Shown here: positions 1 through 64,000 of the stretch, in pieces | Position numbering within the stretch: the first letter of the stretch is position 1 | How the letters are laid out: each line of letters begins with the position of its first letter | DNA from: an uncultured Balneola sp. | GTDB lineage: Bacteria; Bacteroidota; Rhodothermia; Balneolales; Balneolaceae | Reading direction: 5' to 3' | Assembly (NCBI GenBank): GCA_913058495.1 | Contig: CAJXQC010000015.1 | Location: forward strand, 1 to 64,000 | Length of the DNA: 64,000 bases | Notes under the pieces: model-generated | The model's input: the letters and a program-made list of their open reading frames with translations, nothing else | What the model was told of the DNA's origin: nothing | Databases searched by the model: none | Program-made: the position numbers and the translations under genes

Positions 1-44
1 CACCTCTCTATTCGTCGGCAGCGTCAGATGTGTATAAGAGACAG
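1..44 (+). other. Illumina Nextera adapter with i5 index (sequencing artefact)
   Basis: Bases 12-44 match the Nextera read-1 transposase adapter (begins TCGTCGGCAGCGTC, ends with the mosaic end AGATGTGTATAAGAGACAG). Bases 4-11 (CTCTCTAT) correspond to a standard i5 index and bases 1-3 (CAC) to the end of the P5 primer. This is untrimmed library sequence, not genome; real sequence begins at 45. Confidence 0.97.
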
Positions 45-46
45 GA

Positions 47-127
47 GTATACATAGCACGATTTACTGCAACGGGTCAATCGGGCGAAACCTTTGTACAA
101 CAGCAAAAAATGACTTTGGTAAAATAG
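47..127 (+). CDS. 3' end of a secreted protein with a probable type IX-like sorting tail (5' truncated)
   Basis: An open frame runs from the contig edge to a TAG stop at 125-127 and encodes 26 residues ending QQQKMTLVK. The pattern (a YIARFTATG strand followed by a strand ending in K-M-x-L-x-K) resembles the last two strands of the Por-type C-terminal sorting domain at the end of the 4885-8640 gene (YIYRLKAGN, KKLMLIK). I infer a secreted or surface protein whose passenger lies outside the window. Only the tail is visible and the 5' truncation comes from the contig end, so the function is unknown. Confidence 0.5.
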   Translation, partial: VYIARFTATGQSGETFVQQQKMTLVK

Positions 128-170
128 AATTAATCTTTATAGCATTAGCTGTAATAAGAAAGATTCGTTG

Positions 171-206
171 AGGCGTCTCGAAATTAATTCGAGATGCCTT
201 ATCTTT
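171..206 (+). terminator. Rho-independent terminator downstream of the truncated secreted-protein gene
   Basis: A 12-bp stem (171-182 with 188-199, one G-T wobble) closes a five-base ATTAA loop and is followed by a T-rich tract. It lies 43 bp after the stop at 127 and fits a terminator for that plus-strand gene. Confidence 0.7.
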
Positions 207-248
207 AATTTTACTTTAATAAAGTAATTGAAGAGTAAAAGATCTTTA

Positions 249-349
249 CTATTTATCCGTCAAAGAACTAACGCCCGGCAAGTCTTTTCCTTCAAGATAC
301 TCTAAACTTGCACCTCCTCCGGTTGAAACATGAGAAACCTGATCGCTCA
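249..349 (-). pseudogene. Duplicated, diverged 3' end of pgk (last 32 codons plus stop)
   Basis: These 101 bp align without gaps to 3526-3626, the true 3' end of pgk, with 9 substitutions (about 91% identity). Both copies end in TAG. Eight of the nine differences fall at third codon positions, and the translated fragment differs from the real PGK tail at only two residues (F to S, E to D). The divergence therefore built up while both copies were under protein-coding selection. Homology stops abruptly at 349/350, where the PorV-like gene begins. Possible explanations are a remnant left when foreign DNA replaced the pgk 3' end, or a misjoin to DNA of a related organism near this adapter-bearing contig end. 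Confidence 0.9.
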
Positions 350-1516
350 CTTTCCATCCAAAGGAATTCTTCCCTTTAATTGCAGGTATTCTGACCCTGT
401 AAGAGTCTCCTGACCTTTATAGTCCTCACTAGTGTGTGAACTGTTCACATAATCTATAGCCAGATAATATAAATCAATACCTATTCCCCAGGAGCTTAGT
501 GATTCAAAGTCATTTAATTCCTGCCCGTTTTGATATCCCATCCTGAATGAAAAAGATTCTAAAAAAGTAAGTTCCATACCCGCATGATAAATAAACTGCT
601 CAGTCAAAGAATATTCAGTAAATTCACCATTATTCGGATTTTGCTCTTTATAAACGCCCCAACCTTTAATGATTGTTTGGAATGGCCCGAATTTCCTCAC
701 TGAACCATTCTCTTCAAACTCCAACGCTACCAAAAGCTTAGAAAGCGAGACGGCTGAAGACAATCCTATCACTTTAAAGCCATTCCAATCCCCTGAGTAT
801 ACAGCTTCTAATCCCAGTCCGGTTCTGAACTTCATAGGCAATGGATCGCCTTCTGCATTGTCGGTGTATTTAACTAAGTTACCGAAATCAGTAATGGAAA
901 TTCCGAAACCTGTTTGTATCAACCAGGAATCAGCCACTGAAAATGAAGTATTATAAATAGTGCCGATATCAGCACTTAAGGCTCTCCCTGCTTTAATTTC
1001 TTCCCCGGAAACTTCAGCTCCGCTTGCTAAATCACTGTGAATGTAGTTTAAGCCAAATCCTACACTCCATTTTTTGCTTAGCTCAAATGAGACGGAAGCA
1101 TTTTGATAAAATTCCAGTGGTTTATGACTCCCTGATTGTTCTCCACCCTCAGTTGTATTGTTTTGCCTTGGATAAGGTACTATTCGTGAAGAAATTGACC
1201 ATCCTAGTTTCTCTTTTTTAAATGAAGCTCCGAAATCATAAAACCTAATATCAGAAACTGATTCTCTTGACGTAAAATACAGACCCAGATCATCTTTCCT
1301 GCCAACTCCCGCCGGATTTATCTGATGCATTCCGGACAATCCTTTAAATGAAACAAAAGAGTTTCCAAGTGATTGTAACCTTACATCCAAAGTATTTTTT
1401 ATGAACGGGACACCTGTTACTGCAGGCTGAGCTATAATTTCACTGTGCATTCCGGCAATTAAAAGGCAGGTAATTAAACCAATTAAGTGTTTTAACCGGT
1501 ACTTTTTTAAACACAT
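347..1516 (-). CDS. PorV/PorQ-like outer-membrane beta-barrel protein
   Basis: 389 residues with an N-terminal signal peptide (hydrophobic core about residues 11-24, ending near IIAQ). The following segment ([20 protein letters not shown], then HQINPAGVG) has the layout of the PorV/PorQ/UPF0164 family, in which a small aromatic-rich barrel follows a G-N-P-A motif. In Bacteroidetes, PorV shuttles type IX cargo at the outer membrane; that role here is inference from family resemblance and from sorting-tail proteins in the window. The gene lies downstream of the transglutaminase-like gene on the same strand. The stop codon (347-349) lies inside the duplicated pgk fragment while the last Lys codon (350-352) does not, so the C-terminus was created by the junction and the native end may be lost. 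Confidence 0.65.
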
Positions 1517-1536
1517 ATCATATTTAACTTCAGGTT

Positions 1537-1569
1537 ATTACAACCATATTCTAAACAGACGGTTGTAAT
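1537..1569 (-). repeat. Inverted repeat between the transglutaminase-like and PorV-like genes
   Basis: Perfect 9-bp arms (1537-1545 ATTACAACC and 1561-1569 GGTTGTAAT) are separated by 15 bases and fill most of the gap between the stop at 1571 and the start at 1516. No T-run follows on the minus strand, so it is more likely an RNA hairpin or protein site than a terminator. Confidence 0.5.
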
Positions 1570-1570
1570 G

Positions 1571-3520
1571 TCAATTTTGATTCTCGTCTTTTTTATTCTC
1601 AATCTTGCTTAAAGTAATCGGACGATTTTTGTACTCAAAATATTCATCGAACAGGTTCTTAATTATCGGATAATCCTCCGCGGAAAACACTGTCCTGTTA
1701 ATCGAAAAGTCTTCCAAAATTGTCAGTGTATTTCCCGAATATTGAGTTAAATATCTGAATCTGGCAAGATTATTATCTATTGTGATCGTTTTTGGTTCTG
1801 AAAACTCTTTAAGCTCATAACCTTCCGGCAATATGATTTTTGTTATGATCCTTTCTTTAAATGTATATGGAAAATAAACAGGGAAGTCTCTTTCTTGTTC
1901 TTTAATAGGCGTTTCTGTATCCGAAATAAAAGAAGGGTTTAAATAAATAACATCGCTTAAACCGCCAATTTCTTCTATTGGAACTGATAGTTCAATATTG
2001 ACTGCTATGGCTTCTTCCGGATTATCAATGTTCTTTATGTCAAGGCTATCAATTTTTATATTCGATAACGATCCACCTACTAATTTTGAACCTCTGTCCT
2101 TCTCTTCAGATTTTCTGATACTCTCAGCAAAGTACCCGTCAACTGTACCTGTTATTTTAGTTTTTATAGTATCATTTGAAGAGAAATCATGTTCCAGAAA
2201 CAGGTTTTTTGAGGTGGTAACCGATGGAGCTGTTTCAATCCACATATGATCATTCTCCCTTACCATTAAGCCAATTCTATAGAGGTCTTTAAGTGGTGGT
2301 TGTCCCAAACTTCTATACCCTTCTGAGGCATCTAACAAATATGAATTATTCTCTATCTTTACAACTACTACAATATTATTGAACTGATAAATAATCGGGT
2401 AATTTGTTATCAAAAATCCATTCTCTCTGGTACTTAAAAAAGCGGGATTAACTTCTACCCCTGCATATTCAAGCATTTTCAGGAGCATTATATTGATATC
2501 AGCAGAGCTTCCGGTTCCTTCGTCAAATGCATCTCTAATACCCTTTACACTTGCAACCCTATTGTAACCATTCCACTTAATATTTTCGGCTACATATTTG
2601 TAAATAAGCTTAGTTTTATCAAAACTATTTTCAGCTTCTGCAGTGATCTCATCCACTTTTTCTTTCATCTTACCATTTAGCCTTTGCTTGCCAATTGTAT
2701 CACTTTTACGAAATTCGTCCGCAATTTTTTCCCACGTATTTATAAACGGACGTCTAATGGTGCCGGAATGGTTTATATAAATAAGCTGATTAAATATCTT
2801 TGTTTTGAAGTCGTCTACAGTGGTTATGAATGGAATGCTTTTAACAGCCGGTATATTTTCTTTACTTACATAAGTTATTACTCCTCCACCACTCGGACTT
2901 ATATATTCTTCGCTTTTGGAAAAGAATGTTGAGTCGACCCCGGATAAAATTGTATTGTATTTGTAATTATGAGGAACCTTCATTTCATACTCGCTGAATT
3001 GAACAGGAATAGATTTGTGGAATTCCCAATCAGGCAAATAAAAAGCACTACCAACCCTCTTTCTATACTTGTATTCTATTATCGAGCCTTTTGAAAGTGA
3101 TGGTATCACAAACTTTTTTAAATATATTTCACCACTTACATTTTCCTCGAAAACTTGTTCTTTATCGAGTTTAGTAACTTTAATATCATCCCCAATCACT
3201 TCATAAGAGGAAGCTTCTATATTAAAAACATCCTGATCCCGGTTTTTGTTAAAAGGAATAGCAACTTCTCCCCATTCCGTGCCTTCATCAGTCAGGATCT
3301 TAATTCGTACATGTTTTTCAAACTCGACACTAAGCTGAGGATTAAAGTAACTCTTAGCTACTTCGAAAAGAACCACAGCTGATTCTGATGAATCAAATTT
3401 TGCGGGATAGGAAGAGAAGTCCTTAAGGCTTACATCCCCAAAATCTGCTTTTTGAGCTGAAAGAAAGCTCGTAAAGCAAAGAGAAATCAGAATTGTTATG
3501 CTTATTTTAAATCGTGTCAT
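1571..3520 (-). CDS. DUF3857/transglutaminase-like periplasmic protein with a degenerate catalytic triad
   Basis: 649 residues counted from the ATG at 3520; a TTG one codon upstream is possible. A signal peptide (about 1-22) is followed by a DUF3857-type beta domain (about 45-250), a transglutaminase-like fold (about 290-410) and a C-terminal beta domain. The core position that is Cys in active transglutaminases reads GSSADIN, the usual His position reads FNN, and only the Asp (LLDAS) remains, so cysteine-transferase or protease chemistry is unlikely. Related Bacteroidetes proteins often carry a similar G-N-S-A-D motif. The start codon lies within 10 bp of the pgk stop. Substrate and role are unknown; it is probably a periplasmic or surface protein. 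Confidence 0.75.
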   Translation of the reverse strand: MTRFKISITILISLCFTSFLSAQKADFGDVSLKDFSSYPAKFDSSESAVVLFEVAKSYFNPQLSVEFEKHVRIKILTDEGTEWGEVAIPFNKNRDQDVFNIEASSYEVIGDDIKVTKLDKEQVFEENVSGEIYLKKFVIPSLSKGSIIEYKYRKRVGSAFYLPDWEFHKSIPVQFSEYEMKVPHNYKYNTILSGVDSTFFSKSEEYISPSGGGVITYVSKENIPAVKSIPFITTVDDFKTKIFNQLIYINHSGTIRRPFINTWEKIADEFRKSDTIGKQRLNGKMKEKVDEITAEAENSFDKTKLIYKYVAENIKWNGYNRVASVKGIRDAFDEGTGSSADINIMLLKMLEYAGVEVNPAFLSTRENGFLITNYPIIYQFNNIVVVVKIENNSYLLDASEGYRSLGQPPLKDLYRIGLMVRENDHMWIETAPSVTTSKNLFLEHDFSSNDTIKTKITGTVDGYFAESIRKSEEKDRGSKLVGGSLSNIKIDSLDIKNIDNPEEAIAVNIELSVPIEEIGGLSDVIYLNPSFISDTETPIKEQERDFPVYFPYTFKERIITKIILPEGYELKEFSEPKTITIDNNLARFRYLTQYSGNTLTILEDFSINRTVFSAEDYPIIKNLFDEYFEYKNRPITLSKIENKKDENQN

Positions 3521-3528
3521 CAAATCTA
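3521..3528 (-). promoter_or_regulatory. Bacteroidetes-type -7 promoter element overlapping the pgk stop codon
   Basis: The minus strand reads TAGATTTG, an exact match to the TAnnTTTG -7 consensus of the Bacteroidetes sigma factor, directly before the ATG at 3520. Its first three bases are the pgk stop codon. If used, the transcript would be leaderless or nearly so. I see no clear -33 TTG element. Confidence 0.35.
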
Positions 3529-4719
3529 TTTTTCAGTTAAAAAACTAACGCCTGGTAAATCTTTTCCTTCAAGATACTCCAAACTTGCTCCTCCTCCGGT
3601 TGAAACATGAGAAACCTGATCGCTCAATCCGGATTTCTTAATTGCTGCGGCTGAATCTCCACCACCAATAATCGTAGTTGCTCCGAATTTTGTAGCCTCC
3701 GCAAGTGCTTCAGCAACAGCAAAAGTACCATCTGCAAAATTACTCATTTCAAAAACACCCATTGGACCATTCCAAAGTACGGTTTTCGCCATTTTAATTA
3801 CATTACCAAAAGAAATAGCAGACTGTGGGCCGATATCCAACGCCATCCAGCCATCTTCTATTCCGTTATCATTCACTACTTTATGCTCTGCATCATTATC
3901 AAATTCTTTGGCCACTACCGAATCCATTGGTAACATCAACTTAACCCCTGCTGATTTTGCTTTTTGAATCAATTCTTTTGCAAGATCGACTTTATCTGCC
4001 TCCAATAAAGAATTACCAATTGGAAGACCTAGTGCTTTATAGAATGTGTATGTCATTCCTCCACCAATTATAATGGTATCTACTTTATTCAACAGGTTTT
4101 CGATCACACCAATTTTATCGGATACTTTGGCTCCACCTAAAATGGCTACAAAAGGTCTTTCCGGATTATTTACACTTTCACTTAAATATTTGATCTCCTT
4201 TTCCAATAAAAATCCGGAAGCAGCCTGCTCCATAAACTGAGTTACTCCTGCTACTGAAGCATGAGCACGGTGAGAACTTCCAAAAGCATCATTCACAAAA
4301 ATATCAGCATGACTTGCCAGTTGTCCACTAAAGATCTCATCGTTTTCTGTTTCTTCTTTATGAAACCGTACATTTTCCAATAAAACGATCTCACCGAAAC
4401 CTGCTTGTTCTATTACCTTTTTAGCTTCATCACCTATGCAATCGCTAGCAAAATGAACTTTAGTATCTATCAAAGTAGCCAGATGATCTGCCACGGGTTT
4501 TAAAGAGAATTCAGGCTCCGGTTTTCCGTCAGGGCGTCCTAAATGGCTCGTTAATATTAACAAGCCTCCGTGTTCCACTACGTATTTTATTGATGGTAAC
4601 GCCTGCGTTATTCTATTGTCATCTGTTATAACCCCATCCTTTAAAGGCACGTTAAAATCAACACGCATAAGTATTTTTTTATCTTTTACTTGGATATCGG
4701 TAAGAGTAAGTTTTTTCAT
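3526..4719 (-). CDS. pgk: Phosphoglycerate kinase
   Basis: 397 residues, the normal bacterial length. The enzyme transfers phosphate between 1,3-bisphosphoglycerate and ADP in glycolysis. Visible family motifs in order: RVDFNVP near the N-terminus, SHLGRP (about 60), [11 protein letters not shown] (about 115), the substrate-binding [14 protein letters not shown] (about 140-155), [11 protein letters not shown] (about 193-203), WNGPMGVFE (about 314-322) and the nucleotide-binding [11 protein letters not shown]. The protein looks complete. Its last 101 bp exist a second time at 249-349; the third-codon-position pattern of the differences suggests one of the two 3' ends came from another lineage. 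Confidence 0.97.
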
Positions 4720-4750
4720 TTTTTTTGTAAGGAATGTTGTTTTTAACTGT

Positions 4751-4768
4751 CTTATTTAATTAAATAAG
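4751..4768. promoter_or_regulatory. 18-bp perfect palindrome in the divergent pgk / secreted-protein intergenic region
   Basis: CTTATTTAATTAAATAAG is perfectly self-complementary and sits in the 165-bp space between the divergent starts at 4719 and 4885, 32 bp upstream of the pgk start. It could be a dimeric repressor site. The sequence is very AT-rich, so a chance palindrome is also possible. Confidence 0.3.
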
Positions 4769-4884
4769 ATTCAATAACTCAATTGCGGGCTTTACTCACC
4801 AGCTACAACCACGGGGTAAAATACACAGTTGAAATGTTCTTTGTGTTTTATTTTAGTTAAAACAATCAAACATATGGAGATCAA

Positions 4885-7800
4885 ATGAAAAAATTGATAC
4901 TATTTTTCTTTTTTATAGGATTGGGAGCAAGTCTGTCGGCCCAAAACTTATTTGTAACAAGTACAAGTCCCACTCACGGAGCTGAAAATGTTGATCAGGA
5001 TTCGATTAAAATCACATTCAACAAAAAAATCGCTTTCGATGACAGCTCATTTACGGAAGGTCTACCTATTCCTTTCCTCATCCTCCCTTTTGATTCAATT
5101 CAGATAACCCAACTGAGACTCAGTGAAGATTCTTTATCGATGATCATAGATGGAAATTTAGCAGATAACACCGATTTCACTTTTATTGTACTCGACGCCC
5201 ACGCAAAGGATGGAGATAAGCTTGGCGCGCCTTATCTGTTCAGGTTTACAACTAATCCTACTGCAGGCCAGTTTGTTGTAAATGGTAAAATATCAGAAGA
5301 AGAAATGGGAAAATTGAATGCAAATAATTCAATAGATCATTTGGGTGGATTAACTGTTATCCTGAGCGAAGAAACTCTGGATATTGGTTTAGATTTTGAG
5401 GGATCTGAAGAAGAGCCAAACGAAGAAGATGAAAATGATCCATTAGATGCATCTCACATAGCCTTTGTAAATCCCGAAACAGGAGAATATTCTATTGACG
5501 GTATCAGAGAAGGTGACTTTTTCGCTTTTGGTCTAAACATTTTTTCCATTGAACAAGATAACGAAGGGTTTCCGGATCTCTATATTCACGACCCCAACGA
5601 AGATTTTTCACTAGATACCATTAAAGTGAATAGTACGGATGTACCTACAGATACTTTGAATAATATTGATCTTAGAAAATTACTCTTTGAACCATTCACT
5701 TTTGGAGAAGCTTACGAACGAACTTCCAGCCTGAATTTTAGTGGTGATGTAGAAGCAAAAGCAGGAATTGCAGAAATACCACTAGTTTTTGATTCTTTTG
5801 ATGACTCTCAACCAAAACAACTTTTTAAAGGGATTCCTGTAACAGCTTCTTTAGATGATCATCAGGATCCATTTTTCGATCCTGAAAATGGAAAAAGTAT
5901 AATCTGGAGTATGTTCTTTTACGATACTGTAAAAGATTCTGTTCATTTGGTAGGTATTTCTCCTTTCGGAGCACAAATAATTGAAACAGTAGGAGCCGGA
6001 GATCTGGATATTCCGGTTTCAATCAGCACTGTAAATTCATTACCTGAAAATATGATCGATAGTGATTCAGCTGCGGCTATAGCTGAAATGAATGGTGGTG
6101 CTGAATTCCGTCAGGAAGCAAGCAATTCCACATTTGCCAGTGTAGAGTTTGTTGCAGCTCAGGCTTACTGGGAGTATCCTTTGGATAATACTACTTCTGC
6201 TCCTACACACTGGAGAGTTGAGTACGAAGCTCAAAATTTTGATTTTGATTTCAAAGAAACGAACGATCACGAAGGATTCGGTGAAGATTCTCTTGTTTTC
6301 TATATTGACGTATTGACCGGAGATATTTTATATAAAGCCGGAAATAAAGTAGAAAATGGACCTTCTTTTAATGTTGTGAGTAGCTCACCTGCTGATGGAG
6401 ATGTTGCAGTAAGCAGCGATACCTCAACAATAAGTATTACATTCGACGCACCCGTAAAAGTAGACGAGTTTGGCTTCTTCGGGGATGGGCTAGAAATAAT
6501 TCCTTTCCCTCTCGATTCCATTGATATAATTGATTTCTCTTTATCTGATGTAGGCAGAACTCTCAATTTTAAAGTAATTCATTCACCCGAAACTGATTAT
6601 ACATGGTTAGTAAGTAAAGCCAAAAATACTGCTGGTGGTATTCTCGAAAGACCTTACATATTTAACTATACAACTTCAGCAAGCTCTGTAAGCCAATCAG
6701 TTTCCGGTTCAATTAATACAAATACTGATTCTCCAACTAAGTCTGTTGAAAATGAATATGACGGAGTAATGGTTGCGTTGTTTACTTCCAATCCATTTGT
6801 AGATAATGAAAATGACAGTGAGTCTGAGGGTCCGGGCTTTACAATTGCTAAAGCCACTCTTGCTGATACCACAACAGGAACTTATACATTAAATGGTGTC
6901 CGAGATGGGGTTTATTTTCCTCTTTCAATTAATCTTATTGAAGATGGTTTCGATGAAACCCCTTCTGCAATTGGTATTTATGATCCTGATAGTGATGGCT
7001 CTCTAAACTCCATCACCGTTTCGGGAGGGAATCTGACAGATATCGATATTCAGTTTAAAGCATTTGAGCCAATTACTGCAAGTACTGCTGTTTCATTAGC
7101 AAATTCAGTAGCTGCAGAATTAGATTCCGGATTGGAATTATACTTTATGTTTACCGAAGAAGATCTGATTGAATATGATGACTTTAATGATAATCTCCAT
7201 CAGAAAAAAGGACTCCAAAAATATTCTTTCAGCCATTTTAAAGTTGATGATGAGATAGCAACTCCAACAGGTACAGGTGAAGAATGGGGTTTACTTTATT
7301 ATAATTCTACAACTGAGACAGCTTTAGCCTTTGGAGTAAATCCTTTCGGAGTTGGTTTCGTTGATACATTAGATACTGCAGAATTTCTGGAAGATTTTGA
7401 GTTAGAAGGAGCGACATTTAATGATCTTTCCCCTCTCCCTTCTTCTTTCTTTGATTCCGATTCTGCGGCAATCGTGGCGGAAGAAAATGGAGGAAGCGAC
7501 TTCAGACAAGGAGACGCAGAATTTCTCTATGTTGAATATGTGGCTATAAATGCTCCAACCCTTTTGCCTGAAGGTATTACCGCCGATGGAGGAGTTTGGG
7601 GGGTAATATATTCCAAAGAAAGCTTTAACCAGCAAACCTTCAATTACGAATACATCGGTTTTGAAGTATTTATGGATTTTGAAGATGGAACATTCCTGGG
7701 GTCAAATATTGATCAGGATGAACCCATTACTGCACTAGATGGCAGAGCAGCAGCTGACACCTTAGCTACAAATATCTATGATGATAACAAGCTTTACTTC

Positions 7801-8640
7801 ATTGATGCCGTTGGGAATATATTTTCAGATCCTGAGCTTGATCAACAGAAAAAAGCTCTGAAGAATAATGAAGAGAATTCTGACCTGTTGGAAGGAAAAT
7901 TCTTCTTTATTGAGTATAGATTTTACTCCGAAATAAATGATACTGAGACACCAATATTCGTAGATGCAAGCGGTGAAGCATACTTCTCAGGGAATTCATT
8001 TGATATAATTCCTGAAGGGGTTACTTATGCGGATCTGGAAACTATTTCTGAAACTATTATCGATAGTGACTCTGCAGTTACCATTGCAAATGCTGCCGGA
8101 GCCGCTGCTTTCAGAGATAATCTGGGCGCAGATTTCGATCTGGTTCGTCTCGATATACAAGTTCAGGCTGGTAATCGATTCTGGCTACATCCTGAAGGCG
8201 TTGATAGCTCATTGGTTACGTGGACTGTTCGCTTCTTAAGAACTTCAAGACACAAAACTACTGAGGAATACGAACTTGAAAGCGCTGAATACCTTATCAA
8301 CGCAGAAACAGGTACTGTGATTGATTCAATGGTTATTACTTCCAATGAAGAGGATGATCTTATATCAGATATTCCTGATGAAACATCACTTGGACAAAAT
8401 TATCCAAACCCATTCAATCCTACTACTACTATTCCATTCAGTTTAAAAGAAGCTGTGAATGTAGAAATAACCATCTACAATATGTTAGGCCAGAAAGTTA
8501 CTTCTCTCGTTAATGAGAAATTCACTGCAGGAAATCATTTTGCTACATGGGATGCTTCCTCTTTGGCCAGTGGAATGTATATATACCGCCTGAAAGCCGG
8601 GAATGTGGTAAAAACCAAAAAGTTAATGCTCATTAAATAA
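4885..8640 (+). CDS. Large secreted multidomain protein with type IX-like sorting tail
   Basis: 1251 residues with a signal peptide (1-19) and a clear ribosome-binding site (GGAG, about 8 bases before ATG). Two Ig-like Big_5/SbsA-type domains start at about residues 21 (TSTSPTHGAENVD) and 495 (SSSPADGDVAVSSD). Three related segments begin at about 389 (IDSDSAAAIAEMNGGAEFRQ), 854 (FDSDSAAIVAEENGGSDFRQ) and 1057 (IDSDSAVTIANAAG). Each is followed by a W-x-V strand and the first and third by a strand like LINAETGTV, resembling PepSY-like repeats. The C-terminal ~85 residues form a Por-type sorting domain (SLGQNYPNPFNPTTTIPF to KKLMLIK). The protein is acidic. It probably ends up on the cell surface or is released; the biochemical role is unknown. 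Confidence 0.8.
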   Translation: MKKLILFFFFIGLGASLSAQNLFVTSTSPTHGAENVDQDSIKITFNKKIAFDDSSFTEGLPIPFLILPFDSIQITQLRLSEDSLSMIIDGNLADNTDFTFIVLDAHAKDGDKLGAPYLFRFTTNPTAGQFVVNGKISEEEMGKLNANNSIDHLGGLTVILSEETLDIGLDFEGSEEEPNEEDENDPLDASHIAFVNPETGEYSIDGIREGDFFAFGLNIFSIEQDNEGFPDLYIHDPNEDFSLDTIKVNSTDVPTDTLNNIDLRKLLFEPFTFGEAYERTSSLNFSGDVEAKAGIAEIPLVFDSFDDSQPKQLFKGIPVTASLDDHQDPFFDPENGKSIIWSMFFYDTVKDSVHLVGISPFGAQIIETVGAGDLDIPVSISTVNSLPENMIDSDSAAAIAEMNGGAEFRQEASNSTFASVEFVAAQAYWEYPLDNTTSAPTHWRVEYEAQNFDFDFKETNDHEGFGEDSLVFYIDVLTGDILYKAGNKVENGPSFNVVSSSPADGDVAVSSDTSTISITFDAPVKVDEFGFFGDGLEIIPFPLDSIDIIDFSLSDVGRTLNFKVIHSPETDYTWLVSKAKNTAGGILERPYIFNYTTSASSVSQSVSGSINTNTDSPTKSVENEYDGVMVALFTSNPFVDNENDSESEGPGFTIAKATLADTTTGTYTLNGVRDGVYFPLSINLIEDGFDETPSAIGIYDPDSDGSLNSITVSGGNLTDIDIQFKAFEPITASTAVSLANSVAAELDSGLELYFMFTEEDLIEYDDFNDNLHQKKGLQKYSFSHFKVDDEIATPTGTGEEWGLLYYNSTTETALAFGVNPFGVGFVDTLDTAEFLEDFELEGATFNDLSPLPSSFFDSDSAAIVAEENGGSDFRQGDAEFLYVEYVAINAPTLLPEGITADGGVWGVIYSKESFNQQTFNYEYIGFEVFMDFEDGTFLGSNIDQDEPITALDGRAAADTLATNIYDDNKLYFIDAVGNIFSDPELDQQKKALKNNEENSDLLEGKFFFIEYRFYSEINDTETPIFVDASGEAYFSGNSFDIIPEGVTYADLETISETIIDSDSAVTIANAAGAAAFRDNLGADFDLVRLDIQVQAGNRFWLHPEGVDSSLVTWTVRFLRTSRHKTTEEYELESAEYLINAETGTVIDSMVITSNEEDDLISDIPDETSLGQNYPNPFNPTTTIPFSLKEAVNVEITIYNMLGQKVTSLVNEKFTAGNHFATWDASSLASGMYIYRLKAGNVVKTKKLMLIK

Positions 8641-8661
8641 CCAAATTTGATCAGAGCTTCT

Positions 8662-8688
8662 AAAAGCCTTCTTCGGAAGGCTTTTTTT
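8662..8688 (+). terminator. Rho-independent terminator with a UUCG tetraloop
   Basis: A perfect 10-bp stem (8662-8671 with 8676-8685) closes a TTCG loop with a C-G closing pair and runs into seven Ts. It ends the secreted-protein gene and separates it from the cysteine desulfurase run. Confidence 0.92.
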
Positions 8689-8752
8689 ATGGGTGATATT
8701 CAGCGCTAATTTGAATATTTTCACTGGTGATTTTAACTCTACATTCCGATCT

Positions 8753-9913
8753 ATGAAAACAGTTTACTTCGACAATGCAGCAACCACTCCAATCGATGAA
8801 CGAGTACTGGAAACAATGCTTCCATTTATGCGTGAAGATTTTGGGAATGCAAATTCTGCTCATCATTTAGGCCAAAAAGCCAAAGTTGCTGTAGAAGATG
8901 CCAGGGAGTTTGTGGCTTCTGTAATTGGCGCAGAACCGTCTGAAGTGATTTTTACAAGCGGTGGTACTGAAAGTGATAATGCAGCGATAAAAGGAGTTTT
9001 GGCTGTTGCAGGAGATAAAGATGAGATCATTACTTCAGAACTTGAGCATCATGCTGTTCTACATCCGATTGAAATGTCCAAAATGAAGGGCTTTAAAAAT
9101 CTTTTTGCTGAACCTATTCAGTGTGGAACGATTACAGCTTCGGCAGTAGAAGAAAAGATCTCAGATAAAACTGCTCTTGTTAGTATAATGCATGTTAATA
9201 ATGAGATCGGTTGCATAAATCATATTAAAGAGATCGCAGAATTATGTCGAGGCAAAAACATACCTTTTCATACTGATGCTGTTCAAAGCTTAGGTAAAAT
9301 CCCTGTGGATGTGAAAGATCTGGGAATCGATCTTCTAAGTGGTAGCGGTCATAAGATCTATGGTCCTAAAGGCGTGGGCATCATGTATGTTAGAAACGGA
9401 GCCAGATGGATGCCGTGGATGACCGGAGGCTCTCAGGAACGCAGACGCCGGGGTGGAACTTTAAATGTTCCCGGAATAGTTGGTTTTGCAAAAGCACTTG
9501 AGCTTATGACCAAAGAGAGAGAGGAAAACACAAATCACTATAAAGAATTAAGATCTCTGCTACTTTCGAAGATGGACGCTGAGTTAGATGTAGATTATAA
9601 GATCAATGGAAACCCTGAAACCGGCGTTGCTCATATTCTAAACCTTTCATTCTCTAATAAAGATGGACACTTCATCGACGGAGAGATGCTTTTACTCAAT
9701 CTGGATATCGATGGTATTTGTGTTTCCAATGGATCTGCTTGTACGTCGGGAGCTGTTGAACCATCACATGTTTTAGCAGGAATTGGATTGAATGATAATC
9801 TGGCTAAATCCAGCATTCGAGTTAGCTTTGGGAAGACAAATACCAAAGAGGATGTGATTTACTTTGTTGAGAAATTAAATAGTGTATTAACCCGAATGTT
9901 CGCTACAGCATGA
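8753..9913 (+). CDS. Cysteine desulfurase (NifS/IscS family)
   Basis: 386 residues from the ATG at 8753. An in-frame ATG at 8690-8695 is rejected because it lies in the terminator tail and adds non-homologous residues before MKTVYFDNAATTP. This PLP enzyme moves sulfur from cysteine to a protein persulfide for Fe-S cluster or thiolated-nucleoside synthesis. Visible motifs: YFDNAATTP, SGGTESDNAAI, ELEHHA, HTDAVQSLGK, the PLP-lysine motif SGHKIYGPKG and the active-site cysteine in NGSACTSG (about residue 330). It is shorter at the C-terminus than IscS and has no iscU next to it. It overlaps the LOG gene by 4 bp (ATGA), suggesting translational coupling. Confidence 0.93.
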   Translation: MKTVYFDNAATTPIDERVLETMLPFMREDFGNANSAHHLGQKAKVAVEDAREFVASVIGAEPSEVIFTSGGTESDNAAIKGVLAVAGDKDEIITSELEHHAVLHPIEMSKMKGFKNLFAEPIQCGTITASAVEEKISDKTALVSIMHVNNEIGCINHIKEIAELCRGKNIPFHTDAVQSLGKIPVDVKDLGIDLLSGSGHKIYGPKGVGIMYVRNGARWMPWMTGGSQERRRRGGTLNVPGIVGFAKALELMTKEREENTNHYKELRSLLLSKMDAELDVDYKINGNPETGVAHILNLSFSNKDGHFIDGEMLLLNLDIDGICVSNGSACTSGAVEPSHVLAGIGLNDNLAKSSIRVSFGKTNTKEDVIYFVEKLNSVLTRMFATA

Positions 9914-10461
9914 GTATAAATATTTGTGTGTACTGCGGATCAAGAATACCGGAAGACAAAAAATTTGAAAGCCTCGCAAAACAAATAGGTTCCACAATAG
10001 CTTCAAAAAACTGGGGACTGGTATACGGTGGTGGCAAGGTTGGCATGATGGGTGTAATAGCTAACGCAGCACTTGAAGAGAAAGGTGAAGTTATTGGTAT
10101 CATTCCTACTGCTTTAAAGAGAGCTGAAGTCGTTCATACAGGTGTTTCAGAGATCATAGAAACTCCCGATATGCATACCAGAAAAGCTTTAATGGAGAAA
10201 AGATCCTCAGCTTTTGTTGTGCTTCCCGGTGGCTTCGGAACACTTGATGAGTTTTTTGAAATTCTTACCTGGAGACAGCTGGGAATTCATAATAAACCAA
10301 TTATACTTGTAAATGCTTTTGGATATTTTGATGGATTGTCTTCCTTTATGGAAACGGCTATAGATCACGATTTTGTTAGAGGCGAAAACCGCGAATTATT
10401 TTCAATTACTTCAAACCTTGAAGAAACAATTTCAGTACTTGAGAAAAAGCTATATCCATGA
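9910..10461 (+). CDS. LOG family protein (nucleotide 5'-monophosphate phosphoribohydrolase)
   Basis: 183 residues, typical length for the TIGR00730/LOG family. These proteins use a Rossmann-like fold to remove the base from nucleoside monophosphates; some release cytokinins. The signature PGGFGTLDEFFE (about residues 107-118) is intact, preceded by the MHTRKALMEKRS region that lines the active site, and N-terminal YCGSRIPED and YGGGKVGMMG are present. It overlaps the previous and next genes by ATGA. The physiological substrate cannot be told from sequence. Confidence 0.9.
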   Translation: MSINICVYCGSRIPEDKKFESLAKQIGSTIASKNWGLVYGGGKVGMMGVIANAALEEKGEVIGIIPTALKRAEVVHTGVSEIIETPDMHTRKALMEKRSSAFVVLPGGFGTLDEFFEILTWRQLGIHNKPIILVNAFGYFDGLSSFMETAIDHDFVRGENRELFSITSNLEETISVLEKKLYP

Positions 10462-10916
10462 AAATATTCTTCACGGTGTTGGTTTTCCTGTCTTTTACTG
10501 TGATTATTTCCTGTAATAACTCTATAAAACCTATAAACTCAGAATTGAAAATTCCTGAAAACACTTTAGCTCCCTGTCCCGAAAGCCCCAATTGCTTCAG
10601 GACAACTCAGACTCTAAAAGCTGATCCTGAAGCTGTTCAGCAAGCATTAAAGAAATCGCTTACCTCAAATAATGCTGAGAAAATAGAAGAAATAAATCTT
10701 TCTGATAAAAAAGAGCTTAATGCTGTTTTTAAAATTCCGTTATTTGGATGGTTAGACGATGTTGTTATCAATATTGATTCAGATACATCAAATGCTGACA
10801 TTACATTCGTTCACATTAAAAGCTCCAGCAGAGAAGGTTACTACGATCTGGGAGTTAACAAAAGAAGAGTAAACAAAATTATAAAACACGCTCGAAAAGA
10901 GATTAATAAACCGTAA
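10458..10916 (+). CDS. DUF1499 family lipoprotein
   Basis: 152 residues. A short signal sequence ends in a lipobox-like VIISC, predicting a lipid-anchored N-terminal Cys. The DUF1499 hallmark APCPESPNCF (about residues 37-46) follows, and the GYYDLGVNKRRVN segment near the end is also family-like. No biochemical function is established. The ATGA overlap with the LOG gene and a 5-bp gap to the next gene place it in the same transcript. Confidence 0.82.
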   Translation: MKIFFTVLVFLSFTVIISCNNSIKPINSELKIPENTLAPCPESPNCFRTTQTLKADPEAVQQALKKSLTSNNAEKIEEINLSDKKELNAVFKIPLFGWLDDVVINIDSDTSNADITFVHIKSSSREGYYDLGVNKRRVNKIIKHARKEINKP

Positions 10917-10921
10917 AAGCC

Positions 10922-11362
10922 ATGTATAATATACTATTACACTTACATTCAGTTAACAGATGGATCGTTTTAATTTTGATCATTCTGGCCTTGGTTAAGG
11001 CTTTTTCAGGTTGGTTCGGGAAAAAAGAATTCACAGCTTCAGACAAAAAAAGTGCTTTGTTTGCACTCATATTTACTCATATTCAGTTGATACTTGGACT
11101 TGGTCTCTACTTCATAAGTCCTTTGGTTTCTTTTGAAGAGGGAGCTATCAAAAGTGAAGTATTCAGATTTTATACGATAGAGCACTTCTCAATGATGATC
11201 ATTGCAATTGTATTGATCACCCTCGGTTTTTCATTATCGAAAAGAGCGCCGGAAAGTATTACCAAATTCAAAAGAGTAGCAGTATTCTACCTGATAGGTT
11301 TACTGATCATGCTATCTTCTATTCCATGGCCTTTCAGAATTCCTGGAGCCGGTTGGTTTTAA
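10922..11362 (+). CDS. Small four-helix membrane protein, cytochrome-b-like family
   Basis: 146 residues with four predicted transmembrane segments (about 9-29, 45-66, 86-105, 118-135). Histidines at the membrane edges (HLHSVNRW at 7-9, FTHIQLILGLGLYF near 52, IEHFSMM near 87) match the pattern of small Bacteroidetes proteins usually labelled cytochrome B, where such residues could bind haem. That assignment is by resemblance only. It is the last gene of the desulfurase-LOG-DUF1499 run. Its stop is immediately adjacent (0 bp) to the stop of the convergent fadD-like gene, leaving no room for a terminator between them. Confidence 0.6.
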   Translation: MYNILLHLHSVNRWIVLILIILALVKAFSGWFGKKEFTASDKKSALFALIFTHIQLILGLGLYFISPLVSFEEGAIKSEVFRFYTIEHFSMMIIAIVLITLGFSLSKRAPESITKFKRVAVFYLIGLLIMLSSIPWPFRIPGAGWF

Positions 11363-13246
11363 TCAGTCCTTATCATTTTTATAGATATCAGTGATCTGAT
11401 CTGCGTATTTCTCGGCTATAACCCTGCGCTTTACTTTCATTGTTGGAGTGATCTCCCCTGTTTCCACTGTAAATTCATCGGGCAGTAATCTGAAATCACG
11501 GATCTTTTCATGAGAAGCCAGATCTTTTGAAAAAGCACGTATCTCTTTTTTGAATAGTTCATTCACTTCAGGATGTGAGATCAACACTTCATTGTCTTTA
11601 TATTCAAGTCCGTTGTCTTTGGCATACTTTGCCAGAATTTCAAAGTCAGGTACTATCAATCCGGCCATAAAGTTTTGAGCTTCTCCTACCACTACCATCT
11701 GATCGATCCATTTACTGGTCTTAAACATATCCTCAATTGGACCCGGATAAATATTTTTACCGCCTGCATTAACGATCATATGCTTAATGCGATCCGTAAT
11801 TTTCAAATTTCCTTTTACAAAACGTCCTACATCTCCGGTATGTAACCAACCGTCTTCATTGATCATTTCCTTTGTAGCTTCTTCGTTACGCCAGTACCCT
11901 TTCATTACATTTGGACCTTTACAAAGTATCTCTCCGGGCTCAGAAGAAAGTTCTGTAGGATAATCTTCTCCACTTATTTGAGCTATGATCTTTCCGGAAT
12001 CCAGATCTTTAATTCCTACAGTAACTCCGGGTATCACTGCTCCAACAACTCCGGTTACTTCTTCACCTACTCTGTTGGCAGCCATTACCGGTGATGTTTC
12101 TGTCAATCCGTATCCCTGTAAAATGGTTAATCCCGCGGCTTTAAAGAAATCATCGATCTCAGGTGGTAAAGCAGCCCCTCCGGAAACGAATATCCTTACC
12201 TGTCCGCCTGTTCGTTCTTTAAGCTTATCAAAAACGAGTTTATCAGCGATCTTCTTTTGAATCGAAACCAATCCTCTTTTCCCGGATGAGTACTTTCTTC
12301 CGGTGTCAACAGCCCAGTTAAAAATCTTTTTCTTTGTGTCACTGCCCTCTTCCACACTTTTAACGATCAGATTATAGATCTTTTCGAAAAGTCTTGGCAC
12401 ACTGATCATTACCGTTGGTCTTACTTCAGGCATATTTTTCGAAACGGTATCCACACTTTCGGCATAATAGATCTCAGCTCCACAAGAAATTATTGCATAA
12501 TAGCCAGCTGTTCTCTCAAAAGAATGACATAGTGGAAGAAATGAGAGCAGACGATCTTTGTCATCCCAATAAATATGTTGTGTAGCTGCTTTAACATTAC
12601 TCACAATATTTTGATGGGTAAGCATCGCTCCTTTTGGTCTTCCTGTTGTACCTGAAGTGTAGATCAACGTCGAAATATCTTCTACGGAAACAGCTTGTAC
12701 TCTTTTTCTGATTTCGTCTTTATATTTCTCAGCCTGTTTTGCACCTTCATTCAGTACATCTTCAAATAGAAGAACAAATTCCTTTTCGGCATGTTTTTTA
12801 TTCTTTGGTTTATCAAATGCGATAATCGTTTTTAAGTGCTCACAATTATCGTAAACTTCCACAGCTTTTTTTAACTGGATTCCAGTAGAAACAAAGAACA
12901 TCTTGGCTTCCGAATCCTGTAAGATATATTCGCACTGTCCGGCAGGAAGTGTGGTGTACAAAGACACATTGATTCCCCCGATCATTTGGATCGCAAGATC
13001 AACAACTGCCCATTCATATCTGTTTTCACTTAGAATCCCTACTCTGTCTCCGTGTTCAATTCCTTCTGAAAGCATATATGCTGCTAAAGAATGGATATCC
13101 TCGATCACCTGATCCCAATAAATGGGCGTGTATTCAGATTTAGGATCTGTTTTACGATGAAATACAGCTTTATTATTTCCGGCAAATTTATTCGCCAGGT
13201 TTACAGGGAGTTCTGCTAATGTCTCGAACGGTACGATTGTAGGCAT
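11363..13246 (-). CDS. Long-chain fatty acid-CoA ligase (AMP-forming)
   Basis: 627 residues, the size of the FadD15-type long-chain acyl-CoA synthetases. It activates fatty acids via an acyl-adenylate for lipid synthesis or beta-oxidation. Motifs in order: phosphate-loop IYTSGTTGRPKGAMLTHQN (about 190-209), GYGLTETSPV (about 380), GWLHTGDVG (about 470), DRIKHMIVNAGGKNIYP (about 483-499) and a C-terminal lid ending MKVKRRVI. The ATG at 13246 gives MPTIVPFETLAELPV. It is transcribed divergently from the Fur gene, with about 110 bp between the starts. Confidence 0.93.
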   Translation of the reverse strand: MPTIVPFETLAELPVNLANKFAGNNKAVFHRKTDPKSEYTPIYWDQVIEDIHSLAAYMLSEGIEHGDRVGILSENRYEWAVVDLAIQMIGGINVSLYTTLPAGQCEYILQDSEAKMFFVSTGIQLKKAVEVYDNCEHLKTIIAFDKPKNKKHAEKEFVLLFEDVLNEGAKQAEKYKDEIRKRVQAVSVEDISTLIYTSGTTGRPKGAMLTHQNIVSNVKAATQHIYWDDKDRLLSFLPLCHSFERTAGYYAIISCGAEIYYAESVDTVSKNMPEVRPTVMISVPRLFEKIYNLIVKSVEEGSDTKKKIFNWAVDTGRKYSSGKRGLVSIQKKIADKLVFDKLKERTGGQVRIFVSGGAALPPEIDDFFKAAGLTILQGYGLTETSPVMAANRVGEEVTGVVGAVIPGVTVGIKDLDSGKIIAQISGEDYPTELSSEPGEILCKGPNVMKGYWRNEEATKEMINEDGWLHTGDVGRFVKGNLKITDRIKHMIVNAGGKNIYPGPIEDMFKTSKWIDQMVVVGEAQNFMAGLIVPDFEILAKYAKDNGLEYKDNEVLISHPEVNELFKKEIRAFSKDLASHEKIRDFRLLPDEFTVETGEITPTMKVKRRVIAEKYADQITDIYKNDKD

Positions 13247-13359
13247 GCTTGTAAATTTTGATCAATATTTTTCCGATTGGAATATACTATATATAGAAAG
13301 AAATTCTTGTGTTTCAAATGCACCAATACAAGTCTTATATTAAAAGAAAAATTTCACAG

Positions 13360-13863
13360 ATGGCACACCCGGCACACGAAGAAACAATTCAGTTAGTAAA
13401 AGAGATCTTCAGATCTTATTTAAAAGAGCATAAACAACGCCAAACACCCGAAAGGTTTATGGTTTTGGAAGAAATTTACCGTGCCGACGGCCACTTTGAT
13501 GCTGATGATATTTTCTACAGAATGGAAGAAGTTGGGACTCGTGTATCACGCGCTACGGTGTACAACACACTTGATCTTTTGGTTGAGTGCGGATTGGTTC
13601 AGCGTCAGCAATTTGGTAAGAGTCAGTATTACTATGAGCGCGCGTATGCTTACCAACAGCACGATCATATTATCTGTAACGATTGCGGACATGTGTTGGA
13701 ATTTTGTGATCCACGAATTGGAGAGATACAAGAGTTACTTGGCAAGATACACGGTATGAATATCGACTCTCACTCTCTGCATTTCTACGGAACCTGTAAA
13801 GACGAAAAAGCCTGTGAAGCCCGTCAAGAAGAAAACGCTAAGAAAGAAAGTACTGAAGCGTAA
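13360..13863 (+). CDS. Fur family metalloregulator
   Basis: 167 residues from the ATG at 13360 (MAHPAHEETIQ); in-frame starts at 13309 (GTG) and 13318 (ATG) would add up to 17 basic residues and cannot be excluded. The N-terminal winged helix is visible (RQTPERFMVLEEIYRADGHF, then SRATVYNTLDLLVECGLV). The C-terminal dimerisation domain has HDHIICNDCGHVLEFC with a CxxC pair, and a second cysteine pair at GTCKDEKAC. The four cysteines probably form the structural zinc site. Whether it senses iron, zinc or peroxide cannot be decided here. The open frame ends 81 bp before the convergent ftsX stop. Confidence 0.88.
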   Translation: MAHPAHEETIQLVKEIFRSYLKEHKQRQTPERFMVLEEIYRADGHFDADDIFYRMEEVGTRVSRATVYNTLDLLVECGLVQRQQFGKSQYYYERAYAYQQHDHIICNDCGHVLEFCDPRIGEIQELLGKIHGMNIDSHSLHFYGTCKDEKACEARQEENAKKESTEA

Positions 13864-13867
13864 AAGG

Positions 13868-13934
13868 ATTAACAATGTTTCAATTACCAATTAAGAATTG
13901 ACATAAATCAATACTTAATTGAGCCATTGTTAAT
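13868..13934. terminator. Nested hairpin between convergent fur and ftsX
   Basis: Outer arms 13868-13877 and 13925-13934 are a perfect 10-bp inverted repeat; inside, 13889-13901 pairs with 13908-13920 with one mismatch. The region is very AT-rich and ends in TTAATTCTTAATTG, words shared with the tandem repeat at 27244-27305. It could act as a bidirectional transcript end and is probably a dispersed-repeat derivative. Confidence 0.5.
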
Positions 13935-13944
13935 TCTTAATTGT

Positions 13945-14826
13945 TTATCCAGAAATATAAGTCTCAGCAATATACTTTCTGGAAGCGAGTCTGCTGCCCC
14001 ACCAGCCCATCAACACTGACAAACCGACCATGGCTCCAACTAAGAAGTACCAACGTCCGAATGGCCATGCTACAATTCCCACGTCGGGAACATAAAGCGG
14101 GACCAAAAACTCGAAGATCGCAAATACACTCAGCACTGCTAAAGTTCCTGCAATTAATCCCTGAATAATTCCTTCCACAATAAACGGACTTCTTATAAAA
14201 CCATTCGTAGCTCCAACAAGCTTCATTGCTCTGATAAGATCCTTTTTTGCGTAGATAGTCAAGCGAATAGTATTGTAGACCAAGACCACCGCTGCCAGTA
14301 AAATTAAGATTCCTAAACCACTGCCAATCAAACTGAAAATACTCAGGTTTGATTCCAGCGCTTTCAGCAGTGCTCTGTTATACTCTACTTCGTCTACTCC
14401 ACGGATGTTTTGAATTCGGGAGGCTAAACTTTCTACCAATTCAGATCCCGAATCAGTATTCACTTCTACTTTAAAAGAAGCAGGTAAAAAATTCAATTCA
14501 ATCAGTTCGGTAACGCCCGCTCCTAATTCTTTAGCTGCAATAACGGACGCACTGTCTTTCGAAATATAAACCACATTCGTAACCAGCTCTTCGCCCTCGA
14601 TTTGGTTGCGCACTTCTTCCACAGAGCGTTCATCCATATCAAAAAGGAAAACTTCGATTTGGATCTCCTTCAAACTCATGGCCTGTGTATACACGTTGTA
14701 CGATACACGCCCGAGAATGCCCAGTAACAGCACTGCTATAAACAAGGAGAATATAGATGTGGTAACAGCTAATTTAGCTCGCTTAAAGCCGGCTGTTCCT
14801 TCTTTTATTACATATTTTAGACTCAT
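13945..14826 (-). CDS. ftsX: Cell division protein FtsX (permease-like)
   Basis: 293 residues with one N-terminal membrane helix (about 20-45), an extracytoplasmic domain (about 46-165) and three C-terminal helices, the FtsX topology. The cytoplasmic loop TIRLTIYAKKDLIRAMKLVG and following GATNGFIRSPFIVEG match the FtsX conserved region. FtsX partners with the ATPase FtsE to regulate septal peptidoglycan hydrolases. No ftsE is adjacent; it must lie elsewhere. It is the third gene of a cinA - barrel - ftsX run, with 1 bp to the barrel gene. Confidence 0.92.
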   Translation of the reverse strand: MSLKYVIKEGTAGFKRAKLAVTTSIFSLFIAVLLLGILGRVSYNVYTQAMSLKEIQIEVFLFDMDERSVEEVRNQIEGEELVTNVVYISKDSASVIAAKELGAGVTELIELNFLPASFKVEVNTDSGSELVESLASRIQNIRGVDEVEYNRALLKALESNLSIFSLIGSGLGILILLAAVVLVYNTIRLTIYAKKDLIRAMKLVGATNGFIRSPFIVEGIIQGLIAGTLAVLSVFAIFEFLVPLYVPDVGIVAWPFGRWYFLVGAMVGLSVLMGWWGSRLASRKYIAETYISG

Positions 14827-14827
14827 A

Positions 14828-16807
14828 TTAGTTTCTGAATTGAGCTCTTATTCCAACAATTAATCTTCGAGGTGGCATCGGAAATGATGACGCCTCAAAG
14901 TAGCCTGCCTGACCTAAACCGTCAAGTGCATTTTCCCATCTTATCACTACCATTATTGCACGAACTCTGGCAGAAAGTTCCGCATCCATTCTGAAAAATG
15001 CAGGTACAAATGATTGCATGCTTCCATCATTGGTTAGTGAGTTTGATTGCCAATAGTTTAACTCTGTATTATAAAACTGACTTTCATAAGCGAATGGCGA
15101 GAGCAGCGTGCGCACACCGATCTTAACAAAAGCTGCCCTGTTGAATGCATAGTTCTTGTAAAATAGCGCATTTCTGATCCATAACTTAGTATCAACAGAA
15201 CCAAATGTTGAGTGACTTTGATCTACTCCAAAACTCACTGTTGATTCATAAGCTGCGGAACTTTCGATCTCAAAATTGGGATTTTGAAATCTGACAAAAC
15301 CTGAAATAAACGCGAAGTCCTGAGAATTTGTATTGCTGAATGTACTGTCTGTATCTAATACTATCCGGCTCTCTGTAAACTTGATTCTGCCCGAAGCTCC
15401 CGCTTTCCAATAGCTTCCAAGCGAAGAATTTACTTCTCCATAAAGCGATGTTATTTTTTCGTTTTTGAGATTTGAAGTCCCTGAGTAGTCCTTCGATGAC
15501 CAGTATAAAGTCTGAATGGTCGGAATCCTGCTTACCACACCCGCAGTTAACTTCAGACTCAGGTTATCAGGATCTCCGATGTTTATACCCGTAGAAAATT
15601 CCGAACCGGAATGACCTGTATTTCGTGATATTACATTGCCGGAACCGATCAATTTTAATCCATCAAACAACTTCAATTCAGAAGTCATTTTTGCTTCTGA
15701 TGTAAACCAACTGTTCCGGGTAATGGAATTACCTGATCTCATATCTGAGAAAGTAACTGCGGCATCACCCTGTATTGAAAGTAAACCCAATTCCACTTTC
15801 TTGAAGATCTGAGCACCATGCGTTAGCAATTCTCTGCTAAGAGTATCAGCGCTAATTCGAACTACTCTGTCGTTCTTAGTTCTGTTCAATATCAATCCAC
15901 CTGACTCAGCTGAAGCTGTATCCGATCTTTGGTAGAGCCCCAGCTTAATATCATTTCTCAGTATTTCTGAGCTTCCCGAACTACTTACAGGATTTGAAGT
16001 AAACTCACCAAAACCAAAACTTGCAGGATCATTTACTACATAACCACCAGATTCATCGTTATTAAAGTCATTTCGTAAGATCAATCCCTGAATCTGATAT
16101 TTCTCTCCTAAATGATGGTAAATCCGCCCCATGATCTGACTTCCTTGAACGGAATTATTTGGATAAAAACCTCCGTCTCTCCTATCCCAGTACGACAACT
16201 CAATATTAGTTCCGGGCGCCGTATTCTGTGCTACAAAAAACTCCAGATTTCTGTAATCATTAGAAGCTTCATCAAAGTTCAAATAACTGATAGGTTCATT
16301 GATATAATAATCCCGAATATTCACATACGAATTTAGATCTCCATTATAAGTCTGATACACTGTTCCGATCTTGTGATGCGGCACATAATTATAATTGATC
16401 AATCCGGTAACCGGATCATTTAGAAGAATATCGTCCAGCCATAAATTCTGTTCGTATTGATCGTAACCATTGATATTAAAAGCATCAGTCCTTCCGATTG
16501 TACCTTGCCTGTATGAAATCACGTTACTTTGATAAGCGTAGAAATCTCCCCAGTTCGGATAAATACTCCATCGCAAAAGACTGTCTGTAGTTATTTTCTC
16601 TGAAAAAGACGGGATACGATTCTTCCAAAGGTTTACAGTTTTTACTTTTACTTCCTTTTTCTGAGACGCCAATACACTGTCGTTTTTTGCTTCTGTATTC
16701 GGAGAAGTGACCTTAACTGAATCTGTTTTGACAGAATCTGCAACCTGAGCAAATAATCCTGTTGAACTTACAATCAATGCGATATATAAGGTTATAAAAA
16801 CTCTCAA
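14828..16807 (-). CDS. TonB-dependent-receptor plug-like outer-membrane barrel protein
   Basis: 659 residues with a signal peptide (1-20), a Ser/Lys/Asp-rich linker (21-55), and a segment at about 105-145 (FNINGYDQYEQNLWLDDILL) that looks like the plug motif of TonB receptors. Alternating, aromatic-rich beta segments continue to a C-terminal strand RLIVGIRAQFRN. It is compact for a TonB receptor and I see no clear TonB box or carboxypeptidase-regulatory domain. It overlaps cinA by 4 bp and is 1 bp from ftsX, so all three are co-transcribed. Substrate unknown; it may be a receptor-like porin. Confidence 0.6.
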   Translation of the reverse strand: MRVFITLYIALIVSSTGLFAQVADSVKTDSVKVTSPNTEAKNDSVLASQKKEVKVKTVNLWKNRIPSFSEKITTDSLLRWSIYPNWGDFYAYQSNVISYRQGTIGRTDAFNINGYDQYEQNLWLDDILLNDPVTGLINYNYVPHHKIGTVYQTYNGDLNSYVNIRDYYINEPISYLNFDEASNDYRNLEFFVAQNTAPGTNIELSYWDRRDGGFYPNNSVQGSQIMGRIYHHLGEKYQIQGLILRNDFNNDESGGYVVNDPASFGFGEFTSNPVSSSGSSEILRNDIKLGLYQRSDTASAESGGLILNRTKNDRVVRISADTLSRELLTHGAQIFKKVELGLLSIQGDAAVTFSDMRSGNSITRNSWFTSEAKMTSELKLFDGLKLIGSGNVISRNTGHSGSEFSTGINIGDPDNLSLKLTAGVVSRIPTIQTLYWSSKDYSGTSNLKNEKITSLYGEVNSSLGSYWKAGASGRIKFTESRIVLDTDSTFSNTNSQDFAFISGFVRFQNPNFEIESSAAYESTVSFGVDQSHSTFGSVDTKLWIRNALFYKNYAFNRAAFVKIGVRTLLSPFAYESQFYNTELNYWQSNSLTNDGSMQSFVPAFFRMDAELSARVRAIMVVIRWENALDGLGQAGYFEASSFPMPPRRLIVGIRAQFRN

Positions 16808-18090
16808 GGATATTGTTTCTCCAGATTATAAGGCATTTCATCTATTCCCTTTAATACTCTGCGGGCCATTTCTAAAGTCGTTCTCATACTTCGTTCCTTA
16901 TTCAGCAAACGATCTTTTGTAAACAAAGCTTTTATAGCGAAATGATCATCCTTGCTCCAGTATCCCATCCACACTGTTCCCACCGGTTTTTCTTCCGATC
17001 CTCCGCCCGGACCGGCAACTCCAGTAGTTGAAATACCGATATCAGAACCAAGTTTATCCGCAACTCCTTTTGCCATCTGTAACGCTACTTCTCTGCTTAC
17101 TGCACCGTGATCATTCAAATCATTTTCTGAGACACCTAACTGATTTATTTTTACTGAATTGGCATAAGAAACAATTCCGCCCAACGTATATGCACTACTT
17201 CCGGCTATATTTGTAAGCTCATTTGCAATCATCCCGCCTGTACAACTTTCTGCGGTAGCAATTGTTTTGTTTTGCTCGATCAAAATTTTACCAACAGCTT
17301 CTGAAATAGTCAGATGTTTTCCTTCTCCGATAATATACTTAGAAGCTTTTTCATAAATATGGTCGGCGAGTTTATTTACTGATTCCTCTGCCTCTGATTT
17401 TGTTGATCCCTTGCCATTCAATCTGAGAGTCACCCCTCCCGGCATCGGCAAATAAGCCAGACTTACACCATTGATAAAAAAAGAATTCAGATCGCCTATA
17501 ATGGTATCACTTAATGTACTCTCGCCTATTCCAATTGTTTTAAGATATCTGGAATGTAAGAAACCAACGTCACCGAATACCTTTCTTAATTTCTGAGAAA
17601 TTGCATTTTCCATCAAATACTTCATTTCATAAGGCACTCCCGGCATGGAAACCAGATAGCAATCGTTCTCATAAAACCACATTCCGGGTGCCGTTCCCAT
17701 CTTGTTGAACAATACCTCACAATTTTCGGGCACTTCAGCCTGTATCTTATTCGACTCCGAAAAAGGGATATTCCTGCTCTTAAATAATTTTTTAATATAA
17801 TCCAGAACCTTTTTATCTGACTTCATTGTCACCCCGAACAATTCAGCGATCGCCGCTTTCGTAATATCATCATGTGTGGGGCCCAATCCTCCGGTACAAA
17901 GCACAACATCAGCGTGCTTCATTGAATAAGAGAGAGTTGATTTGATGAGATTAAGTTCATCCGAAATAGTATGCACCTCGGTAACCTCAAAACCTAAACC
18001 GGTCATGAACTCTCCCATCCATGTAGCATTGGTGTTTACAGTGTCTCCAATAAGTAATTCGTTGCCGATTGAGATGATCTGAACTTTCAT
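16804..18090 (-). CDS. cinA: CinA: nicotinamide-nucleotide amidohydrolase / competence-damage protein
   Basis: 428 residues from the ATG at 18090 (MKVQIISIGNELLIGDTVN); an upstream in-frame TTG at 18120 adds ten unconserved residues. The N-terminal MoCF/COG1058 domain shows CTGGLGPTHDDITK (about 78-91) and MPGVPYEMK. The C-terminal PncC domain shows ATAESCTGGMIANELT and STTGVAGPGGGSEEKPVGTV. The enzyme deamidates NMN in pyridine-nucleotide recycling, with an ADP-ribose pyrophosphatase activity attributed to the N-terminal domain. First gene of the cinA-barrel-ftsX operon, divergent from pgsA with 79 bp between starts. Confidence 0.93.
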   Translation of the reverse strand: MKVQIISIGNELLIGDTVNTNATWMGEFMTGLGFEVTEVHTISDELNLIKSTLSYSMKHADVVLCTGGLGPTHDDITKAAIAELFGVTMKSDKKVLDYIKKLFKSRNIPFSESNKIQAEVPENCEVLFNKMGTAPGMWFYENDCYLVSMPGVPYEMKYLMENAISQKLRKVFGDVGFLHSRYLKTIGIGESTLSDTIIGDLNSFFINGVSLAYLPMPGGVTLRLNGKGSTKSEAEESVNKLADHIYEKASKYIIGEGKHLTISEAVGKILIEQNKTIATAESCTGGMIANELTNIAGSSAYTLGGIVSYANSVKINQLGVSENDLNDHGAVSREVALQMAKGVADKLGSDIGISTTGVAGPGGGSEEKPVGTVWMGYWSKDDHFAIKALFTKDRLLNKERSMRTTLEMARRVLKGIDEMPYNLEKQYP

Positions 18091-18157
18091 ACCTGTAAAA
18101 TTCACAATTCCTTTGTCCAAAAGCTAGTTTTCATATTATTATATCCAATCTATTTCC

Positions 18158-18165
18158 TATCTTCG
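18158..18165 (+). promoter_or_regulatory. Candidate -7 element upstream of pgsA
   Basis: TATCTTCG differs by one base from the TAnnTTTG consensus and ends 4 bp before the pgsA ATG, which would give a very short leader. This matches the spacing seen at 3521-3528 and 35981-35988. Confidence 0.35.
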
Positions 18166-18169
18166 TTCA

Positions 18170-18760
18170 ATGAAAAGTCTTCCGAACATTCTCAGCTCAC
18201 TTCGCATCATCCTTGCGCCGATATTTTTGTATCTGTATTTGCAGGGAGGACTGATCTGGGGAGGATTAAGTATTCTGATCTTTACAATTGCTGCAATCAC
18301 CGATTATTTTGACGGTCACTATGCCCGGAAATATCAGGTTGAATCTACACTCGGTGTATTTCTTGATCCACTAGCAGATAAAGTGCTCACATTCAGCGCC
18401 TTTATTGTACTTCCATTTATCGATCCTTCTCAGTTTCCGTGGTGGGCAGTTATTTTGATCATCATCCGTGATGTATTTATGACCGGATTACGGGTGTATG
18501 CAAACAAAAAGGATATGCAGATGAAAACCCGTTCTTTTGCAAAAACAAAAACAACCATCCAACTTACATTCCTGTATATCGCTTTATTTCTTGGCGTGTT
18601 TGAAGGAACAGGAAATATTCTGGCGGACTGGTCTGAGCTTATTCTTTCAACCGGTGTTATGTTCTGGCTGATGATGTTTGTGACTTTCATTACTGTTTAT
18701 TCCGGAATAGAATATGTGTTCACTAATAAAAAATTATTTCGCAACTCTGCACCTTCATGA
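18170..18760 (+). CDS. pgsA: CDP-diacylglycerol-glycerol-3-phosphate 3-phosphatidyltransferase
   Basis: 196 residues with four or more membrane helices. The full CDP-alcohol phosphotransferase signature is present across DYFDGHYAR (about 44-52), then G and the two aspartates in GVFLDPLADK (about 62-71), with the spacing D-x2-DG-x2-AR-x8-G-x3-D-x3-D. The enzyme makes phosphatidylglycerophosphate for phosphatidylglycerol and cardiolipin. The next gene, pgpA, removes the phosphate in the following step and overlaps by ATGA, so two successive pathway steps are translationally coupled. Confidence 0.93.
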   Translation: MKSLPNILSSLRIILAPIFLYLYLQGGLIWGGLSILIFTIAAITDYFDGHYARKYQVESTLGVFLDPLADKVLTFSAFIVLPFIDPSQFPWWAVILIIIRDVFMTGLRVYANKKDMQMKTRSFAKTKTTIQLTFLYIALFLGVFEGTGNILADWSELILSTGVMFWLMMFVTFITVYSGIEYVFTNKKLFRNSAPS

Positions 18761-19224
18761 GATCCCTTAAACTTTTCATTGGGTCAGGTTTCGGCTCGGG
18801 ATTAATTCCATTTGCACCCGGCACCTGGGGAAGTTTGCTTTCATTAGTTCCCATCTACTTTCTGATGAGATCCGGTAACATATTTTTAATTCCTCTGTTT
18901 GTACTGATTGCCTCTCTGCTTTCACTATGGGTAACTTCAGCTTGTGTAGAGCAATGGGGTGATGATCCCGGAAAACTTGTTATGGACGAATGGGCAGGTC
19001 AGGCGCTCACATTTATATCAATTTCATCTACCGGTGTACTCGATTCAGATTTAATGATTTTAGGGATTGGTTTCATATTATTCCGGATTTTTGACATTTT
19101 AAAGCCTTTAGGTATCAATAAGCTTCAAAAATACGAAGGTGGAGCCGGTATTTTGCTCGATGATTTACTTGCAGGATTATATGCGCTTATCTGCCTAAAA
19201 ACTCTTATTTTCATCTGGTCGTAA
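18757..19224 (+). CDS. pgpA: Phosphatidylglycerophosphatase A
   Basis: 155 residues. The family motif GSGFGSGLIPFAPGTWGSL is near the N-terminus, followed by VMDEWAGQ (about 74-81), FRIFDILKP (about 109) and GGAGILLDDLLAG near the C-terminus, with membrane helices between. It dephosphorylates phosphatidylglycerophosphate to phosphatidylglycerol, directly after PgsA, whose gene it overlaps by 4 bp. Confidence 0.92.
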   Translation: MRSLKLFIGSGFGSGLIPFAPGTWGSLLSLVPIYFLMRSGNIFLIPLFVLIASLLSLWVTSACVEQWGDDPGKLVMDEWAGQALTFISISSTGVLDSDLMILGIGFILFRIFDILKPLGINKLQKYEGGAGILLDDLLAGLYALICLKTLIFIWS

Positions 19225-19276
19225 AAAAAGACCTATTCTCGGGATTTCAGAAGAGAACACAAGATTACAGACATTT

Positions 19277-19918
19277 ATGATTATTAACGATTCATTTGCA
19301 CGCGAACTAGCGGCAGACTTATTAGATATTGACGCAGTTATACTAAGACCGAATAATCCTTTTACCTGGTCATCAGGGTGGAATTCGCCAATTTATTGCG
19401 ATAACAGATTAACTTTAAGACATCCGGAAGTACGAAAGAAGATCGCTCAGCAGTTTACTGCTTTTATCAGTGAAAAATTTCCGAATGTGGATGTCATAAC
19501 CGGAACAGCAACTGCCGGAATACCTCATGCAGCATGGGTTTCGGAAGCTTTGGATAAACCAATGGCTTACGTTCGCGCTAAAGCGAAAGCTCATGGGATG
19601 GGAAATCAAATTGAAGGTGGTGTGGATAAAGGACAAAGCACTATTGTTCTTGAAGACCTGATCTCAACCGGAGGATCGGCAATCTCTGTGCTTGAAGCAC
19701 TTCAGTTTGTTGGAGCTAATGTTGAAGCTGTGTTATCTATATTCACTTATGGATTTGCAAAAGCAGATGAACGTTTCCAAAAAGTAAACGTTCCTGTGTA
19801 CAGCCTCACCGATTATAAAACGCTGATCAATGTAGCTATTGAAAAAGGAATCGTTACAGGCGATGATCTGGATCTGCTTTCCAGTTGGAGAGACAACCCG
19901 GATATCTGGCCTAATTAG
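19277..19918 (+). CDS. pyrE: Orotate phosphoribosyltransferase
   Basis: 213 residues, full length. It joins orotate to PRPP to give OMP in pyrimidine synthesis. Visible features: FTWSSGWNSPIYCDNR near the N-terminus, TATAGIPHA (about 73-81), YVRAKAKAHGMGNQIEG catalytic loop (about 96-112) and the PRPP-binding motif TIVLEDLISTGGSA (about 120-133). It lies 52 bp after pgpA and 27 bp before miaB. Confidence 0.94.
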   Translation: MIINDSFARELAADLLDIDAVILRPNNPFTWSSGWNSPIYCDNRLTLRHPEVRKKIAQQFTAFISEKFPNVDVITGTATAGIPHAAWVSEALDKPMAYVRAKAKAHGMGNQIEGGVDKGQSTIVLEDLISTGGSAISVLEALQFVGANVEAVLSIFTYGFAKADERFQKVNVPVYSLTDYKTLINVAIEKGIVTGDDLDLLSSWRDNPDIWPN

Positions 19919-19945
19919 AATTTTTAGTTTGAAAAGAGAAGTACA

Positions 19946-21304
19946 GTGAGCAACAAGAAATTTTTTATTGAAACCTACGGCTGCCAGATGAATTTCGCAG
20001 ATTCGGAGGTGGTAAATTCAATTCTGATCGAAGACGGAATGCAGTTGGCCGAAAATCCGGAAAGCGCCGATGTTGTATTGGTAAACACCTGCTCTATCCG
20101 TGAGAATGCAGAAACCAAGGTGTGGAATCGGTTAAAAGAGCTTCGGAAGATCAAAAAATCGAATAAAGAACTTACCGTAGGTGTACTTGGCTGTATGGCT
20201 GAGCGCATCAAAGACAGAATTCTGGAGCAAGAGCATCTGGTTGATATTGTAGTTGGGCCTGATGCTTATCGCGACATCCCCCGCCTGCTGGAAGAAGTTG
20301 ACGACGGGAGAAAAGCAGTAAACGTATTGCTTTCTCTTGAAGAGACTTATGCTGATATCACTCCGATAAGAACCGCCGGTAACGGCGTTTCTGCATTTGT
20401 TTCCATTATGCGTGGTTGTGATAATATGTGTTCTTTCTGTGTAGTTCCGTTTACTCGTGGTCGCGAAAGAAGCCGACCTATGGAAAGTATTCTAAGAGAA
20501 GTTCGTCAGTTAAGTGAAGAAGGAATTAAAGAAATTACCCTGCTTGGACAGAATGTAAATTCCTACAAGGATGGTGAAAACTCTTTTGCTAAACTGATGT
20601 TGGCTTGTAGTCAGGTTAATCCTGAAATTCGCTTCAGATTCTCTTCTCCGCATCCGAAAGACTTCCCGATCGAATTACTGCATATCATAGCTGAGCAGCC
20701 AAATTTGTGCAACTATATTCATATTCCGGCACAAGCAGGAAGTGATTCTATGCTGGAGAGAATGCGTCGCCCTTATACCCGTGAGCAATATTTGGAACTG
20801 ATCGATCAGATGAGAGCCATTATCCCGGGAGTTTCTTTCTCAACAGATATCATAGCAGGTTTCTGCCACGAAACTGAAGAAGAACATCAGCAAACACTGA
20901 GCCTGATGAAAGAAGTTGGCTATGACCTGGCTTACATGTTCGCATATTCCGAAAGAGAACGAACATTAGCACATCGTAAATTCGAAGATGACGTACCTGA
21001 AGAAGTTAAAAAGAGACGTTTATCCGAGATCATTACTCAGCAAATGAATATTCAGGGTGAACGAAACAAGAATGAGATCGGAGAACGCCATCTTGTGCTT
21101 GTAGAAGGAACCAGTAAGAAATCTGAAGAGCAAATGAGCGGTCGTACCGATACAAATAAGATCTGTGTATTTGACCGAAGAGATTTTGAGCCGGGCGATT
21201 ATGTAGAAGTTGAGGTTACAGATTGTACCTCTGCTACCCTTCTTGCTAAACCGATCAAAAAAAGCAGTATTTCTGAATTTTTCGGAGTAGCTGTAGAAGC
21301 ATAA
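19946..21304 (+). CDS. miaB: tRNA-2-methylthio-N6-dimethylallyladenosine synthase
   Basis: 452 residues with a GTG start preceded by a weak purine tract. The N-terminal UPF0004 domain carries cluster cysteines in [14 protein letters not shown] and LGCMAE. The radical-SAM CxxxCxxC is at [19 protein letters not shown] (about 156-174), and a TRAM domain closes the protein. It methylthiolates i6A37 of tRNAs. Length and motif order match MiaB rather than RimO or MtaB. The next gene starts with GTG on the base after this stop. Confidence 0.94.
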
Positions 21305-22711
21305 GTGAAAACCCGCAGAACATATCTTTTGCGGTGGGTGCTTTTTGTATTCTTTTTGATGTTCGGTTATTCCTTAAGCTATGCTCAAAAGAAGGTAGCC
21401 GTAGATTGGGAAAATCCTGCAGATTCTGAAGCTTTTAACAGGGAGCTGGATTTCTTCAGCAATCACAATGTCTCATATCTGTTTGTCAGCCATCCATTAA
21501 CTGCAGATGAAATAGCTTCATTAGACAGCACAGGAATCTCTTTTTTTGTGAAATTGGATCACAAATTTGTAACTGAAAATGAATTTATTAACAATTCAGA
21601 TCAGTATTTGGAATCTGTAAACGATGCCAAAGCTTATTACGATTCTTCTTCCGCTTTTAACGGGATCGTAGTTTTTACTCACAGCAATATTTCTCAAGCA
21701 TATTTAGGTTCACAAACATATTTAAGTACAGAAGACTTTTTTGAAATAACTGGGAATAAGGTTTATTCGGTAAATATTCACTCACAACCACTCTTCAGTG
21801 TTTTTGAAACATCAGATTCATATGCAGAAAACCTTTCCAGGTTAAAAGAACAGCTTATAAATTCAGAACTGAATCTGTTAGTAGATGGTGAGTGGTACAG
21901 ATCTGTATTAGCTCAAAATGCTGATCTAAAAAGTACTTTTGAAGGCACTTCGGGAATGGACCCGACTACTATCGCAGTGCCTGACATCCCCGACCAAACT
22001 CCTCTCATTCATTGGTCTGTGTTGGTTCTGGTTTTGCTTTGGATCAGTCTTGCGGTAAATGTTGCTTCAAATCCTACATATCTGGAAACTATTCCTCGTT
22101 ATTTCACGGCGCATCGCTTCTTTGTTGATGATATTTTGAGTTACAGAGAACGTTCATCTGCAAGTGCGGTATTTCTTTTATTTCAGCATGCCATTTTTGG
22201 TGGATTGGTTGTCTACATACTTACCAAGATATTTATAAGTGATATAGGATTAGAGGCTCTGTATTACCACATTCCTTATATAGCTATAATGGGAAAAAAC
22301 TATTTTTCCTTATTTGTTTTATCTACACTGTTGGTTTTAGTTGTAGAAATGATCGCTCTTTTTTGGCTCTATTTTCCGAATAAGGAAATGTCGCATTTCA
22401 ATCAGGCCCTTAATTTATTTACTTGGATATTTCATCTCGATTTTATTCTGATCACTTTGATAGTAACTGTCTATTTCTCCGGACAGGGCACCTCATTCCT
22501 AGCTAGTATACTCGCAATCACCTACGTATTGATCTGGTTCTCAAGCTTTAATATCACTGCTTATGATGCCTCCAAAAGACTGGGAATGCATCGCAATTCT
22601 TACCTTTTTAAAACCATCGGACTTCATACTCTGGTAAGTGGCGCCCTTGTTGTATTGCTGGTCGTATTTAATGAATGGTGGGATATTTTGAAACTAGCTG
22701 TCTCGGTTTAG
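21305..22711 (+). CDS. Uncharacterised membrane protein with periplasmic N-terminal domain
   Basis: 468 residues, not assigned to a family. A signal peptide or first helix (about 8-27) precedes a roughly 200-residue soluble domain (30-235). At least six hydrophobic helices follow (about 238-255, 290-315, 325-355, 378-400, 404-420, 440-462), resembling a Yip1-like membrane domain. A charged loop TAYDASKRLGMHRNSYLFK lies before the last helix. The GTG start directly abuts the miaB stop, so translation is probably coupled to miaB. Confidence 0.6.
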   Translation: MKTRRTYLLRWVLFVFFLMFGYSLSYAQKKVAVDWENPADSEAFNRELDFFSNHNVSYLFVSHPLTADEIASLDSTGISFFVKLDHKFVTENEFINNSDQYLESVNDAKAYYDSSSAFNGIVVFTHSNISQAYLGSQTYLSTEDFFEITGNKVYSVNIHSQPLFSVFETSDSYAENLSRLKEQLINSELNLLVDGEWYRSVLAQNADLKSTFEGTSGMDPTTIAVPDIPDQTPLIHWSVLVLVLLWISLAVNVASNPTYLETIPRYFTAHRFFVDDILSYRERSSASAVFLLFQHAIFGGLVVYILTKIFISDIGLEALYYHIPYIAIMGKNYFSLFVLSTLLVLVVEMIALFWLYFPNKEMSHFNQALNLFTWIFHLDFILITLIVTVYFSGQGTSFLASILAITYVLIWFSSFNITAYDASKRLGMHRNSYLFKTIGLHTLVSGALVVLLVVFNEWWDILKLAVSV

Positions 22712-22724
22712 GTTTTTGATGGTA

Positions 22725-22830
22725 TCTCGTTCCGTACCTCCGGTGAGGAATACCCCCGGAAGCTCTGCTTCCATTCGTCTTAGCTACTTCAGGTGCATAC
22801 CGCCGAGCCTGAAGGCTCTACTAGTTTAAA
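22725..22830 (-). repeat. 106-bp REP-like repeat, copy 1
   Basis: Matches 33603-33708 at 96 of 106 positions, ungapped and in the same orientation. It contains two hairpins: 22758-22772 (GGAAGC, loop TCT, GCTTCC) and 22805-22818 (GAGCC, loop TGAA, GGCTC). On the minus strand a GTAG tetranucleotide precedes each hairpin (22818-22821 directly, 22784-22787 eleven bases before), reminiscent of REP/REPIN elements mobilised by RAYT transposases. No transposase is in the window. It sits between the convergent ends of the membrane-protein gene and the RND gene. Confidence 0.85.
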
Positions 22831-22904
22831 CTCCTTAGTAACATTAGGTTGTTACTTATGACAGGCGTTCCAAGTCATAGTTTGGGAACTAGACTAATTA
22901 AAAC

Positions 22905-25900
22905 CTACTTATCACGAATCAATTTTCTATCCCATAATCCCGAGAATAGAAATAATAATGCTGTACTGAATAATAGCCCCCAGATAACCACAATTGCTAA
23001 GTTTTGCCAGAATTCATCGGTCCCGGAAACAACCATGGGCAGTAATCCCATTATCGTGGTTGTGGTTGTGATCAAAACAGGTCTTAGCTTTTGCCGGAAC
23101 ACTTTATACCAGGCTCTAACTCCTCCTATTCCTCTTTCGCTTTCTTTTTTCCGCTGATGAATTAACAATATCGCATTGTTAACGACTACACCCACACATA
23201 GTAAAGCTCCAGCTATTGCTCCGCGATCAAAACTTAGATCGTTAGCGAGTGTTCCCAACATAATTCCAACTGCGCTGAATGGAATGGTTAGTATAACAAA
23301 CAATGATCCGGACCAGCTTTCCAATAATGCAGATATTATCATCCACACACTTAGAATACTTAGCATAGCAATCAGCCAAAGATTCTTAGTTTGTTCGTCA
23401 TCGTTAAAACTGAATCCCGAAAAACCGTATTTTATTTTAGCTCCAACAGGAACTAGAACTTCTTCTAACATTGATTCCGTAAAGCTCTGAGCCATACGAT
23501 AATTCCCCAAGAAGTTAAAAGTGATCACCCGCTCATAGGATTGATCTGCTCTACGAATTTCAGTGAGCGCTCTTTCTTTGGTAATAGTTCCAAAAGCTTC
23601 CAGGTCAAAGCTCAGATCCTTACTCTTACGCATTCTTGCCATCAGATCCTCTTGGTATAAACGATCGTTCTCAGTTCGGCTGATCAAATACATTTCCTGA
23701 TCTTCAAATTCTACCTTTCCCAAAGAGTTCTCTCGGTTGATATCCATTGCTAAAGCGCTCAACATTGTTCGTCTGTCTAGTCCGCTTGCAAGCAATTTTT
23801 TATCATTGAGCTCCAGATTATACTGATAGAAATCATCTCTGCTGTAGTAAGAACTATTGTTTATATCTACTTCTCTTACCCTTCGGTTTTTTTCGAGCCT
23901 GCGTTGAATTTCGCGTGCCAGATCGTGGAGCTCGTTATAAGCATATCCTGTAAGCGTAATTCTTTGGGATGATGAACCTCCACCGAAGCCTGTACTTGTA
24001 CTCTGCCCAAATCCTGAAACTGAAGTAGCAACATTTCCTGTCTGTGAACCCAAATACATAGCCTCTCCTAAAAAATAGTATGGAGCTACTTCACTCAAAT
24101 ACTCATTTTTTACCGAAAAAGTAAGATAGGCTCCAAAATCTTCAGAAAGCTGTGCCTCATAATAGGAAAATGCATTGGTGTATGGCTTAGCGATCGTTTC
24201 GTAATTCTTTACGACTTTATCAATTTCACTCAATGGAGTTCCCTGTGGACTGCGGATATACACCGATATCTTTTCCTCAGTATCCCGCCTCCATGGACTG
24301 CCAAAGTAGGTTTCTTTAGCAAATTTATATGTCAATCCTCCAATCAGTGGATCAATATCATCACGATTATCAAAATAGATCTGGGTGAATTCCGGCCATG
24401 ATGTATCCTCCCAATCATCCGGAGTTTCTATTACAAAAAGTGGAATTCCTATTACAGCGACAAGCAAAACCGGCAAAATCCACCTCAGTCTGTTTCTGAA
24501 GATCAAAGTACGGAGTGCTTTATGCTTTAACAGACTGCTGATTGATTTCTTATTTACCTTCGCTTTCTCCTTTCCAGAAACAGGTGTTAACCAAATCAGT
24601 GCATAAGGAATCCAGGTAAATGCAATGATCACAGAGCACAATAAAGTAATGGTAAGTGCCACTGCGAGTGGTACCAGAAACAATCTCAATTCCTCCATAG
24701 CAAATAGAAGAGGAACAAAAATTCCGACAGTGGTTAACGTACTGCCCAATACCGGAACAAATGATCCGGGTAGTTCTTTCTTCACATGCTCAACCCTTTC
24801 CCGGCGGTCTTTTGGCAAGCCCGGATTAACCTGTTCAAAAACGACTACAGCGTTATCAATTAGCATTCCCAAAGCAATAGTTAGCCCTGCCAGAGTGATC
24901 ACATTCAGTGTATAATCAAATAGGTACAAAGCAATTATGCTCATAAGAATGGAAAAGAACACGCTTCCTACAATTACAATTGGAGCACGAATCTTTCTTA
25001 TAAACAGAAGCACTACCAAAAATACTAACAACGCACTGAATATTGCCTGATTTGACAACTGATCGAATTGTTCGCGTAACTCTTCGGTAGAATCAACTTG
25101 TAATCTTAGTTCCATCCCATCCGGAAGCACGCGTTCTATTTCTTCCATCTCTGCCAGCACTAATTCTGCTAAACCCATCGCATCAGCACCCGGTTCTTTA
25201 TTCAAACGAATAGTGAGAGCTGTACTTCCATTTACTCTTCTGATGCTTTTCGAGGGATAATCACTTACATAAACAGTAGCTATGTCGCTAAGTCTTAACT
25301 GACGAACGCTCCCAGGAAGAGATATCTTCAAGTTTGAGATATCTGTTGTATTTCGGAAATCAGGAGGCAACACTAAACCAAAGCGTGAATTTTCGGAATC
25401 AATATATCCTGAAGTTCTCCAACTAAGTTTCTCCCTTATTTCATTTGAAATCATTGACGCGTTCAGGTTGTACTTTTCAAGTGCCTGCCGTTCATATTCA
25501 ATGATCAAAGCCGGATCGTCTACTCCTTCAAGAGCAACCTCTGAAATACCTTCGATGCCCAGTAGCTTTGTTTTTATAGACTGTCTGGCATATTCCAGCA
25601 ATGCTTTGCCATCCATATCTCCACTGAGTGTATATACAATAAACGTTTGTTGATCTTCCAGCTCTTCCGGTACGCTTCTGGTAATTTGAGCAGGAGAAAC
25701 GCTCGGGGGTAATGATTGTTCAATAGAAAATAATTGTTCGCGCAATTCCAGCGACCTGAATTCAACCGGAGCATTCTTATTAAATGTGATTGTGACTCTG
25801 GATCTGCCTGACTGGGTTAAAGACCGGATCTCTTTAACATCCCGCAAATTATTAGATACACTTTCAACTCTACGTGTAATCTCCTGCTCAACAATTTCCG

Positions 25901-26057
25901 GGGCTGTATTACCCCAGCTGTAAAACACCGTAATTCTTGGGAGATTAAGTTCCGGTGCATTTTCAACAGGAATGATCATCCACGTAGAAAACCCGACGAT
26001 ACAAACGATCAAATAAAAGAATGAGATCAAATATTTACGTCGCAGCAGTTCTCTCAT
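22905..26057 (-). CDS. RND family efflux permease (second permease of the cluster)
   Basis: 1050 residues, the size of AcrB-type inner-membrane proton-drug antiporters. One helix near the N-terminus, a large periplasmic porter domain, helices 2-6 (from about 337), a second porter domain and helices 8-12. The TM4 proton-relay region reads LGMLIDNAVVVFEQ, with DN where AcrB has two aspartates, as in many RND relatives. The only adaptor of the cluster ends 4 bp upstream, so the two are co-translated. No outer-membrane factor is adjacent. Substrate unknown. Confidence 0.88.
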   Translation of the reverse strand: MRELLRRKYLISFFYLIVCIVGFSTWMIIPVENAPELNLPRITVFYSWGNTAPEIVEQEITRRVESVSNNLRDVKEIRSLTQSGRSRVTITFNKNAPVEFRSLELREQLFSIEQSLPPSVSPAQITRSVPEELEDQQTFIVYTLSGDMDGKALLEYARQSIKTKLLGIEGISEVALEGVDDPALIIEYERQALEKYNLNASMISNEIREKLSWRTSGYIDSENSRFGLVLPPDFRNTTDISNLKISLPGSVRQLRLSDIATVYVSDYPSKSIRRVNGSTALTIRLNKEPGADAMGLAELVLAEMEEIERVLPDGMELRLQVDSTEELREQFDQLSNQAIFSALLVFLVVLLFIRKIRAPIVIVGSVFFSILMSIIALYLFDYTLNVITLAGLTIALGMLIDNAVVVFEQVNPGLPKDRRERVEHVKKELPGSFVPVLGSTLTTVGIFVPLLFAMEELRLFLVPLAVALTITLLCSVIIAFTWIPYALIWLTPVSGKEKAKVNKKSISSLLKHKALRTLIFRNRLRWILPVLLVAVIGIPLFVIETPDDWEDTSWPEFTQIYFDNRDDIDPLIGGLTYKFAKETYFGSPWRRDTEEKISVYIRSPQGTPLSEIDKVVKNYETIAKPYTNAFSYYEAQLSEDFGAYLTFSVKNEYLSEVAPYYFLGEAMYLGSQTGNVATSVSGFGQSTSTGFGGGSSSQRITLTGYAYNELHDLAREIQRRLEKNRRVREVDINNSSYYSRDDFYQYNLELNDKKLLASGLDRRTMLSALAMDINRENSLGKVEFEDQEMYLISRTENDRLYQEDLMARMRKSKDLSFDLEAFGTITKERALTEIRRADQSYERVITFNFLGNYRMAQSFTESMLEEVLVPVGAKIKYGFSGFSFNDDEQTKNLWLIAMLSILSVWMIISALLESWSGSLFVILTIPFSAVGIMLGTLANDLSFDRGAIAGALLCVGVVVNNAILLIHQRKKESERGIGGVRAWYKVFRQKLRPVLITTTTTIMGLLPMVVSGTDEFWQNLAIVVIWGLLFSTALLFLFSGLWDRKLIRDK

Positions 26058-26061
26058 CAGA

Positions 26062-27123
26062 TTAATTATCCATTAATGGAATTACCTTCTGTTGATGGCT
26101 GATACTAAAATGTTTGTCAACAGCAAGTGTGTCGCCCGGATTTATCTCTTCATGATCGATAAGCACCCATTCCGTATTCATTTCTTCCGGAGTAACATAG
26201 ATCCACTCCACTTCGCCTTTGTTCAGCTTAAACACGAGTGTTCTGCCATCTCTGGCAAGCAAACTCTCTCGCGGCATTCTCACTTTGGATGTAGCACTTC
26301 GTACAAAGATTCTTCCTTCGATCGTCATTCCTGTTTTAAGTGAGCCATCGGGATTATCAACTTCAACGATGGCCTGTCCCGTTTTCGATTCCTGATCGAT
26401 CTCAGGAGAAATGGCTGTGATCTTTCCAGTGTAGTTTTCCTGAGCAGGTCCTTCCAGTTCTACTTCCATCCCGGGTTTCAGATCAACGATTTCTTTTTCA
26501 AGTACATCGAAGCGAATCTTTACGGTATTGGTGTTAACAAAACTCCCCAATTCCTTACCTGCTCCTACATACGCACCATCTGTTACAACTTCTTTGGTTG
26601 AAATGTATCCTGAAAAAGGTGCTTTAATAGTTGTGTAACTAAGATCGAGTTTAGCTCTGTCGTAATTCAATTCTGCTTCAGATAATCCCGTATTGATCTT
26701 CATCAAAGAATTCTGAGTGGTATCCTGATTGAGCTCTCCTCTTAGTCTGAGTTCTGTTTCGTACTCATTTTTTGCTTTTAGATATTTATTGTAGGCATCA
26801 TTCTTTCTGAATTCCCATTCTTCTTTATCAAACTGAAGAATGATGTCACCTTTTTCCAGCCACTTCCCGTCTGTAACATTATGAGTTTCCACAAAACCGC
26901 CGATACGCGGGGTGATCAATATTTTTTTGTCGGGCTCTACAACTCCTCTGCTTTCGATATAATAGCGAAGTGGCTCATCGTCAACTACGGTAAACACTAC
27001 TTCCGGCAGAATCTCGATGCTGTCCAGATCCGGAGTTTCCACTTTTTCTTTTTTTCCTTTACAGGAGATCAATAGCCCTGCAAGGATTAATATTACAAAT
27101 GATGCTCTGAATATTTTTTCCAT
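26062..27123 (-). CDS. RND efflux periplasmic adaptor (HlyD/MFP family lipoprotein)
   Basis: 353 residues. The signal peptide ends in the lipobox LLISC, predicting a lipid anchor on Cys21. A lipoyl/barrel-sandwich half (about 65-105), a coiled-coil hairpin (about 105-150), the second half with TIKAPFSGYISTKE (about 165-178) and beta-barrel and membrane-proximal domains follow. A good ribosome-binding site (AAGGA) precedes the ATG. It sits between two different RND permease genes on one strand and may bridge either or both to a TolC-type channel. Confidence 0.88.
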   Translation of the reverse strand: MEKIFRASFVILILAGLLISCKGKKEKVETPDLDSIEILPEVVFTVVDDEPLRYYIESRGVVEPDKKILITPRIGGFVETHNVTDGKWLEKGDIILQFDKEEWEFRKNDAYNKYLKAKNEYETELRLRGELNQDTTQNSLMKINTGLSEAELNYDRAKLDLSYTTIKAPFSGYISTKEVVTDGAYVGAGKELGSFVNTNTVKIRFDVLEKEIVDLKPGMEVELEGPAQENYTGKITAISPEIDQESKTGQAIVEVDNPDGSLKTGMTIEGRIFVRSATSKVRMPRESLLARDGRTLVFKLNKGEVEWIYVTPEEMNTEWVLIDHEEINPGDTLAVDKHFSISHQQKVIPLMDN

Positions 27124-27243
27124 TTCGTATCCTTTAACAATGCGGGTTAAAACCCTTTCCGGTTTACTGCTAAAATTTGATTTAATTCCATCGATCCTGA
27201 AAGATCTCCAAGTTTAAATTCATACATAACTAACACATTCCAA

Positions 27244-27305
27244 ATTGACACATTCTTAATTCTTAATTGACACATTCTTAATTCTTAATTGACACATTCT
27301 TAATT
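27244..27305. repeat. 22-bp tandem repeat overlapping the 3' end of the RND gene
   Basis: Unit ATTGACACATTCTTAATTCTTA occurs twice exactly (27244-27265, 27266-27287), then partially (27288-27305), with degenerate copies on both flanks. Read on the minus strand, the partial copies encode the last residues of the upstream RND permease and supply its stop codon. Confidence 0.9.
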
Positions 27306-30300
27306 GAACCATTCTCAATTCTCCTCCTTCCTTCAATCCATTTAAAAACCATTGGAATCAAATACAGAGTTAAAAGCGTGCTGGTTACCATCCCTCCCAT
27401 CAGAGCAATTGCCAATGATTGTCTCAGAACATAGCCATCACCAAACGGAATCAACATGGGGATCAATCCTAAAATAGTTGTTAAACTGGTCATTACAACC
27501 GGACGAAATCTGTTTTTTCCTGCTTCTCTTACCGCTTCTTCCAGGTCTCCTGTTTCTTCATAATAGCGTCGCATAAAATCCACTTTCAGGATGGAGTCAT
27601 TAACAGCAATTCCGGTCAGGATCAGAATTCCCATAAATGAAAGTGCATTTAAACTTACACCGCCAAGATAAAGTGCAAATACAGAACCGATCCAGGCAAA
27701 TGGAATTGCCAGAATAATGATAAACGGATATTTCAGGTTTTCATACTGAATGGCAAGGATCAAATAGATCAACAGTACACTTATGGACAACAAAAGACCC
27801 AGTTCTTTCAATAGGTTTATTAACTGAATCGCGGTTCCTCCAATTTTGATTTCATGCCCTGTTCGTTGCATAAAATCATTTACTTGCTCCCGGATCTCAT
27901 CCGAATTCCACCACCAATCCACAAAAGTAAAATCAGAATTGTATGTTAAGATAGCCGATTGTTCCAACCGCTCTATCTGTTCTGCTTCATCTACCACATT
28001 GATCAAAGCGATCTCGGAAAGTGGAATCACTTTATTTTTTATGTTCAGCCTTATTTCTTGAGGATCTGTAAGATTTTCACCCTCTCCCAAGAGCCGGATA
28101 GCAATTTGCTCATCCTGTCTGTTCCAGTCCGTTACATACATTCCCCGCGTTAGTGACTCCAGATAAGCAATTACATCCCGTTCACTGATCTCATAAAACA
28201 GTAACCGATCATTTTTCAGCTGTAATTGATAAGCTTCTACAGTTTGAGGAAACTTTTCTGACAATGACACTTCTTTGAAACCCTTGCTCATGTAATCTTC
28301 CAAAGCGATGCCGATCCTTTTACTGAAATTACGGTCTATCCCAACTACGCTGAATTGTACCGGAGCTTCAACTGAAGAACTGCTCCCTCCTATTCGTGAA
28401 TCTCCTTGTTTATTGAACGACCACGTCTGATAAGTTTTCTGCAAGGATGAAAAAAGATCTTCAATCCGGTAAGCTTCCTGCCAGTTTTGTACCGGCACAG
28501 TGATCTTAAATTTGTTGAGACCTTCATCCTGTATAGAACTTAAACTTGTGTTATCGGTGTATCCACCAACCGACAGAATTTGAACAGAATTTGTCTCTCT
28601 TTTTATAAAATCTGTAATGGTTTTAGAAGCGTCTTTTGAAGATCGTAAAGAAGTATTTCCGGGTAGAGTTACCAGATATTCAACGCGTTCAGGTTCGCCT
28701 TCGGGCAAGGCGTCTTTCTGAACATTTAAAAAAGCGAATACAGCAACTGCGCTTACTACCAAAGTAAAAAGAATAGGGAGAAGTGGTTTATTTATAGCCT
28801 TAGCTAAACTCATCTCGTACTTTTGGATCACCGTGTCTAATCCGGAAGATATCTTTGAAAGAAAACCCGAAGTCCCTTTCCCACTGAACTGAACAACAAA
28901 AACCGGTAAGATCACTAATGCAATCAGCAGAGATGAAAGCAAGCTTATAGAAAGAGTGGCTGCAAGATCCCTGAAAAAAGCACCCTCAAATCCACCCAGA
29001 AAAATGAGCGGAAGAAATACAGAAATAGTAGTAAAAGTGGACGCAGTAACTGCCAATGCTATTTCTTTAGTCCCTTTGGCAGCTGCTTCGTATTTATCCA
29101 ATCCTTGTTTTTTATAGCGATTGATATTCTCTAAAACCACAATGGAGTTATCCAGCAACAGACCAATACCCAACGTGAGACCACTCAGAGAAATGATATT
29201 CAACTGAATATCAAATAAATACATGATCACAAAAGTGAGGAAAATACTGACAGGAATAGAGATCCCGATAGTAAAAGGACTCCGAATATCATCCAGAAAC
29301 AAAAAAAGAACGATAAACGCCAGTATACCACCAATAATCAGCGTTTGAAGAAGATTAGAAATGGAATTTTCGATGTAGGTAGCATCTTCCCGGATGATCT
29401 GAATATCGAATTCAGGGTTTTGTGTTTTGATCTCGTTTACTGCATTCTGCAAAGTCTCAAACACTGTAACGGTATTTGCTCCGTATTCTTTTTTAACCAA
29501 AACATTCAAGACTTCCTGATTATCCAGCAAAGCAAAAGAAGAAGTATCGGATTCTCGGATCTCAACATCTGCAATTTCTGATAGTGTAAGTACGCGGCCG
29601 TTTGCCAATGAAATAACCGGAATCAACTCAATATCTTCGATGGTCTCAATTCGGCTTTGGATCTTTATAGCATAGCGATACCAGCCATCCCGAAGTTCTC
29701 CTGTGGAAGAAAACACGTTTGCATTGCTGATGATCTGCTGAACCTGAGTAAGTGTAAGTCCATATCGATCTAACAATTTGGGATCGTAATTGATCTGTAC
29801 TTCCGGTTCCACTTCTCCCACCAACAGTGCCTGAGCAATTCCATCCTGTTGCTCCAACCGACGCGTAAAAACTTGCTCTGCCCAGCGTTTTGTGGCCAAG
29901 CGTTTTCCGAAACTTTGGTTCTCTGCGTCTTTTAAAGTTACTGCGATCGTAGCTATAGGCTCATCTGAAGCTGAAGAATAGACAAGTTGAGGTCGTTCCG
30001 CATTTTCAGGGAGCAATGGTCTTGCCTGATCCAGTTTCTCCCGGACATTCAGAAATGCCAGATCCATATCTGTTCCCCATTTGAAGGTGAGGAAAATGAG
30101 ACTTTGTCCTTGTCTGGAAAGACTTCGTGTTTCCTGCACGCCACGAACGGAACCAAGTGTCCCTTCCAATCGCTCATTGATTCTGTACTCTACATCTGCG
30201 GCCGGAGCACCTTTATATTCGGTACTGATCAACAGCGTGGGTGGATTCACATTTGGAAGCAACTCAATAGAAAGCCGTGACAGTGTAATCCCTCCAAAAA

Positions 30301-30352
30301 TAAGCACGGCGAGCACCAGAATTACAGAAGCTATAGGCTTTCTTAATAGCAA
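27278..30352 (-). CDS. RND family efflux permease (first permease of the cluster)
   Basis: 1024 residues with an AcrB-type layout: helix 1 about 9-27, porter domain, helices 2-6 from about 335, second porter domain, helices to the end. TM4 reads LGIGLLLDNSIVVLENI, again DN. The start is TTG at 30352; an in-frame stop lies just upstream. The C-terminal residues NGSIKNVSIKN come from repeat units at 27278-27312, so the true tail was replaced or extended by the repeat. The gene precedes the adaptor by 154 bp, much of it repeat. Two permeases with one adaptor recalls heteromeric MdtBC-type pumps, but that is inference. Confidence 0.87.
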   Translation of the reverse strand: MLLRKPIASVILVLAVLIFGGITLSRLSIELLPNVNPPTLLISTEYKGAPAADVEYRINERLEGTLGSVRGVQETRSLSRQGQSLIFLTFKWGTDMDLAFLNVREKLDQARPLLPENAERPQLVYSSASDEPIATIAVTLKDAENQSFGKRLATKRWAEQVFTRRLEQQDGIAQALLVGEVEPEVQINYDPKLLDRYGLTLTQVQQIISNANVFSSTGELRDGWYRYAIKIQSRIETIEDIELIPVISLANGRVLTLSEIADVEIRESDTSSFALLDNQEVLNVLVKKEYGANTVTVFETLQNAVNEIKTQNPEFDIQIIREDATYIENSISNLLQTLIIGGILAFIVLFLFLDDIRSPFTIGISIPVSIFLTFVIMYLFDIQLNIISLSGLTLGIGLLLDNSIVVLENINRYKKQGLDKYEAAAKGTKEIALAVTASTFTTISVFLPLIFLGGFEGAFFRDLAATLSISLLSSLLIALVILPVFVVQFSGKGTSGFLSKISSGLDTVIQKYEMSLAKAINKPLLPILFTLVVSAVAVFAFLNVQKDALPEGEPERVEYLVTLPGNTSLRSSKDASKTITDFIKRETNSVQILSVGGYTDNTSLSSIQDEGLNKFKITVPVQNWQEAYRIEDLFSSLQKTYQTWSFNKQGDSRIGGSSSSVEAPVQFSVVGIDRNFSKRIGIALEDYMSKGFKEVSLSEKFPQTVEAYQLQLKNDRLLFYEISERDVIAYLESLTRGMYVTDWNRQDEQIAIRLLGEGENLTDPQEIRLNIKNKVIPLSEIALINVVDEAEQIERLEQSAILTYNSDFTFVDWWWNSDEIREQVNDFMQRTGHEIKIGGTAIQLINLLKELGLLLSISVLLIYLILAIQYENLKYPFIIILAIPFAWIGSVFALYLGGVSLNALSFMGILILTGIAVNDSILKVDFMRRYYEETGDLEEAVREAGKNRFRPVVMTSLTTILGLIPMLIPFGDGYVLRQSLAIALMGGMVTSTLLTLYLIPMVFKWIEGRRRIENGSIKNVSIKN

Positions 30353-30473
30353 ATGAGATGATTAATTAATAAGCACTTAGGATTATAGTATAAATTCTAA
30401 AGTTTTGAAAGAAATTAGATCATTTATTGATGAAGGAACTAGGTGTTTATTTAGCACTAAATCGATCTGTAAG

Positions 30474-30506
30474 ATTGGTCAGACGGCTTTGAGCCGTCCG
30501 ACCAAT
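30474..30506. repeat. 15-bp stem hairpin downstream of the signal peptidase gene
   Basis: Arms 30474-30488 and 30492-30506 pair over 15 positions with one mismatch around a TTG loop. It ends 4 bp from the lepB stop on the minus strand and lacks a T-run. It shares ATTGGT and CCGAC words with hairpins at 36071 and 43895, so it looks like a REP-type unit that may stabilise the 3' end of the operon mRNA. Confidence 0.6.
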
Positions 30507-30510
30507 AACT

Positions 30511-31074
30511 TCAGAATATGAATACCACTTTTCCTACAATATTCTCTCTTGAAATAAATCCCCAGAACCTGGAATCCATACTTTCATAATAGTTATCGCC
30601 TACCATAAAGAAATATCCTTCTGGAATAACAAGCCTATTTTCTGATCCTGATAATGCTATTAACTGATCCTTTTTTGACAAATTTCTAACTAAATATTTT
30701 TGGTATTTTTTAGATGAAAATAACCCTAAAGAATCCGGATTATCAGACTCTTCGACCATCATTTCAAAAATAGAATCATGTGGAATTCTCAGGTCTTCGA
30801 TTTTGATGTAATTTCGTAATAAGTTAAGCGTATCTCCTGCTACCCCATACACCCTTTTTATAAAAGTAGTTTTATCTTCCCCGTGCTGAAAGGATAAAAT
30901 ATCACCTTTCTTAAGATTATCATCTTTAAAGCTCTTACTCGTAACAACTATATCACCAACTTGAATGATCTCTTCCATAGAAGGTGTTATTATTTTGTAG
31001 GGTTTTATAACAAAAATTATTATAAAGCCTATGAACACAACTATAGTAGTAAAAATCAATATGTATTTTTTCAA
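30511..31074 (-). CDS. Signal peptidase I, short form, in a peptide operon
   Basis: 187 residues, shorter than the usual Bacteroidetes housekeeping LepB. One N-terminal helix (about 5-23) anchors the enzyme with its active site outside the membrane. The catalytic serine region is ITPSMEEIIQVGD (Ser at about 32), the lysine is in FIKRVYGVAGDTL (about 70-82) and the C-terminal box VGDNYYESMDSRFWGFI is intact, so it should be active. It is the last gene of the MauE-peptide-propeller operon (11-bp gap). I infer that it processes the small peptide, whose precursor has an AYA site. Confidence 0.88.
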   Translation of the reverse strand: MKKYILIFTTIVVFIGFIIIFVIKPYKIITPSMEEIIQVGDIVVTSKSFKDDNLKKGDILSFQHGEDKTTFIKRVYGVAGDTLNLLRNYIKIEDLRIPHDSIFEMMVEESDNPDSLGLFSSKKYQKYLVRNLSKKDQLIALSGSENRLVIPEGYFFMVGDNYYESMDSRFWGFISRENIVGKVVFIF

Positions 31075-31085
31075 ATTGAATAAAT

Positions 31086-32087
31086 CTATTCTTTGTTCAT
31101 TTTGAATATATAAAATTCTCTCTCTTGTCTTTCAAAATCATAAGCGTTTATAAGTAGCTTGTCTTTTTGAATTTCGATATTACTAAACAAATGCTTTAAT
31201 TTTACTGAGAAATTATACTTTAAAGTTTCTTTGTCATAAAAATCTAAAATGTTACCATGTCCATCTTTTCTTCCTGAATGAAACACCACTAAGTAATCTT
31301 GAAATAACCCAATATCTCTCGTTTGATATTTGAACTCAGAGTCTCTTTTAGTCCTTATTTCCTCGTCACTTTTAGATATATTCACTTTGTTTTTTTCTTC
31401 ACTCTTTTCAATAGTGTATCTTACTACCACAGATTCGTCATTTAAATAATTATACTTCTTAATCTCTGGTTTACCCTCTGATCCAAAATAAATAAAGCTA
31501 CTGTCAGCTGTTATACTTCCTGAATCAAGAAATCCATCATTACTCAAAGTATTATCTTTGATACCCTTTATTAAGATTCCATCATTTTTGTATACCAAAT
31601 AGTTACCGTCTTTCGTTCCTGAGTTGTTATATACTATTATTTTATCACCATAACATGTCAACCTATACGGTATAAATCGTTTAGTTTTAAAACTTTTTAT
31701 CAATACTTTAGATTTTATGTCCCATATAGATATTCTTGCTAAATCTGTATCAGAAATGATGATTTTTTCATCTGTAATACACATATCTGACGGGTTTCTA
31801 AATTCTTTAGGACCTGAACCTTTTCCTTCTCCTACAGATCGCACGTTATAAGATTGAGAATCCTTTTTTTCTAATGCGTATAGATTATGCTGTGAGTAAT
31901 CATAAATAAATAAATTATTTTGATTTATTCCCATTCCAAAAATTACCGGCCTAAACAATTCATAATCAGATGGGTAAAATCTTTGCGTTTCTACTATAAA
32001 GTCTTCTTTAAAGACTCGACTTTTTTGAGCAAAGCTTACAAAGCTAATTTTTAGAAAGAATAAAAGTAGAGTGATTTTTTTTATCAT
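31086..32087 (-). CDS. Secreted six-bladed beta-propeller protein
   Basis: 333 residues with a signal peptide (1-20, ending SFAQ). The segment GEGKGSGPKEFRNPSDM (about 86-102) followed by repeated short strands matches the NHL/6-bladed propeller family common in Bacteroidetes, whose blades start at G-P-x-E-F. There is no lipobox, so it is probably periplasmic or exported. It follows the peptide gene after a hairpin and precedes lepB by 11 bp. From memory, such propellers occur next to NVEALA-type peptides in Bacteroides; a binding or immunity role for the peptide is inference. Confidence 0.72.
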   Translation of the reverse strand: MIKKITLLLFFLKISFVSFAQKSRVFKEDFIVETQRFYPSDYELFRPVIFGMGINQNNLFIYDYSQHNLYALEKKDSQSYNVRSVGEGKGSGPKEFRNPSDMCITDEKIIISDTDLARISIWDIKSKVLIKSFKTKRFIPYRLTCYGDKIIVYNNSGTKDGNYLVYKNDGILIKGIKDNTLSNDGFLDSGSITADSSFIYFGSEGKPEIKKYNYLNDESVVVRYTIEKSEEKNKVNISKSDEEIRTKRDSEFKYQTRDIGLFQDYLVVFHSGRKDGHGNILDFYDKETLKYNFSVKLKHLFSNIEIQKDKLLINAYDFERQEREFYIFKMNKE

Positions 32088-32096
32088 ATCGAATTG

Positions 32097-32127
32097 TAAA
32101 GTATCAACTTTAAAAGTTGATACTTTA
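32097..32127 (-). promoter_or_regulatory. Perfect 14-bp intercistronic hairpin after the peptide gene
   Basis: Arms 32097-32110 and 32114-32127 are exactly complementary around a TAA loop, filling most of the 48-bp gap between the peptide stop and the propeller start. No T-run follows on the minus strand. Such a stem commonly protects the upstream mRNA or partly terminates, giving more product from the upstream gene than from the downstream ones. Confidence 0.7.
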
Positions 32128-32135
32128 ATTAATTT

Positions 32136-32393
32136 TTATAATTGTTCTATAGGCTGAACAGTTGTCCAGCAAATACGCTCGAAAGCTCCCCATAGTATTC
32201 TTATCACCATACACTTGTCATTACCCCCAATACAACCATTATCATTACATGGTCCTGCGTAGGCTTCTTCCATTCCAATAATTATTGGAATAGTTTCCAT
32301 ACTTCCGGACTCACTATTAAACTGGAATCCGCTTACAAGAGCAACTACCATGGCAATTGCTACAATTTTATTGATGTAGTTTTTAATCTTCAT
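32136..32393 (-). CDS. Small secreted four-cysteine peptide precursor
   Basis: 85 residues, no close family recognised. A basic N-terminus (MKIKNYINK) and hydrophobic helix (about 10-23) are followed by a 23-residue linker ending in GMEEAYA, then a 39-residue region beginning GPCNDNGC with cysteines at 49, 54, 61 and 75 and a hydrophobic MVIRILWGAFERICW stretch. The layout resembles Bacteroides NVEALA precursors, whose leader ends in a similar A-x-A-like motif. AYA is a signal peptidase I site, and a signal peptidase is encoded in the same operon. The four cysteines could form two disulfides. An unusually strong ribosome-binding site suggests high expression. It may be a signal, bacteriocin-like or structural peptide. 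Confidence 0.75.
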   Translation of the reverse strand: MKIKNYINKIVAIAMVVALVSGFQFNSESGSMETIPIIIGMEEAYAGPCNDNGCIGGNDKCMVIRILWGAFERICWTTVQPIEQL

Positions 32394-32399
32394 CGCTGT

Positions 32400-32404
32400 C
32401 TCCT
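32400..32404 (-). promoter_or_regulatory. Strong Shine-Dalgarno site of the peptide gene
   Basis: AGGAG lies 6 bases before the peptide ATG and overlaps the stop codon of the upstream MauE-like gene. The other genes of the operon lack a comparable site, so the peptide should be translated most strongly. Confidence 0.75.
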
Positions 32405-32855
32405 ATTTGTTATTGTTAGTTAATGATCCGGTTTGGATCAAATTTTTATACTTAGTCAAGTCTATTGTTATCCACATAGCCATTGATAAAAGAAGTGAGT
32501 TGCGAAATAGCATAGCGCTATCAAATTTTCCAAATGAAAACCTTCCAAAACAACCACATGTTACCTGCCAATTATCTAAATAACCTACTAGAGAAATTAT
32601 TAGAAACAAGCTGCAAGAAAGCACTACTAGCTTTTTTGTGAATATCTCTTTGAATTTTAATGCAAGACTTAACCCAAGGAAAATTTCAATTAAGGCGATT
32701 GAATAGACTATTAAAGAAGCAGTACCATGCTCAATTTCAAAAAGAAAAACTAAAATATCGCCTGTATTATCAGGACTAAATATTTTCAATATTCCTGCTG
32801 CAACAAATATAAATGACAGTATCCAAGTGAAGTATTTTTTTAATGAGTTATCCAT
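32403..32855 (-). CDS. MauE/DoxX-like membrane protein with CGCFG motif
   Basis: 150 residues with four hydrophobic helices (about 9-26, 45-66, 75-92, 115-132). The loop VTCGCFGRFSFGK (cysteines at 100 and 102) is the mark of the MauE/DoxX-like family; MauE is needed to mature the disulfide-rich methylamine dehydrogenase subunit. A redox role in forming disulfides in the neighbouring four-cysteine peptide is a reasonable inference. First gene of the four-gene operon, 9 bp before the peptide gene, which follows it directly; no thioredoxin-like MauD is nearby. Confidence 0.75.
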   Translation of the reverse strand: MDNSLKKYFTWILSFIFVAAGILKIFSPDNTGDILVFLFEIEHGTASLIVYSIALIEIFLGLSLALKFKEIFTKKLVVLSCSLFLIISLVGYLDNWQVTCGCFGRFSFGKFDSAMLFRNSLLLSMAMWITIDLTKYKNLIQTGSLTNNNK

Positions 32856-32949
32856 GATTCTATTGCTTGAATTTTGACTTCTTCAAGTATTCTAAATCAT
32901 GAAATGAGTAGCAAAAAGTTTGATTAGTCTTTTAGTGTAGCACAAAATC

Positions 32950-33354
32950 CTAGTGCAAATTCCTATCTTTTTTTGCTATCCGATTTTTCCAAATAGTTCG
33001 TTTCGTAATCTTTCCTGTACGTATTCCCCTCTTAAATTCTGTTGGATTTTTACCAATATGAGAGCGTAAATATTTATTCAAAGCTACTTCATCAGGAAGT
33101 CCTACCTCTTGCGCGTCACAATAATTTTTCTGATTTGGGTTTTTCTGAATGCAATCGAAAAGTTTCTCGACTCTTTCTCTAATAAGGGCTTCCTTGCAAG
33201 TTACTCCAAAGTGTCTTCTAAACAGACGGGCAAAATATTTAGGATCACTGCAACCCATTTCAGCTGACCACTCTTGAACAGTGCGTACTTCTCTTATTTT
33301 AGGTTTAAGCACCTTTAAAGCATTTTCTATCTCTTCCATACAAAATAAGTTCAC
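32950..33354 (-). CDS. Stand-alone AraC-type DNA-binding protein
   Basis: 134 residues from a GTG at 33354; an ATG at 33339 gives 129 residues (MEEIENALKVLKP) and may be the real start. Two helix-turn-helix regions of an AraC/XylS domain are visible: TVQEWSAEMGCSDPKYFARL then FRRHFGVTCKEALIRERVEK, and PDEVALNKYLRSHIGKNPTEFKRG. There is no separate ligand-binding domain. It is 94 bp upstream of the MauE-peptide operon on the same strand and is its likely regulator. The tail is strongly basic. Confidence 0.75.
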   Translation of the reverse strand: MNLFCMEEIENALKVLKPKIREVRTVQEWSAEMGCSDPKYFARLFRRHFGVTCKEALIRERVEKLFDCIQKNPNQKNYCDAQEVGLPDEVALNKYLRSHIGKNPTEFKRGIRTGKITKRTIWKNRIAKKDRNLH

Positions 33355-33395
33355 GGTTAATATTGACGCTTATTTTGAAACCTATATTTTGTATG
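33337..33395. promoter_or_regulatory. Nested inverted/direct TATTTTG repeats around the regulator start
   Basis: CATACAAAATA (33337-33347) is perfectly inverted at 33385-33395 (TATTTTGTATG), and CAAAATAAG (33341-33349) at 33369-33377. TATTTTG also recurs as a direct repeat with a 14-bp period (33371, 33385). The cluster spans the start codon and upstream region of the AraC-type gene and could be its autoregulatory operator. Confidence 0.45.
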
Positions 33396-33602
33396 TCCTA
33401 TCCTCTTGTATTAGATATAATTACGGATATTTTAAATTTATATGCAAGTATTAATTGTACTTAGGTTCAAAATTTTAGTTATAAACAAGCATAAGAAGGA
33501 CCATCTCTATATAATAAATACAAAGCTATATTGTCCAGATAATGATCTGTTTAAAAGATTCAAGCTTCGGAGTTTGTTCGAGGATATTATTCCGAGCCTT
33601 TT

Positions 33603-33708
33603 CCTCGTTTCATACCTCCGGTGCGAAATGCCCCCGGAAGCTCTGCTTCCATTAGTCTTAGCTACTTCAGATGCATAACGACGAGCCTGAAGGCTCTACT
33701 AGTTTAAA
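33603..33708 (-). repeat. 106-bp REP-like repeat, copy 2
   Basis: Direct repeat of 22725-22830, 10 substitutions, with both hairpins (CCGGAAGC/GCTTCC and GAGCC/GGCTC) and both minus-strand GTAG heads conserved. Together the copies bracket the RND and peptide clusters. Confidence 0.85.
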
Positions 33709-33831
33709 TCACTATGCTATACATTTTTATTGGAAGATATATACATCGCTTTTACTACATCCCGGGAGATGAGCTCAAACAGTTAGTTTTCCGCAACGGA
33801 GCTGCGGAACTAGGGTTAAAGAGTCTTAACA

Positions 33832-33858
33832 GATTACGCTGATGCAATCAGCGTAATC
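33832..33858. repeat. 12-bp perfect hairpin near the rpoN 3' end
   Basis: GATTACGCTGAT (33832-33843) pairs exactly with 33847-33858 around a GCA loop, followed on the plus strand by ten As. Downstream of rpoN on the minus strand the order is T-run then stem, so it is not a canonical terminator. The word GATTACGCTGAT is a common dispersed motif in some bacterial genomes. Confidence 0.6.
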
Positions 33859-33884
33859 AAAAAAAAAATCAGCAAATCAGTGAT

Positions 33885-35390
33885 CTATATTTGTTTTCGA
33901 AGTCTTGCCACAGGTTCGTTTAATTGCTCTCTGTATTTGCTTACCGTTCTGCGGGCAACTTTATATCCCTTTTCATTCAGCTGATTTGCAAGATCCTGAT
34001 CGCTCATCGGGTTTCGTTTGTCTTCTTCATCAATAATGGTTTGAAGAATATTTTTAACCTCCCTGTTGGAAACCTCTTCCCCACTGTCCGTTTCCATTCC
34101 TTCATTAAAGAAATACTTTAGTTCATGAACACCGAAATTGGTTTGCACATATTTCCCATTCACTACTCTTGAGATCGTGGAGATATCCATCCCGATCCGC
34201 TCTGCAATGTCTTTAAGGATCATAGGCTTCAGACTGTCGCCATACTTGAAGAAATCTTCCTGAAGGGCAACCATGGTCTTCATCACATTCATCAACGTAT
34301 TCTGTCGCTGTTTGATGGATTCGATAAACCAATTGGCCGAGTCGATCTTTCCTTTTATAAAATTCTGTGTTTGCTGATCCGGCTTCTCCCTCTTTTCCTT
34401 GATATCTTGCCACATCTCCTTGTAGTCGGGGGAAATCCGAAGTGAGGGTGAATTTCTTTGATTCAGATTTATGAGGAACTCTCCTTTATCAAGATTTGAT
34501 TCATCAGTATTTCTCCAGTACACTTCAAAATCGGGTTCAATGTAATTCTGGGATTCTTCCATTCCGGTTGATACTGCTCCGGGACGTGGATCCATTCCCT
34601 TGATCACATCAAAAGCGTCTTTTAGTTCTTCTTCTGATACATTGAATTTCTGAAGCAGCTTATTGAAATGCTTCTTCTCAAAAGCTTGCCATGCATCTTT
34701 AACAATGTCGATAGCCAGCTCTCTGCCATCCAGTTCATTGGAGGATTGCTCGATCTGTACCAACAAACAATCCTGTAAACTCATAGATGCTATGCCGATG
34801 GGATCGAGCAACTGAATTTGTTTTCGGATGCGGTCCACATCTTCCACTTCCACATACACACTGTGATTGAAAGCAATATTATCGGCTACGGCTTCCAGTT
34901 CTCGCCTGAAATAACCGTCTTCATCCAGCGAACCCAGGATCTGATCGGCTATCAATTCTTCCTCTTCAGTCAGATCCAGCAAACTCACCTGCTCTTCCAG
35001 CTCTTCCAAAAAAGACGCATGATAAGGATCGGGAAGATCCTGCCACTCCTGCATATCCGGATGTGTGGGAGTAGAATAAGACTCTCCCTCAAATTCAGTA
35101 TTGGAATCAAATTCATCCCAGTCTACTTCGTGTTCTTCAAGCGTTTCTAGTCCGTCTTCTTTTTCCTGGGAAATTGGTTTTTCATCTTCAATTTCAACTC
35201 TCTCCTGTCGAATTTCTCCGGGTTCTGCTTCTTCCAGAATGGGATTCAGTTCCAGCTCTTCTTTGATCCGTTGCTCCAGAGCTATGGTCGGTAACTGAAG
35301 CAACTTGATGAACTGCAATTGTTGTGGCGACAGTTTTTGCTGCTGACCCAGTTGCTGCTTTTGGCTAATATTTTGTTGATTCCGAAGCAT
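33885..35390 (-). CDS. rpoN: RNA polymerase sigma-54 factor
   Basis: 501 residues. The Gln-rich activator-interacting region I (MLRNQQNISQ, then KLSPQQLQFIKLLQLP) is followed by a long acidic linker (about 55-115), the core-binding domain and the C-terminal DNA-binding part with the RpoN box ARRTVSKYRE (about 479-488) recognising the -24 element. Sigma-54 needs an AAA+ activator, none of which is in the window. It follows the DUF3109 gene by 2 bp on the same strand. Confidence 0.96.
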   Translation of the reverse strand: MLRNQQNISQKQQLGQQQKLSPQQLQFIKLLQLPTIALEQRIKEELELNPILEEAEPGEIRQERVEIEDEKPISQEKEDGLETLEEHEVDWDEFDSNTEFEGESYSTPTHPDMQEWQDLPDPYHASFLEELEEQVSLLDLTEEEELIADQILGSLDEDGYFRRELEAVADNIAFNHSVYVEVEDVDRIRKQIQLLDPIGIASMSLQDCLLVQIEQSSNELDGRELAIDIVKDAWQAFEKKHFNKLLQKFNVSEEELKDAFDVIKGMDPRPGAVSTGMEESQNYIEPDFEVYWRNTDESNLDKGEFLINLNQRNSPSLRISPDYKEMWQDIKEKREKPDQQTQNFIKGKIDSANWFIESIKQRQNTLMNVMKTMVALQEDFFKYGDSLKPMILKDIAERIGMDISTISRVVNGKYVQTNFGVHELKYFFNEGMETDSGEEVSNREVKNILQTIIDEEDKRNPMSDQDLANQLNEKGYKVARRTVSKYREQLNEPVARLRKQI

Positions 35391-35392
35391 GC

Positions 35393-35977
35393 CTAGTCTA
35401 CTTCCTGTTCTCGTATATAGTTACAAGCAGCTTTAAATTCGTCATACCAATCTTCACCATAACGTCTGGTCAGTGGTTTTTCCAGAAAATCGGATAAATA
35501 AATTCCTTCTTTGCTTCCCTTATCACAAGCAGCAGAACATAAACTGTCTACATATTCGAAGTTGGCGTAATCAAAGTCAGCAATCTTCTTTAACCGTACC
35601 GGAAACAAGTGGCAACTCAATGGCTTTTCCCAGTCAATGCGTCCGTCAAAATAAGCTTGTTGGATAGAACAATATGAAACGTCGTTATCTCCATACTTCA
35701 CAAATATACATTCAGCTTCATTTACACAAGCGATCTCATATCCGGCTTTTTCGCTTCCGATGACTACACCATCTCGTTCGGCGACTTCTACCGCTTCCGG
35801 TCTCAGTTCATCTTTTAATAACCGATAGGCTTTATGTAATACGGGAATTTCATCTTTTACAACCGGAGCTCCTGCGTCCCCCACTACACAACATGCTCCT
35901 TTGCATCGCGGCAAATCGCATGCGAATTTCGTGGTTGCAATCTCTTCTGTAAGAATGGTGTCTTGAACTTTGAACAT
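35393..35977 (-). CDS. DUF3109 family cysteine-cluster protein
   Basis: 194 residues from the ATG at 35977. Cysteines are arranged as in DUF3109/YkgJ-like proteins: CDLPRCKGACC near the N-terminus, CVNEAECIF (about 86), SYCSIQ, LSCHLFPVR and SLCSAACD, suggesting a metal or Fe-S site. Function is not established. It is 2 bp from rpoN and has a consensus -7 element immediately upstream, so this is probably the promoter of a DUF3109-rpoN operon. Confidence 0.85.
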   Translation of the reverse strand: MFKVQDTILTEEIATTKFACDLPRCKGACCVVGDAGAPVVKDEIPVLHKAYRLLKDELRPEAVEVAERDGVVIGSEKAGYEIACVNEAECIFVKYGDNDVSYCSIQQAYFDGRIDWEKPLSCHLFPVRLKKIADFDYANFEYVDSLCSAACDKGSKEGIYLSDFLEKPLTRRYGEDWYDEFKAACNYIREQEVD

Positions 35978-35980
35978 ATC

Positions 35981-35988
35981 CAAAGATA
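35981..35988 (-). promoter_or_regulatory. Bacteroidetes-type -7 element of the DUF3109-rpoN operon
   Basis: The minus strand reads TATCTTTG, an exact TAnnTTTG match, ending 3 bases before the ATG at 35977. The message would be almost leaderless. No convincing -33 TTG element was identified. Confidence 0.5.
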
Positions 35989-36295
35989 CAAATAGTGGAT
36001 GGAATTTCTGTTGTTATTCATTAATGATTTTACTCTCACAAAACGCAGGGAGAAATTCCAGCATCCTACCAATCGGACTGAAGTCCTCTCTGGTTTACTT
36101 AATGATCTTGTAACAATCAACAAATTCCATCAGGTTCACTAGCAAGGGATTCGTCCCGCAGCTTTAAGAAAACGCTCTCTCATTTTTACTCGGAATTACC
36201 GAAGCATACAACTAAGAATCTCGATAAAATATATTTATATAAAATATTACTGATTTCTTTTAAGTTAATGATCAAACTCAACCAAATCTTCAGCT
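35989..36295. other. Intergenic region with degenerate hairpins
   Basis: About 310 bp between divergent genes. It contains a perfect 10-bp inverted repeat with long spacing (36000-36009 TGGAATTTCT, 36051-36060), two short hairpins (36075-36086 GGACTGAAGTCC; 36146-36157 GGGA-TTCG-TCCC) and an AT-rich stretch near 36220-36260 that should hold the promoter of the next gene. No coding sequence is supported. Confidence 0.6.
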
Positions 36296-38194
36296 ATGCT
36301 TTCAGTGATTCTTCTATTGCTTACTATTTCATCTTTTCAGCAAACCACATCAGATAGTGTAACCGTAAACTCAGAGATAGCTAATGTAACGGTTTTCAGG
36401 TCTCAGGCTCAAATTGAACGGATTTCTGATGTTCGGTTATCTCCCGGAAAAAATGTTGTAGTATTTACTGAATTGTCCGAATCAATGGTTCCAAATAGTA
36501 TTCAACTAAAAGGAAAGGGTGCTTTTACCTTACTCTCTATCACCCATCGTAATAATTTTATTGAGGAGACTTCCAATAGTAAACTTGTTAACCAATTAAC
36601 TTCACAAAGAGATAGTCTTCAGCGTTTGATAACATCAAAAAGAGCCCGAATAAATGTTATAAATAGTAATGTTTCCTTATTGAGTTCATCCAATAACATT
36701 GCAAATAATCATAAGTTATCGGCTTCAGAACTAGACGCTCTTCTTGATCTCAACTCAAAACGACTATTGGAATTTGAAGAACAAAAGATCCTTATAAATA
36801 ATGAGATCAGTGGCATTAATGACCGGATTCGATTACTTAATAACCGAATAAGAGAAGAAGGCAGAAGCATCAGAAACAGATTCAAAGAAGTTGTCGCTGA
36901 GATCGAAGTGGAATCGGCAAAGGAATTGGAATTTTCGCTTCAGTACCTGGTGTATAACACCGGTTGGAACCCAAGCTACGATATACGTTCGGAAAATATA
37001 AACGCACCATTGTCATTCACTTATAAAGCCAATATCTATCAAAATACAAGATACGATTGGAATGATGTGCAATTTACTATCAATTCCGGTGATCCTTCTC
37101 AAAATGTGCAAAAACCGGAATTAGCACCAAATTATGTAGGGTTTTATAATACCAGACAAAAGCCAAACAGAAGTTCAGGTGGAAACTCGGTAGCAACATT
37201 TAAACGCTCTGAAGATAAAGGACTCATTGAAGGTATAGTGATGGATCAAGCTTCAGGGGAACCGATTCCCGGAGCATCTGTATTTATACCTGAACTCAAT
37301 AAAGGAGTAAGTACTACCGTAGATGGACTTTTTGAATTGGATAACGTTCCAAATGGCACCTATACATTGAGGATCAATTATATTGGATATCGATCTTTGA
37401 ATAAGAGATTCTCAATAAATAATTCCGGACTAAATGTGTTCACCTTATTAGCAGCAGATGTTTTTGGTTTGGATGAACTAGTTGTTACCGGCATGTCCGA
37501 TCAAATACAGGGAAGAGCTTCCGGAGTTTCAGTTGCAAACGAAGAGTTTGTAGACTCAGAATTACTTGTAAACCAAGAGATCTCTAACCAAACTTCGTTC
37601 AGTTATAAAATAGAACGCCCCTATTCGGTTCCTTCAGACGGAAAAGAACATACACTAGAGATCAAGAAAGAAACACCCGAAACAGATTATCTCTATGCAT
37701 CAGTTCCTAAACTATCTTCCAATGCTTATCTGATCGGAAATTTGACAGATTGGGATGAACTGAACCTGATCGAAGGCGATGCTAACGTGTATTTTGAAAA
37801 CAGCTTTGTTGGTAGTACTTATTTAGATCCCTCTTCTCTTCTGGATACTTTGGAAATATCACTCGGTAAAGATGAGCGCATTGTTATCGAAAGAAAGAAA
37901 CTCAAAGATTTTGAAGAACGTCGATTTTTCGGAAGCAAAACCAGAGAAAGTTTATCATTTGAGATCAGTATCAGAAATACAAAATCTGAGCCAATTGAAA
38001 TTAATGTTGAAGATCAGATTCCAGTTTCCACAGATGAAAGTATAAAAATATCTCCAAAAGAACTTTCAGGCGGAGAGCTCGAAGAACAAACCGGAATTAT
38101 AAACTGGAGATTGAATCTGAAACCAAATGAAACAAAAAAACTTATATTGAACTATCAGCTTGAATATCCAAAAGGGAAAAGAATAAACAACTAA
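36296..38194 (+). CDS. MuiA-like DUF4139 protein with an inserted carboxypeptidase-regulatory domain
   Basis: 632 residues. A signal peptide (about 1-15) is followed by an N-terminal DUF4140-like domain (about 22-95), a coiled coil (about 95-205) and a DUF4139 domain with LQYLVYNTGWNPSYDIR (about 217-233). A CarboxypepD_reg-like domain lies inside it at about 306-382 (EGIVMDQASGEPIPGASVFI, FELDNVPNGTYTLRINYIGY). It is followed by LDELVVTG (about 392), the motif that usually links this domain to a TonB receptor plug; here the DUF4139 half simply resumes. Location is envelope. The neighbour creD is 13 bp downstream. Function unknown. Confidence 0.75.
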   Translation: MLSVILLLLTISSFQQTTSDSVTVNSEIANVTVFRSQAQIERISDVRLSPGKNVVVFTELSESMVPNSIQLKGKGAFTLLSITHRNNFIEETSNSKLVNQLTSQRDSLQRLITSKRARINVINSNVSLLSSSNNIANNHKLSASELDALLDLNSKRLLEFEEQKILINNEISGINDRIRLLNNRIREEGRSIRNRFKEVVAEIEVESAKELEFSLQYLVYNTGWNPSYDIRSENINAPLSFTYKANIYQNTRYDWNDVQFTINSGDPSQNVQKPELAPNYVGFYNTRQKPNRSSGGNSVATFKRSEDKGLIEGIVMDQASGEPIPGASVFIPELNKGVSTTVDGLFELDNVPNGTYTLRINYIGYRSLNKRFSINNSGLNVFTLLAADVFGLDELVVTGMSDQIQGRASGVSVANEEFVDSELLVNQEISNQTSFSYKIERPYSVPSDGKEHTLEIKKETPETDYLYASVPKLSSNAYLIGNLTDWDELNLIEGDANVYFENSFVGSTYLDPSSLLDTLEISLGKDERIVIERKKLKDFEERRFFGSKTRESLSFEISIRNTKSEPIEINVEDQIPVSTDESIKISPKELSGGELEEQTGIINWRLNLKPNETKKLILNYQLEYPKGKRINN

Positions 38195-38207
38195 CTGATT
38201 CAACATT

Positions 38208-39569
38208 ATGTCTGAAATTTCCGGTCAAAATAAACGAAGCTTTTCGGAGCGAAATACTGTAATGATTAAAGCAGTATTTATAGCAATTATAACACTCTTA
38301 CTACTTATTCCTGCCGCAATGATTAGCAATTTAGTGTATGAAAGACAAAACACTATGAATGAAGCCATAAATGAAATTGGAGAAAAATGGGGTAAAGAAC
38401 AGACCTTAACAGGACCATTTCTGACTATTCCTTTTACAAAACACATTAAAAGATACTCCCCAAAAGATTCTACCGATGTATGGATCGAAAGAACGGATTA
38501 TCTGAATATGTTACCGGAAAATTTAAATGTGTCTGGTTCAATCGCTCCCGAAAAAAGATACCGGGGTATCTTTGAAGTAATTGTTTATAATTCTGACATC
38601 TCTCTTGATGGCGATTTTTCTACTTTGAATATCAAAGATTTTGATATCGAAACAAAAGACCTCCATCTCGACAATGCCTTTCTTAGTATTGGCATTTCTG
38701 ACCTTAGAGGTATTGAAGAACAAATAGATCTGAAATGGGGAGAAAATACTAAAGTCTTTAATCCGGGAACTATTACTACAAACATCATAAGTTCAGGAAT
38801 AAATGCACCTCTCAATATTTCTGTAAATAGTAATGGTGATATTCTCTCTGAACCTTTTGCATTTAACTTGAAACTTAAAGGAAGCGAATACCTTAGATTT
38901 GTCCCGGTAGGAAAAATAACGGATGTTGAACTTAAATCAGATTGGAATACCCCAAGCTTTGACGGTGCTTTTTTACCTGATCACAGAACTGTTTCTGACT
39001 CAGGTTTTGTAGCAAACTGGAATATTCTTCATTTAAACAGAAATTACCCACAGGCTTGGTTGAATTCAGAACACCGAGTACAAGAATCAGCTTTTGGCGT
39101 AGACCTGTTACTTCCGGTAGACAATTACAAAAAGTCTGAACGAAGCATTAAGTATGCTATTTTATTTATTGGATTAACATTTCTGGTCTTCTTTTTTATA
39201 GAAATAATCAATAAAAAGAGAGTACATCCTATTCAATACATCCTTGTTGGTTTAGCTCTTTGTTTATTCTACACTTTACTTTTATCCATATCTGAACACA
39301 GCACATTCAATTTTGCTTATTTAATCTCTTCAGTGCTAACAATTGGTCTTATTTCCGCTTATACCAAAACAGTTTTAAAAAGCAATTCTTTGACAGGTTT
39401 AATGTCTGGTATTCTTACCATTTTGTATCTCTTTATTTATGTGATCATACAGCTTGAAGATTATGCATTACTGATGGGAAGCATTGGTCTGTTTATCATA
39501 CTTGCTCTTGTCATGTATTTCTCAAGAAAAATTGATTGGTACGAAATAAATAATGAAATGAAATTGTGA
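38208..39569 (+). CDS. creD: CreD family inner-membrane protein
   Basis: 453 residues. One N-terminal helix (about 18-42), a large periplasmic domain starting with GPFLTIPFTKH, and at least five C-terminal helices with FLVFFFIEIINKKRVHPIQY (about 326-345), the family hallmark, and SRKIDWYEI at the end. CreD is an envelope-integrity protein of poorly understood function, in enterobacteria controlled by CreBC; no such two-component system is here. Two terminators follow. Confidence 0.9.
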   Translation: MSEISGQNKRSFSERNTVMIKAVFIAIITLLLLIPAAMISNLVYERQNTMNEAINEIGEKWGKEQTLTGPFLTIPFTKHIKRYSPKDSTDVWIERTDYLNMLPENLNVSGSIAPEKRYRGIFEVIVYNSDISLDGDFSTLNIKDFDIETKDLHLDNAFLSIGISDLRGIEEQIDLKWGENTKVFNPGTITTNIISSGINAPLNISVNSNGDILSEPFAFNLKLKGSEYLRFVPVGKITDVELKSDWNTPSFDGAFLPDHRTVSDSGFVANWNILHLNRNYPQAWLNSEHRVQESAFGVDLLLPVDNYKKSERSIKYAILFIGLTFLVFFFIEIINKKRVHPIQYILVGLALCLFYTLLLSISEHSTFNFAYLISSVLTIGLISAYTKTVLKSNSLTGLMSGILTILYLFIYVIIQLEDYALLMGSIGLFIILALVMYFSRKIDWYEINNEMKL

Positions 39570-39616
39570 GTTCTAATTAGCAACTCCCCTCTTAATATTT
39601 TATCTTTAGGGATTCT

Positions 39617-39646
39617 ACAAGCTGGCAAAAAACCAGCTTGTTTTAT
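39617..39646 (+). terminator. Rho-independent terminator after creD
   Basis: Perfect 9-bp stem (39617-39625 ACAAGCTGG, 39633-39641) with a CAAAAAA loop and a T-rich tail, 47 bp after the creD stop. Confidence 0.88.
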
Positions 39647-39665
39647 TTGACGCATTTATGCAACT

Positions 39666-39689
39666 AAGGTGATTGGATCACCTTTTTTT
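39666..39689 (+). terminator. Second, tandem Rho-independent terminator after creD
   Basis: Perfect 8-bp stem (39666-39673 AAGGTGAT, 39677-39684) with a TGG loop and seven Ts. Backs up the first terminator and insulates rsmB. Confidence 0.85.
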
Positions 39690-39726
39690 ATAAGCACCTA
39701 ACTTGAATATTTAAATCCTGAGCATC

Positions 39727-41049
39727 TTGGAACCCGAATTATCAGCACGATCAGTCAGCGTAGAAATCTTAATTGAATTCGACCGTGAAAAAAACCTGGA
39801 CTATTCACTTGCAAACGAGCTGGATACTCGTGAAAAAGCTCAGGTAAGAGAATACGTACAGAATATACTCCGTAAAAGAAGTTACCTGGATTTTATCATC
39901 GATCATTTCTCTTCAATCGGAATTGAGGAAATGAAACCGGAGCTGAAGAATATTCTTCGTCTTTCTATTTATGATATGCTGTTTATGGACAGCACTCCTG
40001 ATTATGCAGCTATCAATGAGGCCGTTGAAATAGCTAAATTTATGCTCGGTTCTAAAACCGGCGACCTCGTAAATGCTATTCTCCGTAATATGCAACGCGA
40101 AGAAGGCGCTCTGCCAAAACCGGCTTTCAAAGACAGAACCAAATTAGTAGCTACTACTTTCTCTCATCCGGAGTGGTTGGTAGCAAGATGGAATAAGCGT
40201 TTTGGAGAAAGAGAAGCGTTTCAGTTGTACCAGGCAAACAATAGCCGCCCAAATTATTATGTTCGCGTTAACACCATCCGTACCAAGCCTGAAAACTTTG
40301 AGCTGCGTATGGAAAAAATGGGCATCGACTTTGAATCAAGTGACTGGTTACCAAATTTCTATAAAGTAGACTCTGTTCAACCTTTCATTGAAAAGGGCTT
40401 GTTTGCAAAAGGATTGTGCCATGTGCAGGATCTGGCTGCCGGATTTGCTCCGTTTATCTTAGACCCTCAGCCTGATGAGAAAATTTATGATCTCTGTGCT
40501 GCTCCTGGTACCAAATCAATTATGATCGCTGATTTGACTGAAGCTAAAAGTGATATCCTTTCTGTGGATATTTCCGCTGAACGACTGGAACTGCTTGCAG
40601 AAAATGCGCTGAACTTTGGTGCTGAAAACATTAAAATTCGTCGCGGTGATATTCTGGAATTATCACTTCCTCTTGCGGATGCTGTTTTATTAGACGCTCC
40701 TTGTACAGGAACCGGTGTATTGAGCAAACGTGCTGACCTTCGCTGGAGAAGAGACGAGCAAGGCCTTAAAAATGCAGTGGAACTTCAGGAGAAATTACTG
40801 GAAGAAGCAGCAAACATGGTAAAACTTGGTGGCCGCTTAGTGTATAGTACTTGTTCGCTGGAACCAGAAGAGAACATGGAACAGATCCATAAGCTTCTTG
40901 AAAAAATGGACGATAACTTTGAGCTGCAACCGCTTGAAGATTTCGTGCCGGAAGAAGTTTTGATCGAAGATGGTAAAGCTTACCAAACCTATCCTCACAA
41001 ACATGGATGTGACGGACATTTTGGTGTATTATTGAAAAGAGTAAAGTAA
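39727..41049 (+). CDS. rsmB: 16S rRNA (cytosine-967-C5)-methyltransferase
   Basis: 440 residues with a TTG start. An N-terminal NusB-like RNA-binding domain (about 1-140) is followed by a SAM methyltransferase domain: YDLCAAPGTKSIMIADLT (motif I, about 255-272), DAPCTGTGVLSKRADLRW with the PC motif (about 323-340) and the catalytic-cysteine motif YSTCSLEPEEN (about 374-384). The NusB fusion identifies RsmB rather than RsmF. It methylates C967 of 16S rRNA. Confidence 0.92.
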   Translation: MEPELSARSVSVEILIEFDREKNLDYSLANELDTREKAQVREYVQNILRKRSYLDFIIDHFSSIGIEEMKPELKNILRLSIYDMLFMDSTPDYAAINEAVEIAKFMLGSKTGDLVNAILRNMQREEGALPKPAFKDRTKLVATTFSHPEWLVARWNKRFGEREAFQLYQANNSRPNYYVRVNTIRTKPENFELRMEKMGIDFESSDWLPNFYKVDSVQPFIEKGLFAKGLCHVQDLAAGFAPFILDPQPDEKIYDLCAAPGTKSIMIADLTEAKSDILSVDISAERLELLAENALNFGAENIKIRRGDILELSLPLADAVLLDAPCTGTGVLSKRADLRWRRDEQGLKNAVELQEKLLEEAANMVKLGGRLVYSTCSLEPEENMEQIHKLLEKMDDNFELQPLEDFVPEEVLIEDGKAYQTYPHKHGCDGHFGVLLKRVK

Positions 41050-41068
41050 GAAGAAGTGACTGAGTGAG

Positions 41069-41140
41069 TAGGTGACATAGTTATAAAGTGCACAGTACTT
41101 TGTAACTATGTCACTCTGCAACTTCAAACTATGTCACCTA
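41069..41140 (+). promoter_or_regulatory. Mutually exclusive hairpins upstream of valS
   Basis: Arm A (41072-41089) pairs with arm B (41097-41114) over 18 positions with one G-T wobble. The same region (41069-41082, TAGGTGACATAGTT) is also perfectly complementary to arm C (41127-41140). Only one structure can form at a time. The element ends 38 bp before the valS GTG. It may be a leader attenuator or just a dispersed palindromic repeat; no T-run follows either stem. Confidence 0.45.
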
Positions 41141-41177
41141 ATTTTATAAAAGAGAAATTCCTTAATTAGTAGCTGAA

Positions 41178-43856
41178 GTGAGCGATTCAACGAACACAAA
41201 AAAAGAAATTCCCGCACAGTACGATCCTTCTCAAGTTGAAGACAAATGGTATAAATATTGGATGGATAATGATTATTTCCACTCCACACCTGATGAAAGA
41301 GAACCATTTACAGTCGTAATTCCCCCGCCTAATGTTACCGGCGTTTTGCACATGGGGCACATGTTGAACAATACCATTCAGGATGTTTTGGTCCGTAAAG
41401 CCAGAATGCAGGGTTACAACGCTTGTTGGGTTCCCGGAACAGATCACGCTTCTATTGCTACTGAAGCAAAAGTAGTACGAAAGCTCCGTGAAAAAGGTGT
41501 TACTAAAAAAGATCTCACCCGTGATGAATTCATGGAACACGCCTGGGAATGGACGCACGAACACGGCGGCATCATCCTTGAGCAACTTAAGAAATTAGGC
41601 GCCAGCTGTGATTGGGATCGCACCACTTTCACAATGGATGAGAAGTATTCTGAAAGTGTAATTGATACATTCATTGATCTCTTCAATAAAGGAAAGATCT
41701 ATCGCGGTGCCCGGATGATCAACTGGGATCCGGCTGCAAAAACAGCGCTCAGTGATGAAGAAGTAATTCATAAGGAAGTTAATTCTAAGCTCTATCACGT
41801 TCGCTATAAGATCGTTGATTCCGATGAATATGTAACTATTGCAACTACTCGACCGGAAACAATTCTGGGTGACACAGCGGTCTGTATTAACCCTGATGAT
41901 GAACGATACACGCATCTTCATGGTAAAAAAGCGATCGTTCCGTTGGTAAATCGTGAAGTTCCTATCATCCTGGATGACTATGTGGACATGGAATTTGGAA
42001 CAGGTTGCCTGAAAGTAACGCCTGCTCATGATCTGAATGATTATGATCTCGGACAGCGACATAATCTGGAAACCATCAACATGATGAACGCCGACGGAAC
42101 TGTCAGTGAAGAAGGCGAACTCTATATCGGAATGGACCGGTTTGATGTTCGTAAGCAGATCTCAAAAGACCTTGACGAGGCAGGTAACCTTGTTGAAGTA
42201 GAAGATTACAAGAACAAAGTTGGTTATTCTGAAAGAACGGACGCTGTTATCGAACCACGTCTTTCTCTTCAATGGTGGGTTGCAATGAAAGAGCTGAGCG
42301 AACCTGCTCTTGAAAATGTTATGAATGATAACATTCAATTTCATCCGGAGAAATTCAAGAACACTTATCGTCATTGGATGGAAAACGTTCGTGACTGGTG
42401 TATTTCTCGTCAACTTTGGTGGGGACACAGAATTCCTGCTTATTATTATGGCGATGGTGATGATGACTTTGTTGTTGCTAAGACATTGAAAGAAGCAGTA
42501 AAAGCTGCTAAAGAAAAATCCGGAAACAAAAAGCTTTCAGCCAGTGACCTGAAACAGGAAGAAGATGTACTGGATACTTGGTTTTCATCATGGTTGTGGC
42601 CAATCTCTGTATTTGACGGATTCTATAAAAAAGACGAAGTAGATTACTACTACCCTACCAATGATCTGGTTACGGCTCCGGAGATCATGTTTTTCTGGGT
42701 TGCCAGAATGATCATTGCCGGATATGAATATCGTGGTGAGTTACCATTCAAAAATGTGTATTACACCGGAATAGTTCGAGACAAACAAGGTCGCAAGATG
42801 AGCAAGAGTTTAGGAAATTCTCCTGATCCGTTAGAGCTCATCTCAGAATTTGGTGCAGATGGAATACGTATGGGAATGTTATTTGCAACTCCTGCAGGAA
42901 ATGATCTCCCTTTCGATTCAAAACTTTGTGAACAAGGAAGTAAATTCAGTAATAAGATATGGAATGCATTCCGCTTTTTATCCATGAATATGGAAGAAGA
43001 TGTGGAATACAATCCTACAACTGAAATAGATTCCGAAAATCTGGTTGATCGCTGGATGATGTCTCGTATCCATCAAACCATCAAAGAAGTTGAAGAAGAT
43101 TTTCAGAACTATAAACTGAATGACGCCCTCAAGAAAGTATATTCTTTGATCTGGGATGATTTCTGCGATTGGTATATCGAACTTGCTAAACCGGCTAATT
43201 ACGGTGATAAGTTTGACAACGAACGACTTAATGTTGCTTTAGGGATGTTTGAGCAATTGATGAAACTACTCCACCCTTTTATGCCGTTTATCAGTGAGGA
43301 GATCTGGCAGTATATTGATGAAAGATCATCAGAAGAAGCGCTGTGTATTTCCGACTGGCCTCAGTATGATGAGAGCAAGATCAATACCGAAGATGTAACT
43401 CTCTTCGAAAGTATTCAGGGAATGATTTCTGCCTTAAGAAATATCCGTTCTGAAATGGGTGTTTCACCTAAAAAAGACATTGAAGTACTCATTAAGTCTT
43501 CTAATGCAGAAAAAATTGAAGAAAACGAATGGATACTTAGAAAGCTTCAGGTTTTAAAGTCCCTGTTTATAGCTACCGATCTGAAAAAACCAAAAGCCTG
43601 TGCTTCTGCTCTTGTCGCTAATGATGAAATCTACGTTCAGATGTTTGATCTGGTTGATGTAGATAAAGAGATCGAAAGGATTCAAAAAGAAATACAACGT
43701 GTTGAAGGTTTCCTGAAAAGTGTAAACGGAAAGCTTAATAACTCGAACTTTGTGGATAACGCACCTGAAGCTGTCGTTCAAAACGAACGAAATAAAAAAC
43801 GGGACGGAGAAGCAAATCTCGAAAAGCTAAAGGAACAGCTGAAAGATTTTCAGTAA
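41178..43856 (+). CDS. valS: Valyl-tRNA synthetase
   Basis: 892 residues with a GTG start. Class I synthetase signatures: PPPNVTGVLHMGHMLNN (HIGH-type, about 46-62), the editing domain with TTRPETILGDTAV (about 218-230) and KMSKSLGNSPDPLELI (about 539-554). The C-terminal valyl-specific coiled coil begins near VDVDKEIERIQ (about 830). It charges tRNA-Val and removes mischarged threonine. No T-box features were recognised upstream. Confidence 0.96.
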   Translation: MSDSTNTKKEIPAQYDPSQVEDKWYKYWMDNDYFHSTPDEREPFTVVIPPPNVTGVLHMGHMLNNTIQDVLVRKARMQGYNACWVPGTDHASIATEAKVVRKLREKGVTKKDLTRDEFMEHAWEWTHEHGGIILEQLKKLGASCDWDRTTFTMDEKYSESVIDTFIDLFNKGKIYRGARMINWDPAAKTALSDEEVIHKEVNSKLYHVRYKIVDSDEYVTIATTRPETILGDTAVCINPDDERYTHLHGKKAIVPLVNREVPIILDDYVDMEFGTGCLKVTPAHDLNDYDLGQRHNLETINMMNADGTVSEEGELYIGMDRFDVRKQISKDLDEAGNLVEVEDYKNKVGYSERTDAVIEPRLSLQWWVAMKELSEPALENVMNDNIQFHPEKFKNTYRHWMENVRDWCISRQLWWGHRIPAYYYGDGDDDFVVAKTLKEAVKAAKEKSGNKKLSASDLKQEEDVLDTWFSSWLWPISVFDGFYKKDEVDYYYPTNDLVTAPEIMFFWVARMIIAGYEYRGELPFKNVYYTGIVRDKQGRKMSKSLGNSPDPLELISEFGADGIRMGMLFATPAGNDLPFDSKLCEQGSKFSNKIWNAFRFLSMNMEEDVEYNPTTEIDSENLVDRWMMSRIHQTIKEVEEDFQNYKLNDALKKVYSLIWDDFCDWYIELAKPANYGDKFDNERLNVALGMFEQLMKLLHPFMPFISEEIWQYIDERSSEEALCISDWPQYDESKINTEDVTLFESIQGMISALRNIRSEMGVSPKKDIEVLIKSSNAEKIEENEWILRKLQVLKSLFIATDLKKPKACASALVANDEIYVQMFDLVDVDKEIERIQKEIQRVEGFLKSVNGKLNNSNFVDNAPEAVVQNERNKKRDGEANLEKLKEQLKDFQ

Positions 43857-43894
43857 TTTAGAAACCACAGAGAGCACAAAGAATTTTAGCTACT

Positions 43895-43968
43895 GGTTCC
43901 GATGGTCTCCGTCGGAACCAATCAAACGAACCTGGCTCTGATTACGCACCAACGCAGAGCATTGGTGC
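43895..43968. repeat. Two REP-like hairpins between valS and the helicase gene
   Basis: 43895-43905 pairs with 43909-43919 (11 bp, one wobble, loop TCT), and 43946-43952 pairs with 43962-43968 (7 bp). The first is preceded by TAGCTACT, the same word found beside the hairpins of the 106-bp repeats, i.e. a GTAG head on the minus strand. The stretch at 43861-43880 resembles the ACCACAGAG-type words dispersed in other genomes. No T-run terminates valS here. Confidence 0.6.
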
Positions 43969-44063
43969 AAGAAATAGTTTTAAAGGCTCTTATGAACACA
44001 ATTACTTAACTCCCAGATTCATAAATAAGCAAGCAATGGAATTTCTCCCTTGCGATTAAATTA

Positions 44064-46367
44064 ATGAAAAAATTTTCCCTACAACCTGAAGAGCCACAAG
44101 GAAAACCTGATTTCCTGAAAGGATTAAATGAGCAACAACGTAAAGCGGTAACTCATACTAATGGACCGCTTTTAATTATTGCCGGTGCCGGTAGTGGTAA
44201 AACCCGGGTGTTAACCTTTCGGATAGCTTACCTCCTTCAACAGTTTAAGGCAGCACCAAACGAAATTCTGGCTCTTACATTCACGAACAAAGCAGCTCGT
44301 GAAATGAAAGACCGGATCAAAGGATTGATCGGCGACAAAGCTTCTAAACTCTGGATGGGAACCTTTCACTCTATTTTTTCAAAGATATTACGATTTGAAG
44401 CAGACAGATTAGGCTATGGTAAAGACTTCACAATTTATGATACCAGTGATTCTGAAACCGTTATTAAACAGATCCTCCAGGAACTGAACTTTAATCCCAA
44501 GGAGATCAAGCCAAAAACTATCCGTAATAAGATCAGTGATGCAAAGAATCAACTTATCGATCCGGATACATATCAAAATAAGTTTGTGGGTAGTACACTG
44601 GATGATATCACCGCCCGAGTCTACAAGATCTACATTACTCGTTTGAAAGAAAGCAATGCCATGGATTTTGATGATCTGTTGATAAAGCCTATTCAATTGT
44701 TTGAAGAATTTCCTGAAGTGCTGGAAGTGTATCAGAATCGCTTTAAGTATATCATGATCGATGAGTATCAGGATACCAATCATGCTCAGTATAAAGTCAC
44801 TAAAATGCTGGCCAAGAAGTACGGAAATATTTGTGTGGTTGGCGATGACGCACAAAGTATTTACTCATTCCGAGGCGCTGATATCTCAAACATCCTGAAC
44901 TTTCAGGAAGATTATGAAGACGCTGAAAGAGTTCCATTAGAACAAAATTATCGTTCTACAAAATCTATTCTTCAATGTGCCGATTCTATCATCAAAAAGA
45001 ACTCAAAGCAACTGGATAAAACTCTTTGGACCGAACAGGATTATGGCGATCCGGTTATTCTTCTGGATAATTATGATGAAAGAGATGAAGCAAACAGAGT
45101 TGCCAGTTATATTCATGAGCTGAAACTGAGGCACGGATATAATAACAATGATTTTGCCATACTGTATCGCACAAATTATCAATCCCGCGTTTTTGAGGAA
45201 GCACTCAGAAGACGAGATCTGGCTTATCAATTGGTGGGAGGTCTCTCCTTCTATCAGCGTAAAGAGATCAAGGACGTGCTTGCTTATCTGACTTTATTGG
45301 TGAACCCAAACGATGAAACTAATCTCATCCGGATCATCAATGAGCCATCAAGGGGAATTGGTAATAAATCAATTCAGGACCTTAGAAAAAAAGCACGCTC
45401 TGAAGGACGTTCTGTGTGGACCATTCTTCAGGATGTTGAAAACACAGATGTTTACAAACCGGCTAAAGTACGAATTCGCGAATTTGTGGATATGATCAAC
45501 CGTTTGCGTTCGGAGATGGAAAACGGTTTAAATTTAACTGAATCGACCCGTACAATTCTGGAGCAATCGGGCTATGTAAAAGCGTTGGTTGAAGAAAATT
45601 CTCAGCAATCGATGATGAGAAGAGACAACATCCTGGAATTCCAGAATGCTATCGCTTATTACGAAAAGGGGAACTCTAATCCTTCTCTGAGTGCATTTTT
45701 GCAGGAAATCAGCCTGATCACTGATGCTGATAAATTTGATGAAAATAAACCGGCCATAACACTTATGACTGTTCATGGTTCCAAAGGGTTGGAATTCCCA
45801 ACTGTATTTGTAGTAGGTTTAGAAGAAAACCTGTTCCCTGTTGGTGCAAGAGTAGGTTTTGAAGTCGATATCGAAGAAGAACGTCGTTTATTTTATGTAG
45901 CCATCACAAGAGCAGAAGAACGATTATATTTCAGTCATGCCAGAAACAGGTATAAATTCGGCGAGGAACAGCGACAAATACGTTCGCGCTTTATAGATGA
46001 AGTTGATTCGGGAGTAGTTCGTACCGAAACCGGAGCAACAATTACACAGAAAGCAGATCGTTTCTCTTTGGATGAATCTTCATCGTCCAATAAATCAACA
46101 AGTGCAACTTCCATAGAATATGATTGGGAAACTCCCGTTAGTGGCAAGACTTATAAATCTGCCAGTGGAAATACTATTGAATATGATCTGCAGGATGGAG
46201 ACGATCCTTTTCAAGTTGGAGCTGTTGTTGAACATGCAAAATTTGGCCCCGGAAAGATCATTAGCAGAACCGGATTAGGAATGGATACAAAAGTTGTTGT
46301 ATTTTTCAAGTCAAGAGGACAAAAGAAGTTGATGCTGAAAGCAGCACCACTTAAGGTTATAGGTTAG
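44064..46367 (+). CDS. UvrD/PcrA-type ATP-dependent DNA helicase
   Basis: 767 residues. Superfamily 1A motifs: Q-motif LNEQQRKAV, Walker A IAGAGSGKTRVLTFRI (about 40-55), LTFTNKAAREM, Walker B DEYQDTNHAQ (about 233), GDDAQSIYSFRGAD (about 267), EQNYRST and TVHGSKGLEFPTVFV (about 571-585). The C-terminus has an acidic linker and a Tudor-like domain (FQVGAVVEHAKFGPGKI, about 713-729), which in PcrA/UvrD contacts RNA polymerase. It acts in nucleotide excision and mismatch repair and removes stalled complexes. 22 bp precede the next gene. Confidence 0.94.
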   Translation: MKKFSLQPEEPQGKPDFLKGLNEQQRKAVTHTNGPLLIIAGAGSGKTRVLTFRIAYLLQQFKAAPNEILALTFTNKAAREMKDRIKGLIGDKASKLWMGTFHSIFSKILRFEADRLGYGKDFTIYDTSDSETVIKQILQELNFNPKEIKPKTIRNKISDAKNQLIDPDTYQNKFVGSTLDDITARVYKIYITRLKESNAMDFDDLLIKPIQLFEEFPEVLEVYQNRFKYIMIDEYQDTNHAQYKVTKMLAKKYGNICVVGDDAQSIYSFRGADISNILNFQEDYEDAERVPLEQNYRSTKSILQCADSIIKKNSKQLDKTLWTEQDYGDPVILLDNYDERDEANRVASYIHELKLRHGYNNNDFAILYRTNYQSRVFEEALRRRDLAYQLVGGLSFYQRKEIKDVLAYLTLLVNPNDETNLIRIINEPSRGIGNKSIQDLRKKARSEGRSVWTILQDVENTDVYKPAKVRIREFVDMINRLRSEMENGLNLTESTRTILEQSGYVKALVEENSQQSMMRRDNILEFQNAIAYYEKGNSNPSLSAFLQEISLITDADKFDENKPAITLMTVHGSKGLEFPTVFVVGLEENLFPVGARVGFEVDIEEERRLFYVAITRAEERLYFSHARNRYKFGEEQRQIRSRFIDEVDSGVVRTETGATITQKADRFSLDESSSSNKSTSATSIEYDWETPVSGKTYKSASGNTIEYDLQDGDDPFQVGAVVEHAKFGPGKIISRTGLGMDTKVVVFFKSRGQKKLMLKAAPLKVIG

Positions 46368-46389
46368 AAAAAGGACGGCTTTAAATACT

Positions 46390-47913
46390 ATGTGGAAGGT
46401 TTTAACAACCATTTTTATGGGCTTTATCTGTGCAACTAATATTTTTGCACAACCTGTTATAACACCAAAGAATTTAGCTCTTGGTGGCGGGGGAACTACT
46501 TATATCACTGATTTCAATGCCAATTTCTATAACCCTGCTAACCTGTTAATTAATGACAGAAAGAAAACTGTGGATATAGGGTTTCTCTCAGGAGCTTCTA
46601 CCTTTAACGGTGTTTTGAACTTTGAAAATCCGGATGATCAAAAAGATAACTTCCTCAAGTATTTTGATAAATTTTCTTCCGGTGACTATAATCTTACTCC
46701 GGCAAACAGTGAACTGATCATTGACACTCATTATAAAAGAGAAAGATTGAATTCTGTCCATCAATCCCGTTTTGAGGTCACAACTTTTGGAGTAAACTGG
46801 ATAAAAAATAACCGGGCATATTCTATTGCAGCCAGAACCAGAGTCGGATCTTCCTATGAAGCGGGGCGTAATTGGTACACAGATCAATTAGTGGTAGAAA
46901 ACAATGTTGCTATGTCTAATCAGAATCTCGTCCATCGCTATCAGGTACTACATGAATTTTCTTTCGGTTATTCAGAGTCTGCCAGCCTTATCAACGGGTT
47001 AAGTTCTCGTTTGGATAATTTCTTAATCGGATTTGCTCCGAAATTTATCCTGGCCGGTCCGTATCAAAATACAGAATGGAGAAATGGGTATTCCCGCGAA
47101 AATGGATCGACTGTAATTAACAGATCTCAAGTTTTCAATCATCAGTCAGCCGGTAACTTAACTGAGGCAACTCAATCCTATATGAATGGAGTTTCAGCAA
47201 ACCAATCAGTTGATCAATCTCTGGAACCTTTCAAGGATGAACTTACTAATATTCATGGTTACGGAGCAGGTGTAGATGTCGGTTTTACTTATCTGCTAAC
47301 TTTTGGAAGTGACCTTTCCACTCTCAGTACCAATGAACAGCCTATCAAACGGTCAATTCGACTTTCCTTTTCAATAAATGATATTGGCTTTGTAAATTAT
47401 TCTGACAAAACATTACACTTGGAGGAAACAAGAAGTAATTCTACTTCCGATACCTTCCCAGCTGAAGCAAGTGAATATTTTGCAGGTGCTCCCGGACAAT
47501 ATATTAACTTTGTTGAACAACAAGGAGATGGCGATCCTTTTGCAGATAATTCAGCAAATTTTGAGACTGGTTCTTTTTCTACACTCTTGCCTACATCATT
47601 TAATGGAGGAATTTTAATCGAGTTAAACCGTATTAAAGTTATGGGAGACATGAGTATCGGAATATCGAATAATGCATTTAATTCAACCCGCTTAGTTACT
47701 TCTTTAGGTGCTGAACTCAGACCTTTAAACTTTCTTCCTTTACGAGGAGGATTGCAATTTGGTCCGGGCTTACCGGGATCTTTTAATGTAGGAACCGCTA
47801 TTGAAACCAGATTTTGGGATCTTTCCTTAGGATTAACTGTATCTGCAAGATCTTTTACTACTGCTACAAATTTGGCGGGAGCAGGTGTAGCGGTACTTCA
47901 GTTCCATCTGTAA
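46390..47913 (+). CDS. DUF5723-like outer-membrane beta-barrel protein
   Basis: 507 residues with a signal peptide (1-20, ending IFAQ). The start LALGGGGTTYITDFNANFYN followed by PANL recalls FadL/PorV-type barrels, in which G-G-A and N-P-A motifs line the N-terminal hatch. Many amphipathic strands follow and the C-terminal strand ends in FHL, a typical barrel terminus. I place it in the DUF5723-like group. It follows the helicase gene by 22 bp. Transport substrate unknown. Confidence 0.65.
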   Translation: MWKVLTTIFMGFICATNIFAQPVITPKNLALGGGGTTYITDFNANFYNPANLLINDRKKTVDIGFLSGASTFNGVLNFENPDDQKDNFLKYFDKFSSGDYNLTPANSELIIDTHYKRERLNSVHQSRFEVTTFGVNWIKNNRAYSIAARTRVGSSYEAGRNWYTDQLVVENNVAMSNQNLVHRYQVLHEFSFGYSESASLINGLSSRLDNFLIGFAPKFILAGPYQNTEWRNGYSRENGSTVINRSQVFNHQSAGNLTEATQSYMNGVSANQSVDQSLEPFKDELTNIHGYGAGVDVGFTYLLTFGSDLSTLSTNEQPIKRSIRLSFSINDIGFVNYSDKTLHLEETRSNSTSDTFPAEASEYFAGAPGQYINFVEQQGDGDPFADNSANFETGSFSTLLPTSFNGGILIELNRIKVMGDMSIGISNNAFNSTRLVTSLGAELRPLNFLPLRGGLQFGPGLPGSFNVGTAIETRFWDLSLGLTVSARSFTTATNLAGAGVAVLQFHL

Positions 47914-48033
47914 CTGACACTTTGCCTTGGCTTACTGCCAGCAACTAAAAAAGTATGACGCTTTGCATTACACCTGAGTTTGGCTTCGTATTTGCGTTAA
48001 TTTGACTAATAAAGAAATTTTGAAATAATATTT

Positions 48034-50559
48034 ATGAAAGACCGATTTAATACGTTTGATAGTTTTGATGAATCAGACGCTAGTTTTGATGATTTTGAAC
48101 AAGCCATTCCTCTAATGTCTGAGGAAGAAGAAAAGGAGCTCACTGAATCTGTGATTCCTGATGAACTTCCTATACTTCCGTTAAAAAATACAGTCCTGTT
48201 TCCCGGAGTTGTAGTACCGATTACCGTTGGAAGAGACCGTTCCCTCGCTTTAGTTAAAGAAGCTTACGCTGGAGATAAGATCATTGGGGTGGTTACACAG
48301 AAGGATGAGGATATTGAAGAACCGGAAGATAAGGATCTTCATCGTGTTGGAACCATGGCGCGTATCATCAAACTTATAAAAATGCCTGATGGCAGTAAAA
48401 GTATTGTGATCCAGGGAAAGTCTGGTTTTGAAGTTGAAGAATTCACTCAAAGCAGTCCTTTCTTTAAAGCCAAAGTGAAAGCATTTCCCAAAGAAATGGA
48501 TATTCAGGGAGTAGAGCTGGATGCTTCTATCAGAAACATCAAAGAAACAGCAACGAGGATAATTAACCTGTCCCCTAATATTCCTTCTGAAGCAACAATT
48601 GCTGTAAATAACATCAACAGCCCTACTTTTCTGTTGAACTTTATTTCTTCAAACCTGAATGTAGGTATTGAGAAAAAGCAGCAACTGCTTGAAATTCAGA
48701 AATTCTCTGATAACCTGAATAAGGTAATGGAATTCCTTGAGCAGGAAGTTCAGGTGCTGGATATGAGTGAAAAGATCAGAACTAAAGTGAAATCTGATAT
48801 TGATGATCAACAACGTGAGTTTTATCTCCGTCAGCAAATGAAAGCCATTCAGGAAGAACTGGGTGAAGACGCTGAACATCAGGAAGTAGAAAAACTCAAA
48901 GAGAAATTAGCAGCAAAAAAACTTCCTGAAAACGTAAGAGAAGAAGCTGAGAAAGAGCTACGAAGACTAGAAATGACTCCTAATGCTTCTCCTAATTATG
49001 GAATCATTCACAGTTACGTTGAATGGATTCTGGATCTTCCATGGGATGAATATTCTGAAGACAAACTGGATCTTAAATTTGCCAAAGAAGTTTTGGATGA
49101 AGATCACTACGGACTGGATAAGGTAAAGAAACGTATTATTGAATATCTGGCTGTCCTGAAGTTGAAAGAAGACATGAAGGCTCCTATTCTGTGTTTCTAC
49201 GGCCCTCCCGGTGTTGGTAAAACATCTTTAGGTAAATCTATTGCGAGATCTCTAAACAGAGAATTTGAGCGTTTTAGCTTAGGTGGAATCAGAGATGAAG
49301 CAGAAATTAGAGGTCACAGACGAACGTATATTGGCGCCCTTCCGGGAAGAATCATCCGCTCTATGAAGAAAGCAGGAAAAGGAAACCCTGTTATCATGCT
49401 TGACGAGATCGATAAAGTAGGTTCTGATTATCGGGGAGACCCAACATCTGCCCTGCTTGAAGTTCTCGACCCTGAGCAGAATGACACGTTTAGTGATAAC
49501 TATTTAGAGTTGGAATATGATCTTTCAAAAGTGATGTTCATTGCAACTGCGAATAGTCTCGATACCATTCCTGCTCCATTAAAAGACAGAATGGAGATCA
49601 TAAACATCAGCGGTTATACTCTTGAAGAGAAAACTGAAATCGCTAAAAAGTATCTGATCCCTAAACAGATCAAAGAAAACGGGCTCAAATCTGAGCAAAT
49701 TTCCATAGACGAAAAGTCTATCCACAAAGTGATCGATCAATATACTCGTGAGTCTGGTGTAAGGAATCTTGAACGTCAGGTTGCAGGTGTATGCCGCGGA
49801 GTAGCAGCAAAAATTGCAAAAGGCGAAATAGAAGAATTTTCCGTAACCGAAGGTGATATTGAAGAGTTTCTTGGAAAACAGAAGTACTTCAGTGATGCAG
49901 CTGAAAGAACAACTGTTCCCGGCGTAGCTACAGGATTGGCATGGACTCCTTTCGGTGGAGATATTCTCTTTATTGAGGCTAGTGTTTCCAAAGGTTCAGG
50001 AAAGCTTAACATTACCGGACAACTTGGTGATGTGATGAAAGAATCAGCGATGTTAGCTATCTCCTATTTAAAAGCTCATGCTGATGAAGTTGGTATTCCT
50101 GAAGAAGCTTTCAAATACTGGGATCTTCATATTCACGTTCCTGCAGGTGCTGTTCCAAAAGACGGACCTTCTGCAGGTGTTTCGCTGATGTCGGCCATAG
50201 CTTCTATTTTTACTCAAAGAAAAGTAAAAGGAACTATAGCTCTAACCGGAGAAATTACACTTCGTGGATTGGTATTACCGGTTGGTGGTATTAAAGAAAA
50301 AGTACTGGCTGCAAAAAGAGCGGGTATCAAACAAGTACTTCTTCCAAAGAAAAACGAAAAAGACGTAGCCGAGATCGAAAAAGATGTGATCGGTGATCTT
50401 AAAGTAAATTATCTGGAAAGAATGGAAGAATTACTGGATCAAATGCTTGAGAAAGTTCCTGAAAACGATCCTAAAGCGTTTTTCAAAGTGAGCGATGCTC
50501 ATAAAAACTCTGTCACAGGTAAAAACGGTAAATTGGAAAATGTAACCGTTTCGAAATAA
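48034..50559 (+). CDS. lon: ATP-dependent protease Lon
   Basis: 841 residues. An acidic N-terminal extension (about 1-40) precedes the LAN substrate-binding domain ([20 protein letters not shown]). The coiled coil, AAA+ domain with Walker [14 protein letters not shown] (about 390) and Walker [12 protein letters not shown] (about 452) follow. The C-terminal protease domain has the catalytic serine in KDGPSAGVS (about 711) and lysine in [12 protein letters not shown] (about 755). It degrades misfolded and regulatory proteins. No HAIR/CIRCE-type heat-shock operator was seen in the 120 bp upstream. Confidence 0.96.
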
Positions 50560-50567
50560 TTTAAAAT

Positions 50568-50594
50568 AAAAAGACCCTTAACGGGGTCTTTTTT
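50568..50594. terminator. Bidirectional terminator between lon and the DUF4440-like gene
   Basis: A 10-bp stem AAAAAGACCC (50568-50577) with GGGTCTTTTT (50584-50593) has a T-run on the plus strand and, reversed, on the minus strand. It lies just past lon and reaches the stop of the convergent gene. Confidence 0.88.
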
Positions 50595-51066
50595 ATTTAA
50601 TACTATTCCACTCATCTTCAGTGGCTACTGAAGCCTGGTGCTCCATCAACAGCTTCCATTCTCCACTCGATTTGGTCAATAATGCCTCAAGGTGAATATA
50701 TACTGTACTTTGCTGTTCACCTTTATTTTGAGAAGAATATTTAAATATTCCCGTTTCATAGGCTGTGGTCTCACTATGAAACCGCTCTGAAAATCTAAAT
50801 TCAACACTGGCTTTCATCTTTCCTGCTTTAGTGTCCTCAAACCCCTGTTTCCATCCATCCAAAGCATCAGAAATCGGATAACTATTTCCGGAAATACCAT
50901 TCACCAAAACCGCATCAGGATGAAAAGTATCAGCATATCCTTTGAAATCCCCTTCTTGTACAGTTCTTGAAGCTTCTTTCCAGAATTGGTCTAACTCAGA
51001 CGTTGGATCTTGTACCCCGTTGAAAAGAAATAATATCATTAAAGGCAGAAATGAAATCTTGATCAT
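50593..51066 (-). CDS. DUF4440/SnoaL-like (NTF2 fold) secreted protein
   Basis: 157 residues. A signal peptide (about 1-17) precedes an NTF2-like domain: LDQFWKEASRTVQEGDFKGY then FHPDAVLVNG (about 25-55), and WKLLMEHQASVA near the end, where family members end with similar strands. Members bind small molecules or are divergent enzymes; no catalytic residues could be assigned. It is a single-gene unit convergent with lon and divergent from rsgA. Confidence 0.7.
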   Translation of the reverse strand: MIKISFLPLMILFLFNGVQDPTSELDQFWKEASRTVQEGDFKGYADTFHPDAVLVNGISGNSYPISDALDGWKQGFEDTKAGKMKASVEFRFSERFHSETTAYETGIFKYSSQNKGEQQSTVYIHLEALLTKSSGEWKLLMEHQASVATEDEWNSIK

Positions 51067-51177
51067 ATTATTTATTTGAATGATTAAATTTGATTCTTAA
51101 AGAACCCAAAAATCGGGAATTATCCAATATTATAAGTTTTCTTCTTGCCTATACCATACTCTTCCGTATTTTCAGGA

Positions 51178-52089
51178 ATGCAAAAAGGAAGAGTATTGGA
51201 ATCTACAGGAAGTTGGTACAAAGTTGATACCGGAGAAGAGATCATAAACAGCAGACTCCCGGGTAAATTCCGCTTGGACAAAAAAGAAGTGACCAATCCA
51301 ATCACTGTAGGTGATATGGTTGACCTGGAAGTGAATAATGACGGATCCGGCAATATTCTGAATATTCATGATCGGGAAAATTATATCACAAGACAGGCAA
51401 CCCATGGTAAGCGAGGCGAACATATTCTGGTCTCCAATCTAGATCAGGCTTTTGTGGTTCAATCCATCAGACAACCAAAGCTGAATGAAGGATTTATAAA
51501 CAGATTTCTGGTTACTTGTGAAGCTTATGATGTATCTGCAGGAATCATCATAAACAAAATGGATCTTGCTAAGAAAGGAGATCATGATTTTGTGGAAGAC
51601 ATGATCGGAGTTTATTCTTCCATTGGATATCCTGTGTATACATGTTCTATCGAAGATACTGATTCAATAGAACAACTTAAGTCTCTGTTTAAGGATAAAA
51701 TATCTGCGTTCATTGGTCCTTCCGGGGTTGGAAAAACAAGTATCTTAAATGCCATTGATCCGGACTATAACTTAAAAGTCGGAGAGATTTCCAGCTCGTC
51801 AAATAAAGGAAAACACACTACCACTTTTGCTCGCTTAATTCCACTGGATATAGGTGGGTTTGTAGCTGATACTCCCGGAATACGGGAATTCGGTCTGGTA
51901 AATATTGAAGACTGGGAATTATCGCTTTATTTTCCTGAAATGTTAGAACCCAGAGAAACTTGCAAATTCAATACCTGTACTCATATTCATGAACCGGGCT
52001 GTGGTGTAATCGAAGCTTTTGAAAATGGAGAAATAGATCCAAACAGGTATCATTCTTATATCAATATGCTGGAATCGCTGGAAGATTAA
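51178..52089 (+). CDS. rsgA: Ribosome small-subunit-dependent GTPase A
   Basis: 303 residues from the ATG at 51178; a TTG 33 bases upstream would add residues outside the family. An N-terminal OB fold is followed by a circularly permuted GTPase (NKMDLAKK before GPSGVGKTSILNAI, then ADTPGIREFGL) and the zinc knuckle C-x4-C-x-H-x5-C (CKFNTCTHIHEPGC). It is a checkpoint factor in late 30S maturation. The permuted motif order is diagnostic. Confidence 0.95.
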   Translation: MQKGRVLESTGSWYKVDTGEEIINSRLPGKFRLDKKEVTNPITVGDMVDLEVNNDGSGNILNIHDRENYITRQATHGKRGEHILVSNLDQAFVVQSIRQPKLNEGFINRFLVTCEAYDVSAGIIINKMDLAKKGDHDFVEDMIGVYSSIGYPVYTCSIEDTDSIEQLKSLFKDKISAFIGPSGVGKTSILNAIDPDYNLKVGEISSSSNKGKHTTTFARLIPLDIGGFVADTPGIREFGLVNIEDWELSLYFPEMLEPRETCKFNTCTHIHEPGCGVIEAFENGEIDPNRYHSYINMLESLED

Positions 52090-52173
52090 GATTTTCAAAT
52101 ACCTCAAAAAGGGTATTCAAACTATCCAAAATAATACAGATATTAGCCTATAAACATTAATACAGGAGAATAC

Positions 52174-53280
52174 ATGACAAAACGCTACAAGACTATTACA
52201 AAACTCATTCTTAGTGGCTTTATACTAGGATTTATGGCCATTACCCCGGCAAAAGCACAGTTCGGAGATATTGGTGCTTTCTTAGAAGCCGGTGCAAACG
52301 ATGCTTCCATTCTTACCAGAGAATATATAAAACCTTTTCCAACTGGTTTCGGTACTGGTTTAAATGCAGGTTTTACTGAAAGCGCAGCTCCAAAAAAACT
52401 TTTTGGATTTAGTCTTCAAATAAGACCTTCTGTAGCTGTAGTACCTTCAGGAGACCAAAGTTTTGATATTTCCGCACTTAATTTAGAAAAAATTAGAGTA
52501 GCTTCAGGAGAAGATCCTGTTACTCAAACAATTTCCGGAAGTAAAGATGGAGGACCACTTTTAGAGATCTTTGCGGACCCTAACGACCAGAATACAAAAA
52601 TAGGTGAATTTGAAATGCCCGGAGGTACAGGATTTGCATTTGTTCCTGCACCAATAGTTCAGGCAAGCATTGGTCTTATTAAGAAAACTGATGTTACTGT
52701 ACGATATCTTCCTGAAACTGATATTAGCGATTTCGGAAGCATGAGTATATTAGGTGGTGCTGTTAAACATGAACTAACCCAGTATGTTCCTGGAGGGAAG
52801 TTACTCCCGGTGGATGTTTCGGTAATGGTTGGTTTTAACCAAATTTCTGTGGATGCCGGCCTCGATCTCCAACCAGATCAAAATGCTACTCGTGATCCCA
52901 ATGATCCTACTTTAACATCTAACCCAAACCCAGATTTTTCGACTCAGGAAGTTACTACAACGACAAATACATTTGTTGTTAATGCTCTAGTTGGAAAGTC
53001 GTTACCATTTATTTCTGTATATGGCGGTGTTGGTTATCAAAAAGCTGATTTTGAGTTAAGTATGGTGGGAGATTATCCGGTTGCTTCTTTCAACCCTACT
53101 ACCCCACAAGAAGATTATAACGTACTCACTGATCCATTCGCTCTTGAAATAGAAAGTGAAAGCAACCTTCATTTATTAGGTGGTTTCAGACTTCGACTTG
53201 GTATTTTAGCATTCTATGGCGAAGCTACTTTAGCGAACTACTTTACGGCAAATGCCGGAGTTGGTATCAGTTTTAGATAA
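52174..53280 (+). CDS. DUF6588-like outer-membrane protein
   Basis: 368 residues with a signal peptide (about 1-29, ending AKAQ) and a ribosome-binding site (AGGAG) six bases before ATG. Alternating strands in the C-terminal half (FVPAPIVQASIGLIKKTDVT, LGILAFYGEATLANYFTANA) end in GVGISFR, a barrel-type terminus. It most resembles DUF6588 proteins of Bacteroidetes and Balneolota. No function known. A strong terminator follows. Confidence 0.65.
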   Translation: MTKRYKTITKLILSGFILGFMAITPAKAQFGDIGAFLEAGANDASILTREYIKPFPTGFGTGLNAGFTESAAPKKLFGFSLQIRPSVAVVPSGDQSFDISALNLEKIRVASGEDPVTQTISGSKDGGPLLEIFADPNDQNTKIGEFEMPGGTGFAFVPAPIVQASIGLIKKTDVTVRYLPETDISDFGSMSILGGAVKHELTQYVPGGKLLPVDVSVMVGFNQISVDAGLDLQPDQNATRDPNDPTLTSNPNPDFSTQEVTTTTNTFVVNALVGKSLPFISVYGGVGYQKADFELSMVGDYPVASFNPTTPQEDYNVLTDPFALEIESESNLHLLGGFRLRLGILAFYGEATLANYFTANAGVGISFR

Positions 53281-53301
53281 TTGATGCCGATATAGATTAT
53301 A

Positions 53302-53337
53302 AAAAAAGCCGCTTATCAAATGATAAGCGGCTTTTTT
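53302..53337. terminator. Bidirectional Rho-independent terminator
   Basis: A perfect 17-bp complementary pair (53302-53318, 53321-53337; GC-rich core GCCGCTTATCA) flanked by A6 and T6 sits between convergent genes and terminates both. Confidence 0.93.
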
Positions 53338-53355
53338 ATTTCTCATTCTTTTAAA

Positions 53356-54069
53356 TCAATGTGCAGCTAAAACTGGGCTTGCAACTTTTTCATCCGATTC
53401 AATTACCCCATCTCTTAGTCTTACAATTCTTCGGGAGTATTCTGCAATTTCGTTTTCATGAGTTACCAGGATGATGGTATTTCCTGCTTTATAGAGTTCC
53501 TCAAACAAAAGCATGATCTCATCCCCCGTTTTCGTATCTAGGTTTCCTGTAGGCTCATCTGCCAATAAAATAGAAGGACTATTAACTAACGCTCTTGCAA
53601 TTGCAACACGTTGTCTTTGTCCACCAGACAATTCATTGGGTTTGTGATCCAGTCTGTCTCCCAACCCTACTTTGGAAAGTACTTCAGAAGCTCTTTCCTT
53701 TCGCTCTGAAGCTTTTACACCGGCATAGATAAGCGGTAGTTCAACATTAGCCAGACAAGTTGTTCTGGGAAGCAAATTGAAAGTCTGGAATACAAACCCG
53801 ATCTCCCTGTTTCTTACTTCAGCAAGTTCAGCATCATCCATTTGGCTTACACGGTTATTGTTCAGGATGTATTCTCCACCAGTAGGAGTATCCAAACAAC
53901 CGATCATGTTCATCAAGGTGGATTTACCGGAACCTGAAGGCCCCATAATTGCAATGTATTCATTTTCGAGTACATCAAAAGTCACACCGTTGAGAGCTCT
54001 TACTTCGGTCTCTCCCATTTGATAGAACCTGGTAAGATCTTTAATCTGAATTATTGGTCTTTTTGACAT
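53356..54069 (-). CDS. ABC transporter ATP-binding protein (MacB/LolD type)
   Basis: 237 residues. Walker [16 protein letters not shown] (about 42-56), Q-loop [11 protein letters not shown], signature [15 protein letters not shown] (about 142-156), Walker [14 protein letters not shown] (about 161-173) and H-loop TH. The group energises FtsX-fold permeases for export of drugs, peptides or lipoproteins. It is the last gene of the unit, 9 bp after the adaptor; the two FtsX-fold permeases lie upstream at 58020-60466. Confidence 0.93.
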
Positions 54070-54078
54070 TGTACCTTA

Positions 54079-55461
54079 TTAATTTATTGATGCGAATGAA
54101 TCTGAACTATTATCTACTTTAACGTTATCGCCATTTTCTAAATTTTTGGATAAAGTTCGATAGCTTCCTATTACGATTTCATCGCCTGCATTTACACCTG
54201 ATAGAATTTGAGTATGAGTATTGTCGCTGATTCCGGTTTCCACTTCATATCTGACCGCTATTCCATTTTCTACGATAAATACTACCTTTCTGATATCTTC
54301 TTTTTTGATGATCAGGTTATTATCCATTTCTTCAGACGATTCTTCTTCTGAATTAGTTGAATCATTTTTTCTGTCTTTTTTATCCTTTGCATAATCCCTT
54401 ACAGTAACCGCCTGAATTGGAACAGATACTACATTCTTAGCTGTTTTAGTTTCAATATCAACTGTAGCTGACATCCCAGGTTTGAAGTTGGGCGAAAAAT
54501 TCTCTTCCGGGTTTTCAGCAGTTTCAGATTGTACCAGCTCTGCACCTGACATTGAAAGGTTATGAGGAGTGATAATTCTAACTTTAACCTGATAATTTGT
54601 TACCTGTTCGTTAGAACCCGCACCGGTTATTCGGGCAGAATTTGCAATTTCAGTAACAATTCCGTTAAACCTTCTTTCCGGATAAGCATCCACTTCTATT
54701 CTTGTGGTATCAAGTGAAGAAATATTTACGATATCGTTTTCATTCACTTCAACTAACACTTCCATTTTATCGAGTAAAGAAACACGCATCATTTCAGTTC
54801 CGGCCATTTGAGAATTACCCAAAACTCTTTCTCCGAATTCTACAGCAAGTCCGGTAACAGTTCCATCCTGAGGAGCTCGAATAACGGTCTGTTCAAGCTC
54901 TTCTTCCGCTTTTCTCAGTTGAGCTTCTGCACTTTGAACCTGATACTCAGATGCTTTCAAACTTGCTTTCTGTGAGTCAAAATTCGATTTAGTTTGAATA
55001 AAATCCAACTCAGAAATAATAGCCTTCTTGTAAAGCTCTTTGTTCTTTAAATGAGCTGCTTCGGCTTGAATCAGACTAGCTCTTGTTTGTTCTAAACGAG
55101 CCTTCTGAGTTAACAATGCAGCATTTAATTCATCAATTCGGGCTTTAAAAATATCCGGCTTAAGTCTAACAAGAAGATCTCCCTTACGAACAAAATCACC
55201 TTCGTTCACAGCAAGTTCTATGATCTCCCCGGAAACATCAGGTCTTATGATAACTTCCACTTCAGGTTGTATTTTTCCGGAAGCTGATACAAGCTGAGTT
55301 ATTGTCTTAAGTTTAGCCTTTTCTGTTTCCACTGCGGTTCCTTCCTCAGCTCCACCAATTACACCGGCTGCTCTTAATCCAAAGCCTGCACCAACTATAA
55401 CAATTAGAAAAACTCCGAAATACAAAAGTATTTTACCCGTTGATGATCCTTTTTTTGCCAT
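54079..55461 (-). CDS. Periplasmic adaptor, MacA/HlyD family
   Basis: 460 residues. An N-terminal membrane anchor (about 9-29), lipoyl halves near VSGEIIELAVNEGDFVRKGD (about 75-94) and TVIRAPQDGTVTGLAVEFGE (about 192), and a long alpha-hairpin (about 100-190). Near 360-385 is an acidic, Ser-rich insertion (KDRKNDSTNSEEESSEEMD) in the membrane-proximal region. It should link the ABC permeases to the TolC protein. It lies 41 bp after tolC. Confidence 0.9.
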   Translation of the reverse strand: MAKKGSSTGKILLYFGVFLIVIVGAGFGLRAAGVIGGAEEGTAVETEKAKLKTITQLVSASGKIQPEVEVIIRPDVSGEIIELAVNEGDFVRKGDLLVRLKPDIFKARIDELNAALLTQKARLEQTRASLIQAEAAHLKNKELYKKAIISELDFIQTKSNFDSQKASLKASEYQVQSAEAQLRKAEEELEQTVIRAPQDGTVTGLAVEFGERVLGNSQMAGTEMMRVSLLDKMEVLVEVNENDIVNISSLDTTRIEVDAYPERRFNGIVTEIANSARITGAGSNEQVTNYQVKVRIITPHNLSMSGAELVQSETAENPEENFSPNFKPGMSATVDIETKTAKNVVSVPIQAVTVRDYAKDKKDRKNDSTNSEEESSEEMDNNLIIKKEDIRKVVFIVENGIAVRYEVETGISDNTHTQILSGVNAGDEIVIGSYRTLSKNLENGDNVKVDNSSDSFASIN

Positions 55462-55502
55462 TATTTCCCTACCCTCTTACTTAATTTGTATTAATTTATT
55501 TA

Positions 55503-56873
55503 TTAAAAATCGATGTCTTCACCGGAAAGTTTACCGACGTAGTAGTCCAGTAATTTTTCCTGAAAGATCAGATTATAAAGAGCACTTGTTCTTGCTGATT
55601 GAGCATTGAAATATTGTGTTTGAGCCTGACTTAATTCAATAAGTGTGCTTGCTCCTACATTATATCTCTCCTGTTGTGTTTCAAATGCTTTTTCGGATGC
55701 AATCAAAGACTTTTCTGCAGCTTTAAGTTGTGATGAATACGATGAGTAATCGTTCAAAGCCTGAGTTATTTCCTGAATAACCTGTAATTTTGTGTTTTCT
55801 AATCCTAGTTCCGCATTTTTTAAATTCACTTGAGCAGATTGAATCTGAGTCATTCTGTTCCAGTTATTAAAAATCGGAAGATTTAAAGAAAGACCAAGTG
55901 ATTTATTAACTCTTTGATCGAAGAACTGATCGTTGAAACTAGCAGTGTTTCCTGTTCTTGGGTCTCTAGCCTGATCACTATAACTAGATGACAACGAAGC
56001 AGACGCACTTAAAGTAGGCAATAAACTCCCTTTTGAAATCTGAAGCTGATATTCAAGAGACTCAATATTAAATTCAGAACTTCTAATATCAGAACGATTT
56101 AATAAAGCCTGTTCTACTAATGTATTTACATCCCGGGATACTGATGTAGAATTTTTTGCCGATTCTGGATCGAAATCTGGAACAGCAAATTCATAGTCCA
56201 ATAAAGGATCTATTTGTAAAGATCTTATTAACTGAAGTTTTGATAATTTTAATGCGTTCTCACGTTGAGTAACTGTAAACTCATCATTTGCGACTGTGGC
56301 CTCCTGATTATACAAGTCTACACTTGGTCTTGATCCTACATCTACTTGAGCTTTAGTCTGTTCTAATAATTTTTTGGAGGTTTCTAGACTTTCTTTAGCA
56401 TCCTCTAACTGTTGTTTATTTAATAAAACTGTAAGAAAACGAGTAGCCGTTTCAAAGATAATATTCTCTTTAGCTCTCTTGAGTGTTTCCTCGTTAGAAA
56501 GTTTAGTTCTTTCACTTGACCTAAGTGTCAATATATTTGAAAAACCTGTAAAAATGGGCAAATTTGCACTAATTCTACCGTTAGCCCCGGATGAAGTAAC
56601 ATCAGTGAACGATAATGTTTCCTGTACAAACTGCTGACCTGTTTGAGTTGAATAACCTGCACTGGAACTTATACTTGGCAGGAAATCAGCTTTCTCACTT
56701 AAAATTCTGTATTCAGCCAAATCCAGATTATTCTCAGCTTGTTTAAGCTGGTAATTGTTTTCTAAAGCAAGCTGAATTGCTTCGTTAAGTGTGATGATTC
56801 TTTTTTGTTGTGCCGTAATGGATGTGCTGATAAAAAGCACAGAAAATGCCGCTAAAAGAAAAAGTTTTTTCAT
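55503..56873 (-). CDS. TolC family outer-membrane efflux protein
   Basis: 456 residues from the ATG at 56873 (MKKLFLLAAFSVLF); an in-frame GTG at 56909 would place 12 basic residues before the signal peptide. After the signal peptide (ending ITAQ) the two repeated OEP halves are visible: LNEAIQLALENNYQLKQAEN (about 28-47) and a second one near NTLVEQALLNRSDIRSSEFN (about 250), with long heptad-rich helices. The trimer forms the exit duct of a tripartite pump; adaptor and ATPase genes follow immediately. Confidence 0.92.
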   Translation of the reverse strand: MKKLFLLAAFSVLFISTSITAQQKRIITLNEAIQLALENNYQLKQAENNLDLAEYRILSEKADFLPSISSSAGYSTQTGQQFVQETLSFTDVTSSGANGRISANLPIFTGFSNILTLRSSERTKLSNEETLKRAKENIIFETATRFLTVLLNKQQLEDAKESLETSKKLLEQTKAQVDVGSRPSVDLYNQEATVANDEFTVTQRENALKLSKLQLIRSLQIDPLLDYEFAVPDFDPESAKNSTSVSRDVNTLVEQALLNRSDIRSSEFNIESLEYQLQISKGSLLPTLSASASLSSSYSDQARDPRTGNTASFNDQFFDQRVNKSLGLSLNLPIFNNWNRMTQIQSAQVNLKNAELGLENTKLQVIQEITQALNDYSSYSSQLKAAEKSLIASEKAFETQQERYNVGASTLIELSQAQTQYFNAQSARTSALYNLIFQEKLLDYYVGKLSGEDIDF

Positions 56874-56994
56874 TGAAATATTCTTTTTGTGTTTATGATT
56901 CGCTTTCACGAATTGCTAAATATATAGTTTCAGTGTTTAAGGATATTTTTAAACAATTTTAAAAATACTCTGATTACTTAGGCGAGATTTATCT

Positions 56995-57324
56995 CTATTT
57001 CTCTCGGGAGTTCATTTTTCCTTCAATCAAATCACTGAGCATTGACAACCCTTTTTTAGCCAGTGCTTTTTTAAGCTCAGATGCAATTAATGAATCAGAT
57101 GAAGATCCTGATGATTTAGACTTACCGATCAGGAAGCCAACCAAGACAGACGCGCCCAAAACATGAAGTGGATATTTTCTAATAATGGTTTTAGGATCAA
57201 GATTTTCTACTACTTCTTCCTTAACTCCATCAATGGATTTGTCTATCCCCTCCTGAATACGTGCCAGTTCGTTTTCAAGCTCGATTTTCTTTTTCTCTAT
57301 TTCTGATACTCTTGAGCTGCCCAT
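56995..57324 (-). CDS. Small coiled-coil envelope protein with a C-terminal membrane helix
   Basis: 109 residues from the ATG at 57324, one base after the stop of the preceding gene; an upstream in-frame start at 57387 would overlap that gene by 62 bp. A heptad-rich helix (about 5-35) and a hydrophobic helix YPLHVLGASVLVGFLIGKSK (about 53-72) are followed by a Ser-rich linker and an amphipathic tail. It resembles the third member of YqjD-YqjE-YqjK-like sets; no function known. Confidence 0.6.
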   Translation of the reverse strand: MGSSRVSEIEKKKIELENELARIQEGIDKSIDGVKEEVVENLDPKTIIRKYPLHVLGASVLVGFLIGKSKSSGSSSDSLIASELKKALAKKGLSMLSDLIEGKMNSREK

Positions 57325-57325
57325 T

Positions 57326-57733
57326 TTACGATTCCCTGTTTTTATTTTCTTCAAGAAATTTAATTTCTTCGGTATCCTTTTTTCCATCTAGTGCTTCGAT
57401 TACATCGTGCATAATCTGTGATTGAATTTTTCTGGATATATTTTTTGGTTTGGAGAGTATAAGGATCAATCCAATTAAAAATAAAATACCACCAATTAAT
57501 CCAAACCCGGCCGGCATACTATTAAAAAGTTCGCCCAAGTAAAACCCAAGTGCGATCAAACCAAATAACAATCCCGTTCCGAGAATAACTAAATTAAAGG
57601 TATGCTGTATCAGGTCGCCTAACCAAAGAGTTCCTTTATCACTCAGATTTAAAATTAAAAGTTCAATACGTGTTTCCACATACCCTTTTAATTCATTTGA
57701 TACCTGCTTAATACGTTGAGCTAGTTGGTCCAT
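57326..57733 (-). CDS. Phage-holin-superfamily-III/YqjE-like membrane protein
   Basis: 135 residues. An amphipathic N-terminus is followed by two transmembrane helices (about 43-68, 75-93), the layout of the Phage_holin_3_6/YqjE family. Despite the name these are chromosomal envelope proteins of unclear role. Stop and start distances to both neighbours are 1-2 bp. Confidence 0.72.
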   Translation of the reverse strand: MDQLAQRIKQVSNELKGYVETRIELLILNLSDKGTLWLGDLIQHTFNLVILGTGLLFGLIALGFYLGELFNSMPAGFGLIGGILFLIGLILILSKPKNISRKIQSQIMHDVIEALDGKKDTEEIKFLEENKNRES

Positions 57734-57735
57734 AA

Positions 57736-57951
57736 TTAATCATCATCTCCTGAAAGAGCTTTACCCACCAAGAAGCCAACAGTAAGGCCTACCAATACAC
57801 TTTTGATCGGATGTTTCCTGACAGTTTCTTCAGCAACATTTTTCAGATCCTGAATTCTTTCCTGAACCTCTTCATCCTCAATAAGTTGTTTACCCCTTTC
57901 AAGAGCAAGGTCAAGCTTATCAGTCATATTTTTTACGATTTCATCATTCAT
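57736..57951 (-). CDS. YqjD/DUF883-like small membrane protein
   Basis: 71 residues. A charged helix (about 1-45) is followed by a single C-terminal hydrophobic helix HPIKSVLVGLTVGFLVGKAL (about 47-66), the YqjD/ElaB/DUF883 pattern. In E. coli, YqjD tethers ribosomes to the membrane in stationary phase; the same role here is inference. It starts the three-gene set and may have its own promoter: the 68 bp upstream contain TATCTTAA-like elements on the minus strand. Confidence 0.7.
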   Translation of the reverse strand: MNDEIVKNMTDKLDLALERGKQLIEDEEVQERIQDLKNVAEETVRKHPIKSVLVGLTVGFLVGKALSGDDD

Positions 57952-58019
57952 AATGATTGCCCTTTTTCTTTTAAGATAACAAATACGAACGGAAGCTTAA
58001 ATCGTTCCTTTGCAAAAAG

Positions 58020-59243
58020 TTATTCGTAGCGCAAACTTTCAATCGGATCCAGCTTTGAAGCTTTAAAAGCAGGATAAACGCCGAATATCAAACCAATTAC
58101 CAACATACCAAAGAAGCTGATAAACAAAGACATTGCAGGGATCACAGGTTCGGTGTCTATTAGAACCGCCATAATATTTCCTCCGGCTACACCAGCAAGC
58201 AAACCAATTAAACCACCAATCTGACAGATAAAGACAGCTTCCATCAGAAACTGATTTACAATAGCTTTTCGGGTTGCCCCTACTGCTTTTCTTACACCTA
58301 TCTCTCTTGTTCTCTCAGTAACTGAAACCAACATAATATTCATTACACCAATTCCGGCACCCAGTAAAGTTATAAATCCAACAGCAAAACCAGCAAAATA
58401 TAGTATAAATGTAAACTGATCGAATGTTCCTGTAAGTGAGTCATTAGTTATAATCTCAAAATCATTGTCGTCTGCAGGTCCTACATTCCGAATCACTCGC
58501 ATTATCCCAGTAACTTCATCAATAGTTGACTGAATTTTAGTGATTTCCGGAGCTCTTAATTGAATTCCAATACCTCTGTTTCCTCCATAAGCATTAATTC
58601 CTGCGGTGTAAGGAATTACTACCATATTATCGAATGATTGGCCGAATATTTGTCCTTTCTTCTCAAGTACTCCAATAACAGTATATGGGCGACCATCTAT
58701 TCTAATTGTTTTCTGAAGTGGATATTCTGTTTTAAAAATTTCATTCTGAACATCTTTACCAATAATGGCTACTTGTCTTGCATATTGAATGTCTTCCTCA
58801 TTGAAGTTTCTTCCATCCTCTATTTCGTAAGCATTATTTGCAAAGTACTCACTGTTTCCACCTCTGATCCGTACATCAGGATCTGTCTCATTATTTTTGT
58901 AAACAACCTTCGTTAAACTGAAACTTGTAACCGGCGTCATTCCTTCTCCGATTTTCATTCGTTCATCCAAAGCTTCGGCATCATCAAATTTAATCTCTTT
59001 TCTGTTTCTTAAACTAGCGTCTCTGGGACCCATTTGAACAGCAGGATTTCTCTGAACGGTAATTACATCGCTACCCAAAATTGACATTGTATTGGTAAAA
59101 AAGTTATCAAGCACCGCTACCGCTGTTGTTGATACGATTACAGAAAATACCCCAATTACCAATGCCAGAAGGGTTAAAAAAGAACGGATCTTATTTGCTT
59201 TAAGAGAGCCGAACGCCTGTGAAAAAGTTTCTTTAAAATTCAT
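58020..59243 (-). CDS. ABC transporter permease, MacB/FtsX fold (second of pair)
   Basis: 407 residues. MacB_PCD-type N-terminal helix (about 18-40), a large periplasmic domain, and three C-terminal helices with the FtsX motif GVMNIMLVSVTERTREIGVR and KAVGATRKAIVNQFL. The start overlaps the first permease's stop by 1 bp (TAATG). With its paralogue it probably forms a heterodimeric permease for the ATPase at 53356. Confidence 0.9.
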   Translation of the reverse strand: MNFKETFSQAFGSLKANKIRSFLTLLALVIGVFSVIVSTTAVAVLDNFFTNTMSILGSDVITVQRNPAVQMGPRDASLRNRKEIKFDDAEALDERMKIGEGMTPVTSFSLTKVVYKNNETDPDVRIRGGNSEYFANNAYEIEDGRNFNEEDIQYARQVAIIGKDVQNEIFKTEYPLQKTIRIDGRPYTVIGVLEKKGQIFGQSFDNMVVIPYTAGINAYGGNRGIGIQLRAPEITKIQSTIDEVTGIMRVIRNVGPADDNDFEIITNDSLTGTFDQFTFILYFAGFAVGFITLLGAGIGVMNIMLVSVTERTREIGVRKAVGATRKAIVNQFLMEAVFICQIGGLIGLLAGVAGGNIMAVLIDTEPVIPAMSLFISFFGMLVIGLIFGVYPAFKASKLDPIESLRYE

Positions 59244-60466
59244 TATTCAAATCTCAGTGATTCAATGGGGTCAGATTTTGCAGCTCTGTATGCGGGAATA
59301 AACCCAAACACCAAACCTACCATGGTACAGATTAAAAACGCAATCGCTATAACTCCAAAATTCATCGTTGCTGTAAATGCCTGGTCAATAAAAAATGTAG
59401 CTATTGATGCAAGAGCAACACCAAAAACTCCACCTGCTACACATATTGCAATCGCCTCAATTAAAAACTGGGTAAGTATTTCCCACGATTTTGCCCCTAC
59501 CGCTTTTCGTATCCCAATTTCCTTCGTTCGCTCCCTTACAGAAACAAACATTATATTCATTACTCCAATACCGCCTATCAGTAATGACAAAGCTACCAAA
59601 CCAAATCCTACAGCATACAAACCATTTTTAAATCCCTCTAAAATCTCTTTAAATGCTTCCGGTTTATTAATGGCAAAATCATTTTCTTCTGCAGCATCTA
59701 ATTGCCGGGCTTGCCGCATCAAACCTTCTATTTCATATTGTCCTTCTTCAAATGTGGCTTCATCAGCAAATTTTACTCCGATTTGAATTCCTCTTCTGAG
59801 TCCGTATATCTCACTGTAAGCATAGATAGGTATCAACGCTACATTATCGGCGTCTCCCAAGCCTAAAAAACTACCTTGCTTTTCCAGTACACCAATAACT
59901 ATAAATCTTTGTCCGCCGATACGAATTTGCTTACCAAGTGCATCTTGTTCTTCAAAAAGAGCCTCCCTTAGTGATGCGCCTATTACAACAACATTTACTG
60001 CTGTTCTAACCTCTTCCTGCGTATACATTCTCCCTTCTGAAATATCCAGACCCTGTATCTCAAGATGGTTCGCAGTTGTGCCACTCATCTGTACACGCTC
60101 AGCATTATTTTCCTTATAACGGACATTAACATTAATGTTTGCAGCTGCTGAAACATCACTTGCATAACGGCTCCTCTCTGCAAGGAAATCTACATAATCT
60201 ACTTCCATTTCTTTTCGACCAGCGATTTCCCACCATTCCACATCATCATCCCATGGCCATTTCTCAATGTAAACTACATTAGTACCCAGCATCGCCATGC
60301 TGCTGTCAAATGTTTCATCCATTCCGGTAGTTACTGCATCCACAACTGTAACCATTGTAATTCCAATGATTATACAAAGTGCCGTAAGGAATGAGCGTGT
60401 TTTGTTGATACTGAGAGCAAGAAAAGCAATCTTTATCCCTTCAATCAAGCTATTTATAAATCTCAT
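59243..60466 (-). CDS. ABC transporter permease, MacB/FtsX fold (first of pair)
   Basis: 407 residues, same architecture as its neighbour: N-terminal helix (about 19-42), periplasmic domain, and C-terminal GVMNIMFVSVRERTKEIGIR then KAVGAKSWEILTQFLIEA. It is the first gene of the exporter run. The equal lengths and shared motifs point to an old tandem duplication. It is divergent from bshB1 with 93 bp between starts. Confidence 0.9.
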   Translation of the reverse strand: MRFINSLIEGIKIAFLALSINKTRSFLTALCIIIGITMVTVVDAVTTGMDETFDSSMAMLGTNVVYIEKWPWDDDVEWWEIAGRKEMEVDYVDFLAERSRYASDVSAAANINVNVRYKENNAERVQMSGTTANHLEIQGLDISEGRMYTQEEVRTAVNVVVIGASLREALFEEQDALGKQIRIGGQRFIVIGVLEKQGSFLGLGDADNVALIPIYAYSEIYGLRRGIQIGVKFADEATFEEGQYEIEGLMRQARQLDAAEENDFAINKPEAFKEILEGFKNGLYAVGFGLVALSLLIGGIGVMNIMFVSVRERTKEIGIRKAVGAKSWEILTQFLIEAIAICVAGGVFGVALASIATFFIDQAFTATMNFGVIAIAFLICTMVGLVFGFIPAYRAAKSDPIESLRFE

Positions 60467-60559
60467 ATGATAATTTGGTATAATTCGGTGGTTGGTACGA
60501 GGATAATTTGATTACGTTGCACTAACTTAAGAATTAATTTTAGGTGAAATTTTCTATTT

Positions 60560-61288
60560 ATGAAATTAGATGTTTTGGTATTTGCAGCTCATCCCGATGA
60601 CGCTGAATTAAATATTGGTGGTGCCATTTGCTCGTTAACAGATCGAGGCAAAAAAGTTGGTGTAATCGATCTCACACAAGGTGAAATGGGAACCAGAGGC
60701 ACTATTGAAACCAGAAAAAAAGAAGCTGAACATGCCTCTGAAATTCTTGGACTGTCCTACAGACAAAATCTGAACCTTGGGGATTCAATGCTTGAAAATA
60801 CCAGAGCGAATCAAATAAAAATTATAGCTGAGATCAGAAAAACGCAGCCTGTTGTATGTATTACAGGCGCTCCTCATGACCGACATCCTGATCATGGAAA
60901 ATCTACACAACTTGTATTAGACTCTTTATTCTATTCAGGACTCAGAAAAATTGAAGCCGATGGACTAAAAGAATGGCGCCCCAATCATATATTACATTAT
61001 ATGCAGGACCGACCATTTGATCCGGATTTTATTTTTGATATTTCTGAGACATGGGAATCTAAAAAGAAAGCGGTATTAGCATTTGACACACAATTCAATG
61101 TTAAAAGTGCAGGACAAGAACCTGAGACCTACATTTCTACTCCCTCCTACTTCAAACAGCTCGAAGCACGAGCCCGTTATTTTGGTCATTTGGCAGGTTT
61201 CGAATTTGGTGAGCCTCTAAAATATTATAACGGACCTGCTCCTTTATCATCTTTCGATGAATTCCTTAATAATAAAGCTAACCGCTGA
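60560..61288 (+). CDS. bshB1: Bacillithiol biosynthesis deacetylase BshB1
   Basis: 242 residues. LmbE/PIG-L fold with the zinc motif AAHPDDAELNIGG (about 9-21), GEMGTRGT (about 47) and HDRHPDHGKS (about 110-119); full BshB1 length. It removes acetate from GlcNAc-malate to give GlcN-malate, the second step of bacillithiol synthesis. bshA and bshC are not in the window. It overlaps the following methyltransferase gene by one base (TGATG), a strong hint of coupled translation and linked function. Confidence 0.92.
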   Translation: MKLDVLVFAAHPDDAELNIGGAICSLTDRGKKVGVIDLTQGEMGTRGTIETRKKEAEHASEILGLSYRQNLNLGDSMLENTRANQIKIIAEIRKTQPVVCITGAPHDRHPDHGKSTQLVLDSLFYSGLRKIEADGLKEWRPNHILHYMQDRPFDPDFIFDISETWESKKKAVLAFDTQFNVKSAGQEPETYISTPSYFKQLEARARYFGHLAGFEFGEPLKYYNGPAPLSSFDEFLNNKANR

Positions 61289-62919
61289 TGCTTAGCAAAG
61301 AAGAACAAAAAATACATCGGAGTACCATTTTCCGTCACTTAGATGGAATCGGAACAGCTCCTTCAGCATTGATCCTTTTAAAAAAAGGCATTCTTGATTA
61401 CCTGATCAAGAATGAAGAAGTGTCACTTTCAGATATCTCTGGAAAATTCGATACCAATAAAGGGTACATAAATGTTGCACTCAGAATACTCGCATCACAA
61501 GGGTGGTTAGTCCAAAATATTGATAATAAGACAGATAAAATTACTTTTGCTGTTAACGAAAAGACCGAACTCGCTTGTAAATATATCCCCCTTTATGAAG
61601 ATGCTGTAGAGCTCATCAATTATTACGAAGGCCTTCATCCTAAAAATTTCGGTGATGTACCTTTATCAAAAATGGGAAAAGCTTTCTCCGGTTATCAGGA
61701 AAGTTATGGTATAGATCTAAGCGTAAAAGGAATTGAAAAAGAAGTACAACAACAAATTTTAAAACATATTGAGGGAGTTCTTTTAGGGCCGGTTATTGTT
61801 TTTCTGGGGATGAGCGGAATGTTTCATAAATATTTTATGGAAGCGAACTTCCGTCCCGAAGAATTCCATGAAGAGCCTGAAAGATTCAAGAAGATCCTTG
61901 ATATGTTACGATATCTGGGATGGTTCAAGGAAAAAAACGGCACCTATCAGTTTACAGATATTGGATTGTTTTTCGCAAAAAGAGCCAGCGCATACGGGGT
62001 TACCGTTTCTTACCTGCCTATGTTCAGAAATATTGAAGAACTCATATTCGGAGATCCTGAAAAAATAAGAGATACAAAGCCCGGCGAACCCGAGAAACAT
62101 GTGGATCGTGAAATGAATGTTTGGGGAAGCGGAGGAGCACATTCCTCTTATTTTAAAGTTGTTGATGAAATTATAATTGAGATTTTTAATCAACCAATTA
62201 CTGATCAACCCAAGGGTGTGCTGGACATGGGTTGTGGTAACGGAGCTTTTATTCAGCATTTATTTGATGTAATTGAAAAGCATACTCTTCGCGGGAAAAT
62301 GTTAGACGAACATCCACTTATACTTGTGGGGTCAGATTATAATGAAGCAGCTTTAAAGATCACAAAGGCTAATCTTATTCAAGCTGATATTTGGGCAAAA
62401 GTTATCTGGGGAGATATTGGAAAACCTGATCTGCTTGCCAAAGAATTAATTGAAAACTATGATGTTGATCTTAAAGATCTTTTGAATGTCAGAACTTTTC
62501 TGGATCATAACAGGATCTATGAAAAACCCGGATTTACAACTGAAAACAGAGTAAGTGAGTCAACGGGTGCTTTTGCATTTCGTGGAGAAAGGATCAGCAA
62601 TAATACAATAGAAGACTCCCTACTCGAACATTTTAAAAAATGGGAGCCATACATTAAAAAATTTGGCTTATTGGTTATCGAGCTTCATACCGTTCCCCCA
62701 AGTATTACTGCTGATAACCTTGGGAAAACAGCTGCAACAGCGTACGATGCCACTCATGGTTTTTCTGATCAGTATATAGTGGAAGTTGATGTGTTCAACA
62801 AAATTATCAATGAAGCAGGCCTGGTTGCTAACAATAAACTTTGTCGAAAATTCCCGGATACTGATTATGCAACGGTAACTATCAATTTATTACAAGGCAA
62901 AAACACAACACTTATTTGA
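61288..62919 (+). CDS. SAM-dependent methyltransferase with two winged-helix-like domains
   Basis: 543 residues. An N-terminal winged helix (about 15-90), a second one (about 185-235, KILDMLRYLGWFKEKNG) and a class I methyltransferase domain from about 285 with motif I GVLDMGCGNGAFIQHL (about 311-326) and LVGSDYNEAALKI (about 347). RTFLDHNRIY (about 408) recalls the metal-dependent methyltransferases of AprA-type polyketide loading modules; that link is by memory. It overlaps bshB1 by one base, so methylation of bacillithiol or a precursor is an attractive but unproven role. Its 3' end overlaps the convergent suhB-like gene by 8 bp. Confidence 0.7.
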   Translation: MLSKEEQKIHRSTIFRHLDGIGTAPSALILLKKGILDYLIKNEEVSLSDISGKFDTNKGYINVALRILASQGWLVQNIDNKTDKITFAVNEKTELACKYIPLYEDAVELINYYEGLHPKNFGDVPLSKMGKAFSGYQESYGIDLSVKGIEKEVQQQILKHIEGVLLGPVIVFLGMSGMFHKYFMEANFRPEEFHEEPERFKKILDMLRYLGWFKEKNGTYQFTDIGLFFAKRASAYGVTVSYLPMFRNIEELIFGDPEKIRDTKPGEPEKHVDREMNVWGSGGAHSSYFKVVDEIIIEIFNQPITDQPKGVLDMGCGNGAFIQHLFDVIEKHTLRGKMLDEHPLILVGSDYNEAALKITKANLIQADIWAKVIWGDIGKPDLLAKELIENYDVDLKDLLNVRTFLDHNRIYEKPGFTTENRVSESTGAFAFRGERISNNTIEDSLLEHFKKWEPYIKKFGLLVIELHTVPPSITADNLGKTAATAYDATHGFSDQYIVEVDVFNKIINEAGLVANNKLCRKFPDTDYATVTINLLQGKNTTLI

Positions 62920-63709
62920 AATACTGAGTTATCTGAGTTTGTAAAAACTGAACTATTTCGGCATTCCCGGAAATTATACTTTTTCCGAACAACCAGTCTT
63001 CTCCATTATTCCAATCTGTTACTAGTCCACCGGCTTCTTGTATGATCAATGCTCCGGCTGCTACGTCCCACGGACTTAGTCCATATTCAAAAAACCCTTC
63101 AAATCGTCCGGCAGCAACACAACAGAGATCATATGAAGCTGCTCCCGGTCTTCTTAATCCATGAGTGTTTTTCATTAAACTCTTTAGCAGATTTAAATAA
63201 TCATCTACATGCTCAAAAGCAGTGTAAGGAAAGCCGGTTCCAATCATGGACTTTGACGAATCAACTTCGTCTGATACTTTTAATTCTTTGCCATCTAGAA
63301 AAGCCCCTTCTCCTTCTATTGCCCAAAACAACTCACCATTTGCTACTTCTTTGACTAAACCAACTTTAGGAACACCGTCTATCCACAACGCAATTGAAAT
63401 ACAGTAGATCGGAAAACCGTGTGCAAAGTTTGTGGTGCCATCTATTGGATCTATGATCCACACTCTCCCATCCGGTAGTTTTGTTTTTGTACTCGACTCT
63501 TCAGCCAGGAAATCATCATCAGGAAATTTCTCTTTTATAATACGAATGATTTCTTTTTCTGAAGCCACGTCAGCTTCTGTAACCAGATCATTCTTTCCTT
63601 TCAACTCTACAGTAAATGATCTTGAAGAAGAATATTGGTGAATTATTTCAGAAGCTTTCTTTGCTGCTTCTTTCGCTGTTTCGAGTTCTTTCTGATATTT
63701 TTTTGACAC
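62912..63709 (-). CDS. Inositol monophosphatase family protein
   Basis: 265 residues, family length. Metal and substrate motifs: DLVTEADVASEKEI (about 41-54), EESS (about 70), WIIDPIDGTTNFAHGFP (about 83-99) and SPWDVAAGALIIQEAGG (about 211-227). Members dephosphorylate inositol phosphates, histidinol phosphate or PAP; the exact substrate cannot be assigned. Its 3' end overlaps the convergent methyltransferase by 8 bp and it is divergent from rpiB. Confidence 0.9.
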   Translation of the reverse strand: MSKKYQKELETAKEAAKKASEIIHQYSSSRSFTVELKGKNDLVTEADVASEKEIIRIIKEKFPDDDFLAEESSTKTKLPDGRVWIIDPIDGTTNFAHGFPIYCISIALWIDGVPKVGLVKEVANGELFWAIEGEGAFLDGKELKVSDEVDSSKSMIGTGFPYTAFEHVDDYLNLLKSLMKNTHGLRRPGAASYDLCCVAAGRFEGFFEYGLSPWDVAAGALIIQEAGGLVTDWNNGEDWLFGKSIISGNAEIVQFLQTQITQYFK

Positions 63710-63804
63710 TATCCTTACTGTTTAACTATTTCCGAATTGAGTTCTTTAAACTAAGTGAAATTTTAGAGATATTTGAACTAATCATTTCACATTAATCTGA
63801 TCCC

Positions 63805-64000
63805 ATGATCATACCCATAGCAAGCGATCACGCAGGATACTCCGGCAAAGAAACCGTTAGAAAAATACTTGAAGAGATGGGACATACTCCTGTTGATTTT
63901 GGTACTCATTCTGAAGACTCAGTGGATTACCCTGATTTTGCAGTTCAAGTAGCAAAAAGAGTAAATGATGGTGAATACGATCAGGGAATTCTGGTCTGTG
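63805..64000 (+). CDS. rpiB: Ribose-5-phosphate isomerase B (3' truncated by window end)
   Basis: 65 codons are visible from the ATG at 63805. IASDHAGYSGKETV and GTHSEDSVDYPDFA match the RpiB/LacAB family substrate-binding residues. The enzyme interconverts ribose-5-phosphate and ribulose-5-phosphate. The catalytic cysteine region seems to start at the window end (GILVC). Confidence 0.88.
   Translation, partial: MIIPIASDHAGYSGKETVRKILEEMGHTPVDFGTHSEDSVDYPDFAVQVAKRVNDGEYDQGILVC

Follow-up and report, generated by a model that had tools for sequence, protein, structure and literature searches.

We have analysed a 64,000-nucleotide stretch of DNA from an uncultured Balneola sp. (the window), in which five open reading frames lie on the minus strand in the order AraC-type regulator, MauE-family protein, 85-residue four-cysteine precursor, β-propeller, and second type I signal peptidase (LepB). 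A sequence-only reading had described four same-strand genes with gaps of 9, 48 and 11 bp, preceded by the regulator, and the frames and gaps are indeed present as described. Neither the precursor nor the propeller belongs to a Pfam family above cut-off, an Rfam scan across the window returned no match, and a tblastn search of plasmids with the peptide was likewise negative.

The precursor gene (32136-32393, minus strand) encodes the expected 85 residues with an AYA motif and a 39-residue tail, and the tail contains four cysteines. The 46-residue leader (32256..32393) consists of a hydrophobic segment followed by a spacer of about 22 residues with an EAYA end, and the mature peptide (GPCNDNGCIGGNDKC...C...) occupies 32136..32255 including the stop codon. 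G47, P48, C49, G53, C54, G56, C61 and C75 are invariant in the homologues, as is the x-A in nine of them, and neither the four cysteines nor the x-A|GPC motif changes across the set. Relative to the G002 homologue, omega (dN/dS) is 0.086 for the whole peptide, far from 1, and 0.02 for the mature part (dN 0.033, dS 1.44); the frame, whose conservation in relatives had been at issue, is under strong purifying selection.

The peptide has no evident place among described families. Its profile finds one non-significant match among PDB sequences (E 0.91). It scores 12.6 bits against a cut-off of 25.4 for DUF6520 (PF20130), with an hhalign probability of 0.8% against that profile, and we reject kinship with DUF6520, as the sequences are unrelated and the likeness is confined to the cysteine arrangement. 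NVEALA (PF14055) yields nothing above cut-off in 198 genomes of the phylum, where two weak matches both lie away from peptide loci, nothing at E <= 1e-3 in the window genome, and no match among the nine homologues. Nor is this a double-glycine class II bacteriocin: the leader is hydrophobic and ends in AYA|G, the cassette contains no C39 exporter, and a GG profile has no match in the window genome. Membership of the small subunits of methylamine dehydrogenase (MADH) or quinohemoprotein amine dehydrogenase (QHNDH) was rejected because no Trp is invariant among the nine homologues.

The genes around the precursor suggest how it may be expressed and matured. The regulator (32950..33354, minus strand) is a stand-alone AraC-type DNA-binding protein of 134 residues with HTH_18 as its sole domain (PF12833, E 1.4e-11), and the spacer between it and the MauE gene (32856..32949, minus strand) is a candidate operator, with a repeated TGCTAC(A/T)C and good conservation where compared (the window genome, G000, and its relatives G002 and G004). 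The MauE-family membrane protein (32403..32855, minus strand; PF07291, E 5.7e-14) scores 53 bits against a cut-off of 27 and has an invariant CGC motif (C100-G-C102); it is likely the disulfide-forming partner, and a thioredoxin-like protein with a CxxC motif is present in two relatives (G021 and G037). For MADH, the function of MauE is itself a matter of speculation in the literature, as cited in PMC7794033. The LepB (30511..31074, minus strand) matches PF10502 (E 4.7e-34) and exceeds the cut-off of TIGR02227, with a Ser32/Lys73 dyad retained in its homologues, although the N-terminus of the G024 copy is frameshifted; one other LepB is encoded in the genome, on contig C3, and the cassette enzyme is a second, dedicated one. 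The x-A|GPC motif is found at all nine loci with a LepB and at none of the five without, which agrees with the earlier proposal linking this enzyme to precursor cleavage.

Downstream of the precursor lies the gene for an exported six-bladed NHL-type β-propeller with two cysteines, at 103 and 145 (31086..32087, minus strand). The AlphaFold model (pLDDT 84, pTM 0.83) has the signal sequence as its sole membrane segment and is structurally closest to Brat NHL (Z 25.2, rmsd 3.0 over 257 residues), and relatives match NHL (E 1.3e-6) and DUF5128 (E 7e-4). The propellers of this AYA type have no lipobox. A PAL-type amidating enzyme (3fvz, Z 20.6) was considered as a reading of the propeller and rejected, there being no conserved His among the propellers. 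Between the peptide and propeller genes is a stem-loop (32097..32127, minus strand) with a 14-bp stem (z -6.2), and a stem is present at this position in eight of nine cassettes with z of -5 to -7 and unrelated sequences; it is likely to act as an attenuator or 3'-end protector.

The cassette is conserved within Balneolaceae, Gracilimonas mengyeensis DSM 21985 being one carrier in culture. Adjacency of the same families in other genomes had been set beforehand as a test, and their co-occurrence is retained: G002, G024, G004 and G028 have the five-gene order, opening with the AraC-type gene, whereas G091 and G030 keep the core of MauE, peptide, propeller and LepB and have the regulator downstream of it. 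This recurrence is beyond chance. No MauE gene adjoins in G021 and G012, and peptide and propeller occur without MauE and LepB in G036, G090, G035 and G037. MauE and LepB are parts of the system as had been proposed, but as accessories; the constant core is peptide plus propeller. In the open-access literature we find no paper on such a peptide-propeller cassette, and none for NVEALA, DUF6520, or bacteriocin plus propeller plus immunity in Bacteroidota. The original suggestion, that an exported peptide and the genes for its maturation form an undescribed system, is supported.

The sequence-only reading had placed no gene of the set in a usual housekeeping context, but the genomic context is not arbitrary. 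An efflux operon encoding AcrB, a membrane-fusion protein and AcrB (22905..30352, minus strand; PF00873, PF16576) adjoins the cassette in most carriers, among them G002, G024, G091, G030 and G028, often with rpoN (sigma-54) on the other side, and in G012 and G037 the peptide and propeller genes lie inside the RND operon; the G021 cassette is not near one. The RND operon is a conserved anchor of a variable locus, and its pump is a possible export route for the peptide. The rpoN and DUF3109 genes (33885..35983, minus strand) are by synteny the other conserved flank and are outside the system. We note that the sequence-only reading mentions neither the link to the RND locus nor the conserved stem-loop, and neither the DUF6520 nor the double-glycine counterparts described below.

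There is good evidence that peptide and propeller vary together. Distances between mature peptides track those between propellers with a Mantel r of 0.81 (n=7, p 0.003), and of 0.79 (n=11, p 1e-4) and 0.71 (n=14, p 5e-5) in larger sets, all of these being small samples of loci with shared ancestry. The leader (about 0 to 0.2), LepB (0.01) and RND1 (0.03) do not track the propeller, and nor do the MauE distances. Linkage of adjacent genes could explain part of this co-variation, but the leader is equally close and yet does not follow the propeller. The correlation in successive quarters of the propeller (0.49, 0.66, 0.77 and 0.69) does not decay along the gene. In G004, the closer relative by RpoN (dS 0.42), mature peptide and propeller have been replaced together with the rest of the operon kept, and nucleotide identity drops where the leader meets the mature part (about 32300) and returns at LepB (about 31000). 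Conservation and pairing are thus well supported, and from these comparisons there is strong reason to regard the propeller as a specific, cognate partner of the mature peptide.

Propellers of this fold are nonetheless abundant in Balneolaceae, and about 100 of the 132 at the loci studied have no peptide that we recognise beside them; either propellers of this fold serve other purposes or a large share of them are orphans. Peptide-less propellers are common at the same locus, and admitting double-glycine peptides supplies just a handful of the orphans at the RND locus. An exported Cys-rich frame precedes 27 of the 132 propellers, as against 6 of 239 other frames (p 1.6e-8).

We propose that the operon is controlled by the stand-alone AraC protein and that the stem-loop, a predicted and recurrent structure, would leave peptide message in excess over that of the propeller. 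The precursor would enter the Sec pathway and remain anchored by its N-terminal hydrophobic segment until cleavage by the dedicated LepB at A-x-A|GPC, as the motif and its co-occurrence with the enzyme suggest, some 22 residues past that segment and farther than at a usual signal-peptide site. MauE, or the thioredoxin-like protein in two relatives, would then form two disulfides, consistent with its family and invariant cysteines, and the exported propeller would bind the mature peptide specifically, as the observed co-variation and joint swaps imply; the neighbouring RND pump may carry the peptide out of the periplasm. We infer export and maturation from family and motif, and antagonism and immunity more weakly. 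As the most likely role, close relatives would antagonise one another through a bacteriocin-like peptide, and the propeller is probably its immunity protein, of a binding type; allelic swapping, peptide-less propellers, and double-glycine counterparts with the same kind of propeller all point this way, although the mature peptide lacks cationic character and resembles no known toxin. Overall, we give a probability of roughly 0.55 to this reading, in which the cassette produces a four-cysteine peptide, exports and matures it, and provides a matching propeller, with a likely role in antagonism and immunity.

Several alternatives deserve consideration. Co-evolution is also expected of the subunits of a complex, and a MauE-matured small subunit might dock on the propeller much as MADH light and heavy chains associate, in an envelope assembly that is enzymatic or structural and not antagonistic. 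The mau-like set of propeller, small Cys-rich subunit and MauE, the thioredoxin-like CxxC proteins of G021 and G037, and MauE-propeller fusions in DUF6520 clusters would all fit, but we consider this unlikely: a cofactor of the TTQ or CTQ type is not supported, as no Trp is invariant in the peptide, the propeller has six blades in an NHL-like fold and no conserved His, and pair swaps between close relatives and double-glycine bacteriocin-type counterparts ill suit a housekeeping enzyme. Pheromone systems too typically vary in specificity while their processing genes stay constant, and with a regulator in the cassette the peptide could be a signal, captured in the periplasm by the propeller and answered by the AraC protein. 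That is improbable given an AraC protein that is a DNA-binding domain only, a propeller modelled without a membrane segment past its signal sequence, and a cassette with neither sensor kinase nor signalling TonB receptor.

The earlier view was that the propeller binds or protects the peptide, and its first half stands in that the co-variation marks a specific partner. Protection, by a maturation chaperone or carrier acting until release, is less likely than immunity-type binding. Any specific binding would give co-variation, and AYA-type propellers, having no lipobox, would be soluble proteins of the periplasm, in which the peptide also matures. Against this, the propellers of double-glycine pairs are mostly lipoproteins, and an ABC exporter is dedicated to their peptides; less propeller than peptide is made if the stem-loop acts as it suggests; and many propellers at the locus stand without a peptide. 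We consider such a role improbable. A chance operon of unrelated envelope genes gains a little from the abundance of six-bladed propellers in Balneolaceae, and is contradicted so directly by the conserved order, by the strong purifying selection acting on the peptide, by its specific co-variation with the propeller and by recurrence across export contexts that we give it almost no weight. The cassette looks like an undescribed system of Balneolaceae comprising a bacteriocin-like peptide and its partner, perhaps for immunity.

More tentatively, Balneolaceae and, in other forms, the wider Bacteroidota may share a general pair of disulfide-rich secreted peptide and its own propeller, a swappable immunity or receptor protein, independent of whether export uses Sec with LepB and MauE or a C39 ABC exporter with VKOR; the propeller would then be a new class of peptide-recognition partner. 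Six-bladed propellers that lack an explanation (DUF5128 and its kin) are very numerous in Bacteroidota, as are small exported Cys-rich proteins (DUF6520, NVEALA, TIGR04149). If many of these form matched pairs, both groups would at once gain a testable function, and the propeller would be a new kind of immunity or receptor protein that binds peptides and whose specificity can be swapped. Stand-alone signal peptidases, and MauE outside methylamine metabolism, would then also acquire a purpose, and the propeller would be a search handle for new bacteriocin-like peptides.

Among known systems, the double-glycine (class II) clusters of Bacteroidota similarly combine a small disulfide-rich secreted peptide, a hypervariable core behind a conserved leader, and a dedicated leader protease and oxidising protein. 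In Balneolaceae a propeller follows 32 of 36 such Cys-rich peptides, whose leaders match PF10439, TIGR04149 and NF047798, mostly just under cut-off, with a C39 ABC exporter, HlyD and VKOR-Trx nearby. Their cores also match their propellers (Mantel p 6e-4; mean rank 0.18 versus 0.5 expected), 21 of the 36 propellers being lipoproteins by a strict rule and most others by eye. The cassette differs in having a Sec-type anchor and A-x-A|GPC in place of the double-glycine leader, LepB in place of the C39 exporter, and MauE in place of VKOR. DUF6520 clusters of other Bacteroidota share MauE, a propeller (93% probability, E 2.5e-7, against ours), an exported four-Cys peptide (C-x5..7-C-x7..8-C-x..-C) and an AraC- or Crp-type regulator, but they usually carry MauE as a fusion with the propeller, show no LepB and adjoin SusC/SusD- and S9-peptidase-like genes, and the peptide profiles, as noted, do not align. 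Methylamine dehydrogenase (mau) likewise has a propeller subunit, a small Cys-rich subunit, MauE and a thioredoxin-like protein, whereas in the cassette the propeller is of the six-bladed NHL type, no Trp that could form a quinone cofactor is conserved, the set includes its own signal peptidase, and pairs are swapped. LanI lipoproteins confer binding-type immunity to lantibiotics as secreted binding proteins encoded beside the peptide; their fold differs from that of the propeller, and the comparison is one of how the two might work. The cassette is best read as a Sec, signal peptidase and MauE version of a peptide-propeller system, in which the propeller would serve as the cognate binding protein.

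The five cassette genes of the window are encoded on the minus strand (33354 to 30511) with the coordinates and the gaps of 9, 48, and 11 bp proposed from the sequence alone, and lie between rpoN and an AcrB-MFP-AcrB (RND) efflux operon. Pfam and NCBIfam matches identify an AraC-type DNA-binding domain, MauE, and a type I signal peptidase (LepB), but the precursor and the beta-propeller match no family above cut-off in either collection, and the peptide and the window-type propeller subgroup are covered by no family model. The precursor comprises 46 + 39 residues, with all four cysteines in the 39-residue part. The AraC-MauE spacer (32856-32949) is conserved and contains TGCTAC(A/T)C as a repeat, to which the AraC protein may bind.

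The cassette is conserved. MauE, peptide, propeller, and LepB genes are adjacent in six other Balneolaceae genomes (G002, G024, G004, G091, G030, and G028), with the AraC gene first in four and after LepB in G091 and G030; loci in five named records (Balneola sp. EAC52, Balneola sp. HXMU1428-10, Balneolaceae MES10, Gracilimonas sp. ALOHA, and G. mengyeensis DSM 21985) overlap the genomes discussed here and are not additional to them. The peptide profile matches 12 of the 245 genomes of the class, every one Balneolaceae, and nine homologues share invariant A-G-P-C, G-C, G, C, V, and C residues. Relative to G002 the peptide is under purifying selection (omega 0.086), with dN 0.033 and dS 1.44 in the mature part. 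Adjacency in relatives and conservation of the peptide frame were set beforehand as tests of the sequence-only reading of an exported-peptide system, which therefore stands on both. In G021 and G012 MauE is missing beside the peptide, and a thioredoxin-like ORF (with CxxC in G021 only) is situated between propeller and LepB instead. At L099:5900-6700 (G014) an RND gene contains a decayed cassette: its truncated AcrB frame continues into the remnant of an AFAGPC peptide and an AraC-like fragment.

The processing motif [A/V]-x-A↓GPC is associated with LepB, being present at all nine loci with a cassette LepB and absent from all five related peptides at loci without one (G036, G090, G035, and G037 twice), a split expected by chance in 1 of 2002 cases (calculated by hand). 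The cassette LepB has the Ser/Lys dyad, although its N-terminus is frameshifted in G024, and just one further LepB was found in the window's genome; the C-G-C motif of MauE is kept in every member. Signal peptides are usually cleaved nearer the hydrophobic segment than the approximately 22 residues seen here, and this unusual distance may account for retention of a dedicated signal peptidase. The minimal peptide-propeller pairs L098 and L100 (G090 and G036), with long precursors lacking A-x-A, have a housekeeping neighborhood without MauE, LepB, or regulator. A strong stem-loop is predicted recurrently between the peptide and propeller genes (eight of nine LepB cassettes, z -5 to -7), with largely unrelated sequences except for one shared by the window and G002, and fits expression of the peptide in excess over the propeller.

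The mature peptide and the propeller go together as a pair: they co-vary and are replaced jointly. Judged by RpoN, the nearer relative of the window genome is G004 (dS 0.42) rather than G002 (1.69). G004 retains AraC (90% identity), MauE (67%), and the leader (74%), but the mature peptide (31%) and propeller (19%) are replaced, with nucleotide identity dropping where the leader gives way to the mature part and rising again at LepB. Mature peptide and propeller distance matrices correlate in seven complete cassettes (r 0.81, p 0.003), 11 loci (0.79, p 1e-4), and 14 loci (0.71, p 5e-5), the p values being guides only because the samples are small and related. In the seven cassettes the leader (-0.04), LepB (0.01), RND1 (0.03), and MauE (0.20) show little such correlation with the propeller, whereas AraC, MauE, and RND1 correlate among themselves (0.64-0.74). 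The peptide-propeller correlation is no weaker in the more distant stretches of the propeller gene, an argument against mere linkage. The positions of the propeller's two cysteines also follow peptide type, at 103 and 145 with GG-type peptides (as in the window), and at the 145 equivalent and about 50 residues later with RRGC-type peptides.

The predicted propeller structure (AlphaFold, pLDDT 84, pTM 0.83) most closely resembles six-bladed NHL propellers among solved folds (Brat, Z 25.2, rmsd 3.0, 257 aligned), and its relatives match NHL and DUF5128. Because the propellers have no conserved His, we favor a putative binding role over that of a metal-dependent enzyme. Six-bladed propellers crowd the RND locus in many Balneolaceae, and peptide-propeller genes of G012 and G037 are within the RND operon itself. 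An exported Cys-rich ORF precedes 27 of the 132 propellers in the non-redundant set from these loci, compared with 6 of the 239 other ORFs (p 1.6e-8). At L069:5278-5556 and L187:5944-6231, Cys-rich peptides that precede a propeller have leaders (LSGISALA and LSGLNALA) resembling by eye the Bacteroidales NVEALA leader; the L069 peptide matched no Pfam family, and that of L187 was compared with NCBIfam only. RND locus arrays (L174-L208) reach six or more six-bladed propellers, mostly without a recognizable peptide, possibly orphan immunity or receptor genes.

Between its window-type cassette and RND operon, G004 has an array (L175:5700-20000 and L063:1-4400) of six or more double-glycine peptides, each with six Cys, several followed immediately by a DUF5128 propeller, together with HlyD, a C39-peptidase ABC exporter, and VKOR-thioredoxin. 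The double-glycine leaders match PF10439, TIGR04149, and NF047798, mostly slightly under cut-off, and a profile built from these double-glycine peptides matches 17 of 89 Balneolaceae genomes. In the loci fetched, 32 of 36 such peptides are immediately followed by a propeller, mostly a lipoprotein, and like cores go with like propellers (Mantel p 6e-4, mean rank 0.18).

A plausible model is that the precursor is exported via Sec and cleaved by LepB, that MauE brings about two disulfides, and that the propeller binds the peptide. We tentatively favor an antagonistic peptide with the propeller conferring immunity: the peptide's nearest counterparts are of bacteriocin type, near relatives carry swapped peptide-propeller pairs, and peptide-less propellers pile up at the same locus, like orphan immunity genes. 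The RND pump may also be involved.

In other Bacteroidota, DUF6520 clusters have in common with the window cassette a four-Cys peptide, MauE, and a propeller, but the latter two are usually one fused protein rather than separate genes, an independent link of MauE with the propeller. The fusion is predicted to combine a helical membrane region with a six-bladed propeller (DUF4221 structure 3s9j, Z 19.1; Brat NHL, 18.4), and propeller profiles of the two groups match at 93% probability (E 2.5e-7). The DUF6520 clusters (L133-L143 and L209-L219) have AraC/PAS, AraC-type, or Crp-like regulators and adjoin, in opposite orientation, an operon named by eye as SusC-SusD-S9-peptidase-like; nearby ORFs that look transposition- or mobilization-like suggest location on mobile elements. 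We found no open-access papers on NVEALA, DUF6520, or propeller-paired bacteriocins. MauE homologues were noticed earlier in candidate RiPP clusters of Streptomyces, in passages that mention no propellers (PMC7794033). Secreted disulfide peptides that have their own maturation genes and a cognate protein are already known as a kind of system, although the general peptide-propeller pairing may merit higher novelty than a variant of that kind.
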